Part shown: positions 1-64,000 of the stretch, piece after piece
How the letters are laid out: the number at the start of each line of letters is the position of its first letter
Numbering within the stretch: the stretch's first letter is position 1
Assembly: GCF_009650765.1 (NCBI RefSeq)
Contig: NZ_CP045740.1
Coordinates: 6,486,001 to 6,550,000 of the forward strand
Length of the DNA stretch: 64,000 nt
Direction: 5' to 3'
DNA from: Streptomyces sp. SUK 48
Lineage (GTDB): Bacteria; Actinomycetota; Actinomycetes; Streptomycetales; Streptomycetaceae
Notes under the pieces: model-generated
The model's input: only the letters and a program-made list of their open reading frames with translations
What the model was told of the DNA's origin: nothing
The model's database searches: none
Program-made: the position numbers and the translations under genes

Positions 1-483
1 CACGCCCCGTGCGTCGTCCACCAGCTGGTACAGATCGCGGTCGCCGGTGACGATGTCGACCGGGCCCGCGGCGCGGGCGGTGAAGGTGCCGATCACGTCG
101 TCCGCCTCGTAGCCGGCGACCCCGACGCGGGCGATGCCGATCGCGTCCAGCACGGAATCGATGACGGGAACCTGCGGGGCGAGGGTGTCCGGCACCTCCT
201 CCGCGTCCGGCGCGCCGGTGTGCTCCTCGGCGACCCGGTGCGCCTTGTACGTGGGGATCAGGTCGACCCGCCACTTCGGCCGCCAGTCGGCGTCCATGCA
301 GGCCACCAGGTGGGTGGGCCGGTGGTCCTTGACCAGGCGGTCGATGAAGTCCAGCAGTCCGCGCACGGCGTTCACCGGGGTGCCGTCCGGCGCCTTCACG
401 GAGTCGGGGACGCCGAAATAGGCGCGGAAGTACAGCGAGGCGGTGTCGAGGAGCATCAGTCGTCCGGTCACGTCTCGCATCAT
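1..483 (-). CDS. 5'-3' exonuclease (PIN/FEN family), C-terminus outside window
   Basis: Minus-strand frame open to the window edge, so only about the first 160 residues are present. It resembles the N-terminal 5' nuclease domain of DNA polymerase I, as a stand-alone protein: an early LLDTASLYFRA segment with the metal-binding Asp, a basic DWRPKWRVDLIPTYKAHR stretch, then the diagnostic GYEADDVIGT and VTGDRDLYQLV acidic motifs. Expected role is removal of 5' flaps and RNA primers in DNA repair and replication. Two adjacent ATG codons (478-480, 481-483) and a GTG at 493-495 are all in frame; none has a clear ribosome site, so the start is uncertain by a few codons. It is divergent from the betaine transporter. 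Confidence 0.85.
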   Translation of the reverse strand, partial: MMRDVTGRLMLLDTASLYFRAYFGVPDSVKAPDGTPVNAVRGLLDFIDRLVKDHRPTHLVACMDADWRPKWRVDLIPTYKAHRVAEEHTGAPDAEEVPDTLAPQVPVIDSVLDAIGIARVGVAGYEADDVIGTFTARAAGPVDIVTGDRDLYQLVDDARGV

Positions 484-647
484 GCCGTACGCCACTGACA
501 GTCACCCCGGGATCACTCTCGCGCGCCTTCCGTCCGGGAACGCGTTGCGTGCTGCGCATCGCGGTGAGCCCGGCCACGAATGAGTTTGCCTTTGCTTGAC
601 CTGGGGAGGCGCGCCGTCAGGAGCGAAGTAGTGCGCCTTTCAACTGT

Positions 648-664
648 CGGGGCCCCGGGCCCCG
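648..664. repeat. GC palindrome upstream of betaine operon
   Basis: Arms CGGGGCCC and GGGCCCCG with a one-base centre, in the 243-bp divergent region between the exonuclease and the betaine transporter genes. It could be an operator or a hairpin in the transporter leader. No confident -35/-10 pair was recognised here; a TTGACC hexamer lies at 596-601 without a good partner. Confidence 0.4.
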
Positions 665-726
665 CCCCGCTGACGGCCGGACGGACCTTCGCCACCTGTC
701 CCCTGTTCCCGAGACAAGAGGTTCGC

Positions 727-1812
727 GTGCGAGCGAGGCTTGAGGCGGAGCACCTGTTCAAGGTGTTCGGCAGACGACCGGACGAAGCGGTGGAGCGCCT
801 GAGAGAGGGCACCGACCGGGAGGAACTGCGCGCCGACGGCACCATGGCCGCCGTGATCGACGCGTCCTTCCGGGTCGAGGCCGGCGAGATCTTCGTCGTC
901 ATGGGCCTGTCGGGCTCCGGCAAGTCCACCCTGCTGCGGATGCTCAACGGCCTGCTGGAGCCGACCGCGGGCAGCGTGCGCTTCGACGGCGCGGAGCTGA
1001 CCGCGCTGGGCGACCGCGGCCTGCGCGAACTGCGCTCCCGGAAGATCAGCATGGTCTTCCAGCACTTCGCGCTGTTCCCGCACCGCAGCGTCCGCGAGAA
1101 CGCCGCCTACGGCCTGGAAGTGCAGGGCGTGCCCCGCGCCGAGCGCGAACGCCGCGCCGACGAGGCGCTCGCCCTGTGCGGCCTGGCCGGCTGGGAGACG
1201 TCCTGGCCCGACGAGCTGTCCGGCGGCATGCAGCAGCGCGTCGGCCTCGCCCGCGCCCTGGCCACCGACGCCGACCTGCTGCTCATGGACGAGTCCTTCA
1301 GCGCCCTGGACCCGCTGATCCGCCGCGACATGCAGGACCAGCTCCTGGAGCTCCAGAAGACGCTGAAGAAGACCATCGTCTTCATCACCCACGACCTCAA
1401 CGAGGCCATGCGCCTGGGCGACCGGATCGCCGTCATGCGCGACGGCCGGATCGTGCAGACCGGCACCGCCGAGGACATCCTGCTGCGCCCGGAGAACGAC
1501 TACGTGGCGTCCTTCATCCAGGACGTCGACCGCTCCCGGGTGCTCACCGCGGGCGCCGTCATGGACACCGCGCCGCGCGGCGACGAGGCCGACTGCGGCT
1601 GCGAGACGGCGACGCCCGAGACCCCGTTCACCGAGCTGTGCGCGATCAGCGCCCGGGTGGCGCACCCGGTCGCCGTCCTCGACGCCGACCGCACCCTCGT
1701 CGGCGTGGTGCCCCGGCAGCGCCTGGTGGGCTTCCTCGGCGACGAGCAGGGCGAGCCCACCGCCTGCGACGGCTTCGGCACGGACGGGAAGAAGGTGATC
1801 AGCCGTGCCTAG
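727..1812 (+). CDS. Glycine betaine/proline ABC transporter ATP-binding protein (ProV/OpuAA family)
   Basis: Energises uptake of a quaternary-amine osmoprotectant at the cytoplasmic membrane. Residues 9-17 (HLFKVFGRR) are the typical ProV/OpuAA opening; Walker A GLSGSGKST is at about 60-68, the QHFALFPHRSV Q-loop region near 118, the LSGGMQQR signature near 164 and Walker B LLMDESFSALD near 186. The tail has only a short CBS-like remnant (VAHPVAVLDADRTLVGVV). The GTG at 727 is chosen because the family N-terminus begins there and AAGAG lies 6-10 nt upstream; the frame runs open to 580 but that extension is not family-like. Its stop overlaps the next gene by 8 nt, implying translational coupling. 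Confidence 0.92.
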   Translation: MRARLEAEHLFKVFGRRPDEAVERLREGTDREELRADGTMAAVIDASFRVEAGEIFVVMGLSGSGKSTLLRMLNGLLEPTAGSVRFDGAELTALGDRGLRELRSRKISMVFQHFALFPHRSVRENAAYGLEVQGVPRAERERRADEALALCGLAGWETSWPDELSGGMQQRVGLARALATDADLLLMDESFSALDPLIRRDMQDQLLELQKTLKKTIVFITHDLNEAMRLGDRIAVMRDGRIVQTGTAEDILLRPENDYVASFIQDVDRSRVLTAGAVMDTAPRGDEADCGCETATPETPFTELCAISARVAHPVAVLDADRTLVGVVPRQRLVGFLGDEQGEPTACDGFGTDGKKVISRA

Positions 1813-3607
1813 GCTGCCCCTCGGCGACTGGGTCGACTCCGGTGTGAACTGGCTGGTCGCCCACCTCTCCTGGCTCTTCGACGCCATCAAGGCCGTCATG
1901 GAGGGCATGTACAACGGCATCGACGCCGTCCTCGGCGCGCCCACGCCGCTGCTGATGGCCGGCATCCTCGCCGTCCTCGCCTGGTGGCTGCGCGGACTGC
2001 TCGCCGGTGTCCTCGCCTTCGCCGGATTCGCCCTGGTCGACTCGCTCCAGCTGTGGGACCAGGCGATGTCCACGCTCGCCCTGGTCCTGGTGGCCACCGT
2101 GATCGCCCTGGTGATCTCGATCCCGCTGGGCATCTGGGCGGCCCGCTCCAAGGCGGTCGGCGCCGCCGTACGGCCCGTCCTGGACCTGCTCCAGACGATG
2201 CCCTCCATGGTCCTGCTGATCCCGGCCATGCTCTTCTTCGGGCTCGGCACCGCGGCCGGTGTCGTGGCCACCCTGATCTTCGCCCTCGCCCCCGGCGTCC
2301 GCATGACCGAACTGGGCATCCGCCAGGTCGACGCCGACCTGGTCGAGGCCGCCGAGGCGTTCGGCACCACCCCGCGCGACATCCTGTGGCGCGTCCAGCT
2401 GCCGCTCGCCCTGCCGACCATCATGGCGGGCGTCAACCAGGTGATCATGCTGGGCCTGTCCATGGTCGTCATCGCCGGCATGGTCGGCACCGGCGGCCTC
2501 GGCGGCGCCGTCAACGAGGCCATCGGGCAGCTCGACATCGGCTACGGCTTCGAGGCCGGCGTGGGCATCGTCGTCCTCGCCATCTACCTGGACCGCATCA
2601 CCGGCGCTCTGGGCACCCAGCTGTCCCCGTCCGGCCGCCGCGCCGCCGCCAAGGCACCGCAGCGCGCCTGGTCGTACCGGCCGCGCCCGGTCGTCGCCGT
2701 CGTCGGGATCGTCGTCCTCGCGCTCGCGGCGGGCGGCGTCGGCGTCCTCGGCTCCAGCGGCACCACCTCCGAGGCGTCCGGCACCGATGTCGGCAAGGGC
2801 AAGGAGATCAAGATCGGCTACATCCCCTGGGACGAGGGCATCGCCTCCACGTTCCTGTGGAAGGAGATCCTCCAGGAGCGCGGCTTCAAGGTCACCACCA
2901 CCCAGTACGCGGCCGGCCCCCTCTACACCGGCCTCGCCACCGGGCAGATCGACTTCGAGACCGACTCCTGGCTGCCCACCACGCACGCCGAGTACTGGAA
3001 GAAGTACGGCAAGCAGCTCGACGACATCGGCAAGTGGTACGGCCCCACCTCCCTGGAGCTGTCCGTCCCCTCGTACGTGAAGGACGTCGATTCGCTGGCG
3101 GACCTCAAGGCGCACGCCTCCGAGTTCGGCGGGAAGATCGTCGGCATCGAGCCCAGCGCCGGCGAGATGGGCCTGCTCAAGACCAAGGTCCTCAAGGAGT
3201 ACGGCCTGGACGGCACCTACCAGGTGATCGACGGCTCGACCCCGGCCATGCTCGCCGAGCTCAAGCGCGCCTACGCCCGCAAGCAGCCGGTCCTCGTCAC
3301 CCTGTGGTCCCCGCACTGGGCCTACAGCAGCTACGACCTGAAGAAGCTCCAGGACCCCAAGGGCGCCTGGGGCAAGGGTGACGGCGTGCACACCCTGTCC
3401 CGCAAGGGGTTCGCCGAGGACAACCCGCAGGTCGGCCGCTGGCTGAAGAACTTCTCCATGACCGAGAAGCAGCTCACCGGCCTGGAGGCGAAGATCCAGG
3501 GGGCCGGCAAGGGCAAGGAGCAGGACGCGGTCCGCTCCTGGCTGCACGAGAACCCCGGCCTGGTCGACAAGTGGGCGCCGGTCTCCGGCGAACAGGCCGC
3601 GGGATGA
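1805..3607 (+). CDS. Glycine betaine ABC transporter, permease fused to substrate-binding protein
   Basis: A 600-residue fusion. Residues 1 to about 265 form the OpuAB/ProW-type permease with the EAA-like loop (DLVEAAEAFGTTPRDILWRV). Residues about 290-312 are a further membrane segment (VVAVVGIVVLALAAGGVGVL) that anchors the C-terminal OpuAC-type binding domain, starting near 335 (EIKIGYIPWDEGIAS) and rich in Trp/Tyr as expected for a cation-pi cage (DSWLPTTHAEYW, LWSPHWAYSSYDL). The binding domain is therefore tethered outside the membrane and needs no separate lipoprotein. GTG start inside the preceding gene. Regulation is probably osmotic, but no site for this was recognised. Confidence 0.93.
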   Translation: MPRLPLGDWVDSGVNWLVAHLSWLFDAIKAVMEGMYNGIDAVLGAPTPLLMAGILAVLAWWLRGLLAGVLAFAGFALVDSLQLWDQAMSTLALVLVATVIALVISIPLGIWAARSKAVGAAVRPVLDLLQTMPSMVLLIPAMLFFGLGTAAGVVATLIFALAPGVRMTELGIRQVDADLVEAAEAFGTTPRDILWRVQLPLALPTIMAGVNQVIMLGLSMVVIAGMVGTGGLGGAVNEAIGQLDIGYGFEAGVGIVVLAIYLDRITGALGTQLSPSGRRAAAKAPQRAWSYRPRPVVAVVGIVVLALAAGGVGVLGSSGTTSEASGTDVGKGKEIKIGYIPWDEGIASTFLWKEILQERGFKVTTTQYAAGPLYTGLATGQIDFETDSWLPTTHAEYWKKYGKQLDDIGKWYGPTSLELSVPSYVKDVDSLADLKAHASEFGGKIVGIEPSAGEMGLLKTKVLKEYGLDGTYQVIDGSTPAMLAELKRAYARKQPVLVTLWSPHWAYSSYDLKKLQDPKGAWGKGDGVHTLSRKGFAEDNPQVGRWLKNFSMTEKQLTGLEAKIQGAGKGKEQDAVRSWLHENPGLVDKWAPVSGEQAAG

Positions 3608-3652
3608 CCCGCCGACCGGGCGGCCGGGTGACCTGACCGGCCCGGACCGCCA

Positions 3653-3709
3653 CCCGAGGGGCGGACGGCACCGTACGACGATGGGGTACGGAGCCGTCCG
3701 CCCCTCGGG
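3653..3709 (+). terminator. Strong hairpin terminator after betaine operon
   Basis: Two 24-nt arms (3653-3676 and 3686-3709) pair with a single mismatch around a 9-nt loop. It begins 46 nt after the stop of the permease fusion. There is no U tract, which is usual for Streptomyces terminators. Confidence 0.85.
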
Positions 3710-3980
3710 GCGTTCCCGGGGTGAGGCGCCCGCGTCCCCTACGGGAAGAATCCGGCCAATCACCCAGCGTGATGACTCTGGCTGGTGGGCATATTCATCC
3801 CCGGGGAGGAAGCCGCGGGGGACCTCTCCGGGACCGCCGGCGCCTGGCGCGAACGCGAGGGTAGGGGGTATTCGGTGAGACGGGGATGTGACACGCGCAT
3901 GAAACCGTTTGCCGAACATGCGTAGGGTGCAGTGAAGCCATCCGAGGAACGCACGACGAGCGGGGGAGGGAGCCGGAGCG
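3710..3980 (+). other. Non-coding region upstream of cupin regulator
   Basis: 271 bases with no credible gene on either strand. A TAGGGT hexamer at 3923-3928 is the best -10-like element, 52 nt before the next start codon, but its -35 partner is weak. GGGGGAGGGAGCCGG just before 3981 supplies the ribosome site. Confidence 0.4.
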
Positions 3981-4553
3981 ATGGGCGACCACAAAGAGCA
4001 GCAGCCCGTACGGGTGGGCGCGGCGGTCCGGCGGCGCCGGCGCGCCCTGGAGCTGACCCTCGCGGCCGTCGCGGAGCGCACCGGCCTGTCCGTCCCCTTC
4101 CTCAGCCAGGTGGAGAACGACCGGGCGCGGCCCAGCAGCACCTCCCTGGAGAAACTGGCCGACGCGCTGCGCACCACGGCCGTCGAGCTCCTCGCCGCGG
4201 CCGACCCGGCCGCCACCGTCGACCTGGTGCGCGCCGAACCCCTCGCCGAGGACGACTTCGCCCCCCGCACCCGCAACCTGGTCCGCGGCCACCACCAGCT
4301 GCACGCCTCCGAGTTCACCGGCGACCACGACGCGGGCCGCGAGTTCCAGCATCGCAACGACGAATTGATGTACGTCGCCGACGGCGCCGTCGAGATCGAG
4401 GCCGAGGGCCGCGCGTACCGCCTCGGCCGCGGCGACACGCTGTACCTCACCGGCGGGGTCAGACACCGCTGGCGGGCGACCGTGCCGGACACCCGGATCG
4501 TCGTGGTGGCGGTGGCCGAGCACATCGAGGCCGTGCGGGACCGGACCCGGTGA
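3981..4553 (+). CDS. XRE-family regulator with C-terminal cupin domain
   Basis: 190 residues. An HTH of the XRE/SinR type occupies about 10-66 (LAAVAERTGLSVPFLSQVE, ending NDRARPSSTSLEKLADAL). A single-stranded beta-helix cupin follows from about 105 to 185 (HRNDELMYVADGAVEIEAEG, RLGRGDTLYLTGGVRHRW). Proteins of this build usually sense a small metabolite through the cupin and repress a neighbouring catabolic or transport gene. The next gene starts inside its stop codon (GTGA), so the two are co-translated and probably share a function. The target is not evident from sequence. Confidence 0.88.
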   Translation: MGDHKEQQPVRVGAAVRRRRRALELTLAAVAERTGLSVPFLSQVENDRARPSSTSLEKLADALRTTAVELLAAADPAATVDLVRAEPLAEDDFAPRTRNLVRGHHQLHASEFTGDHDAGREFQHRNDELMYVADGAVEIEAEGRAYRLGRGDTLYLTGGVRHRWRATVPDTRIVVVAVAEHIEAVRDRTR

Positions 4554-5272
4554 AGCGCGTCGTCTCCCTGGTCCCCTCGCTCACCGAGGCCGTGGCCGAG
4601 ACGCTGCCCGGGGCGCTCGTCGGGGCCACGGACTGGTGCAGTCATCCGGGGGAGCTGGACGTCGTCCGGATCGGCGGGACCAAGAACCCCAAGGTGGAGC
4701 GCATCGTCGAGCTCGCGCCCGATGTGGTGATCGCCAACGAGGAGGAGAACCGCGTCCCGGACCTCGACGCGCTGCGTGCCGCGGGCCTGGACGTGCTGGT
4801 CACCGAGGTGCGGACGGTGCCGGACGCCTTCGGGGAGCTGGCGCGGGTGCTGGCGGCCTCTGGGGCGCCCGAGCGGCCGAACTGGCTGCGGGAGGCCGAG
4901 GCGGCCTGGCGCGCGCTGCCGGCGCCCGCCGAGCGCCGCACGGCGGTCGTACCGATCTGGCGCCGGCCCTGGATGGTCGTCGGCCGGGACACCTTCGCGG
5001 GCGATGTGCTGGCCCGCCTCGGCGTCGACCACCTGTACGCGGACCATGCGGAGCGCTACCCCCGTATCCCCCTGGACGAGCTGCGGGCGGCCGCCCCGGA
5101 CGTGGTCGTCCTCCCGGACGAGCCCTACCGCTTCACGGCACAGGACGGCCCGGAGGCGTTCCCGGGCCTGGCCTGCGCGCTGGTCAGCGGGCGCGATCTG
5201 ACGTGGTACGGCCCGTCTCTGGCGTGGGCGCCCCGGACGCTGGGCGAGGCCCTGCGAGCAGCTCGCCGCTGA
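4550..5272 (+). CDS. Helical-backbone metal-receptor (BtuF-like) protein, cytoplasmic form
   Basis: 240 residues from a GTG that overlaps the cupin regulator stop by 4 nt. It matches the periplasmic-binding-protein type III fold: an N-terminal RVVSLVPSLTEAVAETL segment, VGATDWCSHP, VRIGGTKNPKVERIVELAPD and a long central helix, as in cobalamin/haem-binding BtuF. It starts directly at the first strand and lacks a signal peptide or lipobox, so it is predicted cytoplasmic, which is odd for a receptor; such stand-alone forms are often annotated only as cobalamin-binding. Its last 89 nt overlap the 3' end of the convergent transporter gene. Confidence 0.75.
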   Translation: MKRVVSLVPSLTEAVAETLPGALVGATDWCSHPGELDVVRIGGTKNPKVERIVELAPDVVIANEEENRVPDLDALRAAGLDVLVTEVRTVPDAFGELARVLAASGAPERPNWLREAEAAWRALPAPAERRTAVVPIWRRPWMVVGRDTFAGDVLARLGVDHLYADHAERYPRIPLDELRAAAPDVVVLPDEPYRFTAQDGPEAFPGLACALVSGRDLTWYGPSLAWAPRTLGEALRAARR

Positions 5273-6362
5273 GCAGTCCGCGCACCGTGCCGGACGCCGC
5301 CGCGAGCCAGGCCGCGAGGAGCAGGACGTACAGCCCGACGGACAGCGCCTGGAACGCGGTGAGGGAGGTGTGCCGGGTGAGGGCGGCCGCGCCGGTGACA
5401 CAGGTGCCCAGCGGGAAGGTGGTGCCCCACCAGGTCATCGCGAACCTCATGCCCTGGCGGCGGGCCCGCACCAGATGGGCCAGGGACAGCGCCAGCCACA
5501 TCAGCGCGAAGCCCGTCACGGGCACGCCGTAGAGCACGGAGAACACGGCGAGACCGTGCGCGTAGGCGGCCGGTACGACGCCCGGCGCGGCGTTCGCGAT
5601 CGAGCCGAGGGCGGTGGTGGACTGCCCGAGCGGGCCGAGGACCAGGAACAGGGTCGGGGTGAGCGCGAGCGGCAGCGGGCCCGAGGTGATCAGCCGGCCG
5701 AGGACCAGCGGCAGCATCAGCACGGTGGCGAACAGGCTCAGTCCGAACATCGCGAGACAGGCCAGCAGCAGGGTCGCGCGGGGCTGGCCCGGCGGCAGAT
5801 GCGGCACCAGCAGCGGGCCGAGCGCGGCCGACACCATCGGCGCCACCAGCGGCAGCAGCCACACCGGGGAGGCGTGGGAGGGCTCGATGCGATGCCGTAC
5901 GGACATCAGGTACGGCACGGCCACGGCCGCCACCAGCCCGATCGCCGTGCCCGCCGTGTACAGCACGGTGTCCAGGGCGACGGCCGCCCCGGTGCCGAGC
6001 CAGTCGCGGCCCGCGGTCAGCGCGCCGCCGCCGACGGCCAGCAGGGCCATGGCGAGGCAGCCGTAGAACGGGGCCATCGCCGGGTCGAGGAGATGGGCGC
6101 GGGCCTGGTCGCGATGGTGGACCCAGTGCAGGGTGCGGGCCGCGAGCAGAGTCACCAGCATCAGCAGGGACAGTGCCCAGACCGCCGCCAGGAGGGTGTG
6201 CAGGCCGGCCGGAAGGCCCACCGGCAGCGCGGTGCCGGCCGTGCCGACGGCGGCGGTGCCCATGACGGAGGCGTACCAGTTCGGGCCGAGATGGCGGACC
6301 CGGGCGGCGCGGGGCGCGCGGGTGGCGGGGAGGGATTGGGCGACGGTGACCATGGCATCCAC
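5184..6362 (-). CDS. TDT-family (TehA/SLAC1-like) membrane transporter
   Basis: 392 residues with about ten hydrophobic helices and the TDT pattern: NWYASVMGTAAVGTAG at the first helix, LGPLGQSTTALGSIANAA mid-protein and FAMTWWGTTFPLGTC late. The family includes tellurite-resistance TehA, malate carrier Mae1 and sulfite exporter Ssu1; substrate cannot be told here. GTG 6360-6362 or ATG 6351-6353 could start it. It is divergent from a LysR regulator, its likely controller. The 3' end runs 89 nt into the convergent metal-receptor gene; the tail after the last helix is hydrophilic and probably dispensable. Confidence 0.85.
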   Translation of the reverse strand: MDAMVTVAQSLPATRAPRAARVRHLGPNWYASVMGTAAVGTAGTALPVGLPAGLHTLLAAVWALSLLMLVTLLAARTLHWVHHRDQARAHLLDPAMAPFYGCLAMALLAVGGGALTAGRDWLGTGAAVALDTVLYTAGTAIGLVAAVAVPYLMSVRHRIEPSHASPVWLLPLVAPMVSAALGPLLVPHLPPGQPRATLLLACLAMFGLSLFATVLMLPLVLGRLITSGPLPLALTPTLFLVLGPLGQSTTALGSIANAAPGVVPAAYAHGLAVFSVLYGVPVTGFALMWLALSLAHLVRARRQGMRFAMTWWGTTFPLGTCVTGAAALTRHTSLTAFQALSVGLYVLLLAAWLAAASGTVRGLLSGELLAGPRPASGAPTPETGRTTSDRAR

Positions 6363-6379
6363 GGTGCCCGGGGGAATCG

Positions 6380-6427
6380 TCCCTGACCAGGGAGTTCGTC
6401 TCTATGAGGGCATAAGCTGGTCTTATG
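6380..6427. promoter_or_regulatory. Divergent LysR/transporter control region with two inverted repeats
   Basis: The 62-bp gap between the TDT gene and the LysR gene contains TCCCT-GACC-AGGGA (6380-6393) and CATAAG-N5-CTTATG (6411-6427). The second repeat includes the ATG of the LysR gene, so the regulator binding there would block its own translation start or a leaderless promoter. Both are candidate LysR-type operators. Confidence 0.5.
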
Positions 6428-7357
6428 AGCGAGGTGGAGGGGTCCGCAGGGCGGCGCGAGGGCGCGGGGTCGTTGGCGCACCGGGTGCCGGATCTGGCGG
6501 CGTTGGAACTGCTGCTCGCGGTGGCGCGGCTGGGGAGCCTCGGCGCTGCCGCGCGGGAGGTCGGGATCACGCAGCCGGCGGCGAGCAGCCGGGTCCGGTC
6601 GATGGAACGGCAGCTGGGGGTCGCCCTGGTGGACCGCTCCCCGCGGGGGTCCCGGCTCACCGACGCGGGGGTGCTGGTGACGGACTGGGCGCGGCGGGTG
6701 GTGGAGGCGGCGGCGGCGTTCGACGCGGGGGCGCGGGCGCTGCGGGACCGGCGGGACTCGCGGCTGCGGGTGGCGGCGAGCATGACCATCGCCGAGTACC
6801 TGCTGCCGGGCTGGCTGCTCGCGCTGCACGCGGAGCGTCCGGACACGGCGGTGTCGCTGCTGGCCGGGAACTCGGCGAGGGTGGCGGAGCTGCTGCTGTC
6901 GGGGGAGGCGGACCTGGGGTTCGTGGAGGGGCTCTCCGTGCCGGCGGGTCTCGACGCGGTGGTGATCGGGCACGACCGGCTGATCGTGGTGACGGCGCCG
7001 GGCCACCCCTGGGCCCGCCGCCGGCGGCCGCTCTCGCCCCAGGAGCTGGGGGAGACGCCGCTGATCCTGCGGGAGCGGGGGTCGGGGACGCGGCAGGTGC
7101 TGGACGCGGCGCTCGGGGGGCTCGCCCGTCCGCTGATCGAGCTGTCCTCCACCACGGCGGTGAAGGCGTCGGCGGTGAGCGGGGCGGGACCGTCGGTGCT
7201 CAGCGAGCTGGCGGTGCGGGAGGAACTGGCCCTGCGACGGTTGGTGGCGGTGCCGGTGGAGGGGGTGTCGCTACGGCGCGATCTGCGGGCGGTGTGGCCG
7301 AAGGGGCACCGGCCGACGGGCCCGGCGCGGGATCTGCTGGCCCTGACGCGGGCGTGA
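6425..7357 (+). CDS. LysR-family transcriptional regulator
   Basis: 310 residues. N-terminal winged HTH at about 22-82 (LELLLAVARLGSLGAAAREV, ITQPAASSRVRSMERQLG), then a LysR substrate domain (SMTIAEYLLPGWLLALHAER, ADLGFVEG, LILRERGSGTRQVLDAAL) like CysB/CbbR-type receptors. It is divergent from the TDT transporter and by family convention probably controls it and itself. There is little ribosome-site sequence ahead of the ATG; the nearest GAGGG is about 16 nt upstream. Confidence 0.9.
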   Translation: MSEVEGSAGRREGAGSLAHRVPDLAALELLLAVARLGSLGAAAREVGITQPAASSRVRSMERQLGVALVDRSPRGSRLTDAGVLVTDWARRVVEAAAAFDAGARALRDRRDSRLRVAASMTIAEYLLPGWLLALHAERPDTAVSLLAGNSARVAELLLSGEADLGFVEGLSVPAGLDAVVIGHDRLIVVTAPGHPWARRRRPLSPQELGETPLILRERGSGTRQVLDAALGGLARPLIELSSTTAVKASAVSGAGPSVLSELAVREELALRRLVAVPVEGVSLRRDLRAVWPKGHRPTGPARDLLALTRA

Positions 7358-7529
7358 GCCGGGGCGGGGGTGGGGACGCTTGCCCGCGCTGACGGGGTGC
7401 CTCCCCCAGAGGGGGTACCCCCAGCGCCCACCCGTGCCGCCCCAGCGGCACGACTGCCCGCAGCGACGGGGGCGGCGCCCCGGAAGCCGACGGCACCGCG
7501 GTCCCCCCGGCCCCTGCGGCGCGGACGCA

Positions 7530-8216
7530 TCAACCCGCCGCCCGCACCAACCCCTCCATCACCCGCAGATCCTCCCCCATCTCCGGATGCCACTGCACAC
7601 CGACCACCCACCCCCGGTCCGCCGGTAGCTCCACCGCCTCCACCGTGCCGTCCTCCGCGTACGCCGACGGCACGAGGTCACGGCCGAGGCGGGACAGCGA
7701 CTGGTGGTGGTACGTGGGGACCGACACCCCCTCGGGGGCGAGGGCGGCGTACCGCGTGCCCGGTACCGGCTTCACCGGGTGCATGCCGAAGACGCCCACC
7801 ACCTCCGCGTGCCCCGCCAGGTGCTGGACCAGCGTCCCGCCGAGCGCCACGTTCAGCAGCTGCATGCCCCGGCAGATGCCCAGCAGCGGCGTGCCCGCGT
7901 CCAGCGCCGCGTGGATCAGGGCGAGTTCCCAGGCGTCGCGGGCCGGGGCCGGCGGGCCGGTGCGGGGGTCGCGCTCGGCGCCGTAGCGGGCCGGGTCCAC
8001 GTCCGGGCCGCCCGCGACGACCAGGCCGTCCAGCCGGGCGACCGCCGCCGCGGCCAGCGAGGGGTCGTCGGGCGGCAGCATGCAGACGAGGCCCCCGGCC
8101 CGCTGGACCAGCCGGGGATACGCGGCGGGCAGCAGCGCGGCCTCCAGCTCCCAGACCCCCCAGCGCGTCCCGGCCTCCAGGTACGTGCTCACACCGATCA
8201 GCGGTCGTCCGCCCAC
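7530..8216 (-). CDS. Class-I glutamine amidotransferase, gamma-glutamyl-GABA hydrolase (PuuD) family
   Basis: 228 residues. Peptidase C26 fold: nucleophile Cys115 in LGICRGMQLLN, catalytic His210 and Glu212 in VGVQWHPE, and GGPDVDP near 70. PuuD-type enzymes hydrolyse a gamma-glutamyl amide back to glutamate plus the processed amine. The GTG at 8214-8216 is preferred over the long upstream frame because GGGGAGG sits 5 nt upstream and the fold begins at RPLIGVST. It follows the FadR-type regulator on the same strand, with an inverted-repeat operator in between. With the glnA4-like ligase it would close a gamma-glutamylation cycle. Confidence 0.87.
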   Translation of the reverse strand: MGGRPLIGVSTYLEAGTRWGVWELEAALLPAAYPRLVQRAGGLVCMLPPDDPSLAAAAVARLDGLVVAGGPDVDPARYGAERDPRTGPPAPARDAWELALIHAALDAGTPLLGICRGMQLLNVALGGTLVQHLAGHAEVVGVFGMHPVKPVPGTRYAALAPEGVSVPTYHHQSLSRLGRDLVPSAYAEDGTVEAVELPADRGWVVGVQWHPEMGEDLRVMEGLVRAAG

Positions 8217-8230
8217 GCCAGCCTCCCCAA

Positions 8231-8252
8231 AAAGGTATACAGGAATACCTTT
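8231..8252. promoter_or_regulatory. Candidate FadR-type operator ahead of amidotransferase gene
   Basis: Perfect inverted repeat AAAGGTAT-N6-ATACCTTT, AT-rich against its surroundings, between the regulator stop and the amidotransferase start. A related copy lies at 9024-9045 before the ligase gene: 15 of 22 positions agree and the GGT-N10-ACC spacing is identical. Confidence 0.65.
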
Positions 8253-8263
8253 GCAGAATCCGC

Positions 8264-9001
8264 TTACGTCAGGAAGCCCCGCAGCAGCGCCGCCGTGCCC
8301 GCGCAGTGCTCCCGCATCATCTCCCGCGCGCCGTCGGCGTCCCCGTCGAGCACCGCCTCCACCAGTGCGGTGTGCTGTCGCTGGGAGTGCTCCAGATTGC
8401 GCACCAGCAGCGGGATGCAGTCCAGCAGCTCGTTGACCTGCGCCCGCACCGCCGCGTACTGCGCGGTCAGCGAGGGGGAGCCGCACAGCTCGGCCAGGGT
8501 CAGATGCAGCAGCGTGTCCAGGCGGCGGTAGTCGGCCAGCGGCGCCTCGTGCGTCCCGGCCAGCGCCTCCCGCAGCCGCTCGGCCTGCTCGCGGCTCAGC
8601 CCGTGCGCCGCGCACAGCCCGGCCGCGCCCACCTCCAGCACCTCGCGGAAGCGCAGCACGTCCTCCACGTCGACCGCCGCGATCCGCCGCCGCAGCTCGT
8701 CCTCGCCGCCGGCGTCCGCGCGGGGCAGCACGAACGTTCCGCCGTACCGCCCGCGCCGCGCCTCCACCAGGCCCTGGTCCTGGAGCACCTTCAGCACCTC
8801 GCGCAGCGTCACCCGGCTGATCCCCAGCCGCTCCGCCAGCTCCCGCTCCGCCGGCAGCCGTTCGCCGCCCGGCACCAGGCCGAGCCGTACCACCTGGAGG
8901 ATCTGCTCCAGGGCCTCCTCGAAGCCGTTGCCCGCCCGCACCGGCCGCAGCACCGGAGCGAGGTGGTCACCCACCCCGTGCCACTCCGTATGAGACGACA
9001 T
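8264..9001 (-). CDS. FadR-subfamily GntR transcriptional regulator
   Basis: 245 residues. Winged HTH at about 25-85 (LPAERELAERLGISRVTLRE, then VLKVLQDQGLVEARRGRYGG) followed by an all-helical FCD ligand domain ([42 protein letters not shown]) with the His/Asp residues that usually bind a metal and a carboxylate effector. ATG 8999-9001 is chosen because AAGGGGG lies 8 nt upstream; the longer frame would translate through that site. It sits between the amidotransferase and the divergent ligase gene and is the probable regulator of both. In S. coelicolor a regulator of this type adjoins the ethanolamine-utilisation gene glnA4 (from memory). Confidence 0.9.
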   Translation of the reverse strand: MSSHTEWHGVGDHLAPVLRPVRAGNGFEEALEQILQVVRLGLVPGGERLPAERELAERLGISRVTLREVLKVLQDQGLVEARRGRYGGTFVLPRADAGGEDELRRRIAAVDVEDVLRFREVLEVGAAGLCAAHGLSREQAERLREALAGTHEAPLADYRRLDTLLHLTLAELCGSPSLTAQYAAVRAQVNELLDCIPLLVRNLEHSQRQHTALVEAVLDGDADGAREMMREHCAGTAALLRGFLT

Positions 9002-9023
9002 CCGCCGTACCCCCTTCCCAAGC

Positions 9024-9045
9024 AATGGTTCTGAGCAATACCTTA
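9024..9045. promoter_or_regulatory. Second FadR-type operator copy, before the glnA4-like gene
   Basis: Degenerate copy of the 8231-8252 palindrome: GGT-N10-ACC spacing kept, right half AATACCTT intact, left half AATGGTT imperfect. It lies in the 95-bp divergent region between the regulator (start 9001) and the ligase (start 9097), so one site could control both. Confidence 0.55.
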
Positions 9046-9096
9046 TGGCTCCCGGCCCGGCCGAAGAAGCGCGAAGGCGCCCAAGGAGGCTTTTCC

Positions 9097-10455
9097 GTGG
9101 CAGACCGCACAGCCCCGCTCCCCGTCGACGAACTCCGTGCCCGCGTGGAGAGCGGTGAGATCGACACTGTCGTCCTGGCGTTCCCCGATATGCAAGGGCG
9201 CCTCCAGGGCAAGCGGTTCGCCGCCCGGTTCTTCCTCGAGGAGGTACTGGAACACGGCACCGAGGGCTGCAACTACCTGCTCGCCGTCGACACCGAGATG
9301 AACACGGTCGACGGCTACGCGATGTCCTCCTGGGAGCGCGGCTACGGCGACTTCGCCATGCGCCCCGACCCCGCCACCCTGCGCCGCATCCCCTGGCACC
9401 CCGGCACCGCCCTGCTCGTCGCCGACCTCGCCTGGAACGACGGCGCCCCGGTCACCGCCGCCCCGCGCCAGATCCTGCGCCGCCAGCTCGACCGGCTCGC
9501 CGAACTCGGCTACACCGCCCAGGTCGGCACCGAGCTGGAGTTCATCGTCTTCAAGGACAGTTACGAGCAGGCGTGGGACGCGGGATACCGGGGGCTGACC
9601 CCGGCCAACCAGTACAACATCGACTACTCCATCCTCGGCACCGGCCGCATCGAGCCGCTGCTGCGCCGGCTGCGCAACGACATGGCGGGCGCCGGGCTCA
9701 CCGTCGAGTCCGCCAAGGGCGAGTGCAATCCCGGGCAGCACGAGATCGTCTTCCGCTACGACGAGGCGCTCACCACCTGCGACCAGCACGCCCTGTACAA
9801 GACCGGCGCCAAGGAGATCGCCGCCCAGGAGGGCGTCTCGATCACCTTCATGGCGAAGTACAACGAGCGCGAGGGCAACTCCTGCCACATCCACCTCTCG
9901 CTCACCGACGCCGACGGCGCCAACGCCATGGCGGGCCCCGACGGGATGTCCGAGGTGATGCGGCACTTCCTCGCCGGACAGCTCGCCGCCCTGCGCGACT
10001 TCTCCCTGCTCTACGCCCCCAACATCAACTCCTACAAGCGGTTCCAGCCCGGCTCCTTCGCCCCCACCGCCGTCGCCTGGGGCCACGACAACCGCACCTG
10101 CGCCCTGCGCGTGGTCGGCCACGGCCCCTCCACCCGCTTCGAGAACCGCCTCCCGGGCGGCGACGTCAACCCCTACCTCGCCGTCGCCGGACTGGTCGCC
10201 GCCGGCCTGTACGGCATCGAGCACCAGCTCGAACTCCCCGAGCCCTGCGCCGGCAACGCCTACACCGCGGGCTTCGCACACGTCCCGACCTCCCTGCGCG
10301 AGGCCGCCGAGCTGTGGGAGAACAGCCCGATCGCCCGGGCCGCCTTCGGCGACGAGGTGGTGGCCCACTACCGCAACATGGCCCGCGTCGAGCTGGACGC
10401 CTTCGACGCCGCCGTCACCGACTGGGAGCTGCGCCGCTCCTTCGAACGCCTGTGA
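9097..10455 (+). CDS. glnA4: Glutamine-synthetase-like gamma-glutamylamine ligase (GlnA4 type)
   Basis: 452 residues, type-I GS fold. Beta-grasp N-domain, then GTELEFIVFKDSYEQAW with the metal-ligand Glu, ESAKGECNPGQHEI, NSCHIHLSL (ammonia/metal site), NSYKRFQPGSFAPT and NRLPGGDVNPYLAVAG. Close to the gamma-glutamylethanolamide synthetase GlnA4 of S. coelicolor rather than to assimilatory GlnA, going by its neighbours: aldehyde dehydrogenase, SDR and a PuuD-type hydrolase. Predicted reaction: glutamate + ATP + small amine (ethanolamine likely) to a gamma-glutamylamide. GTG 9097 has a strong AAGGAGG 7 nt upstream. Substrate is inferred from context, not residues. Confidence 0.85.
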   Translation: MADRTAPLPVDELRARVESGEIDTVVLAFPDMQGRLQGKRFAARFFLEEVLEHGTEGCNYLLAVDTEMNTVDGYAMSSWERGYGDFAMRPDPATLRRIPWHPGTALLVADLAWNDGAPVTAAPRQILRRQLDRLAELGYTAQVGTELEFIVFKDSYEQAWDAGYRGLTPANQYNIDYSILGTGRIEPLLRRLRNDMAGAGLTVESAKGECNPGQHEIVFRYDEALTTCDQHALYKTGAKEIAAQEGVSITFMAKYNEREGNSCHIHLSLTDADGANAMAGPDGMSEVMRHFLAGQLAALRDFSLLYAPNINSYKRFQPGSFAPTAVAWGHDNRTCALRVVGHGPSTRFENRLPGGDVNPYLAVAGLVAAGLYGIEHQLELPEPCAGNAYTAGFAHVPTSLREAAELWENSPIARAAFGDEVVAHYRNMARVELDAFDAAVTDWELRRSFERL

Positions 10456-10501
10456 GCACGCCCGCGTCCCCCCGGTCCGCCCGCCCGTGAAAGGTCGATC
10501 C

Positions 10502-11875
10502 GTGTCCGACTCCGACGAGTTGAAGGTCCTCAACCCCGCCACGGAAGAGGTCCTCGCCACCGTCCCCGCCGCCACCGCCGAGGACGTCGACGCCGCCGTC
10601 GTACGGGCCGTCCGCGCCCAGAGCGGGTGGGCCGCGCTGGCCCCCGCCGACCGGGCCCGGCTGCTGCGCCGCTTCGCCGACACCGTCGACGCCCACCTGG
10701 AGGAACTCGCCCGCCTGGAGGTCCGCGAGGCCGGGCACACCCTCGGCAACGCCCGCTGGGAGGCCGGCAACGCCCGCGATCTGCTGGAGTACGCGGCCGG
10801 CGGGATCGAGCGCCTGCTCGGCAGGCAGATCCCGGTCCCCGGCGGCTGGAACGTCACCTTCCAGGAACCCCTGGGCGTGGTCGGCGTGATCGCCCCCTGG
10901 AACTTCCCCATGCCGATCGCCGCCTGGGGCTCCTTCCCGGCGCTCGCCGCGGGCAGCGCCGTCGTCCTCAAGCCCGCCGAGACCACCCCGCTCACCGCCC
11001 TGCGCCTGGCCGAACTCGCCCTGACGGCGGGTCTGCCCGAGCATCTCTTCCAGGTGCTGCCGGGCCACGGCCACATCGCCGGACGCGCCCTGGTGGACCA
11101 CCCGGACGTGGCCAAGATCGTGTTCACCGGGTCCACCCGCACCGGCCGCGAGATCATGGAGCGCTGCGCCCGGCTGGTCAAACCGGTCACCCTGGAACTC
11201 GGCGGCAAGAGCCCGAACGTCGTCTTCGCCGACGCCGACCTGAAGACCGCCCTCGACCCGTTCTCCTTCCTGGACAACGCCGGGCAGGACTGCTGTGCCC
11301 GCACCCGCGTCCTCGTCCAGGAGGCGGCCCTGGACGAGGCCCGCGACTTCCTCGCCGACGCGCTCGCCGCCGTCGTCGTGGGCGACCCGGCCGACGAGAA
11401 GACCCAGATGGGCCCGCTGATCTCGGCGGCCCAGCGGGAGCGCGTACGGTCGTACGTCCCCGACGGCGCCCCCGCCCTGCGCGGCAGCGCGCCCGACGGA
11501 CCCGGCTTCTGGTTCCCGCCGACCGTCCTCGTGGGGGAGCGGCACGACAGCCCGGCCGCCCGCGAGGAGATCTTCGGGCCCGTGGCCGTCCTGCTCCCCT
11601 TCACCGACGAGCGGGACGCGATCCGCCTCGCCAACGACACCCCTTACGGGCTGTCCGGCTCCGTGTGGACCCGCGACCTCGGCCGCGCCCTGCGCGTCTC
11701 CGGGGGCGTGCGCGCGGGCAACCTGTCCGTCAACTCCCACTCCAGCGTCCGCTACTGGACCCCGTTCGGCGGCTATAAGCAGTCCGGCCTCGGCCGGGAG
11801 CTCGGCCCCGACGCCCTGACCGCCTTCACCGAAACCAAGAACGTCTTCATCAGCACGGAGGGCCCCGTACAGTGA
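10502..11875 (+). CDS. NAD(P)-dependent aldehyde dehydrogenase
   Basis: 457 residues of the ALDH superfamily: APWNFPMPIAAW, KPAETTPLTAL, FTGSTRTGREIM, catalytic base Glu232 in LELGGKSPN and nucleophilic Cys264 or Cys265 in GQDCCARTR, then EEIFGPVAVLLPF and PFGGYKQSGLGRE. In this cluster it would oxidise the gamma-glutamyl aldehyde to the acid, as PuuC does in putrescine breakdown. GTG 10502 has GAAAGG 7 nt upstream; an in-frame GTG at 10487 would read through that site. It is 46 nt after the ligase gene and overlaps the SDR by 4 nt: one transcript. Confidence 0.92.
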   Translation: MSDSDELKVLNPATEEVLATVPAATAEDVDAAVVRAVRAQSGWAALAPADRARLLRRFADTVDAHLEELARLEVREAGHTLGNARWEAGNARDLLEYAAGGIERLLGRQIPVPGGWNVTFQEPLGVVGVIAPWNFPMPIAAWGSFPALAAGSAVVLKPAETTPLTALRLAELALTAGLPEHLFQVLPGHGHIAGRALVDHPDVAKIVFTGSTRTGREIMERCARLVKPVTLELGGKSPNVVFADADLKTALDPFSFLDNAGQDCCARTRVLVQEAALDEARDFLADALAAVVVGDPADEKTQMGPLISAAQRERVRSYVPDGAPALRGSAPDGPGFWFPPTVLVGERHDSPAAREEIFGPVAVLLPFTDERDAIRLANDTPYGLSGSVWTRDLGRALRVSGGVRAGNLSVNSHSSVRYWTPFGGYKQSGLGRELGPDALTAFTETKNVFISTEGPVQ

Positions 11876-12654
11876 CCGACAACAGTGTTTGCCGCCGCCT
11901 GGTCGGCCGTACCGCCGTCGTGACCGGAGCCGGCAGCGGCATCGGCCTCGCCACCGCCCGCCGCCTCGCCGCCGAGGGCGCCCATGTCGTCTGCGCGGAC
12001 GTGGACGAGGTCCGCGGCAAGGCCGCCGCCGAGGAGGTGGGCGGGCTCTTCGTCCAGGTCGACGTCACCGACCCCGAGCAGGTCGAGGCGCTGTTCAAGA
12101 CGGCGTACGACACCTACGGCAGCGTGGACGTGGCCTTCAACAACGCCGGTATCTCCCCGCCCGACGACGATTCCATCCTGGAGACCGGCCTGGAGGCGTG
12201 GAAGCGTGTCCAGGAGGTCAACCTCACCTCCGTCTACCTGTGCTGCAAGGCCGCGATCCCCTACATGCGCCGCCAGGGCAAGGGCTCCATCATCAACACG
12301 GCGTCCTTCGTGGCCCGGATGGGCGCGGCCACCTCCCAGATCTCGTACACGGCCTCCAAGGGCGGCGTCCTCGCCATGTCCCGGGAACTGGGCGTGCAGT
12401 TCGCGCGGGAGGGCATCCGGGTCAACGCGCTGTGCCCCGGGCCCGTCAACACCCCGCTGCTCCAGGAGCTGTTCGCGAAGGACCCGGAGCGGGCCGCCCG
12501 CCGGCTCGTGCACATCCCGGTGGGCCGGTTCGCCGAGGCCGAGGAGATCGCCGCCGCGGTCGCCTTCCTGGCCAGCGACGACTCCTCCTTCGTCAACGCC
12601 ACCGACTTCCTGGTGGACGGGGGCATCGCGGGCGCGTACGTCACGCCCGTCTAG
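11872..12654 (+). CDS. Short-chain dehydrogenase/reductase (SDR)
   Basis: 260 residues, classical SDR: TGAGSGIG at 18-25, ADVDEV after strand 2 (suggesting NAD), NNAG, catalytic Ser-Tyr159-Lys163 (YTASK), and PGPVNTP. By position it would oxidise the hydroxyl of a gamma-glutamyl amino alcohol to the aldehyde used by the upstream ALDH; this fits ethanolamine, which needs an alcohol step, better than putrescine, which needs an amine oxidase. Start GTG overlaps the ALDH stop (GTGA). Confidence 0.9.
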   Translation: MTDNSVCRRLVGRTAVVTGAGSGIGLATARRLAAEGAHVVCADVDEVRGKAAAEEVGGLFVQVDVTDPEQVEALFKTAYDTYGSVDVAFNNAGISPPDDDSILETGLEAWKRVQEVNLTSVYLCCKAAIPYMRRQGKGSIINTASFVARMGAATSQISYTASKGGVLAMSRELGVQFAREGIRVNALCPGPVNTPLLQELFAKDPERAARRLVHIPVGRFAEAEEIAAAVAFLASDDSSFVNATDFLVDGGIAGAYVTPV

Positions 12655-12698
12655 GCCGTTTCCCCCGGAGCGTCGTGCGCGGAGGTCCGCCGAGGCGC

Positions 12699-14231
12699 TC
12701 AGCGAACCGGCGCGACGGCGGGAAGGGCGTCGAAGAGGTCGGCTGAGCGGTCGTGGGGGACGCGGGCGGCGATGTGGCCGTCCGGGCGGATGAGGATGAG
12801 CTCGCCCGGGCTCGGCGCGTAGATCCGGCGGTATTCGCCGGCGCCGTCGAGAATCCCGCCGGCGGTGTCGATCCTGTGCACGTGCAGGGTGGCGGCGTCG
12901 GCGCGGTCGGTGAGGGCCGGGTCGTCGTTGCCGTAGGCGATCAGGGTCCACTGCGGGCCGCGGGTGAGGTCGAACAGGTCGCCGGAGAAACCAGGGCCGC
13001 GCAGCCCGGTGGCGTTCGGTGCCCGGTCTCCGGCGACCGGCCCCTCGGTGCGGTCGTCACGGCGGCTGCCGTAGCGGATGCTGAGGCCGGTCGTCACGGC
13101 GTCGTCGGCGAGCTCTCCGAGGGCCGTGCCCAGCAGCTCGGAGTCGTCGCCGAGGCGCAGGGTCGTCCGGTCCAGCTTGTGCGTGCTCAGCGCGAGCACC
13201 GTCCGCGCGACGGGCGCCCGTTCGGCGGAATAGGTGTCCAGCAGGTCGGGGTGCGCGCCGCGGACGACCGCGCCCAGCTTCCAGCCGAGGTTGTAGGCGT
13301 CCTGGATGCCGGTGTTCATGCCCTGGCCGCCGGCGGGCGTGTGCACATGCGCCGCGTCGCCCGCGAACAGGACCCGTGCGCTGCGGTAGTCGTCCAGCAT
13401 GCGGATGTTGACGCGGTAGACCGAGAGCCAGGTCGCGCTCGTCAGCGTGACCCCGGCGTTCCGCTCGTCCAGCAGCCGCTGGTAGAGCTCGCGGGTCGGG
13501 GTGCCCGGCTGCGTGCCCGCCGGGACGGGGGCTTGCAGCTGCCACAGGTCGCTGTGGGGCAGCGGCGTGAGGACGAGCATCCCGTCGCCGGAGGTCCACA
13601 CGTGCATATGGTCGCGGGCCAGGCCGTCGACGGTGACATCGCCGATGTACCAGCGCTCCGTCTCGCGGGTCTCCCCCTCCAGATGGAGACCGAGCAGCCC
13701 GCGGACCGTGCTCTTGCCGCCGTCGGTCGCCACGACGTATCGGGCCCGCACCGTACGGACGCCGTCCGGTGTGCGGAGGGTGGTGGTGACCCCGTCCTGG
13801 TCCTGCACGAGGTCGACCGCCTCCGTCCGGTGCGTCACCGAACCGCCCAGTCGGCGCAGCCGTTCGCGCAGCGCGTGCTCGACGTCGAACTGACCGATCC
13901 AGAGCGGGTCGGGATAGGGCGTCCGGAAGGAACTCCTGGCGCGGAGGGTGATCGAGGGCCGGTCCACGACGCTGCCGTCCGAGTCGTGGAAGCGCAGCGG
14001 CAGACCGGCGACGCCATGGCGCACGATGTGCTCGACGGCGCCGAGGTCGTCGAGCACCTCCAGGGAGCGGGGCTGGATCGTCTTGGCCTTGGACCCGCGG
14101 CCGGCGGTCGCCTCCCGCTCGACGATCTCGCAGCCGACGCCGCGTCGGGCGAGATCGCAGGCGAGCGTGAGGCCCACGGGGCCGGCTCCGACGATCAGGA
14201 CATCGGTCTGGAACACGCCGTGCTCGTTCAT
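12699..14231 (-). CDS. FAD-dependent aromatic monooxygenase (PheA/TfdB, RdmE type)
   Basis: 510 residues. FAD-binding GAGPVG at 15-20, NAD(P)H/FAD motif ATDGGKSTVRGLLGL near 165, and the GDAAHVHTPAGGQGMNTGIQ motif near 290, ending in a thioredoxin-like C-domain of phenol hydroxylases. Such enzymes hydroxylate aromatic rings in polyketide tailoring or xenobiotic breakdown and include tetracycline/rifampicin-inactivating members. ATG 14229-14231 has GGGGAGG 6 nt upstream. It is divergent from a TetR gene and has a perfect palindrome in its promoter, so induction by a substrate-like ligand is likely. No biosynthetic neighbours, so a detoxification role is favoured. Confidence 0.88.
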   Translation of the reverse strand: MNEHGVFQTDVLIVGAGPVGLTLACDLARRGVGCEIVEREATAGRGSKAKTIQPRSLEVLDDLGAVEHIVRHGVAGLPLRFHDSDGSVVDRPSITLRARSSFRTPYPDPLWIGQFDVEHALRERLRRLGGSVTHRTEAVDLVQDQDGVTTTLRTPDGVRTVRARYVVATDGGKSTVRGLLGLHLEGETRETERWYIGDVTVDGLARDHMHVWTSGDGMLVLTPLPHSDLWQLQAPVPAGTQPGTPTRELYQRLLDERNAGVTLTSATWLSVYRVNIRMLDDYRSARVLFAGDAAHVHTPAGGQGMNTGIQDAYNLGWKLGAVVRGAHPDLLDTYSAERAPVARTVLALSTHKLDRTTLRLGDDSELLGTALGELADDAVTTGLSIRYGSRRDDRTEGPVAGDRAPNATGLRGPGFSGDLFDLTRGPQWTLIAYGNDDPALTDRADAATLHVHRIDTAGGILDGAGEYRRIYAPSPGELILIRPDGHIAARVPHDRSADLFDALPAVAPVR

Positions 14232-14278
14232 GTCGAGCCTCCCCGAAGTGCCGATGCAGGGCATCGAACGACTTATTA

Positions 14279-14294
14279 GATGCGGTGCCGCATC
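14279..14294. promoter_or_regulatory. TetR operator O1
   Basis: GATGC-N6-GCATC inside the longer perfect palindrome AGATGCGG-TG-CCGCATCT (14278-14295). On the minus strand it sits immediately upstream of TAATAA, the probable -10 of the monooxygenase gene, so bound repressor would block that promoter. Confidence 0.75.
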
Positions 14295-14322
14295 TTCTGA
14301 GACCGAGACTAGGCGCGGCTGT

Positions 14323-14341
14323 TAAGATGCGCAAGTGCATC
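14323..14341. promoter_or_regulatory. TetR operator O2 overlapping -10 and start of tetR
   Basis: GATGC-N6-GCATC at 14326-14341, same half-sites and spacing as O1, 47 nt away. It overlaps TAAGAT (14323-14328, a good -10) and the GTG start at 14335. That -10 to GTG distance predicts a leaderless transcript, and the operator position predicts autorepression. Confidence 0.7.
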
Positions 14342-14955
14342 CTAAAGAGAATCGGCCGGTCCAGCGCCGGCGCGGCGCGGAGTTGGAGAAGGCCCTGCTC
14401 GCCGCGGCATGGGCGGTGCTGCGGGAACACGGTTACGCCGGCTTCACCCTCGAAGCCGTGGCCGCCCGGGCCGCCACCAGCCGACCGGTCATCGCCCGCC
14501 GGTGGGCGACCCGCAACGACTTGCTGCGCGCCACCATCACGCACGCCGGCATGACCCGGCGCACCCCGATGCCGGACACCGGAAGCCTGCGCGGCGACCT
14601 CGTCGCCTTCCTGCGCGAGGTCAACGACTCCCGTCTGGACTTCGCGGTGGTCCTGGGCGTCCAGCTCGGCGGCTACTACCAGGAGACCGGCGAGACCCTC
14701 TCCGAGCTGCGCGATGTGCTGCTCAAGGGGCAGGAACCGGTACTCGACCGGATCCTCGACGCGGCCGCCGGGCGCGGCGAACTCGACCCCGGCCGGCTGA
14801 CCCCGCGCATCCGGTCCCTGCCGGTGGACCTCCTGCGCCACCACGCCTTCATGACCTTCCAGGCGATGCCGGACGAAGGCATCGAGGAGATCGTCGACAC
14901 GATCTTCCTGCCCCTCGTCCGCCCCTCCCGCCCCGGTCCGGACAGCGGCGCATGA
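14335..14955 (+). CDS. TetR-family repressor
   Basis: 206 residues. HTH at about 18-65 (LLAAAWAVLREHGYAGFTLE, then AVAARAATSRPVIARRWATR), followed by a TetR_C-like helical ligand domain. It is divergent from the flavin monooxygenase, its presumed target. The GTG has no ribosome site and lies 6 nt after a -10-like TAAGAT, consistent with leaderless translation, which is common for Streptomyces regulators. Confidence 0.9.
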   Translation: MHPKENRPVQRRRGAELEKALLAAAWAVLREHGYAGFTLEAVAARAATSRPVIARRWATRNDLLRATITHAGMTRRTPMPDTGSLRGDLVAFLREVNDSRLDFAVVLGVQLGGYYQETGETLSELRDVLLKGQEPVLDRILDAAAGRGELDPGRLTPRIRSLPVDLLRHHAFMTFQAMPDEGIEEIVDTIFLPLVRPSRPGPDSGA

Positions 14956-14967
14956 CGCGACGGCTCG

Positions 14968-15003
14968 GGCGGAACCGTTCCGGGCGTCCCGGACGATTCC
15001 GCC
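14968..15003. terminator. Bidirectional hairpin between convergent genes
   Basis: GGCGGAA pairs with TTCCGCC around an inner TCCGGG/CCCGGA stem, in the 67-bp gap between the tetR stop and the stop of the convergent PLP enzyme gene. No U tract. Confidence 0.5.
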
Positions 15004-15022
15004 GCCGCCTTGCGCGTCCCGC

Positions 15023-16225
15023 TCAGAGGAAGGTGTGCCCCTCGCCCCGGTAGGTGGGCACGGTCGCCGTCACCACGTCGCCCTCGACGAGGTGCAGCGA
15101 CGCGAACCGCTCGCACAGCTCGCCCGCCTTGGCGTGCCGGAACCACACCCGGTCGCCGATCAGCAGATCGTCGGCGGGCGAGCCGAGCAGCGGGGTCTGC
15201 ACCTCGCCCGCGCCCTCCTGCGGGTCGTACGTCAGCCCCTGCGGCAGATACGGCACCGGCGAGCGGTCCGGACCCGGCGCGCCGGAGGCCGGGTAGCCGC
15301 CGCCGAGCACGGTGACGACGCCCACCCCGGGCCGCCGTACCACCGGCAGCGCGAAGAGCGCCGCCGGACGGCCGCTGAAGGAGGTGTAGTTGTCGAACAG
15401 CCGTGGCACGTACAGCCCGGAACCGGCCGCGATCTCGGTGACGGCGGGCTCGGCGGCGGTGTGCTGCACACTGCCGGTGCCGCCGCCGTTGACGAACTCC
15501 AGGTCCGGCGCGACGGCCCGTACCGCGCGCACGGCCGCGCCGCGCCGCTCGGCCAGCTCCCGGCGGGCGGCGCCCTGCATCAGCCGGATCGCCCGGGAGC
15601 GCAGCGGCCGCCCGGCGACGGCGTCACCGACCCCCGCGACATGCCCCTCGTACGCCATCAGCCCCACCAGCCGGAACCCGGGGCGCTCGGCCACCACCCG
15701 CGCCGCCTCGGCGAGTTGGGCGGGGGAGTGCAGCGGGGAGCGGCGGGCGCCGATCCGCACCCGGCCGCCCAGCAGCTTCAGCGAGGTGTCCAACTCCAGG
15801 CATATCCGCACCACTTCGCGCCCGCCGTCGCGGGCCGCGTCGATCAGGTCGAGCTGGGCGGGGTCGTCCACCATCACGGTGACGGCGGCGGCCAGCTTGG
15901 GATCGGCGGTCAGTTCGGCGAACCCGGAGCGGTCGGCGGAGGGGTAGGCGAGCAGGATGTCGTCGAAGCCCGAGCGCGCCAGCCACAGCGACTCGGCGAG
16001 GGTGAACGACATGATGCCCTGGAAGCCGTCCTTGGCCAGCACCCGCTCCAGCAGGGCACGGCAGCGCACGGACTTGCTCGCGACCCGTACCGGCTTGCCG
16101 CCGGAGCGGCGGACCAGATCGGCCGCGTTGGCGTCGAAGGCTTCCAGGTCCACGAGCGCCAGCGGCGCTTCGAGATGGGCGGTGGCCCGGTCGTACCGGG
16201 CCCGGTCGGCGGCACGCGCAGTCAT
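15023..16225 (-). CDS. PLP-dependent amino acid deaminase/aldolase, alanine-racemase-like fold (D-threonine aldolase family)
   Basis: 400 residues. N-terminal TIM barrel with the PLP lysine Lys51 in RVASKSVRC, LLAYPSADR, LMAYEGHVAG, GGTGSVQHTAAEPAVTEIAA as the phosphate-binding region, then a beta domain (GDRVWFRHAKAGELCERF) that carries the metal-binding His/Cys in D-threonine aldolases. It probably cleaves or deaminates a D-hydroxy amino acid; exact substrate unknown. ATG 16223-16225 fits the family N-terminus, though the GGCAGG ahead of it is weak. The gene is convergent with tetR and divergent from the disordered membrane protein. Confidence 0.82.
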   Translation of the reverse strand: MTARAADRARYDRATAHLEAPLALVDLEAFDANAADLVRRSGGKPVRVASKSVRCRALLERVLAKDGFQGIMSFTLAESLWLARSGFDDILLAYPSADRSGFAELTADPKLAAAVTVMVDDPAQLDLIDAARDGGREVVRICLELDTSLKLLGGRVRIGARRSPLHSPAQLAEAARVVAERPGFRLVGLMAYEGHVAGVGDAVAGRPLRSRAIRLMQGAARRELAERRGAAVRAVRAVAPDLEFVNGGGTGSVQHTAAEPAVTEIAAGSGLYVPRLFDNYTSFSGRPAALFALPVVRRPGVGVVTVLGGGYPASGAPGPDRSPVPYLPQGLTYDPQEGAGEVQTPLLGSPADDLLIGDRVWFRHAKAGELCERFASLHLVEGDVVTATVPTYRGEGHTFL

Positions 16226-16421
16226 GCCGGAAGCCTGCCAGAAGGGATTACCGCAGGGTAGAGGGACGTTCCGGGCAAGTGCCCCGGCCTGCCCCACTGG
16301 TTCCGCCCCGGGCCCCGACAACCCGTAGAGTGACGCGCACGTACGACGGACCCGCCCGGGATGCCGGTCCGGTCGTACGGGTACGAGGAGACGGCCCGGG
16401 TCGCGAGGAAACGGGGAACGC

Positions 16422-18239
16422 ATGACCACGGAAGCACGCGACTCCTCCGTACCACCAGGCCCTCCGCCCTCCTTCGGCCCCCGCGCGGGCGCCAGTTGGA
16501 GCGCGGGCGTCCCGGGCGGCGTGCCCGGCGCGGGAGGCGTGGGAGGCGCGAACGGCCCGCGGGCGACCGCCGCCGCGCGTGCCGATGGTCCCCTGGGAAA
16601 CGACCCCGGTGACGAACCGTCCGTCTTCACCCCGCGCGGCCCGTCCGGCGCCCGGGAACCGGCGGGCGGGACGCCCCGGAGCCGTACCGTCCCCGAGGCC
16701 GCCGGCCCCGTGACCCCGCCGCCGCCCGCCGCCTCGGCCCGCTTCCCCGACGCCCCGCCCCGCGTGGCACGCCCGCGCACCGGGACCGACGCGCCGCGCC
16801 CCGCGCGCGCCGACGCGAGCGGGGGCGGCGCCGTGCCGGCCGACGGGGGGAGTACGCGTACGGAGGGCGCCGGCGACCGTCCCGGCTCGGGTGCCGGCAC
16901 GGTCGGTCCCGCGACGCCGGACGGCGGCCGGCGGGACGATTCTGTACGGTCCGGCAGCGGCGGTCCCGCCGGTTCCGTGCCGTCGGGTCGCGGCGCCGGA
17001 CGGGCGGGGGTACCCGCGCGGACCGGCCCCGGGACGGCGGCCCCGCTGCCCACGCAGGACGGACCGGAGACGACGGCCGGACCGCGCCCGGTCCCCCCGG
17101 TCGCCGATCCGCACCAGGCCGGCCCGGGTGGCGCGGCGGACGCCGCCGGGACGACTGCTCGGTTTCGGCCGGTCCCGCCTGGCCCCCCGGCCACCGATCC
17201 GCACCCGTCCGGCCCCGGACCCGTCTCCGGTATCCCCGCGGACGCTCCCACATGCGATCCCGCGGGCGGCCCCGCGTCCGCGACGCGGCCCACCACCCGC
17301 TGGCACCCCCAGCCACCCGTCTCGCACGCCCCCGCCCCCGCCCGGCTCCGGCGGAACACCGCCCGCCCCCATGTCACGTTCGGGGAACCCGACCTGCTCC
17401 GTGCGCGCGGGCGGGGGCGGGCCGTCGTCGCCGGTCTCTGCCTCGTGCTGGGCCTCGGGCTCATCGGCGGGGCCGCGGCCGGGAGCTGGCTCGCGGAGGA
17501 TCATGAGAGCAGCGCCGCGCAGGGGTTCGCCGCGGCCGCGCCCGCGTGGCACAACGTGCCCGTCGACACCCTTTTCCCGCCCGTCGTGACGGGCGCGGGG
17601 GAGGGGCCCGGCGGGGCGGACCGGACCTGGACCCGGGTCGCCGTCGCCCCGGACGGCGGATGCGCCGACGGGTTCGACCCGCTGCTGTGGAAGGTCCTCG
17701 CCGACGCCGGCTGCCGCCGGCTGCTGCGCGCCACCTACACGGACGCCACCCAGAGCTATGTGACCACCGTCGGGCTGCTGTTCACCAAGGCCGACCCCGC
17801 CGGCATGTCCGCGCTCGCCACCCGCTTCCGCACCCAGCACCTCGCCGAACGCCCCGACCTGATGCCCCGCCCCTATGCCGCGAGGAACACCCCCGCGGCC
17901 GGCTTCGGCGACGACCAGCGCGCCACCTGGACCATCTCCGTGCGCACCGACGCCCCCGTCGTCGTGTACGCCGTCTCCGGCTGGGCGGACGGCCGGAGCG
18001 TGGACACCCCCCAGCCCGCCGCCGACGCCGTACGGGCCGGCGCCACCACCGCGCAGGCCCAGTCCGGTCTCGGCGACGAGGCGCGGGGACTGTCCGGACA
18101 GATAGCGCGGCGGCTGCGCCGGGCCGTCGGCTCCGCCGCCCCGAACACCACGAGCGCCTTGCACAGCATGAGCGCCCCGAACAGCGTGAGCGCCCCGAAC
18201 GTCACGAGCGCCACGAACGCGACGAAGAGATCTTCATGA
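16422..18239 (+). CDS. Large disordered N-terminus, single-pass membrane protein, unknown function
   Basis: 605 residues, family not recognised. Residues 1 to about 320 are almost entirely Pro/Gly/Arg/Thr/Ala low complexity with no fold evident. A basic RARGRGRAVVAG stretch leads into one membrane helix at about 333-356 (LCLVLGLGLIGGAAAGSWLA). The outer domain (about 360-575) is globular with a few Cys residues (DGGCADGFDPLLW, LADAGCRRLLRATYTD). The tail is a Ser-Ala-Pro-Asn repeat. A positive-in topology puts the disordered half in the cytoplasm. It overlaps the subtilisin-like protease gene by 4 nt (ATGA), so the two are translationally coupled and probably partners. Confidence 0.8.
   Translation: MTTEARDSSVPPGPPPSFGPRAGASWSAGVPGGVPGAGGVGGANGPRATAAARADGPLGNDPGDEPSVFTPRGPSGAREPAGGTPRSRTVPEAAGPVTPPPPAASARFPDAPPRVARPRTGTDAPRPARADASGGGAVPADGGSTRTEGAGDRPGSGAGTVGPATPDGGRRDDSVRSGSGGPAGSVPSGRGAGRAGVPARTGPGTAAPLPTQDGPETTAGPRPVPPVADPHQAGPGGAADAAGTTARFRPVPPGPPATDPHPSGPGPVSGIPADAPTCDPAGGPASATRPTTRWHPQPPVSHAPAPARLRRNTARPHVTFGEPDLLRARGRGRAVVAGLCLVLGLGLIGGAAAGSWLAEDHESSAAQGFAAAAPAWHNVPVDTLFPPVVTGAGEGPGGADRTWTRVAVAPDGGCADGFDPLLWKVLADAGCRRLLRATYTDATQSYVTTVGLLFTKADPAGMSALATRFRTQHLAERPDLMPRPYAARNTPAAGFGDDQRATWTISVRTDAPVVVYAVSGWADGRSVDTPQPAADAVRAGATTAQAQSGLGDEARGLSGQIARRLRRAVGSAAPNTTSALHSMSAPNSVSAPNVTSATNATKRSS
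18148..18232 (+). repeat. In-frame short repeats at 3' end of the disordered-protein gene
   Basis: Degenerate units built on AGCGCCCCGAAC-N5 (for example 18172-18183 and 18189-18200) encode SMSAPNSVSAPNVTSATN. The coding is low complexity and the copy number probably varies between strains. Confidence 0.6.
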
Positions 18240-19396
18240 AGCGTGCCACCGGGGCCGCGGTGAGCGCCCTGCTCGCCGGCGCCCTCACCCTGCTGCCCAC
18301 CGCCGCCGCCCACGCCGACGGCATCCGCGCCCAGCAGTGGGCCCTGTCCGCCCTCCACCTCGACCAGGCGTGGCACACCACCCGGGGCCAGGGCGTCACC
18401 GTCGCCGTCCTCGACACCGGCGTCCAGGAGGACCACCCCGACCTCGTCGGCAATGTGCTGCCCGCCAAGGACATGATCGGCTTCGGCGCCCGGCCCGGCG
18501 ACCGCATCTGGGGACGGCACGGCACCGCCATGGCCGGGATCATCGCCGGCCACGGCCACGGGCCCGGCGCATCCGACGGCGTCATGGGGGTAGCCCCCGA
18601 GGCGAAGATCCTTCCCGTACGGGTGATCCTGGAGGACAGCGACCCCGCCCGCGCCAAGGCCCGCACCACCCGCGGCACCGCCCTCGCCGACGGCATCCGC
18701 TGGGCCGCCGACCACGGCGCCGACGTCATCAACCTCTCCCTCGGCGACGACTCCGCCTCCGCCCACCCCGAGCCCGGCGAGGACGAGGCCGTGCAGTACG
18801 CCCTGAAGAAGGGCGTGGTCGTGGTCGCCTCCGCGGGCAACGGCGGCGACAAGGGCGACCACGTCTCCTACCCGGCCGCCTATCCCGGTGTCCTCGTCGC
18901 CACGGCCGTCGACCGCTACGGCACCCGCGCCGACTTCTCCACCCGCCGCTGGTACGCCGCCCTCAGCGCGCCCGGCGTCGACGTCGTCATCGCCGACCCC
19001 GATCACAAGTACTACGAGGGCTGGGGCACCTCGGCCGCCTCCGCCTACGTCTCGGGCGTCGCCGCGCTGATCAAGTCGGCCCACCCGGGGCTGGGCCCGG
19101 CCCAGATCAAGTCGCTCCTGGAGCACACCGCCGACGACCCGCCGGCCGGCGGCCGCGACGACTCCCGGGGCTACGGCGCGATCGACCCGGTGGCCGCCCT
19201 CGCCGCGGCCGACCGCCTCGAGCCGGAGAAGCTGAGGCCGGCGTCGTACCCCCGCACGTACTTCGGCCCGGGGCCCGACGCTCCCAGGGCGACCGGATCG
19301 GCGGCCGACTGGGCGGCGCCCCTCGCGGGCGGCGTCGGCGGGGTGCTGCTGGTCATGGGCGTGATCCTTTGGCGCGGCCGCCGGCAGCCCTTCTGA
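18236..19396 (+). CDS. S8 (subtilisin-like) serine protease, mycosin-like, secreted and membrane-anchored
   Basis: 386 residues. Signal peptide 1-28 (TGAAVSALLAGALTLLPTAA, AHA cleavage), catalytic triad Asp60 (VAVLDTGVQEDHPD), His95 (GRHGTAMAG) and Ser266 (WGTSAASAYVSG), oxyanion Asn in ASAGNGGDKG. A C-terminal helix (LAGGVGGVLLVMGVILW) with a basic RGRRQPF tail anchors it with the catalytic domain outside. This signal-protease-anchor layout is that of type VII secretion mycosins, but no ESX genes are nearby. The Ser motif reads GTSAASA where most S8 enzymes have GTSMAAP. Start overlaps the membrane-protein stop by 4 nt. Confidence 0.9.
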   Translation: MKRATGAAVSALLAGALTLLPTAAAHADGIRAQQWALSALHLDQAWHTTRGQGVTVAVLDTGVQEDHPDLVGNVLPAKDMIGFGARPGDRIWGRHGTAMAGIIAGHGHGPGASDGVMGVAPEAKILPVRVILEDSDPARAKARTTRGTALADGIRWAADHGADVINLSLGDDSASAHPEPGEDEAVQYALKKGVVVVASAGNGGDKGDHVSYPAAYPGVLVATAVDRYGTRADFSTRRWYAALSAPGVDVVIADPDHKYYEGWGTSAASAYVSGVAALIKSAHPGLGPAQIKSLLEHTADDPPAGGRDDSRGYGAIDPVAALAAADRLEPEKLRPASYPRTYFGPGPDAPRATGSAADWAAPLAGGVGGVLLVMGVILWRGRRQPF

Positions 19397-19475
19397 GCGG
19401 GCACCCCTGAAGCCGGCACCCCTGGAGGCGGCCCTGAGGCCGGCACCCCTGAGGCACCCCTGAGGCGCCCCTGAC
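19394..19475 (+). repeat. Degenerate tandem repeats containing TGA after protease gene
   Basis: From the protease stop codon onward, units of 11-16 nt built on GGCACCCCTGA repeat about six times, each carrying TGA or TGG. They fill most of the 137-bp gap before the SseB-like gene. Confidence 0.65.
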
Positions 19476-19533
19476 GAGGCGGGCACCGGGCCGCCGCCCG
19501 GCCGGCCCGTTTCCCCCGATAGGGTCGGTCACC

Positions 19534-20265
19534 GTGGCGAACAAGAACATCCCCGACTCCGGCTACTCCGACGACGACGGCTCCGCCGACCCCCGGCTCG
19601 GCGTGGCGCTCGCCGCGTGGGCCGAGGACCGCACCGCCGTCGGACCGGTCCTTCAGGCGCTGAAGGGCGCCCGGCTGCTGGTGCCCGTCGTCGCCGTGCT
19701 GGGCGAGGTGGAGGAGGACGAGAACGGGCTGCGCCGCGAGAAGACCAGCGACATGGCCGTACCCACCCTCAAGGCCGGCGGCCGCACCGCGCTGCCCGCG
19801 TTCACCTCGACCGATTCCCTGGCCCGCTGGGACCCCGAGGCCCGCCCGGTCGCCGTCCCCCTGCACCAGGCGCTCCAGGCCGCCGCGCACGAGAAGGCCG
19901 ACACGGTCGTGCTGGACCTCGCAGGGCCGGTGCCGTTCGAGCTGACCGGGCCCGCGCTGCTCGCCCTCGCCGAGGGCCGCACCAGTACCGATCCGCTCGC
20001 CGACCCGGCCGTGACCGAGGCCGTGCGTACGGCGGTGGCGGCCGAGCCCGCCGTACGCCGTGCCCACCTGGTGCCCGGCCCGGCCGACGGCACCCTCGCC
20101 CTCGTCCTCGACCCGGCCGCCTCGCCCGCCGACACCGCGCAGGCGGTCGCCGGGCGGCTCGCCGCCGACGAAACACTGAGGGCCCGCCTGGTGCGCGGCC
20201 TCGACCTGGCACTGCTGCCGGCCGGGACGACGCCTCCGGGCGAGCCCCTGTACGTGAAGGAATAG
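19534..20265 (+). CDS. SseB-like domain protein
   Basis: 243 residues. The N-terminal half has the SseB_N pattern: LLVPVVAVLGEVEEDENGLR with EKTSDMAVPTL, then LPAFTSTDSLARWDPEARPV with VPLHQALQAAA. The C-terminal half is variable. SseB-like proteins are widespread in actinobacteria; their biochemical role is not established. GTG 19534 has AGGG 9 nt upstream. It is convergent with the DUF1844 gene with only one base between stop codons. Confidence 0.8.
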   Translation: MANKNIPDSGYSDDDGSADPRLGVALAAWAEDRTAVGPVLQALKGARLLVPVVAVLGEVEEDENGLRREKTSDMAVPTLKAGGRTALPAFTSTDSLARWDPEARPVAVPLHQALQAAAHEKADTVVLDLAGPVPFELTGPALLALAEGRTSTDPLADPAVTEAVRTAVAAEPAVRRAHLVPGPADGTLALVLDPAASPADTAQAVAGRLAADETLRARLVRGLDLALLPAGTTPPGEPLYVKE

Positions 20266-20266
20266 C

Positions 20267-20623
20267 TCAGGCGTAGAGGGGGCCGGTGTACTTCTCGCCC
20301 GGTCCCTGGCCCGGCTCGTCCGGGACGATCGACGCCTCGCGGAAGGCCAGCTGGAGCGACTTCAGACCGTCGCGCAGCGGGGCCGCGTGGAAGGAGCTGA
20401 TCTCGGTCGCGCCGCCGTCCAGCAGCCCGGCGAGGGCGGTGATCAGCTTGCGGGCCTCGTCCAGGTCCTTGAACGTGTCGCCCTCCTCGCTGAGCCCGAG
20501 CTTCACGGCGGCGGCGCTCATCAGGTTGACGGCGACCGTCACGATCACCTCGACGGCGGGGACCTCGGCGATATCGCGGGTCATCGCGTCGAAGTCGGGG
20601 TTCTCGGCAGGGGTCTCACTCAT
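20267..20623 (-). CDS. DUF1844 family protein
   Basis: 118 residues with the DUF1844 pattern: PAVEVIVTVAVNLMSAAAVK, LDEARKLITALAGLL, and a short helical tail. Function unknown, though the family is commonly found just upstream of infC in actinobacteria, as here, on the opposite strand. ATG 20621-20623 follows a GGGGGG ribosome site. Confidence 0.85.
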   Translation of the reverse strand: MSETPAENPDFDAMTRDIAEVPAVEVIVTVAVNLMSAAAVKLGLSEEGDTFKDLDEARKLITALAGLLDGGATEISSFHAAPLRDGLKSLQLAFREASIVPDEPGQGPGEKYTGPLYA

Positions 20624-20671
20624 GCCCCCCACCCTAAGCGGCCGGTCGCCCTGCCCGTGACGCCCGCCCGA

Positions 20672-20701
20672 TTAGCCCTTGACTTCGCATCCTGCTAATC
20701 T
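20672..20701 (+). promoter_or_regulatory. Candidate infC operon promoter
   Basis: TTAGCC-N18-TAATCT. A better-looking TTGACT at 20679-20684 is only 11 nt from the same -10 and was not used. Transcription would start near 20708, giving a leader of about 300 nt. Confidence 0.35.
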
Positions 20702-21005
20702 GGTGGGCGACCGGCCGGACGTGGGCGCATGCCCATCGCTCGGCCCACAAGTGGAGGCTCCGATCTCCCACCCGCACCGTCCCCCGGGACGGCGGGTCTC
20801 CGGTCAGGCGGCCGCCATCGTTCCGTACGGACGATGGAGTCGCCCGATTCGCGCCCCGCGTTCATCGCGGCGGTGTTCCGGTAGTCAGGAGCCCCGCCTG
20901 TGATCGTCCGGGGCATTTTTTCTGCCTCGGCGCGGTTGGTCTGACGAACACAGACGTTACGCGGCAGTCCGCCAGGCCGTCGCGTGGTGCTATCGAGGAG
21001 GATCC
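20702..21005 (+). ncRNA. Structured 5' leader of infC-rpmI-rplT
   Basis: About 300 non-coding nt with successive hairpins: CCGTCCC/GGGACGG (20777-20792) with flanking ACCCGC/GCGGGT pairing, CCATCGT/ACGATGG (20815-20837), then an intrinsic terminator at 20891-20921. Long structured leaders that let IF3 or L20 control this operon are known in other bacteria. The specific family here was not identified. Confidence 0.6.
20891..20921 (+). terminator. Attenuator hairpin in infC leader
   Basis: GCCCCG (20891-20896) pairs with CGGGGC (20909-20914), followed by A and six T residues: a textbook intrinsic terminator, unusual in Streptomyces where U tracts are rare. It lies 85 nt before infC, so it must be read through or antiterminated. 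Confidence 0.75.
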
Positions 21006-21668
21006 ATCAGCGCCGAGCCCCGCATCAACGACCGGATTCGCGTTCCCGAGGTGCGACTTGTCGGTCCCAGTGGCGAGCAGGTCGGCATCGTGCCGCTCGC
21101 GAAGGCACTGGAGCTTGCGCAGGAGTACGACCTGGACCTGGTCGAGGTGGCTGCGACCGCCCGTCCGCCCGTGTGCAAGCTCATGGACTACGGGAAGTTC
21201 AAGTACGAGTCGGCCATGAAGGCCCGTGAGGCGCGCAAGAACCAGGCGCACACGGTCATCAAGGAGATGAAGCTCCGGCCGAAGATCGACCCGCACGACT
21301 ATGACACCAAGAAGGGTCACGTCGTCCGGTTCCTCAAGCAGGGCGACAAGGTCAAGATCACGATCATGTTCCGTGGTCGCGAGCAGTCCCGGCCCGAGCT
21401 GGGCTACCGACTGCTCCAGCGTCTCGCGGAGGACGTCCAGGACCTCGGGTTCGTCGAGTCGAACCCGAAGCAGGACGGCCGAAACATGATCATGGTTCTC
21501 GGTCCGCACAAGAAGAAGACCGAGGCGATGGCCGAGGCCCGTCAGGCGCAGGAGGCCCGCAAGGCCGAGGCCAAGGCGAACCCCGGCAAGTCGCAGAACC
21601 CGGCCGAGGCTTCGCCCGAGGTACCTGTCGAGGACGAGGCGTCGTCCGAGGAACCTGCCGAGGCGTGA
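21006..21668 (+). CDS. infC: Translation initiation factor IF-3, predicted AUC start
   Basis: Binds the 30S subunit and checks initiation codons. From ATC 21006 the protein (220 residues) begins [20 protein letters not shown], matching the conserved IF3 N-terminus; the C-domain has [29 protein letters not shown] and an Ala/Glu-rich tail. AGGAGG (20996-21001) ends 4 nt before ATC. No in-frame ATG, GTG or TTG occurs between the attenuator and this ATC. The first conventional start, GTG 21051, has no ribosome site and would delete the conserved first strand. A rare start codon on infC is the known autoregulation device in E. coli (AUU). Confidence 0.88.
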
Positions 21669-21673
21669 TCCCG

Positions 21674-21691
21674 GGGAGCCGTACGGCTCCC
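21674..21691 (+). repeat. Hairpin after infC
   Basis: GGGAGCC-GTAC-GGCTCCC, six bases after the infC stop. It may partly terminate or punctuate the operon mRNA before rpmI. Confidence 0.5.
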
Positions 21692-21725
21692 GAGGATGTA
21701 ACCCACACAAGAGCGACGCTCCACC

Positions 21726-21750
21726 GTGCCCGGTTTTCGTGACCGGGCAC
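21726..21750 (+). repeat. Hairpin in rpmI leader
   Basis: GTGCCCGGT-N7-ACCGGGCAC, nine perfect pairs, ending 32 nt before the rpmI start. A candidate r-protein regulatory element (L20 represses this operon in other bacteria). Confidence 0.5.
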
Positions 21751-21782
21751 CGGAGCGCCACCGACGAGGAGAGAACGGCGCT

Positions 21783-21977
21783 ATGCCGAAGAACAAGTCG
21801 CACAGCGGTGCCAGCAAGCGCTTCAAGGTCACCGGCTCCGGCAAGGTGCTCCGCGAGCGCGCCGGCAAGCGCCACCTGCTTGAGCACAAGTCGTCCCGCG
21901 TGACGCGTCGCCTCACCGGCAACGCCGAGATGGCCCCGGGCGACGCCGCGAAGATCAAGAAGCTTCTCGGCAAGTGA
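21783..21977 (+). CDS. rpmI: 50S ribosomal protein L35
   Basis: 64 residues, full length for L35: [20 protein letters not shown], then the [20 protein letters not shown] basic core and [11 protein letters not shown] end. The ATG at 21783, preceded by GAGGAGAG, is used; an upstream in-frame GTG (21726) would add a non-family extension through the hairpin. Middle gene of infC-rpmI-rplT. Confidence 0.96.
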
Positions 21978-22075
21978 CGCCGCGGCGCTCGTCGAGCGCC
22001 GTGCGTCTGGACCGGGACCCAATCGTTTCCGGGTCGTGTGAGGACACCCACGACCCCGCTACAAGGAGTTAACAA

Positions 22076-22459
22076 GTGGCACGCGTCAAGCGGGCAGTCA
22101 ACGCCCACAAGAAGCGCCGGGCGATCCTGGAGCAGGCTTCCGGCTACCGTGGTCAGCGTTCGCGCCTGTACCGCAAGGCCAAGGAGCAGGTCACCCACTC
22201 GCTGGTCTACAACTACAACGACCGCAAGAAGCGCAAGGGCGACTTCCGTCAGCTGTGGATCCAGCGCATCAACGCCGCTGCCCGCGCCAACGGCATGACC
22301 TACAACCGCTTCATCCAGGGTCTGAAGGCCGCGAACGTCGAGGTCGACCGCAAGATCCTGGCCGAGCTGGCCGTCAACGACGTGAACGCGTTCGCCGCGC
22401 TCGTCGAGGTCGCGCAGAAGGCGCTGCCGTCGGACGTCAACGCGCCCAAGGCCGCGTGA
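22076..22459 (+). CDS. rplT: 50S ribosomal protein L20
   Basis: 127 residues, family length. [20 protein letters not shown], the basic [20 protein letters not shown] extension and [20 protein letters not shown] are all diagnostic. Assembles early on 23S rRNA and often represses its own operon. GTG start with AAGGAG 7 nt upstream. Confidence 0.97.
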
Positions 22460-22490
22460 CGCTGCGCTGGCTTCAGCCGTCGTAATACCG

Positions 22491-22520
22491 GGACCCGCAG
22501 GCTGTATGGCTTGCGGGTCT
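22491..22520 (+). terminator. Hairpin after rplT
   Basis: GACCCGCA (22492-22499) pairs with TGCGGGTC (22512-22519) 32 nt after the rplT stop. No U tract; probable end of the infC operon. Confidence 0.55.
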
Positions 22521-22638
22521 CGCTGTTGAGGTTCCCCGGTGCGTTTTCGGCCGCGGGTGCGCCGTGGTTGCTCGCGCAGTTCCCGCGCCCCTTCGGGGCA
22601 CGACACCAACAAGACTCCCCCGGAAAGCGAAGAAGAGC

Positions 22639-23499
22639 ATGGTCCCCGTCAGCCCCGAGCTGATCTCTCCCCGTTCCGCCCGTGTCGCCGCCGCGCGCCG
22701 GCTCGCCAAGCGGAATGTCCGGGGGAAGGACCGGCTGTTCCTCGCGGAGGGGCCGCAGGCCGTGCGGGAGGCGGCGGCGCACCGGGACGGCGGGCAGGCG
22801 ACGCTGGTCGAGCTGTTCGCCACGGTCGAGGCCGCGGAGCGGTACGCCGACATCGTCGGTGAGGCCCGCGCCGTCGGCGCCCGGGTGCATCTCGCCGCCG
22901 AGGACGTCATCGCCGACATCTCCACCACGGTCACCCCGCAGGGGCTCGTCGGCGTCTGCCGGTTCCTGGACACCCCCTTCGAGGACATCCTCGCCGCCCG
23001 CCCCCGGCTGGTCGCCGTGCTCGCGCACGTGCGCGACCCGGGCAACGCGGGCACCGTGCTGCGCTGCGCGGACGCCGCGGGCGCCGAGGCCGTCGTCCTC
23101 ACCGACGCCTCCGTGGACCTGTACAACCCCAAGGCCGTACGCGCCTCCGTCGGCTCCCTCTTCCACCTCCCGGTCGCCGTCGGCGTCCCCGTGGAAGAGG
23201 CCATCGAGCGGCTCAAGGGCGCCGGGGTGCGCATCCTCGCCGCCGACGGCGCGGGCGATCGCGACCTGGACGAGGAACTGGACAAGGGCACCATGGGCGG
23301 GCCCACCGCCTGGGTGTTCGGCAACGAGGCGTGGGGGCTGCCGGAGGAGACCCGCGAGCTCGCCGACGCCGTCGTGCGGGTGCCCATCCACGGCAAGGCC
23401 GAGAGCCTGAACCTGGCCACGGCCGCCGCCGTCTGCCTGTACGCCTCGGCTCGTGCGCAGCGCGCCCGCGGAGGGTGCCGTTCCGTCACCCAGAGCTAG
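22639..23499 (+). CDS. SpoU/TrmH-family RNA 2'-O-methyltransferase
   Basis: 286 residues. N-terminal substrate-binding domain (SARVAAARRLAKRNVRGKDR, FLAEGPQAVREA) and a C-terminal SPOUT knot with the three motifs: LAHVRDPGNAGTVLRCADAA, WVFGNEAWGLPEE and VPIHGKAESLNLATAAAVCL. Methylates a ribose in rRNA or tRNA; target not deducible. ATG 22639 fits the family start; GAAGAAGAG upstream is a modest ribosome site. Its place between rplT and pheST matches other Streptomyces. Confidence 0.9.
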   Translation: MVPVSPELISPRSARVAAARRLAKRNVRGKDRLFLAEGPQAVREAAAHRDGGQATLVELFATVEAAERYADIVGEARAVGARVHLAAEDVIADISTTVTPQGLVGVCRFLDTPFEDILAARPRLVAVLAHVRDPGNAGTVLRCADAAGAEAVVLTDASVDLYNPKAVRASVGSLFHLPVAVGVPVEEAIERLKGAGVRILAADGAGDRDLDEELDKGTMGGPTAWVFGNEAWGLPEETRELADAVVRVPIHGKAESLNLATAAAVCLYASARAQRARGGCRSVTQS

Positions 23500-23549
23500 T
23501 AGGGTGGCCAGCTCGGGGCCCTGCGCCGTATGAGAGGTGGGGTACGGGG

Positions 23550-24680
23550 ATGAGTGTGGCCGGCACGAGCACCGGGCCGGAAGGACGGGACACACGGGGC
23601 GCGCCCGCGTCCTCGTGCGATGCGGGCGGGCTCGATCCCGGCCAGCTCCCCGACGGACTGGTGGTCGCCGACGAGCAGGGCCGCGTCGTCGGGTTCAACG
23701 CGGCCGCGGAGCGCATCACCGCCGTACCCGCCGCCGAGGCCCTCGGACAGTCGCTGGAGAAGGCGCTGCCGTTAGAGGACCTGGAGGGGCGCCGCTGGTG
23801 GCAGCTCACCGACCCCTACGGCGGCCTCCCCACCCGGACCCGGCAGCCCGAGCGCAATCTGCTGCTGCCCGGCGGCCGCGAGGTGCTCGTCACCGCCCGG
23901 TACGTCCGCACCGCGCCCCTCGGCCCCGTGCACCGTCTGATCATCTGCCTGCGGGACACCGAGGCCCGCCGCCGCACCGAGCGCAGCCACGCCGAGCTGA
24001 TCGCCACCGTCGCCCATGAACTGCGCTCCCCGCTGACCTCCGTCAAGGGTTTCACCGCGACCTTGCTCGCCAAGTGGGAGCGGTTCACCGACGACCAGAA
24101 GCGGCTGATGCTGGAGACCGTCGACGCGGACGCCGACCGGGTCACCCGGCTCATCGCCGAGCTGCTGGACATCTCCCGGATCGACTCGGGGCGCCTGGAG
24201 GTGCGCAGGCAGCCCGTCGACATAGGGGCCGCCGTCTCCCGCCACATCCAGGCGTACGTCGCCGCCGGGCAGAGCGCCGGCCGCTTCCTGCTGCGCATCG
24301 AGCAGCCGCTGCCGGATCTGTGGGCCGACCCCGACAAGATCGACCAGGTGCTCAGCAATCTGCTGGAAAATGCCGTGCGGCACGGCGAGGGAACCGTCAG
24401 TATCGACATCACGCCCACGGCGTCTCCCCGCGAGGGCGAGGAGACCGGCACATCGGTCACGGTGAGCGACGAGGGGCCCGGCATCCCGGAGGAGTCCATG
24501 AACCGCGTCTTCACCCGCTTCTGGCGGGGCAGCAAGCGCGGCGGCACCGGACTCGGCCTGTACATCGTCAAGGGCATCGTCGAGGCCCACGGCGGCACCA
24601 TCACGGTCGGCCGTGCCCGCGGCGGCGGCGCCGAGTTCCGATTTACCTTGCCCGTGAGCGCCCCGGCGTATCTCGCCTAG
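23550..24680 (+). CDS. PAS-domain sensor histidine kinase, no adjacent response regulator
   Basis: 376 residues, soluble (no membrane segments). PAS fold at about 35-135 ([20 protein letters not shown]), then HisKA with phospho-accepting His156 in [16 protein letters not shown] box [14 protein letters not shown], and G boxes DEGPGIPEE and [14 protein letters not shown]. An orphan kinase embedded between the RNA methylase and pheS. Codon 75 is TTA (23772-23774), the rarest Streptomyces codon, so translation may depend on the bldA tRNA and developmental stage. GTGGGG precedes the ATG. Confidence 0.92.
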
Positions 24681-24811
24681 CGGCCCACGGGCTCTTCGTC
24701 ACCCTCCACCCCGTTAGACTCGGCCTTTGGCACCTTTGTGTCCTGCACACGGCCCTCGCGAGTCGAGTCGGTGACGGGGACCATCCGCCAGCAATCGGAA
24801 GCATGGAAGAG

Positions 24812-25933
24812 ATGTCGGCACCCAATAAGTCGTACGACCCTGTCGAGGTCGAGGCGTTGAAACCCGAAGAGATCGAGCGCATGCGGGACGAGGCGCTCGC
24901 CGCCTTCGCCGCCGCGGACTCCCTCGACGCGCTCCACGAGGCCAAGGTCGCCCACACCGGCCCCGCGTCCGCGCTCTCGCTCGCCAACCGCGAGATCGGC
25001 GCCCTGCCCCCGCACGCCAAGGCCGAGGCCGGCAAGCGCGTCGGCATGGCCCGCGGCGCCGTCAACAAGGGGCTCGCCGCCCGCCAGACCGAGCTGGAGG
25101 CCGAGCGCGACGCCCGGGTGCTCGTCGAGGAGGACGTCGACGTCACGCTGCCGTACGACCGCGTCCAGGCCGGCGCCCGGCACCCGCTGACCACGCTGTC
25201 GGAGCGCATCGAGGACATCTTCGTGGCCATGGGCTACGAGGTCGCCGAGGGCCCCCAGGCCGAGGCCGAGTGGTTCAACTTCGACGCCCTGAACATCGGC
25301 CCGGACCACCCGGCCCGCGGCGAGGCCGACACGTTCTTCGTCGAGGGCCCGGACGGCGGCGCCGAGTCGGGTGTGGTCATGCGCACCCACACCTCGCCCG
25401 TGCAGATCCGCTCGCTGCTCGGCCGCGACCTGCCGGTCTACGTGATCTGCCCCGGCCGCGTCTACCGCACCGACGAGCTGGACGCCACGCACACGCCCGT
25501 CTTCCACCAGGTCGAGCTGCTCGCCGTGGACGAGGGCCTGACCATGGCCGACCTCAAGGGCACCCTGGACCACATGGTCCAGTCCCTGTTCGGTGAGGGC
25601 ATGAAGACCCGGCTGCGCCCGAACTTCTTCCCCTTCACCGAGCCGAGCGCCGAGATGGACATGCTCTGCTACGTGTGCAAGGGCGAGTCCGTCGGCAACC
25701 CCGACCGCCCCTGCCGCACCTGCTCCAGCGAGGGCTGGATCGAGCTGGGCGGCTGCGGCATGGTCAACCCGCGGGTGCTCACCGCCTGCGGCGTCGACCC
25801 GGAGAAGTACAGCGGCTTCGCCTTCGGGTTCGGCATCGAGCGGATGCTGATGTTCCGCCACAATGTGGAAGACATGCGAGACATGGTCGAGGGTGACGTC
25901 CGGTTCACCCGGCCCTTCGGGATGGAGATCTGA
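24812..25933 (+). CDS. pheS: Phenylalanyl-tRNA synthetase alpha subunit
   Basis: 373 residues. Charges tRNA-Phe as an alpha2beta2 enzyme with PheT. N-terminal coiled coil binds tRNA; catalytic core has motif 2 ([25 protein letters not shown]), [14 protein letters not shown], and motif 3 [14 protein letters not shown] CxxC-like pair of cysteines ([18 protein letters not shown]) suggests the zinc-type insertion seen in some actinobacterial PheS. ATG 24812 gives the usual [10 protein letters not shown] start; ATG 24803 is an in-frame alternative. No T-box or leader peptide was recognised in the 131-nt gap upstream. Confidence 0.96.
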
Positions 25934-28449
25934 TGCGGGTCCCGCTTTCTTGGCTGCGGGAGTACGTCGACCTGCCGGCCACCGAGACCGGCCGTGACGT
26001 CCAGGCCAAGCTCATTTCGGCCGGTCTCGAGGTCGAGACCGTCGAGCAGCTCGGCGCCGACCTCAAGGGCCCCCTGGTCGTGGGCCAGGTGCTGACCATC
26101 GAGGAGCTGGAGGGCTTCAAGAAGCCGATCCGCTTCTGCACGGTCGACGTCGGCCAGGCCAACGGCACCGGTGAGCCCCAGGAGATCGTCTGCGGCGCCC
26201 GCAACTTCGCGGTCGGCGACAAGGTCGTCGTGGTGCTGCCCGGCGCCACCCTGCCCGGCGGCTTCTCCATCGCCGCCCGCAAGACCTACGGCAGGGTCTC
26301 GCACGGCATGATCTGCTCCACCGACGAGCTGGGCATGGGCGACGACGGCACGCACGGCATCATCGTGCTGCCGCCGGAGACCGAGCCGGGCAGGGACGCC
26401 ATCGAGCTCCTGGAGCTGGTGGACGAGGTCCTGGACATCGCCGTCACCGCCAACCGCGGCGACTGCCTGTCCCTGCGCGGCGTCGCCCGCGAGACCGCCA
26501 TCGCCTACGGCCTGCCGCTGCGCGACCCCGCCCTGATCGACGTGCCCGCGCCCAACGCGTACGGCTACCCGGTCCAGGTCTCCGACCCGTTCGGCTGCGA
26601 CCGCTTCACCGCGCGCACCGTCACCGGCCTGCGCCCCGAGGCCCGCTCCCCGCTCTGGCTCACGCGCCGGCTCCAGAAGGTCGGCATGCGCCCGATCTCG
26701 CTGGCCGTCGACATCACCAACTACGTGATGATGGAGCTGGGCCAGCCGCTGCACGCCTACGACCGCACCTCGGTCCAGGGCACCATCGGCGTGCGCCGCG
26801 CCCAGGAGGGCGAGAAGCTCGTCACCCTGGACGGCGTCGAGCGCACGCTGCACGCCGAGGACCTGGTCATCACCGACGAGCGCGGCCCCATCGGCCTCGC
26901 CGGCGTGATGGGCGGCGCCAACACCGAGATCGCCGACCACGGCGAGGACGCGGCGGACGCGACCACCGAGGTCGTCATCGAGGCGGCCCACTTCAACGCG
27001 GTCTCCATCGCGCGCACGGCCCGCCGCCACAAGCTGCTGTCCGAGGCGTCCCGCCGCTTCGAGCGCGGGGTGGACCCGGCCGCCGCGGCCGCCGCCGCGC
27101 AGCGCACCGTGGACCTGCTGGTGCTGCTCGCGGGCGGCACCGCCGAGGCCGGCGTCACCGAGGTCATCGCGCCCTCCGCACCGCACACCATCACCGTCCC
27201 GGCGGACCACCCGGACAAGGTCGCGGGTGTCGCCTACGGCCGCGAGACCGTCGTACGCCGCCTCCAGGAGGTCGGCTGCGACGTCTACGGCCAGGACGAG
27301 CTGATCGTCACCGTGCCGTCCTGGCGGCCCGACCTGACGGACCCGAACGACCTCGCCGAAGAGGTCATCCGGCTGGAGGGCTACGAGAACCTGCCCGCCA
27401 CGCTGCCCAGGCCCCCGGCGGGCCGCGGTCTGACCACCGGCCAGCGGCTGCACCGCCGCATCGGCCGCGCGCTGGCCGGCGCCGGCTATGTCGAGGCGCT
27501 GAACTACCCGTTCCTCGGCGAGCAGGTCTTCGACCAGCTCGGCCTGGACGCGGGCGACCCGGTCCGCCGGGTCGTCAAGCTGGTCAACCCGCTCAGCGAC
27601 GAGGAGCCCGCGCTCCGTACGACGCTGCTGCCGGGCCTGCTGGGCGCGCTGCGGCGCAACACCGGCCGCGGCGGGCACGACCTGGCCCTGTTCGAGACCG
27701 GCCTGGTCTTCCACCCGCGCGCGGAGCGGCGGGCCGCCGGACACCTGCCGGTGGACCGGCGTCCCACCGACGAGGAGATCGCGGTCCTGAACGCGGCGCT
27801 GCCCGAGCAGCCGCGGCACGCCGCCGTCGTCCTCACCGGCGCCCGTGAGCAGGCCGGCTGGTGGGGCAAGGGCCGCCCGGCCGACTGGGCCGACGCCGTC
27901 GAGGCCGCGCGCACCGTGGCCCACGAGGCCGGTGCCGAACTCCTCGTGCGCAAGGGCCAGTACGGCCCCTGGCACCCGGGCCGCTGCGCCGAGCTGCTCG
28001 TCGTCGTGGACGGCGCCGAGCGGGTCGTGGGCCACGCGGGCGAACTGCACCCGCGCGTCGTCAAGGCGCTGGGCCTGCCGGAGCGCACCTGCGCGATGGA
28101 GCTGGACCTGGACACCCTGGAGGAGGCCGGCGACGGCATCCCGATGGCGCCCGGCATCTCCTCCTTCCCGGTCGCCACGCAGGACGTCGCCCTCGTGGTC
28201 GACAAGCCGGTGCCGGCGGCCGAGGTCGAGGCCGCGCTGCGCGCCGGTGCCGGTGAACTGCTGGAGTCCATCCGGCTGTTCGACGTCTACGAGAACGACG
28301 GGCAGCTGGGCGAGGGCCGCAAGTCGCTGGCGTACGCGCTGCGCTTCCGCGCCCCCGACCGGACGCTGACGGTGGACGAGGCGTCGGCGGCCCGGGACGC
28401 GGCCGTCGCCCTGGCGGGCGAGCGCACCGGAGCCGTGCTGCGCGGCTGA
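25933..28449 (+). CDS. pheT: Phenylalanyl-tRNA synthetase beta subunit
   Basis: 838 residues, full length. N-terminal B1 and the tRNA-binding OB domain ([26 protein letters not shown]), B3/B4 editing domain that clears mischarged Tyr ([19 protein letters not shown]), B5 near 420-500, core homologous to the alpha subunit, and C-terminal FDX-ACB anticodon domain ([20 protein letters not shown]). The ATG shares one base with the pheS stop (TGATG), ensuring coupled 1:1 synthesis. Confidence 0.97.
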
Positions 28450-28470
28450 CCCGCCTCGGAGCAAGGAGCG

Positions 28471-28500
28471 CGCCCGGTCACGGAGTTCCGTGGCCGGGCG
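28471..28500 (+). terminator. Terminator after pheT
   Basis: 14-bp stem, CGCCCGGTCACGGA with TCCGTGGCCGGGCG (one G-U-type mismatch), 2-nt loop, 21 nt after the pheT stop. Confidence 0.8.
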
Positions 28501-28545
28501 TGCTGTTGTCCGGGCGCGCTGTTGTCCGGGTGCGCTCTTGTCCGG
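28498..28545. repeat. Three tandem 16-nt repeats
   Basis: Unit GCGYGCTSTTGTCCGG three times at 28498, 28514 and 28530, starting within the pheT terminator arm. Intergenic, no protein. Confidence 0.7.
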
Positions 28546-28576
28546 ACACGCGGAGCGCCGGCCTGCCGTCCCCTGA

Positions 28577-28588
28577 TGCATAAATGCA
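28577..28588. promoter_or_regulatory. ARG-box-like palindrome TGCATAAATGCA
   Basis: TGCAT-AA-ATGCA lies 127 nt before the phosphatase gene. It resembles the ARG boxes at argC and argG, but its half-sites are 2 nt apart instead of 4, so ArgR binding is doubtful. Confidence 0.3.
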
Positions 28589-28715
28589 CTCCCACCTGCG
28601 CTTTCTCACTCGTTCGAGTGGTCATCGGAGGTGATCCAGTCCGCTCGGGCCATGGCGTCGACAGAATCGGACCGGCCTTTCGGGGCCGGTTCGTCCGCTC
28701 TGTCAGGGACTCTCC

Positions 28716-29780
28716 ATGGGGGACAGAGGCATGATCCGCATCAAGGCACGGGCACCCACCGCGCGAGGCGCCGTGCTCCCCACACTGTGGGGCGCGCTGG
28801 CGGTCGCCTACAAGTTCGGCTGCCCGCTCGCCACCCAGGAGCGGCTCGGCGCCCGCATCGCCGCCAGTGTCGTGTTCTTCGGCGTGGGCATCGGGCTGCT
28901 GGTCCATGTGCGGCGCGCCCTGCTGCGGGAGCTGCGGCTCGCCCGGCGGGCGGCCCGGGTCGCACAGGGCGTCGTCCTGCGGCCACCGCCCCCACGGCTC
29001 GACGGACTCGGCCTCGCCGCCGCCCAGTTGTCCGCGGACCGGGGCGCGAGCGTCGGCGGCGATCTGTACGAGGCCGTCGCCACCGAGCACGGGGTGCGGG
29101 TGGTGATGGGGGACGTGCGCGGGCACGGCCTGGCCGCCCTCGGCACCGTCGCCGCCCTCCTCGGCAGCTTCCGCGAGGCCGCCCATGACGAGGCCCGGCT
29201 CGACGGCGTGCTGCGCAGACTGGAGCGGGCGCTCGCCCGGCACCTGCGCGAACGAGCCCGCGCCGAACACCCCTCGACCGGCGGCACCGCGGACCTCGAC
29301 CACCCCGTCGCCGAGGAGTTCGTCACCGTCCTGCTCCTGGAGATCGGCCCGGACGGCACCCTCGGCGCCCTCAACTGCGGTCATCCCTGGCCCTATCGGC
29401 TCACCGGCACCGCCGTCGAACCCCTGACCCGTGCCGAACCGCTGCCCCCGCTGGGCCCGTTCCCGCTCCCGGCGGACCTCGCCCCACGGCGCTGCGCGCC
29501 GTTGCGGCCCGCCGAGTCGCTGGTCCTGTTCACCGACGGCGCCGAGGACGCCCGGGACGCCCGGGGCCGGTTCTTCGCCCTGCCCGACGCGCTGCGCACC
29601 GCCGTACGGGACCAGCCCGCCTCGCCGCAGCGGGTGTTGCGGGCCCTCTTCACGGCGCTGCTGCGGCACACCGGCGGCGCCCCCACCGACGACGTGGCCC
29701 TGCTGGTGCTGCGCAACGAGCGGGGACCGTCGGCCAGGGCGCGGGAGCCGGCCCGCCCGGCCACCACCACGCACGGCTGA
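28716..29780 (+). CDS. PP2C/SpoIIE-type serine phosphatase, membrane-anchored
   Basis: 354 residues. Two membrane helices near 22-42 and 48-66 (RIAASVVFFGVGIGLLVHVR), then a SpoIIE phosphatase domain: GASVGGDLYEAVATEHGVRV, MGDVRGHGLAAL, EEFVTVLLLEIG, NCGHPWPYRL, LVLFTDGAEDARDARGRFF and TDDVALLVL, which together supply the metal-binding Asp and Gly residues. Such proteins usually dephosphorylate anti-anti-sigma factors in stress signalling; no anti-sigma or STAS gene is adjacent. ATG 28716 (AGGGA 6 nt upstream) and ATG 28731 (GGGGGA 7 nt upstream) are equally plausible starts. Confidence 0.88.
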   Translation: MGDRGMIRIKARAPTARGAVLPTLWGALAVAYKFGCPLATQERLGARIAASVVFFGVGIGLLVHVRRALLRELRLARRAARVAQGVVLRPPPPRLDGLGLAAAQLSADRGASVGGDLYEAVATEHGVRVVMGDVRGHGLAALGTVAALLGSFREAAHDEARLDGVLRRLERALARHLRERARAEHPSTGGTADLDHPVAEEFVTVLLLEIGPDGTLGALNCGHPWPYRLTGTAVEPLTRAEPLPPLGPFPLPADLAPRRCAPLRPAESLVLFTDGAEDARDARGRFFALPDALRTAVRDQPASPQRVLRALFTALLRHTGGAPTDDVALLVLRNERGPSARAREPARPATTTHG

Positions 29781-29910
29781 TGGTTCCCGCCGGACCACCG
29801 CTGTAGGAGGGGGAGCCGGTGGCCCGGCGGGCCTCTCGAGGAGGACCACCAGTGAAGCGGCCGGCCACGCTCCGCGACAGCGCGCGCACGCCCCGGATGC
29901 GGGCATTCGG

Positions 29911-29944
29911 TTCACACCCCGTGTGAAGGCAGGGCCAGTACGCT
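29911..29944 (+). promoter_or_regulatory. Palindrome and -10 upstream of XRE regulator
   Basis: TTCACAC-CCC-GTGTGAA (29911-29927), perfect 7-bp arms, followed by a TACGCT -10-like element (29939-29944). The palindrome covers the expected -35, so it is a candidate operator, possibly for the XRE protein itself. Confidence 0.5.
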
Positions 29945-29974
29945 GAACGGCATCAGGCACTCGGGGGTCTTCCC

Positions 29975-31315
29975 ATGCAGCCCAACACTCTCCTTGACGC
30001 CATCCTGGACGAGGCGGGGATCTCGCACGCGGGTCTCGCCGCCCATGTGAACCAGGCAGGGCGCCGCCGGGGCCTCGCGCTCCGCTACGAACACACCGCC
30101 GTGGCGCGGTGGTTGAAGGGCCAGCGGCCCCGCGGCCAGGTGCCCGACCTGATCTGCGAGGTGCTGGCCGCCCGGCTGCACCGGCCCGTCACCCTGGACG
30201 ACATCGGCCTCGGTGTGCCCGGCCGGCCCGGCACCGGGTCCGCCGGCACCCTGTCCGGCTTCGTGGAGCGGGCCACCGCCCTGTGGCGCTCGGACGAACA
30301 GCAGCGCCCCCATGTGCTGGGCGCCCCGGCCGTCACCGGCACCCCCGCCGTGATGCCGGTCTGGGAATGGGAGAACCCGCCGGAGGACACCGATGTCTCG
30401 CGGGGTGGCAGACACCGGGTCACGGCGGCCGACATCGAGACGCTGCGCGCGGCCCGCGCCCACTACGAGCAGATGTACCGCAAGGCCGGCGGTGTCGCGA
30501 CCCGCGCCCGGATCGTCGGCTTCCTCAACGCCGAGGCGGCGCCCCTGCTGCGCGGCAGCTACACCGACGCCACCGGCCGCCAACTGCACCGCGCCACCGG
30601 CGGGTTGGTCGCCGTCGCCGGGATCTGCGCGTACGACTCCGACGCGCACGGACTCGCCCAGCGCTACTTCCACCAGGCGCTGCGGCTGGCAAAGGCCAGC
30701 GGGGACCGGGGACTCGGCGCCTACGTCATAGCGCTGCTGGTCAACCAGTCCCTGTTCATGCGGGAGTTCCGGCAGGCGGTGGCCTTCGCGGAGGCCGCGC
30801 TGCGCACCGCGGGCCGGCACATCACTCCCGCGCTCGCCTCCGACCTGTACGCGATGCAGGCCAAGGCGTACGCGCACCTGGGCGACGCGGGCAGCGCCCT
30901 CGGCTGCATCCGGCGGGCGGAGAGCGCCGCCGAACGCATCCGGCGCGGCCATGAACCCGACGAGACCGGCTATGTGCAGCCGGGCCTGGTCAATGTGCAG
31001 GTCGCCGAGGCACTGCTCAGCCTGGGTGAACTCGCCGCCGCCCGGGAGCACGCGGCGGCCGCCGTGGACAACCCCGCGCACGACCGGGGCCGGGTGCACC
31101 GACTGGCCATGCTCAGCACCATCGAACTGCGCCAGGGCAACGCGGAGAAGGCCGTGGTCACCGCCGTGCAGATGGCCGAGCAGGCGCGCGGCATGGAGTC
31201 CCAGCGGCTGCGCGACCGGCTGCGTGCGGTGCGCGAACATCTGGCGCGCTGCGGCTCACCCGGCACCACCGAGGCCGCCGAACTCATCGACGGGGCGCTG
31301 CGCGTGCCCCTGTAG
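29975..31315 (+). CDS. NsdA-like regulator: XRE HTH with TPR-type repeats
   Basis: 446 residues. N-terminal HTH-like region (LLDAILDEAGISHAGLAAHV, VARWLKGQRPRG) and a long alpha-helical C-half with TPR-like pairs (YFHQALRLAKASGDRGLGAY, AVAFAEAALRTAGRH, MQAKAYAHLGDAGSALGCIR). It resembles the Streptomyces NsdA family, negative regulators of sporulation and antibiotic production, though whether it is NsdA or a paralogue is not decided. GGGGG 7-8 nt before the ATG. Followed by a NUDIX gene 65 nt away. Confidence 0.82.
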   Translation: MQPNTLLDAILDEAGISHAGLAAHVNQAGRRRGLALRYEHTAVARWLKGQRPRGQVPDLICEVLAARLHRPVTLDDIGLGVPGRPGTGSAGTLSGFVERATALWRSDEQQRPHVLGAPAVTGTPAVMPVWEWENPPEDTDVSRGGRHRVTAADIETLRAARAHYEQMYRKAGGVATRARIVGFLNAEAAPLLRGSYTDATGRQLHRATGGLVAVAGICAYDSDAHGLAQRYFHQALRLAKASGDRGLGAYVIALLVNQSLFMREFRQAVAFAEAALRTAGRHITPALASDLYAMQAKAYAHLGDAGSALGCIRRAESAAERIRRGHEPDETGYVQPGLVNVQVAEALLSLGELAAAREHAAAAVDNPAHDRGRVHRLAMLSTIELRQGNAEKAVVTAVQMAEQARGMESQRLRDRLRAVREHLARCGSPGTTEAAELIDGALRVPL

Positions 31316-31349
31316 GCGCCCTGTGGGCGCACGTCCGCTGCTGCGATAT

Positions 31350-31375
31350 TGCCACCTACCCCCCGAAAGGTGGCA
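31350..31375 (+). promoter_or_regulatory. Hairpin masking the NUDIX ribosome site
   Basis: TGCCACCT (31350-31357) pairs with AGGTGGCA (31368-31375) around a C-rich loop. The right arm contains the AAAGGTGG ribosome site, 6 nt before the ATG, so folding would hide it. It could equally be a DNA operator. Confidence 0.45.
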
Positions 31376-31380
31376 GAACC

Positions 31381-31917
31381 ATGCAGTGGACGAAACAGAA
31401 CGAACAAACGGTGTATGAAAACCGCTGGTTCAGCGTCAATCTCGCGGATGTCGAGCTGCCCGACGGCCGGCATCTGGACCACTTCCTCATCCGGATGCGC
31501 CCGGTGGCCGTCGCCACGGTCGTCAACGAGGCCAACGAGGTCCTGCTGCTCTGGCGGCACCGCTTCATCACCGACACCTGGGGCTGGGAACTGCCCGCCG
31601 GCGTCGTCGAGGACGGCGAGGACATCGCGAGCGCGGCCGCCAGGGAACTGGAGGAGGAGACCGGCTGGCGGCCGGGGCCCCTGCGGCACCTGATGACGGT
31701 GGAGCCGTCCAACGGCCTCACCGACGCCCGGCACCACATCTACTGGTCCGACCAAGGCGAGTACCTCGGGCACCCCGTGGACGACTTCGAGTCGGACCGC
31801 CGGGAGTGGGTACCCCTCAAGCTCGTCCCCGACCTGATCGCCCGCGGGGAGGTCCCGGCCGCCAACATGGCGGCCGCGTTACTGCTGCTGCACCACCTCA
31901 GGCTCGCCGACGGCTGA
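31381..31917 (+). CDS. NUDIX hydrolase (ADP-ribose pyrophosphatase-like)
   Basis: 178 residues. Complete NUDIX box GVVEDGEDIASAAARELEEE + TGW (Gx5Ex7REUxEExGU). YENRWFSVNLADVELPDG at the start and the pattern of an ADP-sugar pyrophosphatase suggest hydrolysis of a nucleoside diphosphate sugar; substrate unproven. Codon 167 is TTA (31879-31881), implying bldA dependence. It follows the NsdA-like regulator and carries a hairpin over its ribosome site. Confidence 0.9.
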   Translation: MQWTKQNEQTVYENRWFSVNLADVELPDGRHLDHFLIRMRPVAVATVVNEANEVLLLWRHRFITDTWGWELPAGVVEDGEDIASAAARELEEETGWRPGPLRHLMTVEPSNGLTDARHHIYWSDQGEYLGHPVDDFESDRREWVPLKLVPDLIARGEVPAANMAAALLLLHHLRLADG

Positions 31918-31980
31918 TCACCGGGCGCCGGTCACCGAGTGCCGGTCGCTGAGCGCCCGTCACCGAGGTCCGCTCATCGA
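31915..31980. repeat. Degenerate tandem repeats after NUDIX gene
   Basis: Four units of about 15 nt built on CGCCGGTCACCGAG between the NUDIX stop and the stop of the convergent small membrane protein gene. Each carries TCACCGA or CTGAG. Confidence 0.5.
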
Positions 31981-31983
31981 GGG

Positions 31984-32244
31984 CTAATGGGCGCGCAGCG
32001 CTCCCCAGACGGTCACCACCAGCGCGCCGAGCGCGGTCAGCGCGGCGAGCGAGGGCAGCGGCCAGCGCGTGTGTTCCAGCGAGACCATGCGGGAGTTCAG
32101 CTCGTCCAGTTCCTTGGCGGTCTCCTCGGTGCGATGACCGAGCAGTGCGAGTCCGCCCTCGACCCGGGCGTAGGCCACGTCCAGTCGGCGCCGTAACTCT
32201 GCGAGTTCTCCATGGACCACGGGGTGCTCCGGATCGCCGGTCAA
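31984..32244 (-). CDS. Small coiled-coil, C-tail-anchored membrane protein
   Basis: 86 residues from a TTG start (32242-32244) with GGAGAGGAG 7 nt upstream; the frame extends further but that part is not protein-like. Residues about 10-58 form a charged helix (ELAELRRRLDVAYARVEGGL, RTEETAKELDELNSRMVSLE) and the last 25 a membrane anchor (SLAALTALGALVVTVWGAL). XhlA-like in layout; function unknown. Confidence 0.65.
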   Translation of the reverse strand: MTGDPEHPVVHGELAELRRRLDVAYARVEGGLALLGHRTEETAKELDELNSRMVSLEHTRWPLPSLAALTALGALVVTVWGALRAH

Positions 32245-32335
32245 GGGTCCACTCCTCTCCGTAGTAGAACGGGGGGTTCCGCACCCCCTTGCATGCGCAT
32301 AGAGAGTGAACTCGCCTGGTGGTCGCGTGGGGAGC

Positions 32336-32369
32336 GTGTGCGCCGGGTGTCTGCGGGCCCGGCGCACAC
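32336..32369. terminator. Intergenic hairpin
   Basis: GTGTGCGCCGGG pairs perfectly with CCCGGCGCACAC (12 bp, 10-nt loop) in the 195-bp gap between the small membrane protein start and the dehydrogenase stop. Probably a back-up terminator. Confidence 0.5.
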
Positions 32370-32382
32370 ACGGTGTGTGAAA

Positions 32383-32422
32383 CGGATGTGCCCGGCACCG
32401 AATCCGGTGCCGGGCACATCCG
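32383..32422 (-). terminator. Terminator of the hydroxyacyl-CoA dehydrogenase gene
   Basis: Perfect 18-bp stem (32383-32400 with 32405-32422), 4-nt loop, 17 nt past the dehydrogenase stop on the minus strand. One of the strongest hairpins in the window. Confidence 0.85.
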
Positions 32423-32439
32423 TTGGTAGCTGAGCGTGA

Positions 32440-33315
32440 TCAGCCGTAGGAGTAGAACCCCGAGCCGGTCTTGCGGCCGAGCCGGCCCGCCTCGACCATG
32501 CGCTGGAGCAGCGGGGGAGCGGCGTACAGCGGCTCCTTGTACTCGGCGTACATCGAGTTGGCGATGGAGACGATGGTGTCCAGGCCGATCAGGTCGGACA
32601 GCTTCAGCGGGCCCATCGGGTGGGCGCAGCCCATCTCCATGCCGTTGTCGATGTCCTCGCGGCTCGCGATGCCCGACTCGAACATCCGGATCGCGGAGAG
32701 CAGATAGGGCACGAGCAGCGCGTTCACCACGAAGCCGGAGCGGTCCTGGGCGCGGATCGCGTGCTTGCCGAGCACCTTCTCGGCGAATGCCTGGGCACGG
32801 CTGAGGGTGCCCTCGGAGGTGGTGAGCGCCGGGATCAGCTCCACCAGGCTCTGCACCGGGGCCGGGTTGAAGAAGTGGATGCCCACGACATGGTCCGGGC
32901 GCGAGGTGGCGACCGCGAGCTTCACCAGCGGGATGGAGGAGGTGTTGGAGGCCAGGATCGCGTCCGGCCGGGTCACCACCTGGTCGAGGACCTGGAAGAT
33001 CTCCGTCTTCACGGCCTCGCTCTCCACGACCGCCTCGATCACGAGGTCGCGGTCGGCGAACTCGCCGAGATCCGTGGTGAAGCTGAGCCGCGCCTGGGTG
33101 CCGTCCCGCTCCTCCGCGGAGATCTTGCCGCGCTCGGCCGCCTTGGACAGGGAGTTGTGCAGCCGGGTACGGCCGATCTCCAGGGCCTCGCCGGTGGTCT
33201 CGGCGACCCTCACGTCCAGACCCGCGCGGGCGCACACCTCGGCGATGCCCGCGCCCATCTGGCCGCAGCCCACGACTCCGACGCGCGCGATATCGCCCGA
33301 TGGGATGCCTGTCAC
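32440..33315 (-). CDS. 3-hydroxybutyryl/3-hydroxyacyl-CoA dehydrogenase
   Basis: 291 residues. NAD fold with GCGQMGAGIAEV, DLVIEAVVESEAVKTEIFQV, SNTSSIPLVKLAVATSRPDH + VVGIHFFNPAP (catalytic His), and a C-terminal helical dimer domain (VNALLVPYLLSAIRMFESG, MGPLKLSDLIGLDT). Reversibly oxidises L-3-hydroxyacyl-CoA in beta-oxidation or in the crotonyl-CoA side of ethylmalonyl-CoA metabolism. GTG 33313-33315 has AAGGGGA upstream. Single-gene unit closed by a strong terminator. Confidence 0.93.
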   Translation of the reverse strand: MTGIPSGDIARVGVVGCGQMGAGIAEVCARAGLDVRVAETTGEALEIGRTRLHNSLSKAAERGKISAEERDGTQARLSFTTDLGEFADRDLVIEAVVESEAVKTEIFQVLDQVVTRPDAILASNTSSIPLVKLAVATSRPDHVVGIHFFNPAPVQSLVELIPALTTSEGTLSRAQAFAEKVLGKHAIRAQDRSGFVVNALLVPYLLSAIRMFESGIASREDIDNGMEMGCAHPMGPLKLSDLIGLDTIVSIANSMYAEYKEPLYAAPPLLQRMVEAGRLGRKTGSGFYSYG

Positions 33316-33489
33316 ATCGTCCCCTTCGCTGTTCTCCGGCTTTGGCTGGCAGACCTCCGGTTTTCGGCGCCTGCTCCGATCGTGCACGTTACCGCGAAGT
33401 ATCGATGATCGATCGTCGGGGTGCGGGCATTCTTGGCCACGGAGACCATCCGTGACCGAACGGATCCGGAACGTTAGGGAAAGTGGCCG

Positions 33490-34782
33490 ATGGCACCCAT
33501 CTCACGCCGGGCCTTCGCCCTGGGGACGCTGTCGGCGCTGACCGCGGCGGGATGCGACACGGCGACGACCGGGCCCGCGCGGATCAAGCCGCCCGCCGGG
33601 AGTGCCGGGGCCGAGGGCGCCACCGGCGCGCCCGGCGCCCGCGCGGCCACCGAGATGCGGGGCGTGTGGATGGCGACCGTCGAGAACCGGGACTGGCCCT
33701 CGCGCCCCGGTCTGACCGCCGCCGCGCAGCGCAACGAGCTGATCGCCCACCTCGACCGGGCGGTGCGCGACCGGCTGAACACCGTGCTGCTCCAGGTGCG
33801 GCCCACCGCCGACGCGCTGTGGCCCTCGCCGTACGAGCCCTGGTCGGGGTTCCTCACCGGCACCCAGGGCCGCGACCCCGGCTGGGACCCGCTGGGCACC
33901 GCCGTGCGCGAGGCCCACGCCCGGGGACTCCAGCTGCACGCCTGGTTCAACCCGTACCGGATCGCGAACCACACCGACCCGGGCCTGCTCGCCGCCACCC
34001 ACCCGGCGCGCGTCCATCCCGACTGGGCGGTGCCGTACGGCGGCAAGCTCTACTACAACCCGGGCCTGCCCGAGGTACGTGCCTTCGTCCAGCGGGCGAT
34101 GCTCGACGCGGTCGCCCGCTACCCGGTGGACGCGGTGCACTTCGACGACTACTTCTACCCCTATCCCGAGGACGGGGAGGCGTTCGCGGACGACGACGCG
34201 TACGCGCGTCACCGGGGCGCCTTCACCGACCGGGCCGACTGGCGCAGGGACAACATCGATCGGCTGGTCACGGAGATGGCGGCGGGCATCAAGCGGGTAC
34301 GGCCCGGCACCCGGTTCGGGATCAGCCCCTTCGGGGTGTGGCGCAACGCGTCGACCGACCCGCGCGGCTCCGACACGGACGCGGGCGCGCAGACGTACGA
34401 CGACCTGTACGCCGACACCCGCACCTGGGTCCGCGAGAACCTGATCGACTACATCGCGCCCCAGCTGTACTGGGAGATCGGCGCGAGCGGAGCCGACTAC
34501 GCGACGCTGCTGGACTGGTGGTCGCGGGTCGCCGAGGGCACCGGGACACGCCTGTACATCGGCGAGGCCCTGTACCGCGCGGGGGCCGCCGGCGCGGACG
34601 GCCGCCCCGCGGCCTGGCAGGACCCGGCGGAGCTGACCCGGCACCTCACCCTGGCCGCCCGCCGTCCGCAGGTGGGCGGGCACATCTTCTTCGCCGCGAA
34701 GGACGTGGCGGACGATCCGATCGGGGCGATGCGCCGCGTGGTCGCGGACCACTACGCGCGACCGGCGAGCCCGCCCCGCTGA
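33490..34782 (+). CDS. GHL10/DUF187-type glycoside hydrolase-like lipoprotein (YngK family)
   Basis: 430 residues. Twin-arginine (SRRAF) plus lipobox signal, AAGC with Cys22, so exported and anchored. A TIM barrel follows: RGVWMATVENRDWPS, LNTVLLQVRPTADALWPS, GLQLHAWFNPYRIANH, VDAVHFDDYFYPYPEDGEAF with the acidic catalytic-type residues, RFGISPFGVWRNAS and LIDYIAPQLYWEIG. Family members act on cell-wall or capsule glycans, largely uncharacterised. Alone between divergent and convergent neighbours. Confidence 0.88.
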   Translation: MAPISRRAFALGTLSALTAAGCDTATTGPARIKPPAGSAGAEGATGAPGARAATEMRGVWMATVENRDWPSRPGLTAAAQRNELIAHLDRAVRDRLNTVLLQVRPTADALWPSPYEPWSGFLTGTQGRDPGWDPLGTAVREAHARGLQLHAWFNPYRIANHTDPGLLAATHPARVHPDWAVPYGGKLYYNPGLPEVRAFVQRAMLDAVARYPVDAVHFDDYFYPYPEDGEAFADDDAYARHRGAFTDRADWRRDNIDRLVTEMAAGIKRVRPGTRFGISPFGVWRNASTDPRGSDTDAGAQTYDDLYADTRTWVRENLIDYIAPQLYWEIGASGADYATLLDWWSRVAEGTGTRLYIGEALYRAGAAGADGRPAAWQDPAELTRHLTLAARRPQVGGHIFFAAKDVADDPIGAMRRVVADHYARPASPPR

Positions 34783-34840
34783 ACCGGGGAGCCGATGAGG
34801 GCCGGTGAGCCGGTGAGTCGAGGGGCCGGTGAACCGAGGG
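34783..34840. repeat. Degenerate TGA-containing repeats after hydrolase gene
   Basis: Repeated GCCGGTGA-type units follow the hydrolase stop codon; four or five copies with insertions, many keeping a TGA. No gene. Confidence 0.45.
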
Positions 34841-34850
34841 ACCGCTGGGA

Positions 34851-35048
34851 CTACCGCTGCCGGTCGTCCTTGTGCTTGACCTGGCAGTCGGGCCCCGGCG
34901 ACATGATCGCCTCGTGCCCGTCCGTGAACCGGACCCGGTAGGGCGGACTGCCCTCCTGCCCCATCACCTCGACGACTTCGGACTCCTGGTCGTGTTGGCC
35001 GACCACCCTGCCGTGCTGGACAAGCCGGTCGCCCTTGGCTGCGCGCAT
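34851..35048 (-). CDS. DUF1918 small protein
   Basis: 65 residues: MRAAKGDRLVQHGRVVGQHD, VVEVMGQEGSPPYRVRFTDG and HEAIMSPGPDCQVKH, the whole DUF1918 pattern, a small SH3-like barrel of unknown function common in actinobacteria. AGGAGGG 7 nt before the ATG. It lies 20 nt downstream of the EamA gene on the same strand. Confidence 0.85.
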   Translation of the reverse strand: MRAAKGDRLVQHGRVVGQHDQESEVVEVMGQEGSPPYRVRFTDGHEAIMSPGPDCQVKHKDDRQR

Positions 35049-35068
35049 CTCCAGGCCCTCCTCAACGA

Positions 35069-35983
35069 TCACGACCGCTGGGTGACGGCGATGCACACGA
35101 GTACGGCGACGGCGGTCAGGGGAGCGGCCGCCGTGAAGTGTTCGCCCAGCAGCAGCGCCGACCACACCAGTGTGAGCAGCGGCTGAGCCAACTGCAACTG
35201 GCTCGCCCGGGGCACCCCGATGGCCGCCATCCCCCGGTACCAGACGACCAGTCCGAGGAACTGCGACCCGAGCGCCACCCACAGCAGCCCGGCGACCCCG
35301 TGCGCGGTGATCCGCGACGGCTCGTACGACAGTGCCAGCGCGGCGGCCGGCAGCGTCAGCGGCAGGCAGAGCACCAGCGCCCAGGCGATGACCTGCCAGC
35401 CCGGCATCACCCGGGCCAGCAGCCCGCCCTCGGTGTACCCGGCGGCGCACACCAGCAGGGCCGCGAACAGGCAGCCGTCGGCCGCGGTGAGCGCGCCCCC
35501 GCTCTGGACGACGGTGAAGGTGAGCACCGCCACCGCGCCCGCCACCGCCGCGAGCCAGAACCGGCGCGAGGGGCGGTGGCCGGTGCGCAGCGCCGAGCAG
35601 ACGGCCGTGGTCAGCGGCAGCAGGCCCACCACGACGGCCGCGTGCGCGGTGGTGGAGGTGCGCAGCGCGAGCGTGGTCAGCGCCGGGAAGCCGAGGACCA
35701 CGCCGAGCGCGACGACGGCGAGGCCGCGCAGCCGGCGCCGCTCGGGCGGCCGTACCTTCAGGGCCAGCAGGGCGCCGCCCGCGACCAGGGCGGCCAGCAC
35801 GCTGCGCACGGTCACCAGCGTCCAGGGGCCGAAGCCCTCCAGACCCCAGGCGGTGGCCGGGAAGGTGAGGGAGAAGGCGGCGACGCCGAGGGCGGCGAGC
35901 GCGGTGCCGAGCGTCCGGTGCTCCGGCCGGGGAGCGGTGATCGCTATCGGCCCGGCTGCAGTAGCGCTACTCTGTGTCTTCAT
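35069..35983 (-). CDS. EamA/DMT-family transporter
   Basis: 304 residues, ten hydrophobic helices in two EamA repeats (TLGTALAALGVAAFSLTFPA, TWGLEGF-type motif; AAGYTEGGLLARVMPGWQVI). Likely exports an amino acid or related metabolite. Its ATG (35981-35983) overlaps the ATG of the divergent MocR regulator by 2 bp. No ribosome site, and TACGCT lies 5 nt upstream on its strand, so the mRNA is probably leaderless. Confidence 0.88.
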   Translation of the reverse strand: MKTQSSATAAGPIAITAPRPEHRTLGTALAALGVAAFSLTFPATAWGLEGFGPWTLVTVRSVLAALVAGGALLALKVRPPERRRLRGLAVVALGVVLGFPALTTLALRTSTTAHAAVVVGLLPLTTAVCSALRTGHRPSRRFWLAAVAGAVAVLTFTVVQSGGALTAADGCLFAALLVCAAGYTEGGLLARVMPGWQVIAWALVLCLPLTLPAAALALSYEPSRITAHGVAGLLWVALGSQFLGLVVWYRGMAAIGVPRASQLQLAQPLLTLVWSALLLGEHFTAAAPLTAVAVLVCIAVTQRS

Positions 35984-35994
35984 GCATGAGCGTA
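35960..35994. promoter_or_regulatory. Face-to-face leaderless promoters with palindrome
   Basis: AGTAGCGCTACT (35960-35971) is a perfect palindrome containing TACTCT-type -10 sequence for the MocR gene (35968-35973, 8 nt before its ATG). On the other strand TACGCT is 5 nt before the EamA ATG. The palindrome is inside the first codons of the EamA gene. Confidence 0.5.
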
Positions 35995-37415
35995 GCAGCG
36001 TGGGAGAACTGGCGGGGCAGCTCCGAAGGGAGCTTGACCGCTACTCTCCGGGTGGAAAGCTGCCGTCGAGCCGCGCGCTGGTCGAGCGGTTCCGGGTGAG
36101 CCCGGTGACCGTCTCGCGGGCGCTCGCCCAGCTGGCCGCCGAGGGTCTGGTCGTCACCCGGCCCGGCGCGGGCGCCTTCCGGGCCCGGCCGCGCACCCTT
36201 GAGACGCCGGCCGGGGACACCTCCTGGCAGGAGGTCGCGCTGAGCGCCGACGGCACCGCCGACCTCGTGCCGCGCACGGTGGACGCCACCGGGGTCACCG
36301 TCTCGCTCGCCGCCCCGCCGCCCGGGGTGCTGGAGTTCAACGGCGGCTATCCGCATCCCTCGCTCCAGCCCGAGCGGGCCATGGCGGCGGCGCTCGCCCG
36401 CGCGGGGCGGCGGCCCGGCGCCTGGGGACGGCCGCCGCTGGAGGGGCTGCCGGAGCTGCGCGAGTGGTTCGCGCGGGAGATCGGCGGCGCGGTCACCGCG
36501 GCCGAGGTGCTGATCGCGGCGGGCGGCCAGGCCGCGCTGGCCACCGCCCTGCGCGCGCTCGCCCCGCCCGGCGCCCCGGTGCTGGTCGAGTCGCCCACCT
36601 ACCCCGGCATGCTGGCCCTCGCCCGCGCGGGCGGCCTGCGCCCGGTCCCGGTACCGGTGGACCGCGACGGCGTACGGCCCGAACTGCTCGCGGACGCCTT
36701 CCGGGCCACCGGCGCCCGGGTGTTCGTCTGCCAGCCGCTCTTCCAGAACCCGACCGGCGCGGTCCTCGCCCCCGCCCGGCGCGCCGAGGTGCTGGGCATC
36801 GCCCGCGCGGCCGGCGCCTTCGTCGTGGAGGACGACTTCGTACGACGCCTCGTGCACGCCGACGCGGGCCCGCTGCCCCGCCCGCTGGCCGCCGACGATC
36901 CCGACGGCGTGGTGGTGCACGTCGGCTCGCTGACCAAGGCCACCTCGCCCAGCTTCCGGGTGAGCGCCCTCGCCGCGCACGGCCCGGTACTGGAACGGCT
37001 GCGCGCCATCCAGGTGGTGGACTCCTTCTTCGTGCCCCGCCCGCTCCAGGAGGCCGCCCTCGAACTCGTCGGCTCACCGGCCTGGTCCCGCCATCTGCGC
37101 TCCCTGTCGGGGGAGTTGAAGGAACGCCGGGACGCCATGACGGGCGCGCTCGCGCTGCGGCTGCCCGAACTCGCCCTGCCGCACATCCCGTCCGGCGGCT
37201 ACCACCTGTGGGCGCGGCTGCCCGAGGGCACCGACGACGACGCGTTCGGCGCCGCCGCCCTGCGCGCCGGTGTGGCCCTCACTCCGGGGCGCCCCTACTT
37301 CAGCGCCGAACCCCCCGCTTCCTACGTCCGGTTGAGCTTCGCCGCGGTGGCGGGCGTCGGAGAGATCACGGAGGGGGTACGGCGGCTGCGGACGGCGTGC
37401 GACGAGGTGCTGTAG
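35982..37415 (+). CDS. MocR/PdxR-type regulator: GntR HTH fused to class-I aminotransferase domain
   Basis: 477 residues. Winged HTH at 6-70 (GKLPSSRALVERFRVSPVTV, SRALAQLAAEGLVVTRPGAG), then a fold-type-I aminotransferase domain with GGQAALATALRAL, VFVCQPLFQNPTGAVL, VVEDDFVRRL and PLP lysine Lys319 in VGSLTKATSPSFRVSALA. MocR proteins sense PLP or amino-compounds. The EamA gene, whose start codon overlaps this one, is the natural target. ATG 35982 has no ribosome site. Confidence 0.9.
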   Translation: MHERSSVGELAGQLRRELDRYSPGGKLPSSRALVERFRVSPVTVSRALAQLAAEGLVVTRPGAGAFRARPRTLETPAGDTSWQEVALSADGTADLVPRTVDATGVTVSLAAPPPGVLEFNGGYPHPSLQPERAMAAALARAGRRPGAWGRPPLEGLPELREWFAREIGGAVTAAEVLIAAGGQAALATALRALAPPGAPVLVESPTYPGMLALARAGGLRPVPVPVDRDGVRPELLADAFRATGARVFVCQPLFQNPTGAVLAPARRAEVLGIARAAGAFVVEDDFVRRLVHADAGPLPRPLAADDPDGVVVHVGSLTKATSPSFRVSALAAHGPVLERLRAIQVVDSFFVPRPLQEAALELVGSPAWSRHLRSLSGELKERRDAMTGALALRLPELALPHIPSGGYHLWARLPEGTDDDAFGAAALRAGVALTPGRPYFSAEPPASYVRLSFAAVAGVGEITEGVRRLRTACDEVL

Positions 37416-37659
37416 GGGGAGACCGCCGGTGTGGGCACCTGGCGTCGGCCTGTGCGGCCCGAAAAGCACGTCACCTTGAAAACATCTGTGAATAACGCGC
37501 AGGAAAGGCCGAGTTTCCCGGCCGGACATCATCTCGTCCAATTTCCGGTGAGGTTCGCCGTAAAACGCATCAACTTCCGTCGCGGGCACAACCGATCGGA
37601 ATGCCGTCCCGTCTAGGTTGGCGAAATCCAAGGTGAATTCACTGGGGGTCTGCCGACCG

Positions 37660-40227
37660 ATGGACCGTTCGACCGTGCCGGGTGCGAGGCGCCGGGCCGC
37701 CGCGTCGCTCGCCGCCCTCGTGGCGGGCGTGGCCCTGTGCGCCGGTGATCTGCTGGCCGGCAACTATCCCTTCGGCTCCCGCACCCGCAGCGTCAACGAC
37801 CTGGGCAATCAGTACGTGCCGCTGCACGCCCATCTCTGGGACCTGCTGCACGGCAGGGCGGACGGCGGCCTCCTGGTCAACTGGCAGTCCGGATACGGCT
37901 CCAGCTTCCTGCCGGACTTCGGCACCTATCTCTCCAGCCCGTTCGCACCCCTCGTCGCGCTCTTCCCGCGCGACCGGATCGACCTCGCCGTGTACGTGAT
38001 CACCGTCCTGAAGATCGCGGCCGCCGCGGCCGCCATGGCCTGGCTGCTGCTCCGACTGCGGCCCGGCCGCTGGTGGGCGGCGGGGCTGCTCGGGGCGTCG
38101 TACGCGCTGTGCGGCTGGACGCTCGCCGCGGACTACAACCCGATGTGGCTCGACGGACTGATCGCGCTGCCCCTGCTCTGCCTGGTCGGCGAGTGGGCTC
38201 TCGCCGGACGGCGCCGGGTCCTCGGCGTACTGATCGTCACGCTCGCCTGGAGCGCCAACTTCTACACCGCCTACATGGCCACCCTCGGCGCCGCACTCGT
38301 CCTGCTGGTACGGCTGCTGCTCGCCGCCCCACCGCGCCGCCGGGCCCTCGCCGCCGCCGGCCGCGCCGTACTCACCGTCCTCCTCGGCACGGGCCTCGCC
38401 GCCCCGCTGCTGGCCGTCGTCTACCTCGGCACCCGGCACGCCTACCCGGGCCGCCTCGCCGCGTTCCACCCGGTGCCGGCCGGGAACCTGCTGGCCCGGT
38501 TGCTCCCGGCGACGTACGACTACAGCTCCCCGGCGCTCTACGTCGGCACCACCGCCCTGCTCCTCGCCCTCGCCCTGCCCTTCCACCGGGCCGTCCCCGG
38601 CCGCGTCCGCGCCGGCTGGACCGCGCTGGTGCTCCTGGTGGCCCTCTCCCTGCAATGGGCGCCCACCAGCCTGGCCTGGCACGCCTTCGCCGTTCCCCAG
38701 GGCAGCTCCTACCGGCAGAGCTTCGTGCTGTGCGGGCTGCTGGTCATCGCCGCCTGGCACGCGCTGGCGTACGGCCCGCCGGGGCTGTCCGCCCTCGGCG
38801 CGGCGGCCGCCCTGCTCGCCCTCATCGTCACCGCCGCGACCGGCACGCACCTGATCCACGCGCACACCTGGCCGGTGCTGCTGCTCGGCGTCGCCGGGGC
38901 GCTCACCGGGCTTCTCCTGCTGCGCCGCAGCGGGGAGCGGGGCCGGCTCGCCGTGCTGGCCGTGCTCGTGCTGTTCGGCGCACAGGCGGGGGAGAGCGCC
39001 GCCGGCGCCGCCGTGGCGAGCGGACTGCGTCTCAAACACCTGGACGACTACGCGCCCTGGGGCGAGCGGCAGCGACTGGAGGCCGCCGCGATCGCCCGCG
39101 CCGACGGCTGGCCCCGCTACCGCACCGACCCCGGCCGCGAACAGACCGTCGCCAACGACCCGTTGGCGGTCGGCGGCCAGGGCGCCGCCTACTACAGCAG
39201 CCTGACCTCCGACGTCCTGACCCGCACCCTCACCGCCCTCGGCGGCGGCTGGACCTCGGGCGGCCGGGGCGTGCAGAGCCTCGACAACGCCGTGACCGAC
39301 GTGCTCTTCTCCGTCGGCGCCCGGGTGCACAGCCCGCCCGACCCGCACCAGACCCACCAGCCCGCGGACACCGCCGCGCCGACCGTCACCCGGCGGGACG
39401 TGCCGCCCCTGGTGACCGTGCGGACCCACCCCGACGCGGCGCCCTTCGGCTCCTCGCCGTACCGCAACCAGGAACTGCTGCTCGGCAGCCGCGTCTACAC
39501 CGTGCCCCGGATCACCGTGCGGGGCGACGACGGAGCCCCCGCGCCCGGCCGCCGGGTCGGCTCGGGCACCGCGCAGGCCGGGCCGGCGATCGGTGCCCGC
39601 TGCCCGGCCGGCACCCAGGTGTACCTGGCCGCCCCGCAGTTCTCCGGCACCGCGCGGCTCGCCGGGGGCACGGAGAGCGCCGCCCCGTTCCACTACGACC
39701 GCGGGCGCGCCCTGGCCGCCATGGAGCCGCTGGGCCGCGCCCCCGCCTCCGGGCGGGTACGGATCGACCTGGTCCCCGACCGGCCCGGCCGCATCCCGCC
39801 GGGTGCCGTCGGCTGTCTGGACACCGCCCGGCTGAGCGCCGCCGCCGCCCGCCTCAAGGCCGGCGGCGCCACCTCCGTCACCGTCTCCGACGGCACCGTA
39901 CGGGCCCAACTCCCCCCGGGGAGCAGGGGACTCGCCGTCCTCGCCGCGCCCCGCATCGCCGGCTGGCGCTGCGCCGCGGGGGACGGCCCGGCCCGCCCCG
40001 CCCGGCAGTACCACGGACTGATCGCCGTCCCCCTGGACGGCACCGAGACCAGCCTGACCTGCACCTTCCACCCACCCGGCTGCCGCCTCGGCACGGCCGT
40101 CGGCCTCGCCTCGCTCGCGGCGCTCCTGCTGCTCACCGCCGCGACCGCGGTTCGCCGCCGACGTGTCCCGACGCCCGCCCCGACCACACCACCGGCAGCG
40201 CGCGAGCGCGTGACAGCCGCGCCCTGA
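37660..40227 (+). CDS. YfhO-family membrane glycosyltransferase
   Basis: 855 residues. About 12 hydrophobic helices in the first 470, then a large extracytoplasmic part and a final helix (LGTAVGLASLAALLLLTAAT). GNYPFGSRTRSVNDLGNQYV near 30-50 is the YfhO signature loop with the acidic residue typical of GT-C enzymes. In Firmicutes YfhO works with CsbB (GT2) and GtcA to glycosylate lipoteichoic acid outside the cell; the next two genes here are exactly those families. ATG 37660 is chosen (GGGGG 9 nt upstream); the frame is open to TTG 37618. The 244 nt upstream hold no gene. Confidence 0.86.
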   Translation: MDRSTVPGARRRAAASLAALVAGVALCAGDLLAGNYPFGSRTRSVNDLGNQYVPLHAHLWDLLHGRADGGLLVNWQSGYGSSFLPDFGTYLSSPFAPLVALFPRDRIDLAVYVITVLKIAAAAAAMAWLLLRLRPGRWWAAGLLGASYALCGWTLAADYNPMWLDGLIALPLLCLVGEWALAGRRRVLGVLIVTLAWSANFYTAYMATLGAALVLLVRLLLAAPPRRRALAAAGRAVLTVLLGTGLAAPLLAVVYLGTRHAYPGRLAAFHPVPAGNLLARLLPATYDYSSPALYVGTTALLLALALPFHRAVPGRVRAGWTALVLLVALSLQWAPTSLAWHAFAVPQGSSYRQSFVLCGLLVIAAWHALAYGPPGLSALGAAAALLALIVTAATGTHLIHAHTWPVLLLGVAGALTGLLLLRRSGERGRLAVLAVLVLFGAQAGESAAGAAVASGLRLKHLDDYAPWGERQRLEAAAIARADGWPRYRTDPGREQTVANDPLAVGGQGAAYYSSLTSDVLTRTLTALGGGWTSGGRGVQSLDNAVTDVLFSVGARVHSPPDPHQTHQPADTAAPTVTRRDVPPLVTVRTHPDAAPFGSSPYRNQELLLGSRVYTVPRITVRGDDGAPAPGRRVGSGTAQAGPAIGARCPAGTQVYLAAPQFSGTARLAGGTESAAPFHYDRGRALAAMEPLGRAPASGRVRIDLVPDRPGRIPPGAVGCLDTARLSAAAARLKAGGATSVTVSDGTVRAQLPPGSRGLAVLAAPRIAGWRCAAGDGPARPARQYHGLIAVPLDGTETSLTCTFHPPGCRLGTAVGLASLAALLLLTAATAVRRRRVPTPAPTTPPAARERVTAAP

Positions 40228-40262
40228 CCGCGATCCGACCGCGCCCCTGGGGGACCTCCGCC

Positions 40263-41213
40263 ATGCTGATATCGATCGTCGCGCCCTGCTACAACGAGGA
40301 AGCCGTCCTGGACCGCTTCCACCAAGCCGTCCAGCGGATCTCCGACGAACTGCTGCCGCTCGGCCACGACATGGAGTTCGTGTACGTCGACGACGGCAGC
40401 CGCGACCGCACCCTCGCCGTCCTCGAACGCCTCGCCGCCCGCGACCCGCGGGTGCGCTACGTGTCCTTCAGCCGCAACTTCGGCAAGGAAGCCGCCCTGC
40501 TTGCCGGGCTGCGGCACGCCTCCGGCGACTCGGTCGTCGTCATGGACGCCGACCTCCAGCACCCGCCCGAGCTGATCGCCCGCATGGTCCGGCTGCGCGA
40601 ACAGGGCTACGACCAGGTCATCGCCCGCCGCACCCGCACCGGCGACGGCCTCGCCCGCACGCTCACCGCCCGGCTCTACTACCGTCTCGTCAACCGCCTG
40701 GTCGACGTCGAACTCAGGGACGGCGTGGGCGACTTCAGGCTGCTGTCGCGCCGGGTGGTGGACGCGGTGCTCGGGCTGACCGAGTACAACCGCTTCTCCA
40801 AGGGCCTGTTCGCCTGGGTCGGCTTCCCCAGCACCACCTTCGCGTACGAGAACGCCGTGCGCGAGGCCGGCAGCAGCTCCTGGAGCCTGCGCGGACTGCT
40901 CGACTACGGCCTCGACGGCGTCCTCTCCTTCAACAACCGTCCGCTGCGCGCCGCCCTCTGGCTCGGCATCAGCCTGCTGCTGTGCGCCGGCCTCTACACC
41001 GCGTGGATCGTGGTCGCCGCGCTGCTGCACGGTGTGCAGACGCCCGGATATGTCACCATCATCACCGCGGTCACCGCCCTCGCCGGTGTACAGATGGTGA
41101 TGCTGGGAGTGATCGGGGAGTACACCGGCCGCATCTACTACGAGGTGAAGGGCCGCCCGCACTTCCTGGTGAAGGCGACCAATGTGGAACGGACGAAAGA
41201 TCTCATTCCTTGA
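40263..41213 (+). CDS. GT2 polyprenyl-phosphate glycosyltransferase (GtrB/CsbB/DPM1 type)
   Basis: 316 residues. SIVAPCYNEEAVLDRFHQAV, FVYVDDGSRDRTL, SFSRNFGKEAALLAGLRHAS, VVMDADLQHPPELI (DxD-like) and FRLLSRRVVDAVL, then two membrane helices (LGISLLLCAGLYTAWIVVAA; VTALAGVQMVMLGVIG) and EYTGRIYYEVKGRPHFLV. Transfers a sugar from a nucleotide to undecaprenyl phosphate on the cytoplasmic face. ATG with GGGGGA upstream; 35 nt after the YfhO gene. Confidence 0.92.
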   Translation: MLISIVAPCYNEEAVLDRFHQAVQRISDELLPLGHDMEFVYVDDGSRDRTLAVLERLAARDPRVRYVSFSRNFGKEAALLAGLRHASGDSVVVMDADLQHPPELIARMVRLREQGYDQVIARRTRTGDGLARTLTARLYYRLVNRLVDVELRDGVGDFRLLSRRVVDAVLGLTEYNRFSKGLFAWVGFPSTTFAYENAVREAGSSSWSLRGLLDYGLDGVLSFNNRPLRAALWLGISLLLCAGLYTAWIVVAALLHGVQTPGYVTIITAVTALAGVQMVMLGVIGEYTGRIYYEVKGRPHFLVKATNVERTKDLIP

Positions 41214-41602
41214 TAGCGCGACAGATCATCACCTTCGCCGTGGTCGGCGTGCTCAACACGGCCGTCTACTACGGTCTTTACCTGCTCTTCCTCACCTGGC
41301 TGCCGTATCTCGCCGCGCATGTTCTCGCCTTCGCGCTGAGCATGATCGGTTCCTTTTTCCTCAACGCGCGGTTCACCTACCGCATACGGCCGACCTGGCG
41401 GAAATTCCTGCTGTTCCCGCTGACCAATGCCGCGAATTTCGTGATCACCACGGTGGGCGTGTACGTGATCGTGGACGTCCTGCACGCCGGCAGCCGCTTC
41501 GCCCCCCTGCTCGCCTCGGCGGCCGCGATCCCGATCACCTTCGTGGTGTCCCGCTGGATCATGCTGCCGGGGGCGTCGCCGCGGGTGGCGGCCGGGGAAT
41601 GA
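41210..41602 (+). CDS. GtrA-family flippase-like membrane protein
   Basis: 130 residues, four helices: ITFAVVGVLNTAVYYGLYLL, LAFALSMIGSFFLNARFTYR (GtrA signature), NAANFVITTVGVYVIVDVL and FAPLLASAAAIPITFVVSRW. Thought to flip the lipid-linked sugar to the outside. The start is TTG 41210, whose TTGA overlaps the stop of the GT2 gene; no other usable start is in frame. It completes the YfhO-GT2-GtrA trio. Confidence 0.88.
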   Translation: MIARQIITFAVVGVLNTAVYYGLYLLFLTWLPYLAAHVLAFALSMIGSFFLNARFTYRIRPTWRKFLLFPLTNAANFVITTVGVYVIVDVLHAGSRFAPLLASAAAIPITFVVSRWIMLPGASPRVAAGE

Positions 41603-41672
41603 TCCCCGGCGACCGGCCGGAGCGCACCCCGCCCCTCGCCCGGCGATCTCCGAAAGCCGTTTCGGCGGCGGC

Positions 41673-42413
41673 TCAGGACGGCTCGAGCACGCGGAACTCG
41701 TGGCCCTCCGGGTCCGCCAGGCAGGTCCACGGGGCGTCGCCCCGGGCAAGGCCGAGACCGGTGGCGCCGAGGGACCGCAGCCGGGCCGCCTCCGCCTCCC
41801 TGTCGTCGCCCGGGCGGGGGAGCAGGTCGAGGCGGACCCGGTCCGGAGCGGTCTTCGCATCGGGCGTGCGGAGGAATTCCAGGTGGGGGCCGGTGCCCTC
41901 GGGGGAGCGCAGCACCGCGAGATCGGCGGTCACGCGGTGCGTGGTCCAGTCCGTCGCCGCGCCCCAGAACCGGGCCATGGCGCGCGGATCCGCGCAGTCG
42001 ACCACGATCGCGGCGATCGGCCCGGTGTCCCGGTAGACCTCCCGGGGCTCCAGCACACAGAACTCATTGCCCTCCGGGTCGGCGAGGCACCGCCAGGGCA
42101 CCTCGCCCTGCCCCACGTCGACGGGGGTCGCGCCGAGCTCCGTCAGACACGCGACCAGCTCCGCCTGGTGGGCCGGGGAGGTGGTGGCGAGATCGAGGTG
42201 CGCGCGGTTCTTCACCGCCGTCTTGGCATCCGGGACGGGCACCAGGCCGATGCCGACCTGGGCCGGGTCCGGCCGGACGGGGCCGCCCGCGGGTCCGACG
42301 TGAGTGGCCGCTCCGGCGCGGGACGCGCTCCAGCCGAGCGCCGCCGCCCAGAACCGGCCGGCCGCCCAGGGGTCGAGGGCCTCGATGTTCACCTGGACGG
42401 GTCGCAGCGCCAT
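41673..42413 (-). CDS. Two-domain VOC (glyoxalase-like) protein
   Basis: 246 residues made of two tandem VOC modules of about 120, each ending in nearly the same string (WRCLADPEGNEFCVLEP; WTCLADPEGHEFRVLEP) and each containing LDLL/HLDLA metal-side strands. Internal duplication. VOC proteins bind or modify small molecules (glyoxalases, dioxygenases, resistance proteins); no substrate evident. ATG 42411-42413, AGGAT 8 nt upstream. Confidence 0.88.
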   Translation of the reverse strand: MALRPVQVNIEALDPWAAGRFWAAALGWSASRAGAATHVGPAGGPVRPDPAQVGIGLVPVPDAKTAVKNRAHLDLATTSPAHQAELVACLTELGATPVDVGQGEVPWRCLADPEGNEFCVLEPREVYRDTGPIAAIVVDCADPRAMARFWGAATDWTTHRVTADLAVLRSPEGTGPHLEFLRTPDAKTAPDRVRLDLLPRPGDDREAEAARLRSLGATGLGLARGDAPWTCLADPEGHEFRVLEPS

Positions 42414-42471
42414 GCCGGCGATCCTATGCGGCCGGCGCCCGACGGAATCCGGGGTCTCACGGCCGCCGCCC

Positions 42472-43167
42472 CTACTTGTTGTGCGTCGGGAAGACCTGGA
42501 CACCGATGTAGGAGCCCTTGACCGGCTTCGCGCCCGCGGGCCACTTCAGGTCCACGGTGTGGGTCTCGTTCGGGGGCGTCACCAGGATGTCGGTCGGGGA
42601 CGTGAGGCTCTTGCCGCTGGAGTCGATGTCGTAGGCGATGTCGAAGACGGCGGCGTCACCGGGCTTCAGGACGGTGATACGCGGCTCGGCGTGCCCGCGG
42701 TCGACGGGGCTGGAGGTGTGGTCGGCGTCCTTGATGTCGACGCCCGCGAAACCCGTCGCCGAGCAGGTGGTCGAACCCCGGTTGACCATGGTGATGTCGA
42801 TCCTGCCGGACACCTTGTCGGGCGAGGCGTCGACGGCGTCGATGGCCAGGTTCGCCGTCCGGCAGAACGTGACCTTGCCCCCGGTCGCCGTCCCGCCGCC
42901 CGTGCCGCCGGAGCCGGACTTGCCGCTCCCGCCGGAGGACGACGCCGACTGTCCGGCCGCCGAGCCGCCGGAGCCCGAGCCGCCCTGCGACGGCGCGCCG
43001 CCGTCCGCGGACGAGGAGGACGACGCCGAGGACGAGTCCGTGGGCGCGGACGAGGCCGAAGAGCCCTTCGAGGACGTGCCCTTGCCGGAGTCGTCACCGC
43101 AGGCGGTGAGCGAGAGGGTGGCGGCGAGGCCCAGGGATGTGAGTGCGATGATACGAGTGGTCTTCAC
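42472..43167 (-). CDS. DUF4232 secreted lipoprotein
   Basis: 231 residues. Lipobox LTAC (Cys23) after a standard signal, about 70 residues of Ser/Gly/Ala linker, then a beta-rich DUF4232 domain (ATGFAGVDIKDADH, LKPGDAAVFDIAYDI, VDLKWPAGAKPVKGSYIGVQ). Family function unknown. GTG start with GGGGGAA upstream. Divergent from argC; GTGCAATGC (43185-43193) just ahead of it resembles an ARG half-box. Confidence 0.87.
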   Translation of the reverse strand: MKTTRIIALTSLGLAATLSLTACGDDSGKGTSSKGSSASSAPTDSSSASSSSSADGGAPSQGGSGSGGSAAGQSASSSGGSGKSGSGGTGGGTATGGKVTFCRTANLAIDAVDASPDKVSGRIDITMVNRGSTTCSATGFAGVDIKDADHTSSPVDRGHAEPRITVLKPGDAAVFDIAYDIDSSGKSLTSPTDILVTPPNETHTVDLKWPAGAKPVKGSYIGVQVFPTHNK

Positions 43168-43295
43168 GGTGTTTCCCCCAGAAACAGTGCAATGCGCGTG
43201 GTCGGAAATATTTGTATCGCGCAGCCAGTTACAGGCGGTTCTCCACGTTGTCCGCGTTCTGTCACGGCCTCGGAGCGGCCCCGGACGTCCCGCCC

Positions 43296-45531
<2,236 letters not shown>

Positions 45532-45535
<4 letters not shown>

Positions 45536-46440
45536 CCCCGACCCGTAAGCACACGGCCCTGCCCAAGGCGCAGACCCTCGTCGAGGCGCTGCCCTGGCTG
45601 ACCCGGCACCACGGAAAGACCGTCGTCATCAAGTTCGGCGGCAACGCCATGGTCGACGAGGAGCTGAAGGCCGCCTTCGCCCAGGACGTCGTCTTCCTGC
45701 GGCACGCCGGGCTCAAACCGGTCGTGGTGCACGGCGGCGGCCCCCAGATCAGCGCCGCCCTCGACCGGCACGGCATCGTCAGCGAGTTCAAGGCCGGGCT
45801 GCGGGTCACCACCGCGGACGCCATGGACGTCGTCCGGATGGTGCTCGCCGGACAGGTGCAGCGCGAACTGGTCGGCCTGCTCAACCAGCACGGCCCGCTC
45901 GCCGTCGGCCTCACCGGCGAGGACGCGCACACCATCACCGCCACCAAGCATCTGCCCGAGATCGACGGGGAGTTGGTCGACATCGGGCGCGTCGGCGAGA
46001 TCACCGCGATCGACACCGGCGCCATCGAGGCCCTGCTCGCCGACGGCCGCATCCCGGTCGTCTCCTCCATCGCCCGCAGTCAGGACGACGGTCATGTCTA
46101 CAACGTCAATGCTGATACGGCGGCTGCGGCACTCGCTGCGGCCCTTGGCGCCGAAACTCTCATGGTCCTCACCGATGTCGAGGGCCTCTACGAGGACTGG
46201 CCGCACTCCGACGAGGTGATCAGCCGCCTCACCGCCACCCAACTGGAGAAGCTGCTGCCGGAGTTGAGCTCCGGCATGGTGCCCAAGATGCGGGGCTGCC
46301 TGCACGCGGTGCGCGGCGGCGTGCGCACCGCCCGCGTCATCGACGGCCGGGTACAGCACTCCATCCTGCTGGAGATCTTCACCGACGAGGGCATCGGCAC
46401 CATGGTCGTGCCCGACGAGCCCGAAGGGGACGCACCGTGA
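45532..46440 (+). CDS. argB: Acetylglutamate kinase
   Basis: 302 residues. Amino acid kinase fold: [72 protein letters not shown] and [25 protein letters not shown]. The C-terminal and N-terminal helices suit an arginine-feedback-sensitive hexamer. ATGA overlap with argJ. Confidence 0.97.
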
Positions 46441-47645
46441 CGGGGCAGCAGAACGGCAACCAGGACCTGACCCGGCGCTGGCAGGGCGCGCTCATGAACA
46501 ACTACGGCACCCCCCGGCTGCCGCTGGTGCGCGGCGCGGGCGCCACCGTGTGGGACGCCGAGGGCCGCGCGTACACCGACTTCGTCGGCGGCATCGCCAC
46601 CAACGCGCTCGGCCACGCCCACCCGGCGATCGTGGACGCCGTCAGCAAGCAGATCGCCTCCCTCGGGCACGTCTCCAACCTGTTCGTGGCCGAGCCGCCC
46701 GTCACGCTCGCCGAACGGCTGCTCCAGCTCTTCGGCCGCGAGGGCCGGGTGTTCTTCTGCAACTCCGGCGCCGAGGCCAACGAGGCCGCCTTCAAGATCG
46801 GCCGGCTCACCGGGCGCACCCATGTCGTCGCCACCGAGGGCGGCTTCCACGGCCGTACGATGGGCGCCCTCGCGCTCACCGGGCAGCCCGCCAAGCAGGA
46901 CCCCTTCCGGCCGCTGCCCGGCGATGTCACCCATGTGCCCTACGGCGACGCCCAGGCCCTGGCCGCGGCCGTCACCGACGAGACCGCCCTGGTGATCATC
47001 GAGCCGGTCCAGGGCGAGAACGGCGTCGTCGTGCCCCCGGCCGGCTATCTCAAGGCCGCCCGCGCCATCACCGCCGCCACCGGCGCCCTGCTGGTCCTGG
47101 ACGAGGTGCAGACCGGCGTCGGCCGCACCGGCACCTGGTTCGCCTACCAGGCCCACGAGGGCGTGCTGCCCGATGTGGTCACCCTCGCCAAGCAGCTCGG
47201 CGGCGGCCTCCCGCTCGGCGCCACCGTCGCCTTCGGCCGCGCCGCCGACCTGCTCCGGCCGGGCCAGCACGGTACGACCTTCGGCGGGAACCCGGTCGCC
47301 TGCGCCGCGGGCCTCGCCGTCCTGGACACCATCGAGGGCGAGGGGCTGCTGGAGAACGTGAAGCGGCAGGGCGAGAAGCTGCGCGCCGGCATCGAGGCGC
47401 TCGGCCACCCGCTGGTCGACCATGTCCGGGGCGCGGGCCTGCTCCTGGGTATCGTGCTCACGGGGCCGCGCGCGCACGAGGTGCAGCAGGCGGCCCAGGA
47501 GGCCGGGTTCCTGGTGAACGCCCCCGCCCCCGACGTCGTACGGCTCATGCCCCCGCTGAACCTGCGCGACGACGAGGCGGGCGCCTTGCTCCAGGCGCTG
47601 CCCGGCATCCTCGACGCAGGCGGGGACGGACGATCCGGAGAATGA
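46437..47645 (+). CDS. argD: Acetylornithine aminotransferase
   Basis: 402 residues, class-III PLP aminotransferase. [73 protein letters not shown] and PLP lysine in [17 protein letters not shown]. Uses glutamate as amino donor. GTG overlaps the argB stop by 4 nt; argR follows after 7 nt. Confidence 0.96.
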
Positions 47646-47652
47646 GACGACG

Positions 47653-48198
47653 ATGAGCCAGGCGCAGGAGCACGAGCAGCAGACAGGTGCCGGGCCCGCC
47701 GTGCCGCAGACGCGCACCGCACGGCACCGCCGGATCGTGGACATCCTCAACCGGGAGCCCGTGCGCTCGCAGAGCCAGCTGGCCAAGCTGCTCGCCGACG
47801 ACGGGCTCAGCGTCACCCAGGCGACGCTGAGCCGGGACCTCGACGAGCTGAACGCGGTCAAGATCCGCAACAACGACGGCGACCTCATCTACGCCGTGCC
47901 CAGCGAGGGCGGCTTCCGCACCCCGCGCGCACCGCTCGGCGAGTCCGCCAAGGAGGAGCGGATGCGGCGTCTGTCCCAGGAGCTGCTGATCTCCGCGGAG
48001 GCATCGGCCAACCTGGTGGTGCTGCGCACCCCGCCCGGGGCCGCCCAGTTCCTCGCCTCGGCCATCGACCAGGCCGAACTCCACGACATCCTCGGCACCA
48101 TCGCCGGCGACGACACCCTGCTGCTGATCAGCCGCAACCCGACCGGCGGCCAGGCCCTCGCGGACCATCTGCTCAAGCTCGCGCAGAACGGCCACTGA
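47653..48198 (+). CDS. argR: Arginine repressor
   Basis: 181 residues. N-terminal winged HTH ([40 protein letters not shown], with the ArgR SRDL motif) and C-terminal hexamerisation/arginine-binding domain ([33 protein letters not shown]). Binds ARG boxes when arginine is present. Last gene of the operon it controls; candidate boxes lie before argC and argG. Confidence 0.96.
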
Positions 48199-48326
48199 GC
48201 CGCCCGGCCTGATCCGCGGGAGAGGCCCCGACCCGGTGCCCGGCGCCGACCGGCATGCGGGCCCCGGCACCCCGGCGGAGAATGGGAGCGGCAATCCCCT
48301 TGTGGCCGTCGGCCGTATAAAGAGGT

Positions 48327-48913
48327 GTGTCGGGTTTGCGGTTCCCCGTGGGTCGCCTCCCGGACGAGGCTCTGCTGTCCGGGCTGGCCACCGGAGACCA
48401 GGAGCTGGCCGTCGTCTTCGTGCGACGTTTCCAGCACCGGGTCTTCGGCGTCGCCATGGCCGTCACCGGGGACCGTCAGCTCGCCGAGGACGTCGCCCAG
48501 CAGACGTTCGAGCGCGCGTGGCGGCACGCGCAGATCTACGACTCGCGCCGTGGTTCGGTCACCACCTGGCTGACCACCATCGCGCACAACCTGGCCATCG
48601 ACGCCGTACGCGCCCGGCGCACCGAGCCGGTGGCCCCCGAGGACCTCGACGCCCTCCTCGGCACCGTCACCGAGACCCCGAGCGCTGGGCGCTGGCCGAC
48701 GAGGCGTCCGCCCGGCTGCGGGCCGCGGTCTCCCGGCTGCCCCGCGAACAGGCCCGGGCCCTGATGATGGCCGGCATCTACGGAATGACCGCCCAGCAGG
48801 TCGCCGACACGGAACAGATCCCGCTGGGCACCGCCAAGACCCGCATCAGAGCGGCGATGGGCAAACTGCGCACCACACTGTCGGCTCCGGAGCGAGGCGG
48901 CCATGTCCAGTGA
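48327..48913 (+). pseudogene. ECF sigma factor, frame broken by one missing base
   Basis: Sigma-70 regions 2 (MAVTGDRQLAEDVAQQTFER, AWRHAQIYDSRRGSVTTWL) and 4 (RLPREQARALMMAGIYGMTA, QQVADTEQIPLGTAKTRIR) are intact but in different frames. The break is at the CCCC run 48676-48679; one extra base there restores TETPERWALADEASAR. Resembles the SigK/SigL-type group that pairs with RskA-like anti-sigma factors, and such a gene overlaps its end. GTG 48327 lies just after a TATAAA. Either a sequencing error or a true loss of function. Confidence 0.8.
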
Positions 48914-49687
48914 CGCGAACTGCGAGAAAATGCGCGAGATCGGCGCCGAGCTGGCGCTGGGCGTGCTGCCCGGGCGGGAGCGTGCGGAGGCGGTCGCCCA
49001 TCTGGATACCTGCGCGGACTGCCGCGAGTTCGTCCGGCAGCTGACCCTGGTCGGCGACCGGCTGATCGGCCTGCTGCCCTGCCAGGAGCCGCCGCTGGGC
49101 TTCGAGACCCGGGTGGCCCGCAGCCTCGCCCAGCAGGCGGCCGCGGACGGGCGCACCGGCGCGCGCACCCTGGCGTTCCCGGTCCTGCGCGGCCGCGCGC
49201 GCCGGGCCCGGATCCGGCTGGGGCGGCCGCGGCCGGTCTCGCCGTGGTCGCCGGGTTCGCCGGCTGGGGCATCGGCACCGCCGTGGAGACGGTCACCGCC
49301 TCGTCCCCGCGCACCATGGAGTCCGAGCCGATGCTGGTCGGCGACATGACCGCGGACTCCGCCGACGGCTCACCCATCGGCGAGGTCTACGCCCATCCCG
49401 GCAGCCCCGGCTGGATCTTCGTGAGCGTCGACCTCGCCGGGCACGGCAGCGCGTACACCGGCCGGGTCAGCTGTGTGCTGGAGCGCTCCGACGGTACGAC
49501 CGTGCGGGTGGGCGACTTCACCGTGCGCAACGGGCAGGGCCACTGGGGGGCTCAGGCGCCCGTCGACGCGGACGCGATCTCCGGCGCCCGGCTGACCTCC
49601 ACCGACGGCACGGTCCTCGCCCGCGCCCACCTCCAGACCGGGCACGTACTGACCCGGGAGACGCATGCGCCGTCCCAGCAGACGTGA
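48903..49687 (+). pseudogene. Zinc anti-sigma factor (RskA-like), frame broken by one missing base
   Basis: The N-terminal ZAS domain carries His33, Cys37, Cys40 (HLDTCADC). The second part, in another frame, has a membrane helix (GLAVVAGFAGWGIG) and an extracytoplasmic RskA domain (PGSPGWIFVSVDLAGHGSAY). The break is at the GGGG run 49220-49223; one added G joins the two parts. It would hold the upstream sigma factor at the membrane until an envelope signal. The ATG overlaps the sigma gene end by 11 nt. Confidence 0.78.
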
Positions 49688-49711
49688 GGGCGGCCACGGG
49701 GACGGCGAGAG

Positions 49712-51554
49712 CTACGACACCACGGTGCCGGTGTTCAGCCGGTGCAGCCGGGCGTACGTCCCGTCGCGCACCAGCAGATCCTTGTGGGCGCCGTCCTCCA
49801 CGACCCGGCCCCGGTCGAGCACCACGATCCGGGTGGCGTCGCGCACGGTGAGCAGGTTGTGCGAGATGACGATGGTGGTCCGCCCGGCCATCAGCCGGCG
49901 CAGCGGCTCCATGATCCGGCGGCCGGAACGCGCGTCCAGCCCGGTGGTCGGCTCGTCCAGCAGCAGCACCGGCGCGTCCCTGACCATCGCGCGGGCGATC
50001 GCGAGGCGCTGGCACTGGCCGCCGGACAGGGTACGGCCGCGCTGGCCGACGAGGGTGTCGTAGCCCTCCGGGAGCCGTTCGATGAACTCGTGCGCGTCCG
50101 CCGCGCGCGCCGCCGCGACGATCTCCGCCTCGGCGGCTTCCGGGCGGCCGTAGGCGATGTTCTCCCGCACCGTGCCGTGGAAGACCAGGGTCTCCTGGAG
50201 TACCACCGCGACGCTCTCGCGCACGTCGGCCAGCTGCAGATCGCGCAGATCGGTGCCGTCGAGCCGGACCGCGCCCCGGTCGGGGTCGTAGAACCGCAGC
50301 TGGAGCCGCGCGGCGGTGGACTTGCCCGCGCCGCTCGCCCCGACCAGCGCCAGCGTCTCGCCGGGCGCCACCCGGAAGGACACGTCCGCGAGGGCCCACG
50401 GCGTGGTGCCCGGGTAGCGGAACCAGACGCCGTCGAACTCCACCGCCCCGCGCGCCCGGCCGAGGGGCGGGCACCGGGGCGCTCGGTGACCTGCGGCCGC
50501 TGGTCCAGCAGTTCGATGATCCGCTCGGCCGAGGCGGCGGCGGTGTAGAAGGTGGTGCCGAGCCCGGACAGGCCGTGCACCGGGCTGTACATTTTGCCGA
50601 TCAGGGCGAGGAAGACCAGCAGCCCGCCCAGGGTGAGCTGGCCCTGGGACAGCTTCCAGGTGCCGAGGCCCAGCACCGCGAGCCCGCCCGCCACCTCGAT
50701 GATCTCCACGAGGGGCGCGTACAGGGACCGTATCCGCGTCGAGGCCATCACCGCCCGGAACCGGCCCACGCTCTCCCGCTCGAACCGGCGCGCCTCCCAG
50801 CTCTGCCGGTTGTACGCCTGCACCAGCGCGACATTGCCGAGGACCTCCTCGGCGATCGCGCTGAGCGAGCCGGTGCGCCTCCTGCGCTCCCGGGAGGCGT
50901 CCTTGATCAGCCGTGAGAAGTGCCGGGCCGCGCCCCAGAACAGCGGCACGATGACCAGCGCGAGCAGGGTCAGATCCCAGCTCAGATAGAACAGCAGGCC
51001 GACGAAGACGGCCAGTTGGAGCACGTAGTACAGGGCGTCCGCCACGCCCGAGAGCAGGAAGGTCTCGACCGCGTCCACATCACCCGTGACGCGGGAGAGC
51101 ACATCGCCGAGCCGGCGGCGTTCGAAGAAGCCGAGGGACAGGCCCTGCACATGCCGGAAGACATCGCGGCGCAGGGAGAGCAGGAAGCGCTCGCCGACCC
51201 AGGTGGAGGTCATCTCGTCGGCGAAGCCGAGGACGCCGGAACATAGGATCAGCCCCAGGTAGGCCGGGGCGATCCACAGAAAGGGGCGCAGGTCGCGGGG
51301 GACCAGCACCTGGTCCACGACGCTCTTGAACAGCCACAGCTCCCCGGCGTCGATGACCGGTCCGGTCAGGCTGAGCAGCAGCAGCGGGACGAGCCAGCGC
51401 CGGTTGCCGCGCGTGTAGGGCCAGAACCGGCGGAAGACCGCGCGCGGGGAGACCACGGGCGCGGCCGCCACGACATCGCCGGATGCCTCGGGGGTGTCGG
51501 AGGAGGAGCCGTCGGGGTCCCCCAGGACAGCAGACGCCGCAGGACTTGCGCCAT
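49712..51554 (-). pseudogene. ABCB-type exporter (membrane + ATPase), frame broken twice
   Basis: Half-transporter with six helices (RRWLVPLLLLSLTGPVIDAG; LQLAVFVGLLFYLSWDLTLL) and an ATPase with Walker A GASGAGKST, signature LSGGQ and Walker B VLLLDEPTTGLD. MAQVLRRLLSWG after GAGGAA (ATG 51552-51554) is a credible start, but a missing base in the run 51519-51523 puts the rest out of frame. A second missing base at 50446-50449 separates membrane and ATPase parts. With both restored it would be one full protein. It lies downstream of the His-rich peptide gene on the same strand. Confidence 0.75.
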
Positions 51555-51629
51555 GGGATGCGTTCCTCGGACAGCGGCCGGGCGGACCGGGTCCTCCGGG
51601 CCCCGGTCCGCTCAGCCTGTGCGGGTCGG

Positions 51630-51836
51630 TCAGTAGCCGCCGTGGCCGCCGCGGCCGCCGTGACCGTGGCCACCGCGTCCGTGGTCGCGGCCACCGTGGC
51701 GGTCGCCGTGCCGGTCTCCGTGGCGGTCGAAGCGGTCGAAGGCGTCGAAGCGGTCGTCGTCGTAACGGCCGTGGCCGTGGTCGTGACCGCGGCCGCCGCC
51801 GCAACCCTTGGGCAGCAGACTGCTGAAGATAGCCAT
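51630..51836 (-). CDS. 68-residue His/Gly/Asp/Arg-rich peptide, unknown
   Basis: Short N-terminal amphipathic segment MAIFSSLLPKGCGGG with a single Cys12, then 53 residues almost wholly His, Gly, Asp, Arg: 10 His, 21 Gly, 10 Asp and 10 Arg over the whole peptide, including DRHG three times in a row and a HGHGGRGGHGGY end. GGAGGA 5 nt before the ATG is among the best ribosome sites in the window, which argues the gene is real. No signal peptide. A metal-binding role (Cu, Ni, Zn) is the simplest guess. It lies between apbE and the ABC exporter gene. Not matched to any family I know. Confidence 0.65.
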   Translation of the reverse strand: MAIFSSLLPKGCGGGRGHDHGHGRYDDDRFDAFDRFDRHGDRHGDRHGGRDHGRGGHGHGGRGGHGGY

Positions 51837-51849
51837 AGCGTTCCTCCCG

Positions 51850-51916
51850 GAAAATTTCGCTGCACAGGTAATACGTCCGAGAACGCGACGCGGATGGCTC
51901 CTGAGCGAAAAAATTT
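51850..51916 (-). promoter_or_regulatory. AT-rich region with inverted repeat before His-rich peptide gene
   Basis: GGAAAATTTCGCT (51850-51862) and AGCGAAAAAATTTCC (about 51902-51916) are near-perfect inverted copies in a 97-bp gap that is markedly AT-rich for this genome. It may be a terminator for apbE, or an operator giving the peptide gene its own promoter. Confidence 0.4.
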
Positions 51917-51933
51917 CCCTTTCAACCCCTTTT

Positions 51934-52707
51934 TCACGCTCTGTCCATGGACAGTCCCTCGGTGTGCAGCACCTCGCCGTCCGCCGTGATCAGCAGTCCC
52001 TCGGTGCCGGGCAGCGACTCCAGCCACCGCAGACCCGCCCGCGAACCCCGCGCGAACGCGGCCGTCGCCCAGCAGTCCGCCCAGGTCAGCCGGGGTGCCA
52101 CCACGGTCACCGCCACCAGGTCGGTGACCGCGGGCCGTCCGGTGCGCGGGTCCACGATGTGGGCGCCCCGCTCGGCCGTGCCCGAGGTGGCGACGGCCAG
52201 CTCGCCCGCCCCCGCCGTCGACACCACCGCGACGAGCTCGCCCGGCCGCAGCGGGTCCGCGATCCCCACCTGCCAGGAGCGCCCCGGCTCCGGGGCGCCG
52301 AGCGTCTGTACGTCACCGCCGCCGTTGACGCTCACCCCGGTTACCCCGGCGACCCCGGCCAGCCGCCGCGCCGCCCGCTCCGCCGACCATCCCTTGACGA
52401 TCCCGGTGGGGTCCGGCACCCCCCGGTATCGCGCGCTGAACCAGCCCTCGCTGACCCGCTCCGCCCGCGCCGCGAGCCCCAGCACCAGCGCGACCTCCGG
52501 CGGGCACTGCTCCACCGCGAGTTCGCCCCGGGCCAGCCGCGACACCGCGCTGTCCGGGCGCCAGGTGCTGAACACCGCGTCCATGGCGTGCAGCCGGGCC
52601 ACCGCCTCGTCGAGCGCCGCCCGCACCGCACTCGACCGGCCGCCCCGCACCTCGAAGGAGAACACGGTCCCCATCACCTCCTCCGCGTGCCGCACGACCT
52701 CACCCAT
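51934..52707 (-). CDS. apbE: FAD:protein FMN transferase (ApbE)
   Basis: 257 residues. ApbE fold: EEVMGTVFSFEV, STWRPDSAVSRLARGE, VKGWSAERAARRLA, SVNGGGDVQTLG, TSGTAERGAHIVDPRTGRPA (Mg site) and TWADCWATAAF. Transfers FMN from FAD covalently onto Thr/Ser of a partner protein; the FMN-binding gene that overlaps its start by 8 nt has the acceptor motif. No signal or lipobox, so it probably acts inside the cell or on nascent substrate, unlike lipoprotein ApbEs. Confidence 0.92.
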   Translation of the reverse strand: MGEVVRHAEEVMGTVFSFEVRGGRSSAVRAALDEAVARLHAMDAVFSTWRPDSAVSRLARGELAVEQCPPEVALVLGLAARAERVSEGWFSARYRGVPDPTGIVKGWSAERAARRLAGVAGVTGVSVNGGGDVQTLGAPEPGRSWQVGIADPLRPGELVAVVSTAGAGELAVATSGTAERGAHIVDPRTGRPAVTDLVAVTVVAPRLTWADCWATAAFARGSRAGLRWLESLPGTEGLLITADGEVLHTEGLSMDRA

Positions 52708-53209
52708 GGAGCCGGTCCAGGGCGGACTGCAGGGACTGCCGGTAGCCGGTGCTGGTGTAGGTCGCGCCCGAGACCGTGTCGATCCGCGCGCTCTGCGAGG
52801 CCAGCGCCTCGCGCCGCAGCCGGGGGAGCGCGTAGCCGTCGATCTCCCGGTCGCGCGGGTTCTCCGTCGGGTACCGGACGGCCGCCACCTCGGTGAGCCT
52901 GCCGCCCGTGACCGTCACCCGTACCTGGACCGGGCCCCAGCGGGTCCGCGCGGTCTCGCCGGTGACGGTCTTCGCGGCACCTCCGGCGGCGGGGGCGCCC
53001 CCGGCCGCCGGGGAGTCTCCCGGTGCCGGGGAACTCCCGGACGCGGCGGGGGCGTTCGCGCCGCCCGAGGGTGCCTGGGCCGACGCGCCCAGGGCGAGTC
53101 CCGGGCTGGTGTGCGGCTTCAGGGACAGCAGCAGGACCACGGCGGAGACCGTCGTGGCGCTCGCCAGCACGACGCGGCGCAGCGGGCGGTTCTTCCTCAA
53201 CGCGTGCAT
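52700..53209 (-). CDS. Membrane-anchored FMN-binding-domain protein, ApbE acceptor
   Basis: 169 residues. An N-terminal helix (RRVVLASATTVSAVVLLLSL) anchors or exports it; then a Pro/Ala/Gly linker and an FMN_bind domain (GPVQVRVTVTGGRLTEVAAV) ending IDTVSGATYTSTGYRQSLQS. Thr150 in DTVSGAT fits the covalent flavinylation motif used by ApbE in NqrC/RnfG. Probably an extracytoplasmic one-flavin electron carrier fed by the upstream membrane reductase. ATG 53207-53209 lies 10 nt after the reductase stop codon. Confidence 0.88.
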   Translation of the reverse strand: MHALRKNRPLRRVVLASATTVSAVVLLLSLKPHTSPGLALGASAQAPSGGANAPAASGSSPAPGDSPAAGGAPAAGGAAKTVTGETARTRWGPVQVRVTVTGGRLTEVAAVRYPTENPRDREIDGYALPRLRREALASQSARIDTVSGATYTSTGYRQSLQSALDRLHG

Positions 53210-53219
53210 GACCTCGGCC

Positions 53220-54572
53220 TCACAGCTCGAACGACTCGTGATGGATGCGGCGGTCCGGCGACCCCGCCGCGCGCAGCGCCTCGTACACGTCCCGGGCGAA
53301 CCCGTGGGGCCCGCAGACGTAGACGTCACGGGCGGGCAGATCGGGGAACCGCGCCCGCAGCGACTCGGCGGTGATGCGGGGGCGCTCACCATGCGGACCG
53401 TTCAGCGCGTACAGCACCTCGGCGCCCCGCCACCGCGCTATCGCCTCCAGCTCTCGGCCCAGCGCCAGGTCCTGTGCCGAACGCGCCCGGTACAGCAGCG
53501 TGACCTCGCCGGGCAGCGTCTCGAACAGGGCCCGCAGCGGGGTGATGCCGACCCCGGCCGCGATCAGCAGGGTCCGCCCGCCGGTGGCCCGGTCGGCGGT
53601 GAGTGCCCCGTAGGGCCCCTCCGCCCACACCCGGGTGCCGGGCCGGAGCGTGGACACCGCCGCGCTGTGGTCGCCCAGCGCCTTCACCGTGATCCGCAGC
53701 CGGTCCGGGCGCGGCGGCGCCGACAGGGAGTACGGCGTGGACGTCCAGGCCAGGCCCGCGGCGAGGAACCGCCAGCGGAAGAACTGCCCGGGGCGCGCCC
53801 CCAATCGGTCGAGGTCCCGCCCGCGCACCACGACCGAGAACACCCCCGGCGCCTCCCGCCGTACCGACTCCACCCGCAGCCGGTGGCGCCGGTTGAGCCG
53901 GACCGGCACGAGGACCCGGAACCACACCACGAGCGCCGCGACCCCGAGATACAGCGCGTACCAGGCGGCGGTGGCCACCGGCTCGCCGCTGAACTGCTCG
54001 CCCAGCGACACCTGGTGGAAGAAGGCCAGGAACACGGCCGCGTACGTCAGCAGATGGAGGTGGTACCAGACCTCGTGCCGGAGCCGGCGCCGGGCCGCCC
54101 GCGCCGAGGTGACGCCGACCGCGAACAGGATCAGCGTGCCGGCGGTGGCCTTCAGCATGTCCGGGTAGTCCAGCACCACGGTGACCGTCTCGTGCCACAG
54201 CGACGCCCGGTCCTGCGCGGCGTACCCGCCGAGGATCAGCGCGCTGTGCGCCACCAGCAGGCACACCGTGTACCGCCCGGCCATCGCGTGCCAGCGCGCC
54301 ACCCGGTCCGCGCCCACCCGGTTCTCCAGCGCCGGCACCCGCGCCATCAGGGCGACCAGCACCGCGCAGGCGTACCCGCACAACAGTCCGGCGAGCCGCC
54401 CCGCGCCGGTCAGCCGGCCGGCCGTACCGACCACGGAGTCGGTGTCCGTCCACCACAGCGCGACGACGGCCGCCGCCCCCGCCCACAGCACCGCCCGCAG
54501 CGGCCCCGCCAGGGAGCGTCGCGCGGCCCCCGGCCGGGGCGGCGCCGCCCGTCCCATGTCCACGGCTGTCAT
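53220..54572 (-). CDS. Ferric-reductase-like membrane flavocytochrome
   Basis: 450 residues. Six or so helices with paired histidines for two b haems (RWHAMAGRYTVCLLVAHSAL; EVWYHLHLLTYAAVFLAFFH), then a ferredoxin-reductase module: RPGQFFRWRFL, STPYSLSAPP for FAD, AAGVGITPLRALFET and VYVCGPHGF for NAD(P). It would pass electrons from cytoplasmic NAD(P)H across the membrane, here probably to the flavinylated FMN protein. ATG 54570-54572 has GGAGGGAA 8 nt upstream; the frame stays open beyond. First gene of the unit reductase - FMN protein - ApbE. Confidence 0.9.
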   Translation of the reverse strand: MTAVDMGRAAPPRPGAARRSLAGPLRAVLWAGAAAVVALWWTDTDSVVGTAGRLTGAGRLAGLLCGYACAVLVALMARVPALENRVGADRVARWHAMAGRYTVCLLVAHSALILGGYAAQDRASLWHETVTVVLDYPDMLKATAGTLILFAVGVTSARAARRRLRHEVWYHLHLLTYAAVFLAFFHQVSLGEQFSGEPVATAAWYALYLGVAALVVWFRVLVPVRLNRRHRLRVESVRREAPGVFSVVVRGRDLDRLGARPGQFFRWRFLAAGLAWTSTPYSLSAPPRPDRLRITVKALGDHSAAVSTLRPGTRVWAEGPYGALTADRATGGRTLLIAAGVGITPLRALFETLPGEVTLLYRARSAQDLALGRELEAIARWRGAEVLYALNGPHGERPRITAESLRARFPDLPARDVYVCGPHGFARDVYEALRAAGSPDRRIHHESFEL

Positions 54573-54636
54573 CAGTGCCGTTCCCTCCGTCCGCCGTCCG
54601 GACCACCGGCCGGCGCAGCCACTGTGCGGGACCCGG

Positions 54637-54654
54637 CTCTGAGTCACCTCTGAG
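54637..54654. promoter_or_regulatory. Response-regulator site A (reductase side)
   Basis: CTCTGAG-TCAC-CTCTGAG: direct repeat with 11-bp period, the classic OmpR/PhoB tandem layout, 65 bp before the reductase ATG. On the minus strand it reads CTCAGAGGTGACTCAGAG, the same as site C on the plus strand but for two spacer bases. Confidence 0.7.
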
Positions 54655-54686
54655 AAGCGGCCCGCGGCCGGATCTCCGAGAGCCTT

Positions 54687-54704
54687 CTCACAGAAGTCTC
54701 AGAG
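54687..54704. promoter_or_regulatory. Response-regulator site B (middle)
   Basis: CTCACAG-AAGT-CTCAGAG, same spacing with one base changed in the first half-site. Confidence 0.55.
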
Positions 54705-54753
54705 AGCTCTCACCAACCGCTCTGACCAGCCAGTACGACACCCGCCGAGCCGA

Positions 54754-54771
54754 CTCAGAGGAAACTCAGAG
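54754..54771. promoter_or_regulatory. Response-regulator site C (regulator side)
   Basis: CTCAGAG-GAAA-CTCAGAG, 49 bp before the response-regulator ATG and mirror-oriented to site A. Suggests that the regulator controls both the reductase operon and itself. Confidence 0.7.
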
Positions 54772-54820
54772 CCGCCGCGGGGACCGGCCGCCGCGCGCAC
54801 CCGCGATGCTGGGAGGCGCG

Positions 54821-55567
54821 ATGAACACGACCCGTTCCGGCCGCCCGGCCCTCACCCGTCCCGACGGCACCGCGCTGCGCGTCCTCGTCGTGGACGACGA
54901 CCCCGACCTCGCCGAGGTGCTCACCGGCGCCCTGCGCTACGAGGGCTGGCAGGTGCGCGCCGCCGCCGACGGCGCCGCCGCCCTCGCCGCGGCGCGCGAG
55001 CTGATGCCCGACGCCGTGGTGCTGGACGTGATGCTCCCCGACATGGACGGCTTCACCGTGCTGCGCCGGCTGCACGAGACCCAGCCCGAGGTGTGCGTGC
55101 TCTTCCTCACCGCGCGGGACGCGGTCGAGGACCGGATCGCCGGGCTCACCGCGGGCGGCGACGACTACGTCACCAAGCCCTTCAGCCTGGAGGAGGTCGT
55201 GGCCCGGCTGCGCGGACTGCTGCGCCGCGCCGGCATGGCCCGCCGCCCGGAGCCGGAGGAGGACCCCGGGCTGGTCGTGGGCGACCTGGTGATGGACGAG
55301 GACGCCCGCGAGGTGACCCGGGCCGGCGCGCTGATCGAACTCTCGCCGACCGAGTTCGAGCTCCTGCGCTTCCTGATGCGCAACCCCCGCCGCGTCCTCA
55401 GCAAGGCGCAGATCCTCGACCGGGTCTGGTCCTACGACTTCGGCGGCCGGGCCCATGTGGTCGAGCTGTACATCTCCTACCTGCGCAAGAAGATCGACGC
55501 CGGCCGCGAGCCCATGATCCACACGGTGCGCGGGGCGGGGTACGTACTGAAACCGGTGACCGGGTGA
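54821..55567 (+). CDS. OmpR-family response regulator
   Basis: 248 residues. Receiver with acidic pocket DDD at 25-27, phospho-acceptor Asp69 (VVLDVMLPDMDG) and Lys in DYVTKPFS; winged-helix output (IELSPTEFELLRFLMRNPRR, VLSKAQILDRVWSYDFGGRA, HVVELYISYLRKKID). GGGAGG just before ATG 54821; ATG 54806 is an in-frame alternative. Overlaps the kinase start by 4 nt. Direct-repeat sites in the divergent promoter match the DNA pattern this family binds. Confidence 0.94.
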   Translation: MNTTRSGRPALTRPDGTALRVLVVDDDPDLAEVLTGALRYEGWQVRAAADGAAALAAARELMPDAVVLDVMLPDMDGFTVLRRLHETQPEVCVLFLTARDAVEDRIAGLTAGGDDYVTKPFSLEEVVARLRGLLRRAGMARRPEPEEDPGLVVGDLVMDEDAREVTRAGALIELSPTEFELLRFLMRNPRRVLSKAQILDRVWSYDFGGRAHVVELYISYLRKKIDAGREPMIHTVRGAGYVLKPVTG

Positions 55568-57102
55568 CGTCGCATGACCGGATGACGTCACGTGGCCGGG
55601 CGGCCTCCGGTGGCCGGACGGGACCCGTCGGCCTGCTCGCCCGGCTGCCCCGGTTCCGCACCCTGCGCGCCCGGATCACCTTCGGCCTGGTCGTGCTGCT
55701 CGCGGTGAGCTGCGCCGCGGTCGGGGTGGCCGCCGTGGTCGAGCTGAACGGCTTCCTCACCCAGCGCCTGGACGAGCAGCTCGCCCAGGTCGGCACCCGG
55801 TTCCCGGAGAGCCTGGAGCACGACGGCAGGCTGCCCGACGACCACGACGGGGACGAGGACGCCGACACCCGCCGGATGGCCACCGGCACCTTCGGCGCCT
55901 GCCTGCGCGGCGGCGCCGTCACGGACAAGGGCCTCATCCGCTCCGGCGACCTATCCGTCGACCTGGACATCACCCTGACCGCGCGGGACGCCGAACGCCT
56001 CGCCCGCGTCCCCGACGACGGCCACCCGCACACCGTCGAACTCTCCGCCCTGGGCCACTACCGGGTACTCGCCACCCCCGGCCGGGACGGCGACGTACTG
56101 ATGGCGGGGCTCCCGCTGAAGCCCGTCGAGGCGGCCGTGCACCGGCTGGAACTGGTCGCCGGAATCGTCTTCGGCCTCGCCCTCGTGACGGCCGGGGTGA
56201 GCGGCGCGCTCTGGGTCCGCTGGTCCCTGCGCCCCCTCGGCCGGGTCACCGCCACCGCCGCCCGGGTCAGCGAACTCCCGCTCGCCAGCGGCGTGGTGGC
56301 GCTGCCCGCGCGCGCCCCCGTCGCCGACCCGCACAGCGAGGTGGGCCAGGTCGCCGCGGCCCTCAACGGCATGCTCGGCCATGTCGAGGACGCGCTCACC
56401 AAGCGGCACGCGAGCGAGGAGCGGCTGCGCCGGTTCGCCGCCGACGCCAGCCACGAGCTGCGCACCCCGGTCGCCTCGGTGCGGGGCCACGCCGAACTGG
56501 GCCTGCTGCACCCGGGCCCGGTGCCGCCGGAGGTCACCCGGGCCCTGGAGCGGATCGCCGCCGAGTCCGCGCGGATGGGCCTGATGGTGGACGACCTGCT
56601 GCTGCTCGCCCGCCTCGACGCGGGACGCCCGCTGGAGCGCGGCCCGGTCGACCTGACCCGGCTGGTCCTGGACGCGGTCACCGACGCCCGCGCCGCGGGT
56701 CCCGGCCACGGCTGGGCCCTGGACCTCCCGGCGGACCCGGTCACGGTCACCGGCGACGCCCACCGCCTCCACCAGGTGTTGGCCAACCTGTTGGCCAACG
56801 CGCGTTTGCACACACCCGTTGGCACCAAGGTCACCATCACCCTGGACCCCGGCCCCGACGCCGGCGCCCGCGCCGTCACCCTCTCCGTCCACGACGACGG
56901 CCCCGGCATACCCGAGGACCTCGACTCCGCCGTCTTCGAACGCTTCACCCGCGCCGACCACCGCCGCCACGGCGACGCGTCCGCCACCGGCGCGGGCCTC
57001 GGCCTGTCGATCGTGTCGGCGGTGGTGGAGGCGCACGGAGGCACGGTGGGCGTGGAGAGCGCCCCGGGCGCCACGACGTTCCGGGTCTGCCTGCCCGCCT
57101 GA
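55564..57102 (+). CDS. Sensor histidine kinase, two membrane segments
   Basis: 512 residues. First helix near 35-58 (ITFGLVVLLAVSCAAVGVAA), a sensor loop of about 120 residues, second helix near 200-222 (LELVAGIVFGLALVTAGVSG), HAMP, HisKA with His297 (DASHELRTPVASVRGHAELG), and HATPase (QVLANLLANARLHTPVG, DDGPGIPED, ATGAGLGLSIVSAVVEAHGG). The loop has an Asp/His-rich stretch (DGRLPDDHDGDEDADTRR), possibly metal-sensing, in keeping with the redox/metal neighbours. GTG within the regulator stop; ATG 55582 also possible. Confidence 0.93.
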   Translation: MTSHDRMTSRGRAASGGRTGPVGLLARLPRFRTLRARITFGLVVLLAVSCAAVGVAAVVELNGFLTQRLDEQLAQVGTRFPESLEHDGRLPDDHDGDEDADTRRMATGTFGACLRGGAVTDKGLIRSGDLSVDLDITLTARDAERLARVPDDGHPHTVELSALGHYRVLATPGRDGDVLMAGLPLKPVEAAVHRLELVAGIVFGLALVTAGVSGALWVRWSLRPLGRVTATAARVSELPLASGVVALPARAPVADPHSEVGQVAAALNGMLGHVEDALTKRHASEERLRRFAADASHELRTPVASVRGHAELGLLHPGPVPPEVTRALERIAAESARMGLMVDDLLLLARLDAGRPLERGPVDLTRLVLDAVTDARAAGPGHGWALDLPADPVTVTGDAHRLHQVLANLLANARLHTPVGTKVTITLDPGPDAGARAVTLSVHDDGPGIPEDLDSAVFERFTRADHRRHGDASATGAGLGLSIVSAVVEAHGGTVGVESAPGATTFRVCLPA

Positions 57103-57156
57103 ACGGGGCGCGGGGCCGCGCCGGTACGCGCCTCGCCGCGCGGGCGCACGGCGAGC

Positions 57157-57869
57157 TCAGTACCGGGTGACCGCGGTGGCGCCGCCCTCCGTGCCGATGG
57201 CGATGTGCGGCGCCGCCCCCGGCACCACCCACCGCAGAATCCGCCGCATGGCATCCTCCGGCACCGACACACACCCGGCCGTGGCTCCGGCCCCGTCGAC
57301 GTGCAGGAAGATCCCCGCCCCCGCCCCCGCACCGGCCGGTGGTAGTTGAACCCCACGACGAGCGCGTACGCGTACTGCGTGCCGTAGGCGCTCAGCCGCT
57401 CCGCCTCCGCGGCCCGGCAGTCGCCCGGCAGCGGATCCGTCCAGCGGTTGTACGAGGAGGACGCGTTGTCCTCGCACCACCAGGAACTCTCCGTCACCGC
57501 CCGGTAGGAGATCCCCGTCCCGGCCGGCGCCGCCCGGACGCCGAACCCGAACGGCAGGTCGTACAACCCGGCCGGCGTCGTGTCCGTCCCCTGGACGCGC
57601 GCGTTCCCCTCGACCAGTCCCTTCGCCCCGAACCGCGCCGGCGCGGAACCGGCCTGCGTCCAGGTGCCGTCCCGCAGGTCCCACCAGGTGACCGTGCCCG
57701 TCGTGGCCGACGTGTCCGCTGCCCGCGCGATGATCAGCTGGCTCCCGCCGCCGGTGTCCGCGAGGCGCGCGGGCAGCGGCACCGGCACCGGCGCGCGCGG
57801 CGCGGGCGCGGCCCCGAGCAGGCCGAGCAGGGAGGCGGACACGAGGCTGGCGACGACACCGGGGCGCAT
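57157..57869 (-). pseudogene. L,D-transpeptidase-like secreted protein, frame broken by one missing base
   Basis: Signal peptide ([20 protein letters not shown]), a YkuD-like region (GTDTTPAGLYDLPFGFGVRA, WCEDNASSSYNRW, VVGFNYHRPVRG) and, in another frame, the catalytic end GIFLHVDGAGATAGCVSVPE with His and nucleophilic Cys. The break lies in the repetitive C-rich run 57313-57329; one base restores it. Intact members cross-link or modify peptidoglycan. ATG 57867-57869. Confidence 0.75.
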
Positions 57870-57878
57870 GCCCAGACG

Positions 57879-58122
57879 CTAGACGGGGGCAGCGGCGACG
57901 GCAGCCCGGGCGGTCCGTCCAGGCTCCGGGCGATGTGCTCCTTCCTGGTGAAGCAGTCGTTCGGGGAGGCGTCGTCCTGCCGCGCGAAGCGCCGCTCGGG
58001 CAGATCGCGCTCCTCCCGTACGCCATGAAGGGGACGGCGGACCCGCAGGCGTCCCGCACCAACTCGGCGTGCACGACGACGAGCGCGCGTGATCCGCCCG
58101 TTCTCGCGCAGTCACCCGGAGG
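57879..58122 (-). pseudogene. Remnant of a pyridoxamine-phosphate-oxidase-like (PPOX) protein, C-terminus only
   Basis: Piecing two frames gives [24 protein letters not shown], then [40 protein letters not shown] and PLPPV-stop, resembling the tail of actinobacterial PPOX-family flavoproteins. Single-base losses at 58015-58017 and 57885-57889 break it, and the N-terminal part is missing where the argG promoter begins. This fills most of the 323-bp gap before argG. Confidence 0.45.
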
Positions 58123-58127
58123 GGTGA

Positions 58128-58162
58128 TTGACGAATCATGCGGAACCCTGCATACTCATGCA
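58128..58162 (+). promoter_or_regulatory. argG promoter with ARG box
   Basis: -35 TTGACG (58128-58133), 17-nt spacer, -10 CATACT (58151-58156). The ARG box TGCAT-ACTC-ATGCA (58149-58162) covers the -10, and a further AATGCA half-box follows at 58171-58176. Confidence 0.75.
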
Positions 58163-58192
58163 TGTCAGCGAATGCACTGTGAGGAGAAACCC

Positions 58193-59386
58193 GTGACCGA
58201 GCGCGTCGTACTCGCCTATTCAGGCGGTCTGGACACCTCCGTCGCCATCGGCTGGATCGCCGAGGAGACGGGCGCCGAGGTCATCGCCGTTGCGGTCGAC
58301 GTCGGCCAGGGCGGCGAGGACCTGGACGTCATCCGCAAGCGCGCCCTCGCGTGCGGCGCGGTCGAGGCCGAGGTCGCCGACGCCAAGGACGAGTTCGCCG
58401 ACGAGTACTGCCTCCCGGCGATCAAGGCCAACGCCCTGTACATGGACCGCTACCCGCTGGTCTCCGCCCTCTCCCGGCCGACGATCGTCAAGCACCTCGT
58501 GGCCGCCGCCCAGAAGCACGGCGCCACCACCGTCGCCCACGGCTGCACCGGCAAGGGCAACGACCAGGTCCGCTTCGAGGCCGGCATCGTCGCCCTCGCC
58601 CCCGACCTGAAGTGCATCGCCCCGGTCCGCGACTACGCGATGACCCGGGACAAGGCGATCGCCTTCTGCGAGGCCAAGCAGCTCCCGATCGCCACCACCA
58701 AGAAGTCCCCGTACTCCATCGACCAGAACGTCTTCGGACGCGCCGTCGAGACGGGCTTCCTGGAGGACATCTGGAACGCCCCGATCGAGGACATCTACGA
58801 GTACACCTCCAACCCCGCCACCGCGCGCGAGGCCGACGAGGTCGTCATCAGCTTCAAGCAGGGCGTCCCGGTCGCGATCGACGGCAGGCCCGTCACCGTC
58901 CTCCAGGCCATCCAGCAGCTCAACGAGCGCGCGGGCGGCCAGGGCATCGGCCGGATCGACATGGTCGAGGACCGCCTGGTCGGCATCAAGTCCCGCGAGG
59001 TCTACGAGGCCCCCGGCGCGATCGCCCTGATCACCGCCCACCAGGAGCTGGAGAACGTCACGGTCGAGCGCGAACTGGCCCGCTACAAGCGCCAGGTCGA
59101 GCAGCGCTGGGGCGAGCTGGTCTACGACGGCCAGTGGTTCTCCCCGCTCAAGCGCGCCCTGGACGGCTTCATCGACGAGGCCAGCCAGCAGGTCAACGGC
59201 GACATCCGGATGACCCTGCACGGCGGCCGCGCGGTCGTCACCGGCCGGCGCTCCGAGTCGTCGCTGTACGACTTCAACCTCGCCACCTACGACACCGGCG
59301 ACAGCTTCGACCAGGCCGCGGCCAAGGGCTTCATCGACATCTACAGCCTGTCGTCGAAGATCGCCGCCAAGCGGGATCTCGCGTAA
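58193..59386 (+). CDS. argG: Argininosuccinate synthase
   Basis: 397 residues. ATP-dependent joining of citrulline and aspartate. N-type ATP pyrophosphatase loop [57 protein letters not shown] and [19 protein letters not shown] 58193 with GAGGAGA upstream. Separate from argCJBDR but carrying its own ARG box; argH follows after 102 nt. Confidence 0.97.
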
Positions 59387-60916
<1,530 letters not shown>

Positions 60917-61018
60917 GGCACTCGCGCGATCACCGTACGAGCCGAGCCCTGGGGCGGAGCCACGCGCGGGTTACGTTGGTCGGGAACCGAACCGGAACCG
61001 ACCGAACCGGAGCCCGCG

Positions 61019-61990
61019 ATGCCCTTCGCCCGTCTCGCCACCGCGACCACGCCGACCTGTCACATCGGCCTCGGTCTCGCCGCCGTCGGCCGCCCCGGCT
61101 ACATCAACCTCGGCCGGGACGGCGACCTCGGCGCGGACCGCAGCGTCGACGCCCTGCGCACCCGTACCCATGAACTCCTCGACGCGGCCTACGCGCAGGG
61201 CGTCCGCTATGTCGACGTCGCCCGCTCCTACGGCCGTTCGGAGGAGTTCCTCGCCGAGTGGCTGACGAAGAACCCCGGCATCGACGACGTCGTCGTCGGC
61301 AGCAAGTGGGGCTACACCTACACCGCCGACTGGTCCACCGACGCCGAGCGGCACGAGGTCAAGGACCACACCCTGGCGACGTACGAGCGGCAGCGCGCCG
61401 AGTCCGACGCCCTGCTCGGCGACCGGCTCGACCTCTACCAGATCCACTCGCTCACCCCGGACAGCCCCGCCCTCACCGACAAGGAACTCCACGCGAGGCT
61501 CGCCCAGGCCGCCGCCGGGGGACTGACCATCGGGTTCTCCACCAGCGGCCCCCGGCAGGCGGACACCGTCCGCGCCGCCCTCGCGGTGACGGTCGACGGC
61601 GAGCCCCTCTTCCGTACCGTGCAGTCGACGTACAACATCCTGGAGCACTCGGCCGCCCCCGCCCTCGCCGAGGCCCATGACGCCGGGCTGACCGTGATCG
61701 TCAAGGAGGGCATGGCCAACGGCCGCCTCGCCGGCCCGAACGCCCCCGAGGCGCTGAGGTCGATCGCGGCCGAGGAGGGGCTCGGCTGCGACGCCGTCGC
61801 CGTCGCCTGGATCCTGAGCCGGCCCTGGGTGGGCGTCGTCCTCTCCGGCGCCGCGACCGTCGCCCAGCTCGCCTCCAATCTGCACGCCCCCGCCGTCGAC
61901 CTGGACGCGGACCGGATGACGCGTCTCGCCACGCTCACCGAGGAGCCGCGCGCGTACTGGGAGCGGCGCGGCCAGCTGCCCTGGCACTGA
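61019..61990 (+). CDS. Aldo/keto reductase
   Basis: 323 residues. AKR barrel with tetrad Asp (YVDVARSYGRSEEF), Tyr in the same motif, Lys (VVVGSKWGYTYTADW) and His (LDLYQIHSL), plus KEGMANGRLAG and WVGVVLSGAATVAQL cofactor motifs. NADPH-dependent carbonyl reduction; substrate unknown. Short GAACCG repeats (60979-61012) precede the ATG. Confidence 0.9.
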   Translation: MPFARLATATTPTCHIGLGLAAVGRPGYINLGRDGDLGADRSVDALRTRTHELLDAAYAQGVRYVDVARSYGRSEEFLAEWLTKNPGIDDVVVGSKWGYTYTADWSTDAERHEVKDHTLATYERQRAESDALLGDRLDLYQIHSLTPDSPALTDKELHARLAQAAAGGLTIGFSTSGPRQADTVRAALAVTVDGEPLFRTVQSTYNILEHSAAPALAEAHDAGLTVIVKEGMANGRLAGPNAPEALRSIAAEEGLGCDAVAVAWILSRPWVGVVLSGAATVAQLASNLHAPAVDLDADRMTRLATLTEEPRAYWERRGQLPWH

Positions 61991-62092
61991 CCGGAAACCC
62001 TCCCCGGTCGAAAAGCCCCGTCGGCCCCACCGGCCCCGCCGGCCTCCGCTGACCCGCGCTGACCAGCGGTGATGAGTCACGCATGCCCATGA

Positions 62093-62130
62093 TGAGACAA
62101 TCATGTCTCACATGGGTTACTCTTGTCTCA
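62093..62130. promoter_or_regulatory. TetR operator and leaderless promoter
   Basis: TGAGACA-ATCA-TGTCTCA (62093-62110), perfect, with a second TGTCTCA half-site at 62124-62130. TACTCT (62118-62123) is a -10 exactly 6 nt before the tetR ATG, implying a leaderless mRNA; the palindrome covers the -35. Confidence 0.72.
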
Positions 62131-62681
62131 TGGCCCTGGATCGAGACCATGTACTGCGCAGCGCCGCCGCCCTGCTGACCCGCAAGTCCACCGCGACCAT
62201 GGACGAGGTCGCCAAGGCCGCCGGGATCAGCCGGGCGACCCTGCACCGGCACTTCGCCGGCCGCGACGCGCTCGTACGCGCGCTGGAGGCGCTCGGCATC
62301 GCCGAGTGCGAGGCGGCGCTGGAGCGGGCCCGCCCTGAGGAGGGGTCCGCGACCGAGGCCGTACGCCGGCTGGTCGGCGAGATCCAGTCGGCCGCGGGAC
62401 TGCTCGCCTTCCTGTACGGCGAGAGCCAGCTGTGGGAGGGCGACCGGCAGAACAACGGCTGGCAGCGGCTCGACAGCCGGATCGGCGCCCTGTTCCAGCG
62501 CGGACAGCGGGCCGGCGAGTTCCGCATCGACCTGACCCCGGTCTGGCTCACCGAGGCGCTGTACGGCCTGACCGCCTCCTGCGCCTGGGCCACCCTGGAC
62601 GGCCGCGTGGCCGCCCGCGACTTTTCGACCATGGTCGCCGAGCTGCTGCTCGGCGGCGCTCTACGGAGAGAGGAATCATGA
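62130..62681 (+). CDS. TetR-family repressor of adjacent MFS pump
   Basis: 183 residues from ATG 62130. HTH at about 10-50 (AALLTRKSTATMDEVAKAAG, ISRATLHRHFAGRDALVRAL) and a helical ligand domain. The MFS gene starts inside its stop codon (ATGA), so one promoter and one operator serve both. Alternative upstream starts (62103, 62112) lie inside the operator and are disfavoured. Confidence 0.9.
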   Translation: MALDRDHVLRSAAALLTRKSTATMDEVAKAAGISRATLHRHFAGRDALVRALEALGIAECEAALERARPEEGSATEAVRRLVGEIQSAAGLLAFLYGESQLWEGDRQNNGWQRLDSRIGALFQRGQRAGEFRIDLTPVWLTEALYGLTASCAWATLDGRVAARDFSTMVAELLLGGALRREES

Positions 62682-64000
62682 CCAGCACAGTGCAGCCGGC
62701 CAAGACGGCGCGGCCCACGCCGCGCCCGGGCCGCTGGCTCGCGCTCTGCGTCCTGGTCCTGGCCGTGCTGCTGGTGGCCGTCGACGCCACCGTGCTCGGC
62801 CTGGCGACCCCCTACATCAGCGAGGACCTGCACCCCTCCGGCACCCAGCTGCTGTGGATCGGTGACGTCTACTCCTTCGTCATCGCCGGTCTGCTGGTCT
62901 CCATGGGCAGCCTCGGCGACCGCATCGGGCGCAAGCGCATCCTGCTCTGCGGCGCCACCGCGTTCGGCGCGGTATCCGTGCTCAACGCCTATGCCACGAC
63001 ACCGGAGTTGATGATCCTCGCCCGGGCGCTGCTCGGTGTCGCGGGCGCGACCCTGATGCCGGCCACCCTCGCCCTGATCCGCAACCTCTTCCACGACCCG
63101 CGCGAGCGCAGCCTCGCCGTCGGCATCTGGGGCGCGACGGCCTCGGCCGGTACGGCGGTCGGCCCCATCGTCGGCGGCTTCCTGCTGGAGCACTTCTGGT
63201 GGGGCTCGGTCTTCCTGATCAACCTGCCCGTGATGGCGGTCCTCGTCCTGGTCGGCATCCGCACCCTGCCCGAGTCCCGCAACCCGAACCCGGGCCCCTG
63301 GGACCTGGCCAGCGTGCTGCTCTCCCTCGTCGGCATGATCGGCGTGGTCTACGCCGTCAAGGAGGCGGCCACCCACGGCTTCTCCTGGCCGACGCTCGCC
63401 GCGGGTCTGCTGGGCGCGGGCGCGCTGTACGGCTTCGTGCGCCGCCAGCTGACCATGCCGGCCCCGCTGCTGGACATGCGGCTGTTCCGGCACCGCGGCT
63501 TCAGCGGTGCGGTGCTCGCCGACCTGCTGACCGTGCTCGGCATGTCCGGCCTGGTCTTCTTCCTCTCCCAGTACCTCCAACTCGTGCAGGACCGGCGCCC
63601 GTTCGAGGCGGGCCTCGCCGAACTGCCCGCCGCCGTGGGCGCGGTGGTGGCCGGACTGCTCGCGGGCCGCGCCGCCCGGCGTTTCTCGGTCCGCTCGGTG
63701 GTCTCGGCCGGCCTCGCCGCGGTCGGCCTGTCCCTGGCCGTGCTGACCTGCCTCGGCCAGTCCACGGGCTACCCGGTGCTCGGCGCCGCCCTGCTGGTGG
63801 TGGGCGCCGGCGCGGGCCTGTCGTTCACGGTCACCGCCGACGTCATCCTCTCCAGCGTCCCCAAGGAGCAGGCGGGCGCCGCCTCCGCGGTCTCCGAGAC
63901 GGCCTACGAACTGGGCGCCGCCCTCGGCATCGCCCTGCTCGGCTCCATCGTGACCGCCGTCTACAGCGGCTTTAGGGGCCCGGCCGGCACCCCGCCGGGC
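62678..64000 (+). CDS. MFS drug exporter, DHA2 (14-helix) type, C-terminus outside window
   Basis: 441 residues before the window ends, no stop reached. Helix 1 LALCVLVLAVLLVAVDATVL carries the DHA2 motif D1-like VAVDATVLGLATPYI; motif A GSLGDRIGRKRIL; motif C GIWGATASAGTAVGPIVGGF. QacA/LfrA-like efflux of cationic or lipophilic drugs is likely. AGAGG before ATG; co-transcribed with tetR. Confidence 0.93.
   Translation, partial: MTSTVQPAKTARPTPRPGRWLALCVLVLAVLLVAVDATVLGLATPYISEDLHPSGTQLLWIGDVYSFVIAGLLVSMGSLGDRIGRKRILLCGATAFGAVSVLNAYATTPELMILARALLGVAGATLMPATLALIRNLFHDPRERSLAVGIWGATASAGTAVGPIVGGFLLEHFWWGSVFLINLPVMAVLVLVGIRTLPESRNPNPGPWDLASVLLSLVGMIGVVYAVKEAATHGFSWPTLAAGLLGAGALYGFVRRQLTMPAPLLDMRLFRHRGFSGAVLADLLTVLGMSGLVFFLSQYLQLVQDRRPFEAGLAELPAAVGAVVAGLLAGRAARRFSVRSVVSAGLAAVGLSLAVLTCLGQSTGYPVLGAALLVVGAGAGLSFTVTADVILSSVPKEQAGAASAVSETAYELGAALGIALLGSIVTAVYSGFRGPAGTPPG

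Follow-up and report, generated by a model that had tools for sequence, protein, structure and literature searches.

Translation of infC, the gene encoding IF3, very probably begins at an AUC codon at position 21006 of the window (the whole 64,000-nucleotide stretch of Streptomyces DNA analysed), with IF3 lowering initiation on its own mRNA. Within this joint reading, the sequence and its relatives give strong support to the AUC start, and autoregulation of infC through AUC is plausible. That infC starts at ATC in Streptomyces is already known. Feeney et al. 2017 report it and state that the gene is misannotated in most species (PMC5472188); in the literature searched, the portions of sources available to us give ATC for Streptomyces infC in that paper only. 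The gene, genus and codon are the same and the expected autoregulation is stated there as well, so that nothing essential differs, and the AUC start proposed in an earlier note on this DNA is not a new observation. Unlike the present analysis, the accessible part of PMC5472188 presents no alignment of infC starts.

The infC start site and reading frame

The features of the infC region, all on the + strand, are as follows.

20706–20921, +: Scr1601 leader RNA (RF02830), with a 3' U-run just upstream of infC; Rfam 153.3 bits against a gathering score of 100
20901–20903, +: TGA, in-frame stop and 5' boundary of the infC frame; from the sequence
20986–21014, +: possible hairpin GGTGCT ... AGCGCC around the ribosome site and ATC; conserved, without covariation support
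20996–21001, +: infC Shine-Dalgarno (SD) sequence AGGAGG; read directly
21002–21005, +: infC spacer ATCC, 4 nt, between AGGAGG and ATC; read directly
21006–21008, +: ATC, probable infC initiation codon; sequence, comparison and PMC5472188
21006–21668, +: infC coding sequence as read from ATC, 220 aa plus stop; translation, Pfam IF3_N and IF3_C
21024–21233, +: IF3_N (PF05198), residues 6–75 counted from 21009; 108.6 bits against a cut-off of 26.9
21051–21053, +: GTG, first canonical in-frame start of infC, rejected as main start; codon list and IF3_N match
21255–21506, +: IF3_C (PF00707), residues 83–166 counted from 21009; 118.6 bits against a cut-off of 34.8
21783–21977, +: rpmI (L35), ATG start, downstream of infC; ORF list
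22076–22459, +: rplT (L20), GTG start, downstream of infC; ORF list

The last two frames were named by sequence and we take them to be rpmI and rplT, presumably in the order that follows infC in E. coli.

Every sequence element named by the earlier note sits where that note had placed it, including the AGGAGG that ends 4 nt before ATC 21006. The frame entered at ATC closes at TGA 21666–21668. Upstream it is bounded by TGA 20901–20903, and a listing of the 34 in-frame codons from 20904 to 21005 contains no ATG, GTG or TTG, as the note had also claimed. The chance of meeting no NTG across 34 codons is about 0.42 at the trinucleotide frequency of the window, which is ordinary by itself; the weight of the ATC start therefore lies in the ribosome site, in conservation and in the in-frame stops of relatives. 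Pairs of AGGAGG and NTG with an open frame of at least 100 codons number only 7 in the window, from 6 sites, too few for the 4-nt spacing to be called unusually short or otherwise. Taken together, infC of the window belongs with the IF3 genes that have a non-NUG start: it encodes IF3, its non-NTG start is placed by an SD sequence, no canonical start lies upstream and the arrangement is conserved in relatives.

Conservation of the start and competing start sites

Of 101 same-genus genomes searched, 99 gave an infC match, the two unmatched ones being 82% and 78% complete. AGGAGG, 4 nt and ATC follow one another in 99/99 of these loci, which is the conservation across Streptomyces that the earlier note had proposed as a check of its claim. 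NTG at the codon itself in related genomes, which would have spoken against the claim, occurs in 0/99; an upstream GTG is found in 31/99 and is not conserved. ATC also stands at the infC start in 80/80 named actinomycete loci (the best 80 of 587). Comparison of relatives and PMC5472188 thus agree with the earlier note on an AUC start. One same-genus locus (L093) carries a 12-nt duplication within the first infC codons (EPRIAEPRIND) and still has AGGAGG-4-ATC; it is not part of the alignment used for the upstream region of relatives.

Two other starts have to be weighed against ATC. It is extremely improbable that IF3 starts at GTG 21051, without its first N-terminal strand. This GTG is the first canonical codon in frame, an NTG-only ORF list accordingly opens infC there to yield a 205-aa product (MRLVGPSG), and one database protein (P0093, one of 120 listed) begins exactly at it. 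No purine-rich ribosome site is seen in the sequence ahead of the GTG, however, and a start there would cost residues 1–14 after ATC and with them positions 1–9 of the IF3_N profile, in line with what the earlier note had said of this codon. Moreover, the peptide encoded between ATC and GTG 21051 recurs with little variation in the genus and in loci beyond it, a constraint not called for in an untranslated leader. A canonical start further upstream, read through the SD sequence into infC to give the longer protein seen in many databases, is very unlikely. An N-terminal extension is present in 101/120 listed homologues and the GTG found in 31/99 same-genus loci lies in frame, 8 codons upstream of ATC, but its position is GCG in the window, which has no NTG at all back to TGA 20901. 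Under a strict test, 22/99 same-genus and 22/80 named loci contain no in-frame NTG from the upstream stop as far as ATC, and 79/146 loci sampled across the phylum contain none as far as the RIN motif; the remaining same-genus loci have some NTG in the open frame, or an upstream stop beyond the stretch analysed. Where candidates exist, the nearest sits at many differing distances from ATC, its place is not conserved, and insertions of 1 nt put the upstream region into a different frame from one species to another. In L053, L280, L288 and L329 an in-frame TGA overlaps the SD sequence four codons ahead of ATC, hence nothing upstream can be the infC start in these loci. An AUC start at 21006 accordingly remains the strongly supported reading of the sequence.

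Among the 120 database homologues listed, of 7998 scored, 17 begin MS[A/T/V]E, consistent with an ATC start, and two, one of them P0093, are missing the RINDRI motif. Extension is therefore the commoner infC start error among these 120, with 101 proteins extended and two truncated. The earlier note had expected gene callers to truncate IF3, which holds for the window's own genome (205 aa) and for two of the listed homologues. For E. coli, one study had infC (ATT) annotated with a shortened frame in over half of its strains (PMC3194237).

Apparent infC start codons across the phylum

An even draw of 149 genomes from the phylum gave 146 with an infC match, and the start region of each was analysed. 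Starts were picked by a simple script using SD and spacing, which favoured NTG where one fitted, and 37/146 were set by eye. The picks comprise ATC 48, ATA 43, GTA 16, GTC 11, ATT 8, TTT 2 and TTC 1, so that apparent non-NTG starts, picked partly by eye, occur in 129/146 genomes. The others are 5 canonical starts, 9 longer N-termini with a likely NTG and 3 that are ambiguous between ATG and ATC. Grouped by family label, all picks are non-NTG in 38/48, and 28 families contain at least one locus that has no NTG. The codon list searched by the script was chosen beforehand, and TTT and TTC were put on it after those loci had been seen, hence the picks favour the N-U-H form to some degree by construction; the 79/146 loci without an NTG are independent of them.

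The same no-NTG test on rpmI and rplT covered the 109 loci for which flanks were available (80 named and the best-scoring 29/146 of the phylum sample), and gave 0 cases in 197 tests. These were 0/77 named and 0/26 phylum loci for rpmI (motif missing in 3 and 3) and 0/67 and 0/27 for rplT (motif missing in 13 and 2); in one phylum rplT the nearest NTG lies upstream, more than 3 codons from the motif. In these very loci, infC is without an NTG in 22/80 named and 16/29 phylum cases. We tentatively suggest, at somewhat less than an even chance, that the infC start of Actinomycetota is kept off NUG while the triplet varies as N-U-(A/C/U), the conserved property being a third-position mismatch with the initiator anticodon, and this mismatch being what IF3 reads. 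The variety of non-NUG infC triplets across the phylum may be new. In the literature searched, no paper lists actinobacterial infC starts at GTA, GTC or TTT; genes that prefer non-AUG starts are the subject of Gvozdjak and Samanta 2020 (arXiv), which may bear on this variety, and we make no claim to priority.

Several families are unusual. In f14 and f17 the infC start looks like GTC or GTA, and most f14 loci and two of f17 have an in-frame TGA within or adjoining the extended SD sequence. Across f14, f17 and f49, apparent GTC starts are found in L114-L116, L119-L122, L126 and L268, and apparent GTA starts in L118, L123, L157, L161, L167, L177, L196, L203, L213, L217, L218, L221, L222, L236 and L239. 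Family f11, in which 29/35 genomes matched with 30 infC places, consists of fragmented genomes (40 to 490 contigs). Here 5/30 places read TTT (L343, L347, L348, L351, L353) and 2/30 TTC (L344, L335) where ATT or ATA stands in sister genomes, each 6–7 bases after a strong SD sequence and with no canonical in-frame start between that sequence and the RIN motif. Putative UUU and UUC starts in f11 are only a lead. IF3 has an extended N-terminus, probably initiated at GTG or TTG 17–18 codons before RIN, in L171, L176, L191, L195 and L211 (f20), L183 and L216 (f41), L223 (f33) and L204 (f45), which seem not to follow the non-NUG rule. If the N-U-(A/C/U) reading is true, its extremes are the GUC and GUA families with TGA at the extended SD sequence, and UUU and UUC in f11.

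Proposed IF3 feedback and other possible layers of control

Initiation complexes with mismatched start codons are destabilized by IF3. In the proposed mechanism, the perfect AGGAGG would place the infC start at AUC 21006, which initiator tRNA carrying fMet would read, so that IF3 would begin Met-Ser-Ala-Glu, perhaps with loss of Met. The third base of AUC does not match the initiator anticodon, and IF3 would be expected to reject pairing of this kind. Plentiful IF3 would then reduce initiation on infC mRNA, and scarce IF3 would derepress it. In vitro, AUU decoded by the CAU anticodon is used less as IF3 rises, and so is AUC, there with two mispairing anticodons and not the natural CAU (PMC10158994).

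We infer the feedback on infC from E. coli infC (AUU) and from the repression by IF3 of the GTC start of Streptomyces sigR. E. coli infC is likewise an IF3 gene with a third-position mismatch at its start; it differs in that its codon is AUU and its autocontrol is experimentally supported (PMC5472188), whereas the codon of the window is AUC and autocontrol is argued by analogy. Feeney et al. give ATT for E. coli infC and ATC for its Streptomyces counterpart, and state that the gene autoregulates for this reason; their tests of IF3 repression, as reported in the accessible part of the paper, were on the GTC of sigR and not on infC, which is why we call autoregulation of infC plausible (PMC5472188). 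In those experiments a second copy of infC lowered the SigR made from GTC, and infC fidelity mutants raised it (PMC5472188). Streptomyces sigR resembles infC in joining a strong SD sequence of the AGGAGG type to a non-NTG start repressed by IF3 (PMC5472188), and differs in being another gene, with GTC, so that IF3 controls a gene other than its own. The genome of the window also has a sigR-like gene with this GTC arrangement, AGGAGGTGGGTCCGGTC, whose frame, beginning (M)GPVTGTDAGT, is overlapped by a downstream frame; it was named solely by N-terminus and layout.

L330 from about 1517, −: sigR-like gene, AGGAGGTG...GTC arrangement as in PMC5472188; N-terminus and layout

Beyond Actinomycetota, Myxococcus infC uses AUC. 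S. aureus infC has a third-position mismatch start with an extended SD sequence (PMC13009471). Its codon is AUA, it belongs to another phylum and initiating-ribosome density is found at the AUA; autoregulation there is called likely by the authors (PMC13009471).

In the window, AUC could be used only as a low-efficiency start, without IF3 feedback, leaving control to the Scr1601 leader and promoters. Scr1601 does lie directly upstream and ends in a U-run, and several infC promoters are mentioned by Feeney et al. (PMC5472188), but the start is non-NTG in most of the phylum sample while the triplet varies, a pattern better explained by selection on IF3 discrimination than by weakness as such, for which UUG or GUG could also serve. 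We regard this alternative as unlikely, and consider it less likely still that a hairpin hiding the SD sequence and AUC is the main translational switch. A GGUGCU-AGCGCC helix around the SD sequence folds in the window and in relatives, with 96.9% of cells pairing among 72 distinct sequences. Against it, no pair changes on both sides among these 72 sequences, the measures are no better than those of shuffles, and folding z-scores of the window are weak (−0.02 to 1.43). Within the genus and its near kin the hairpin is conserved, but its arm is poorly kept in the 33 loci that belong neither to the genus nor to L001-L055. The hairpin was consequently dropped as an established element and is listed above as a possibility. 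Feedback by IF3 through AUC is, of these readings, the plausible one.

Transcriptional control may be layered on top of IF3 feedback. Scr1601 is possibly a transcription attenuator of infC-rpmI-rplT, perhaps forming a second, transcriptional layer. A simple terminator scan of 20500–21200 returned 0 terminator-like sites, so that such a role would follow from its position and 3' U-run. In S. ambofaciens the Scr1601 homologue was found in UTRs and is not among the predicted sRNAs in the accessible part of that report (PMC8388888). One infC promoter is a SigR target in Streptomyces according to Feeney et al. (PMC5472188). In the window, a strict SigR pattern (GGAAT-N17-20-GTT) has two matches, 0.86 being expected by chance, neither upstream of infC, and a sigma-70 promoter scan of 20500–21200 gave no match.

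Many IF3 database entries carry doubtful N-termini, and infC is a clean example of a start missed by standard ORF calling; the gene is essential, and its product itself monitors start codons. The non-NUG variety at infC across the phylum would let the sequence rule of IF3 be tested on natural variation.
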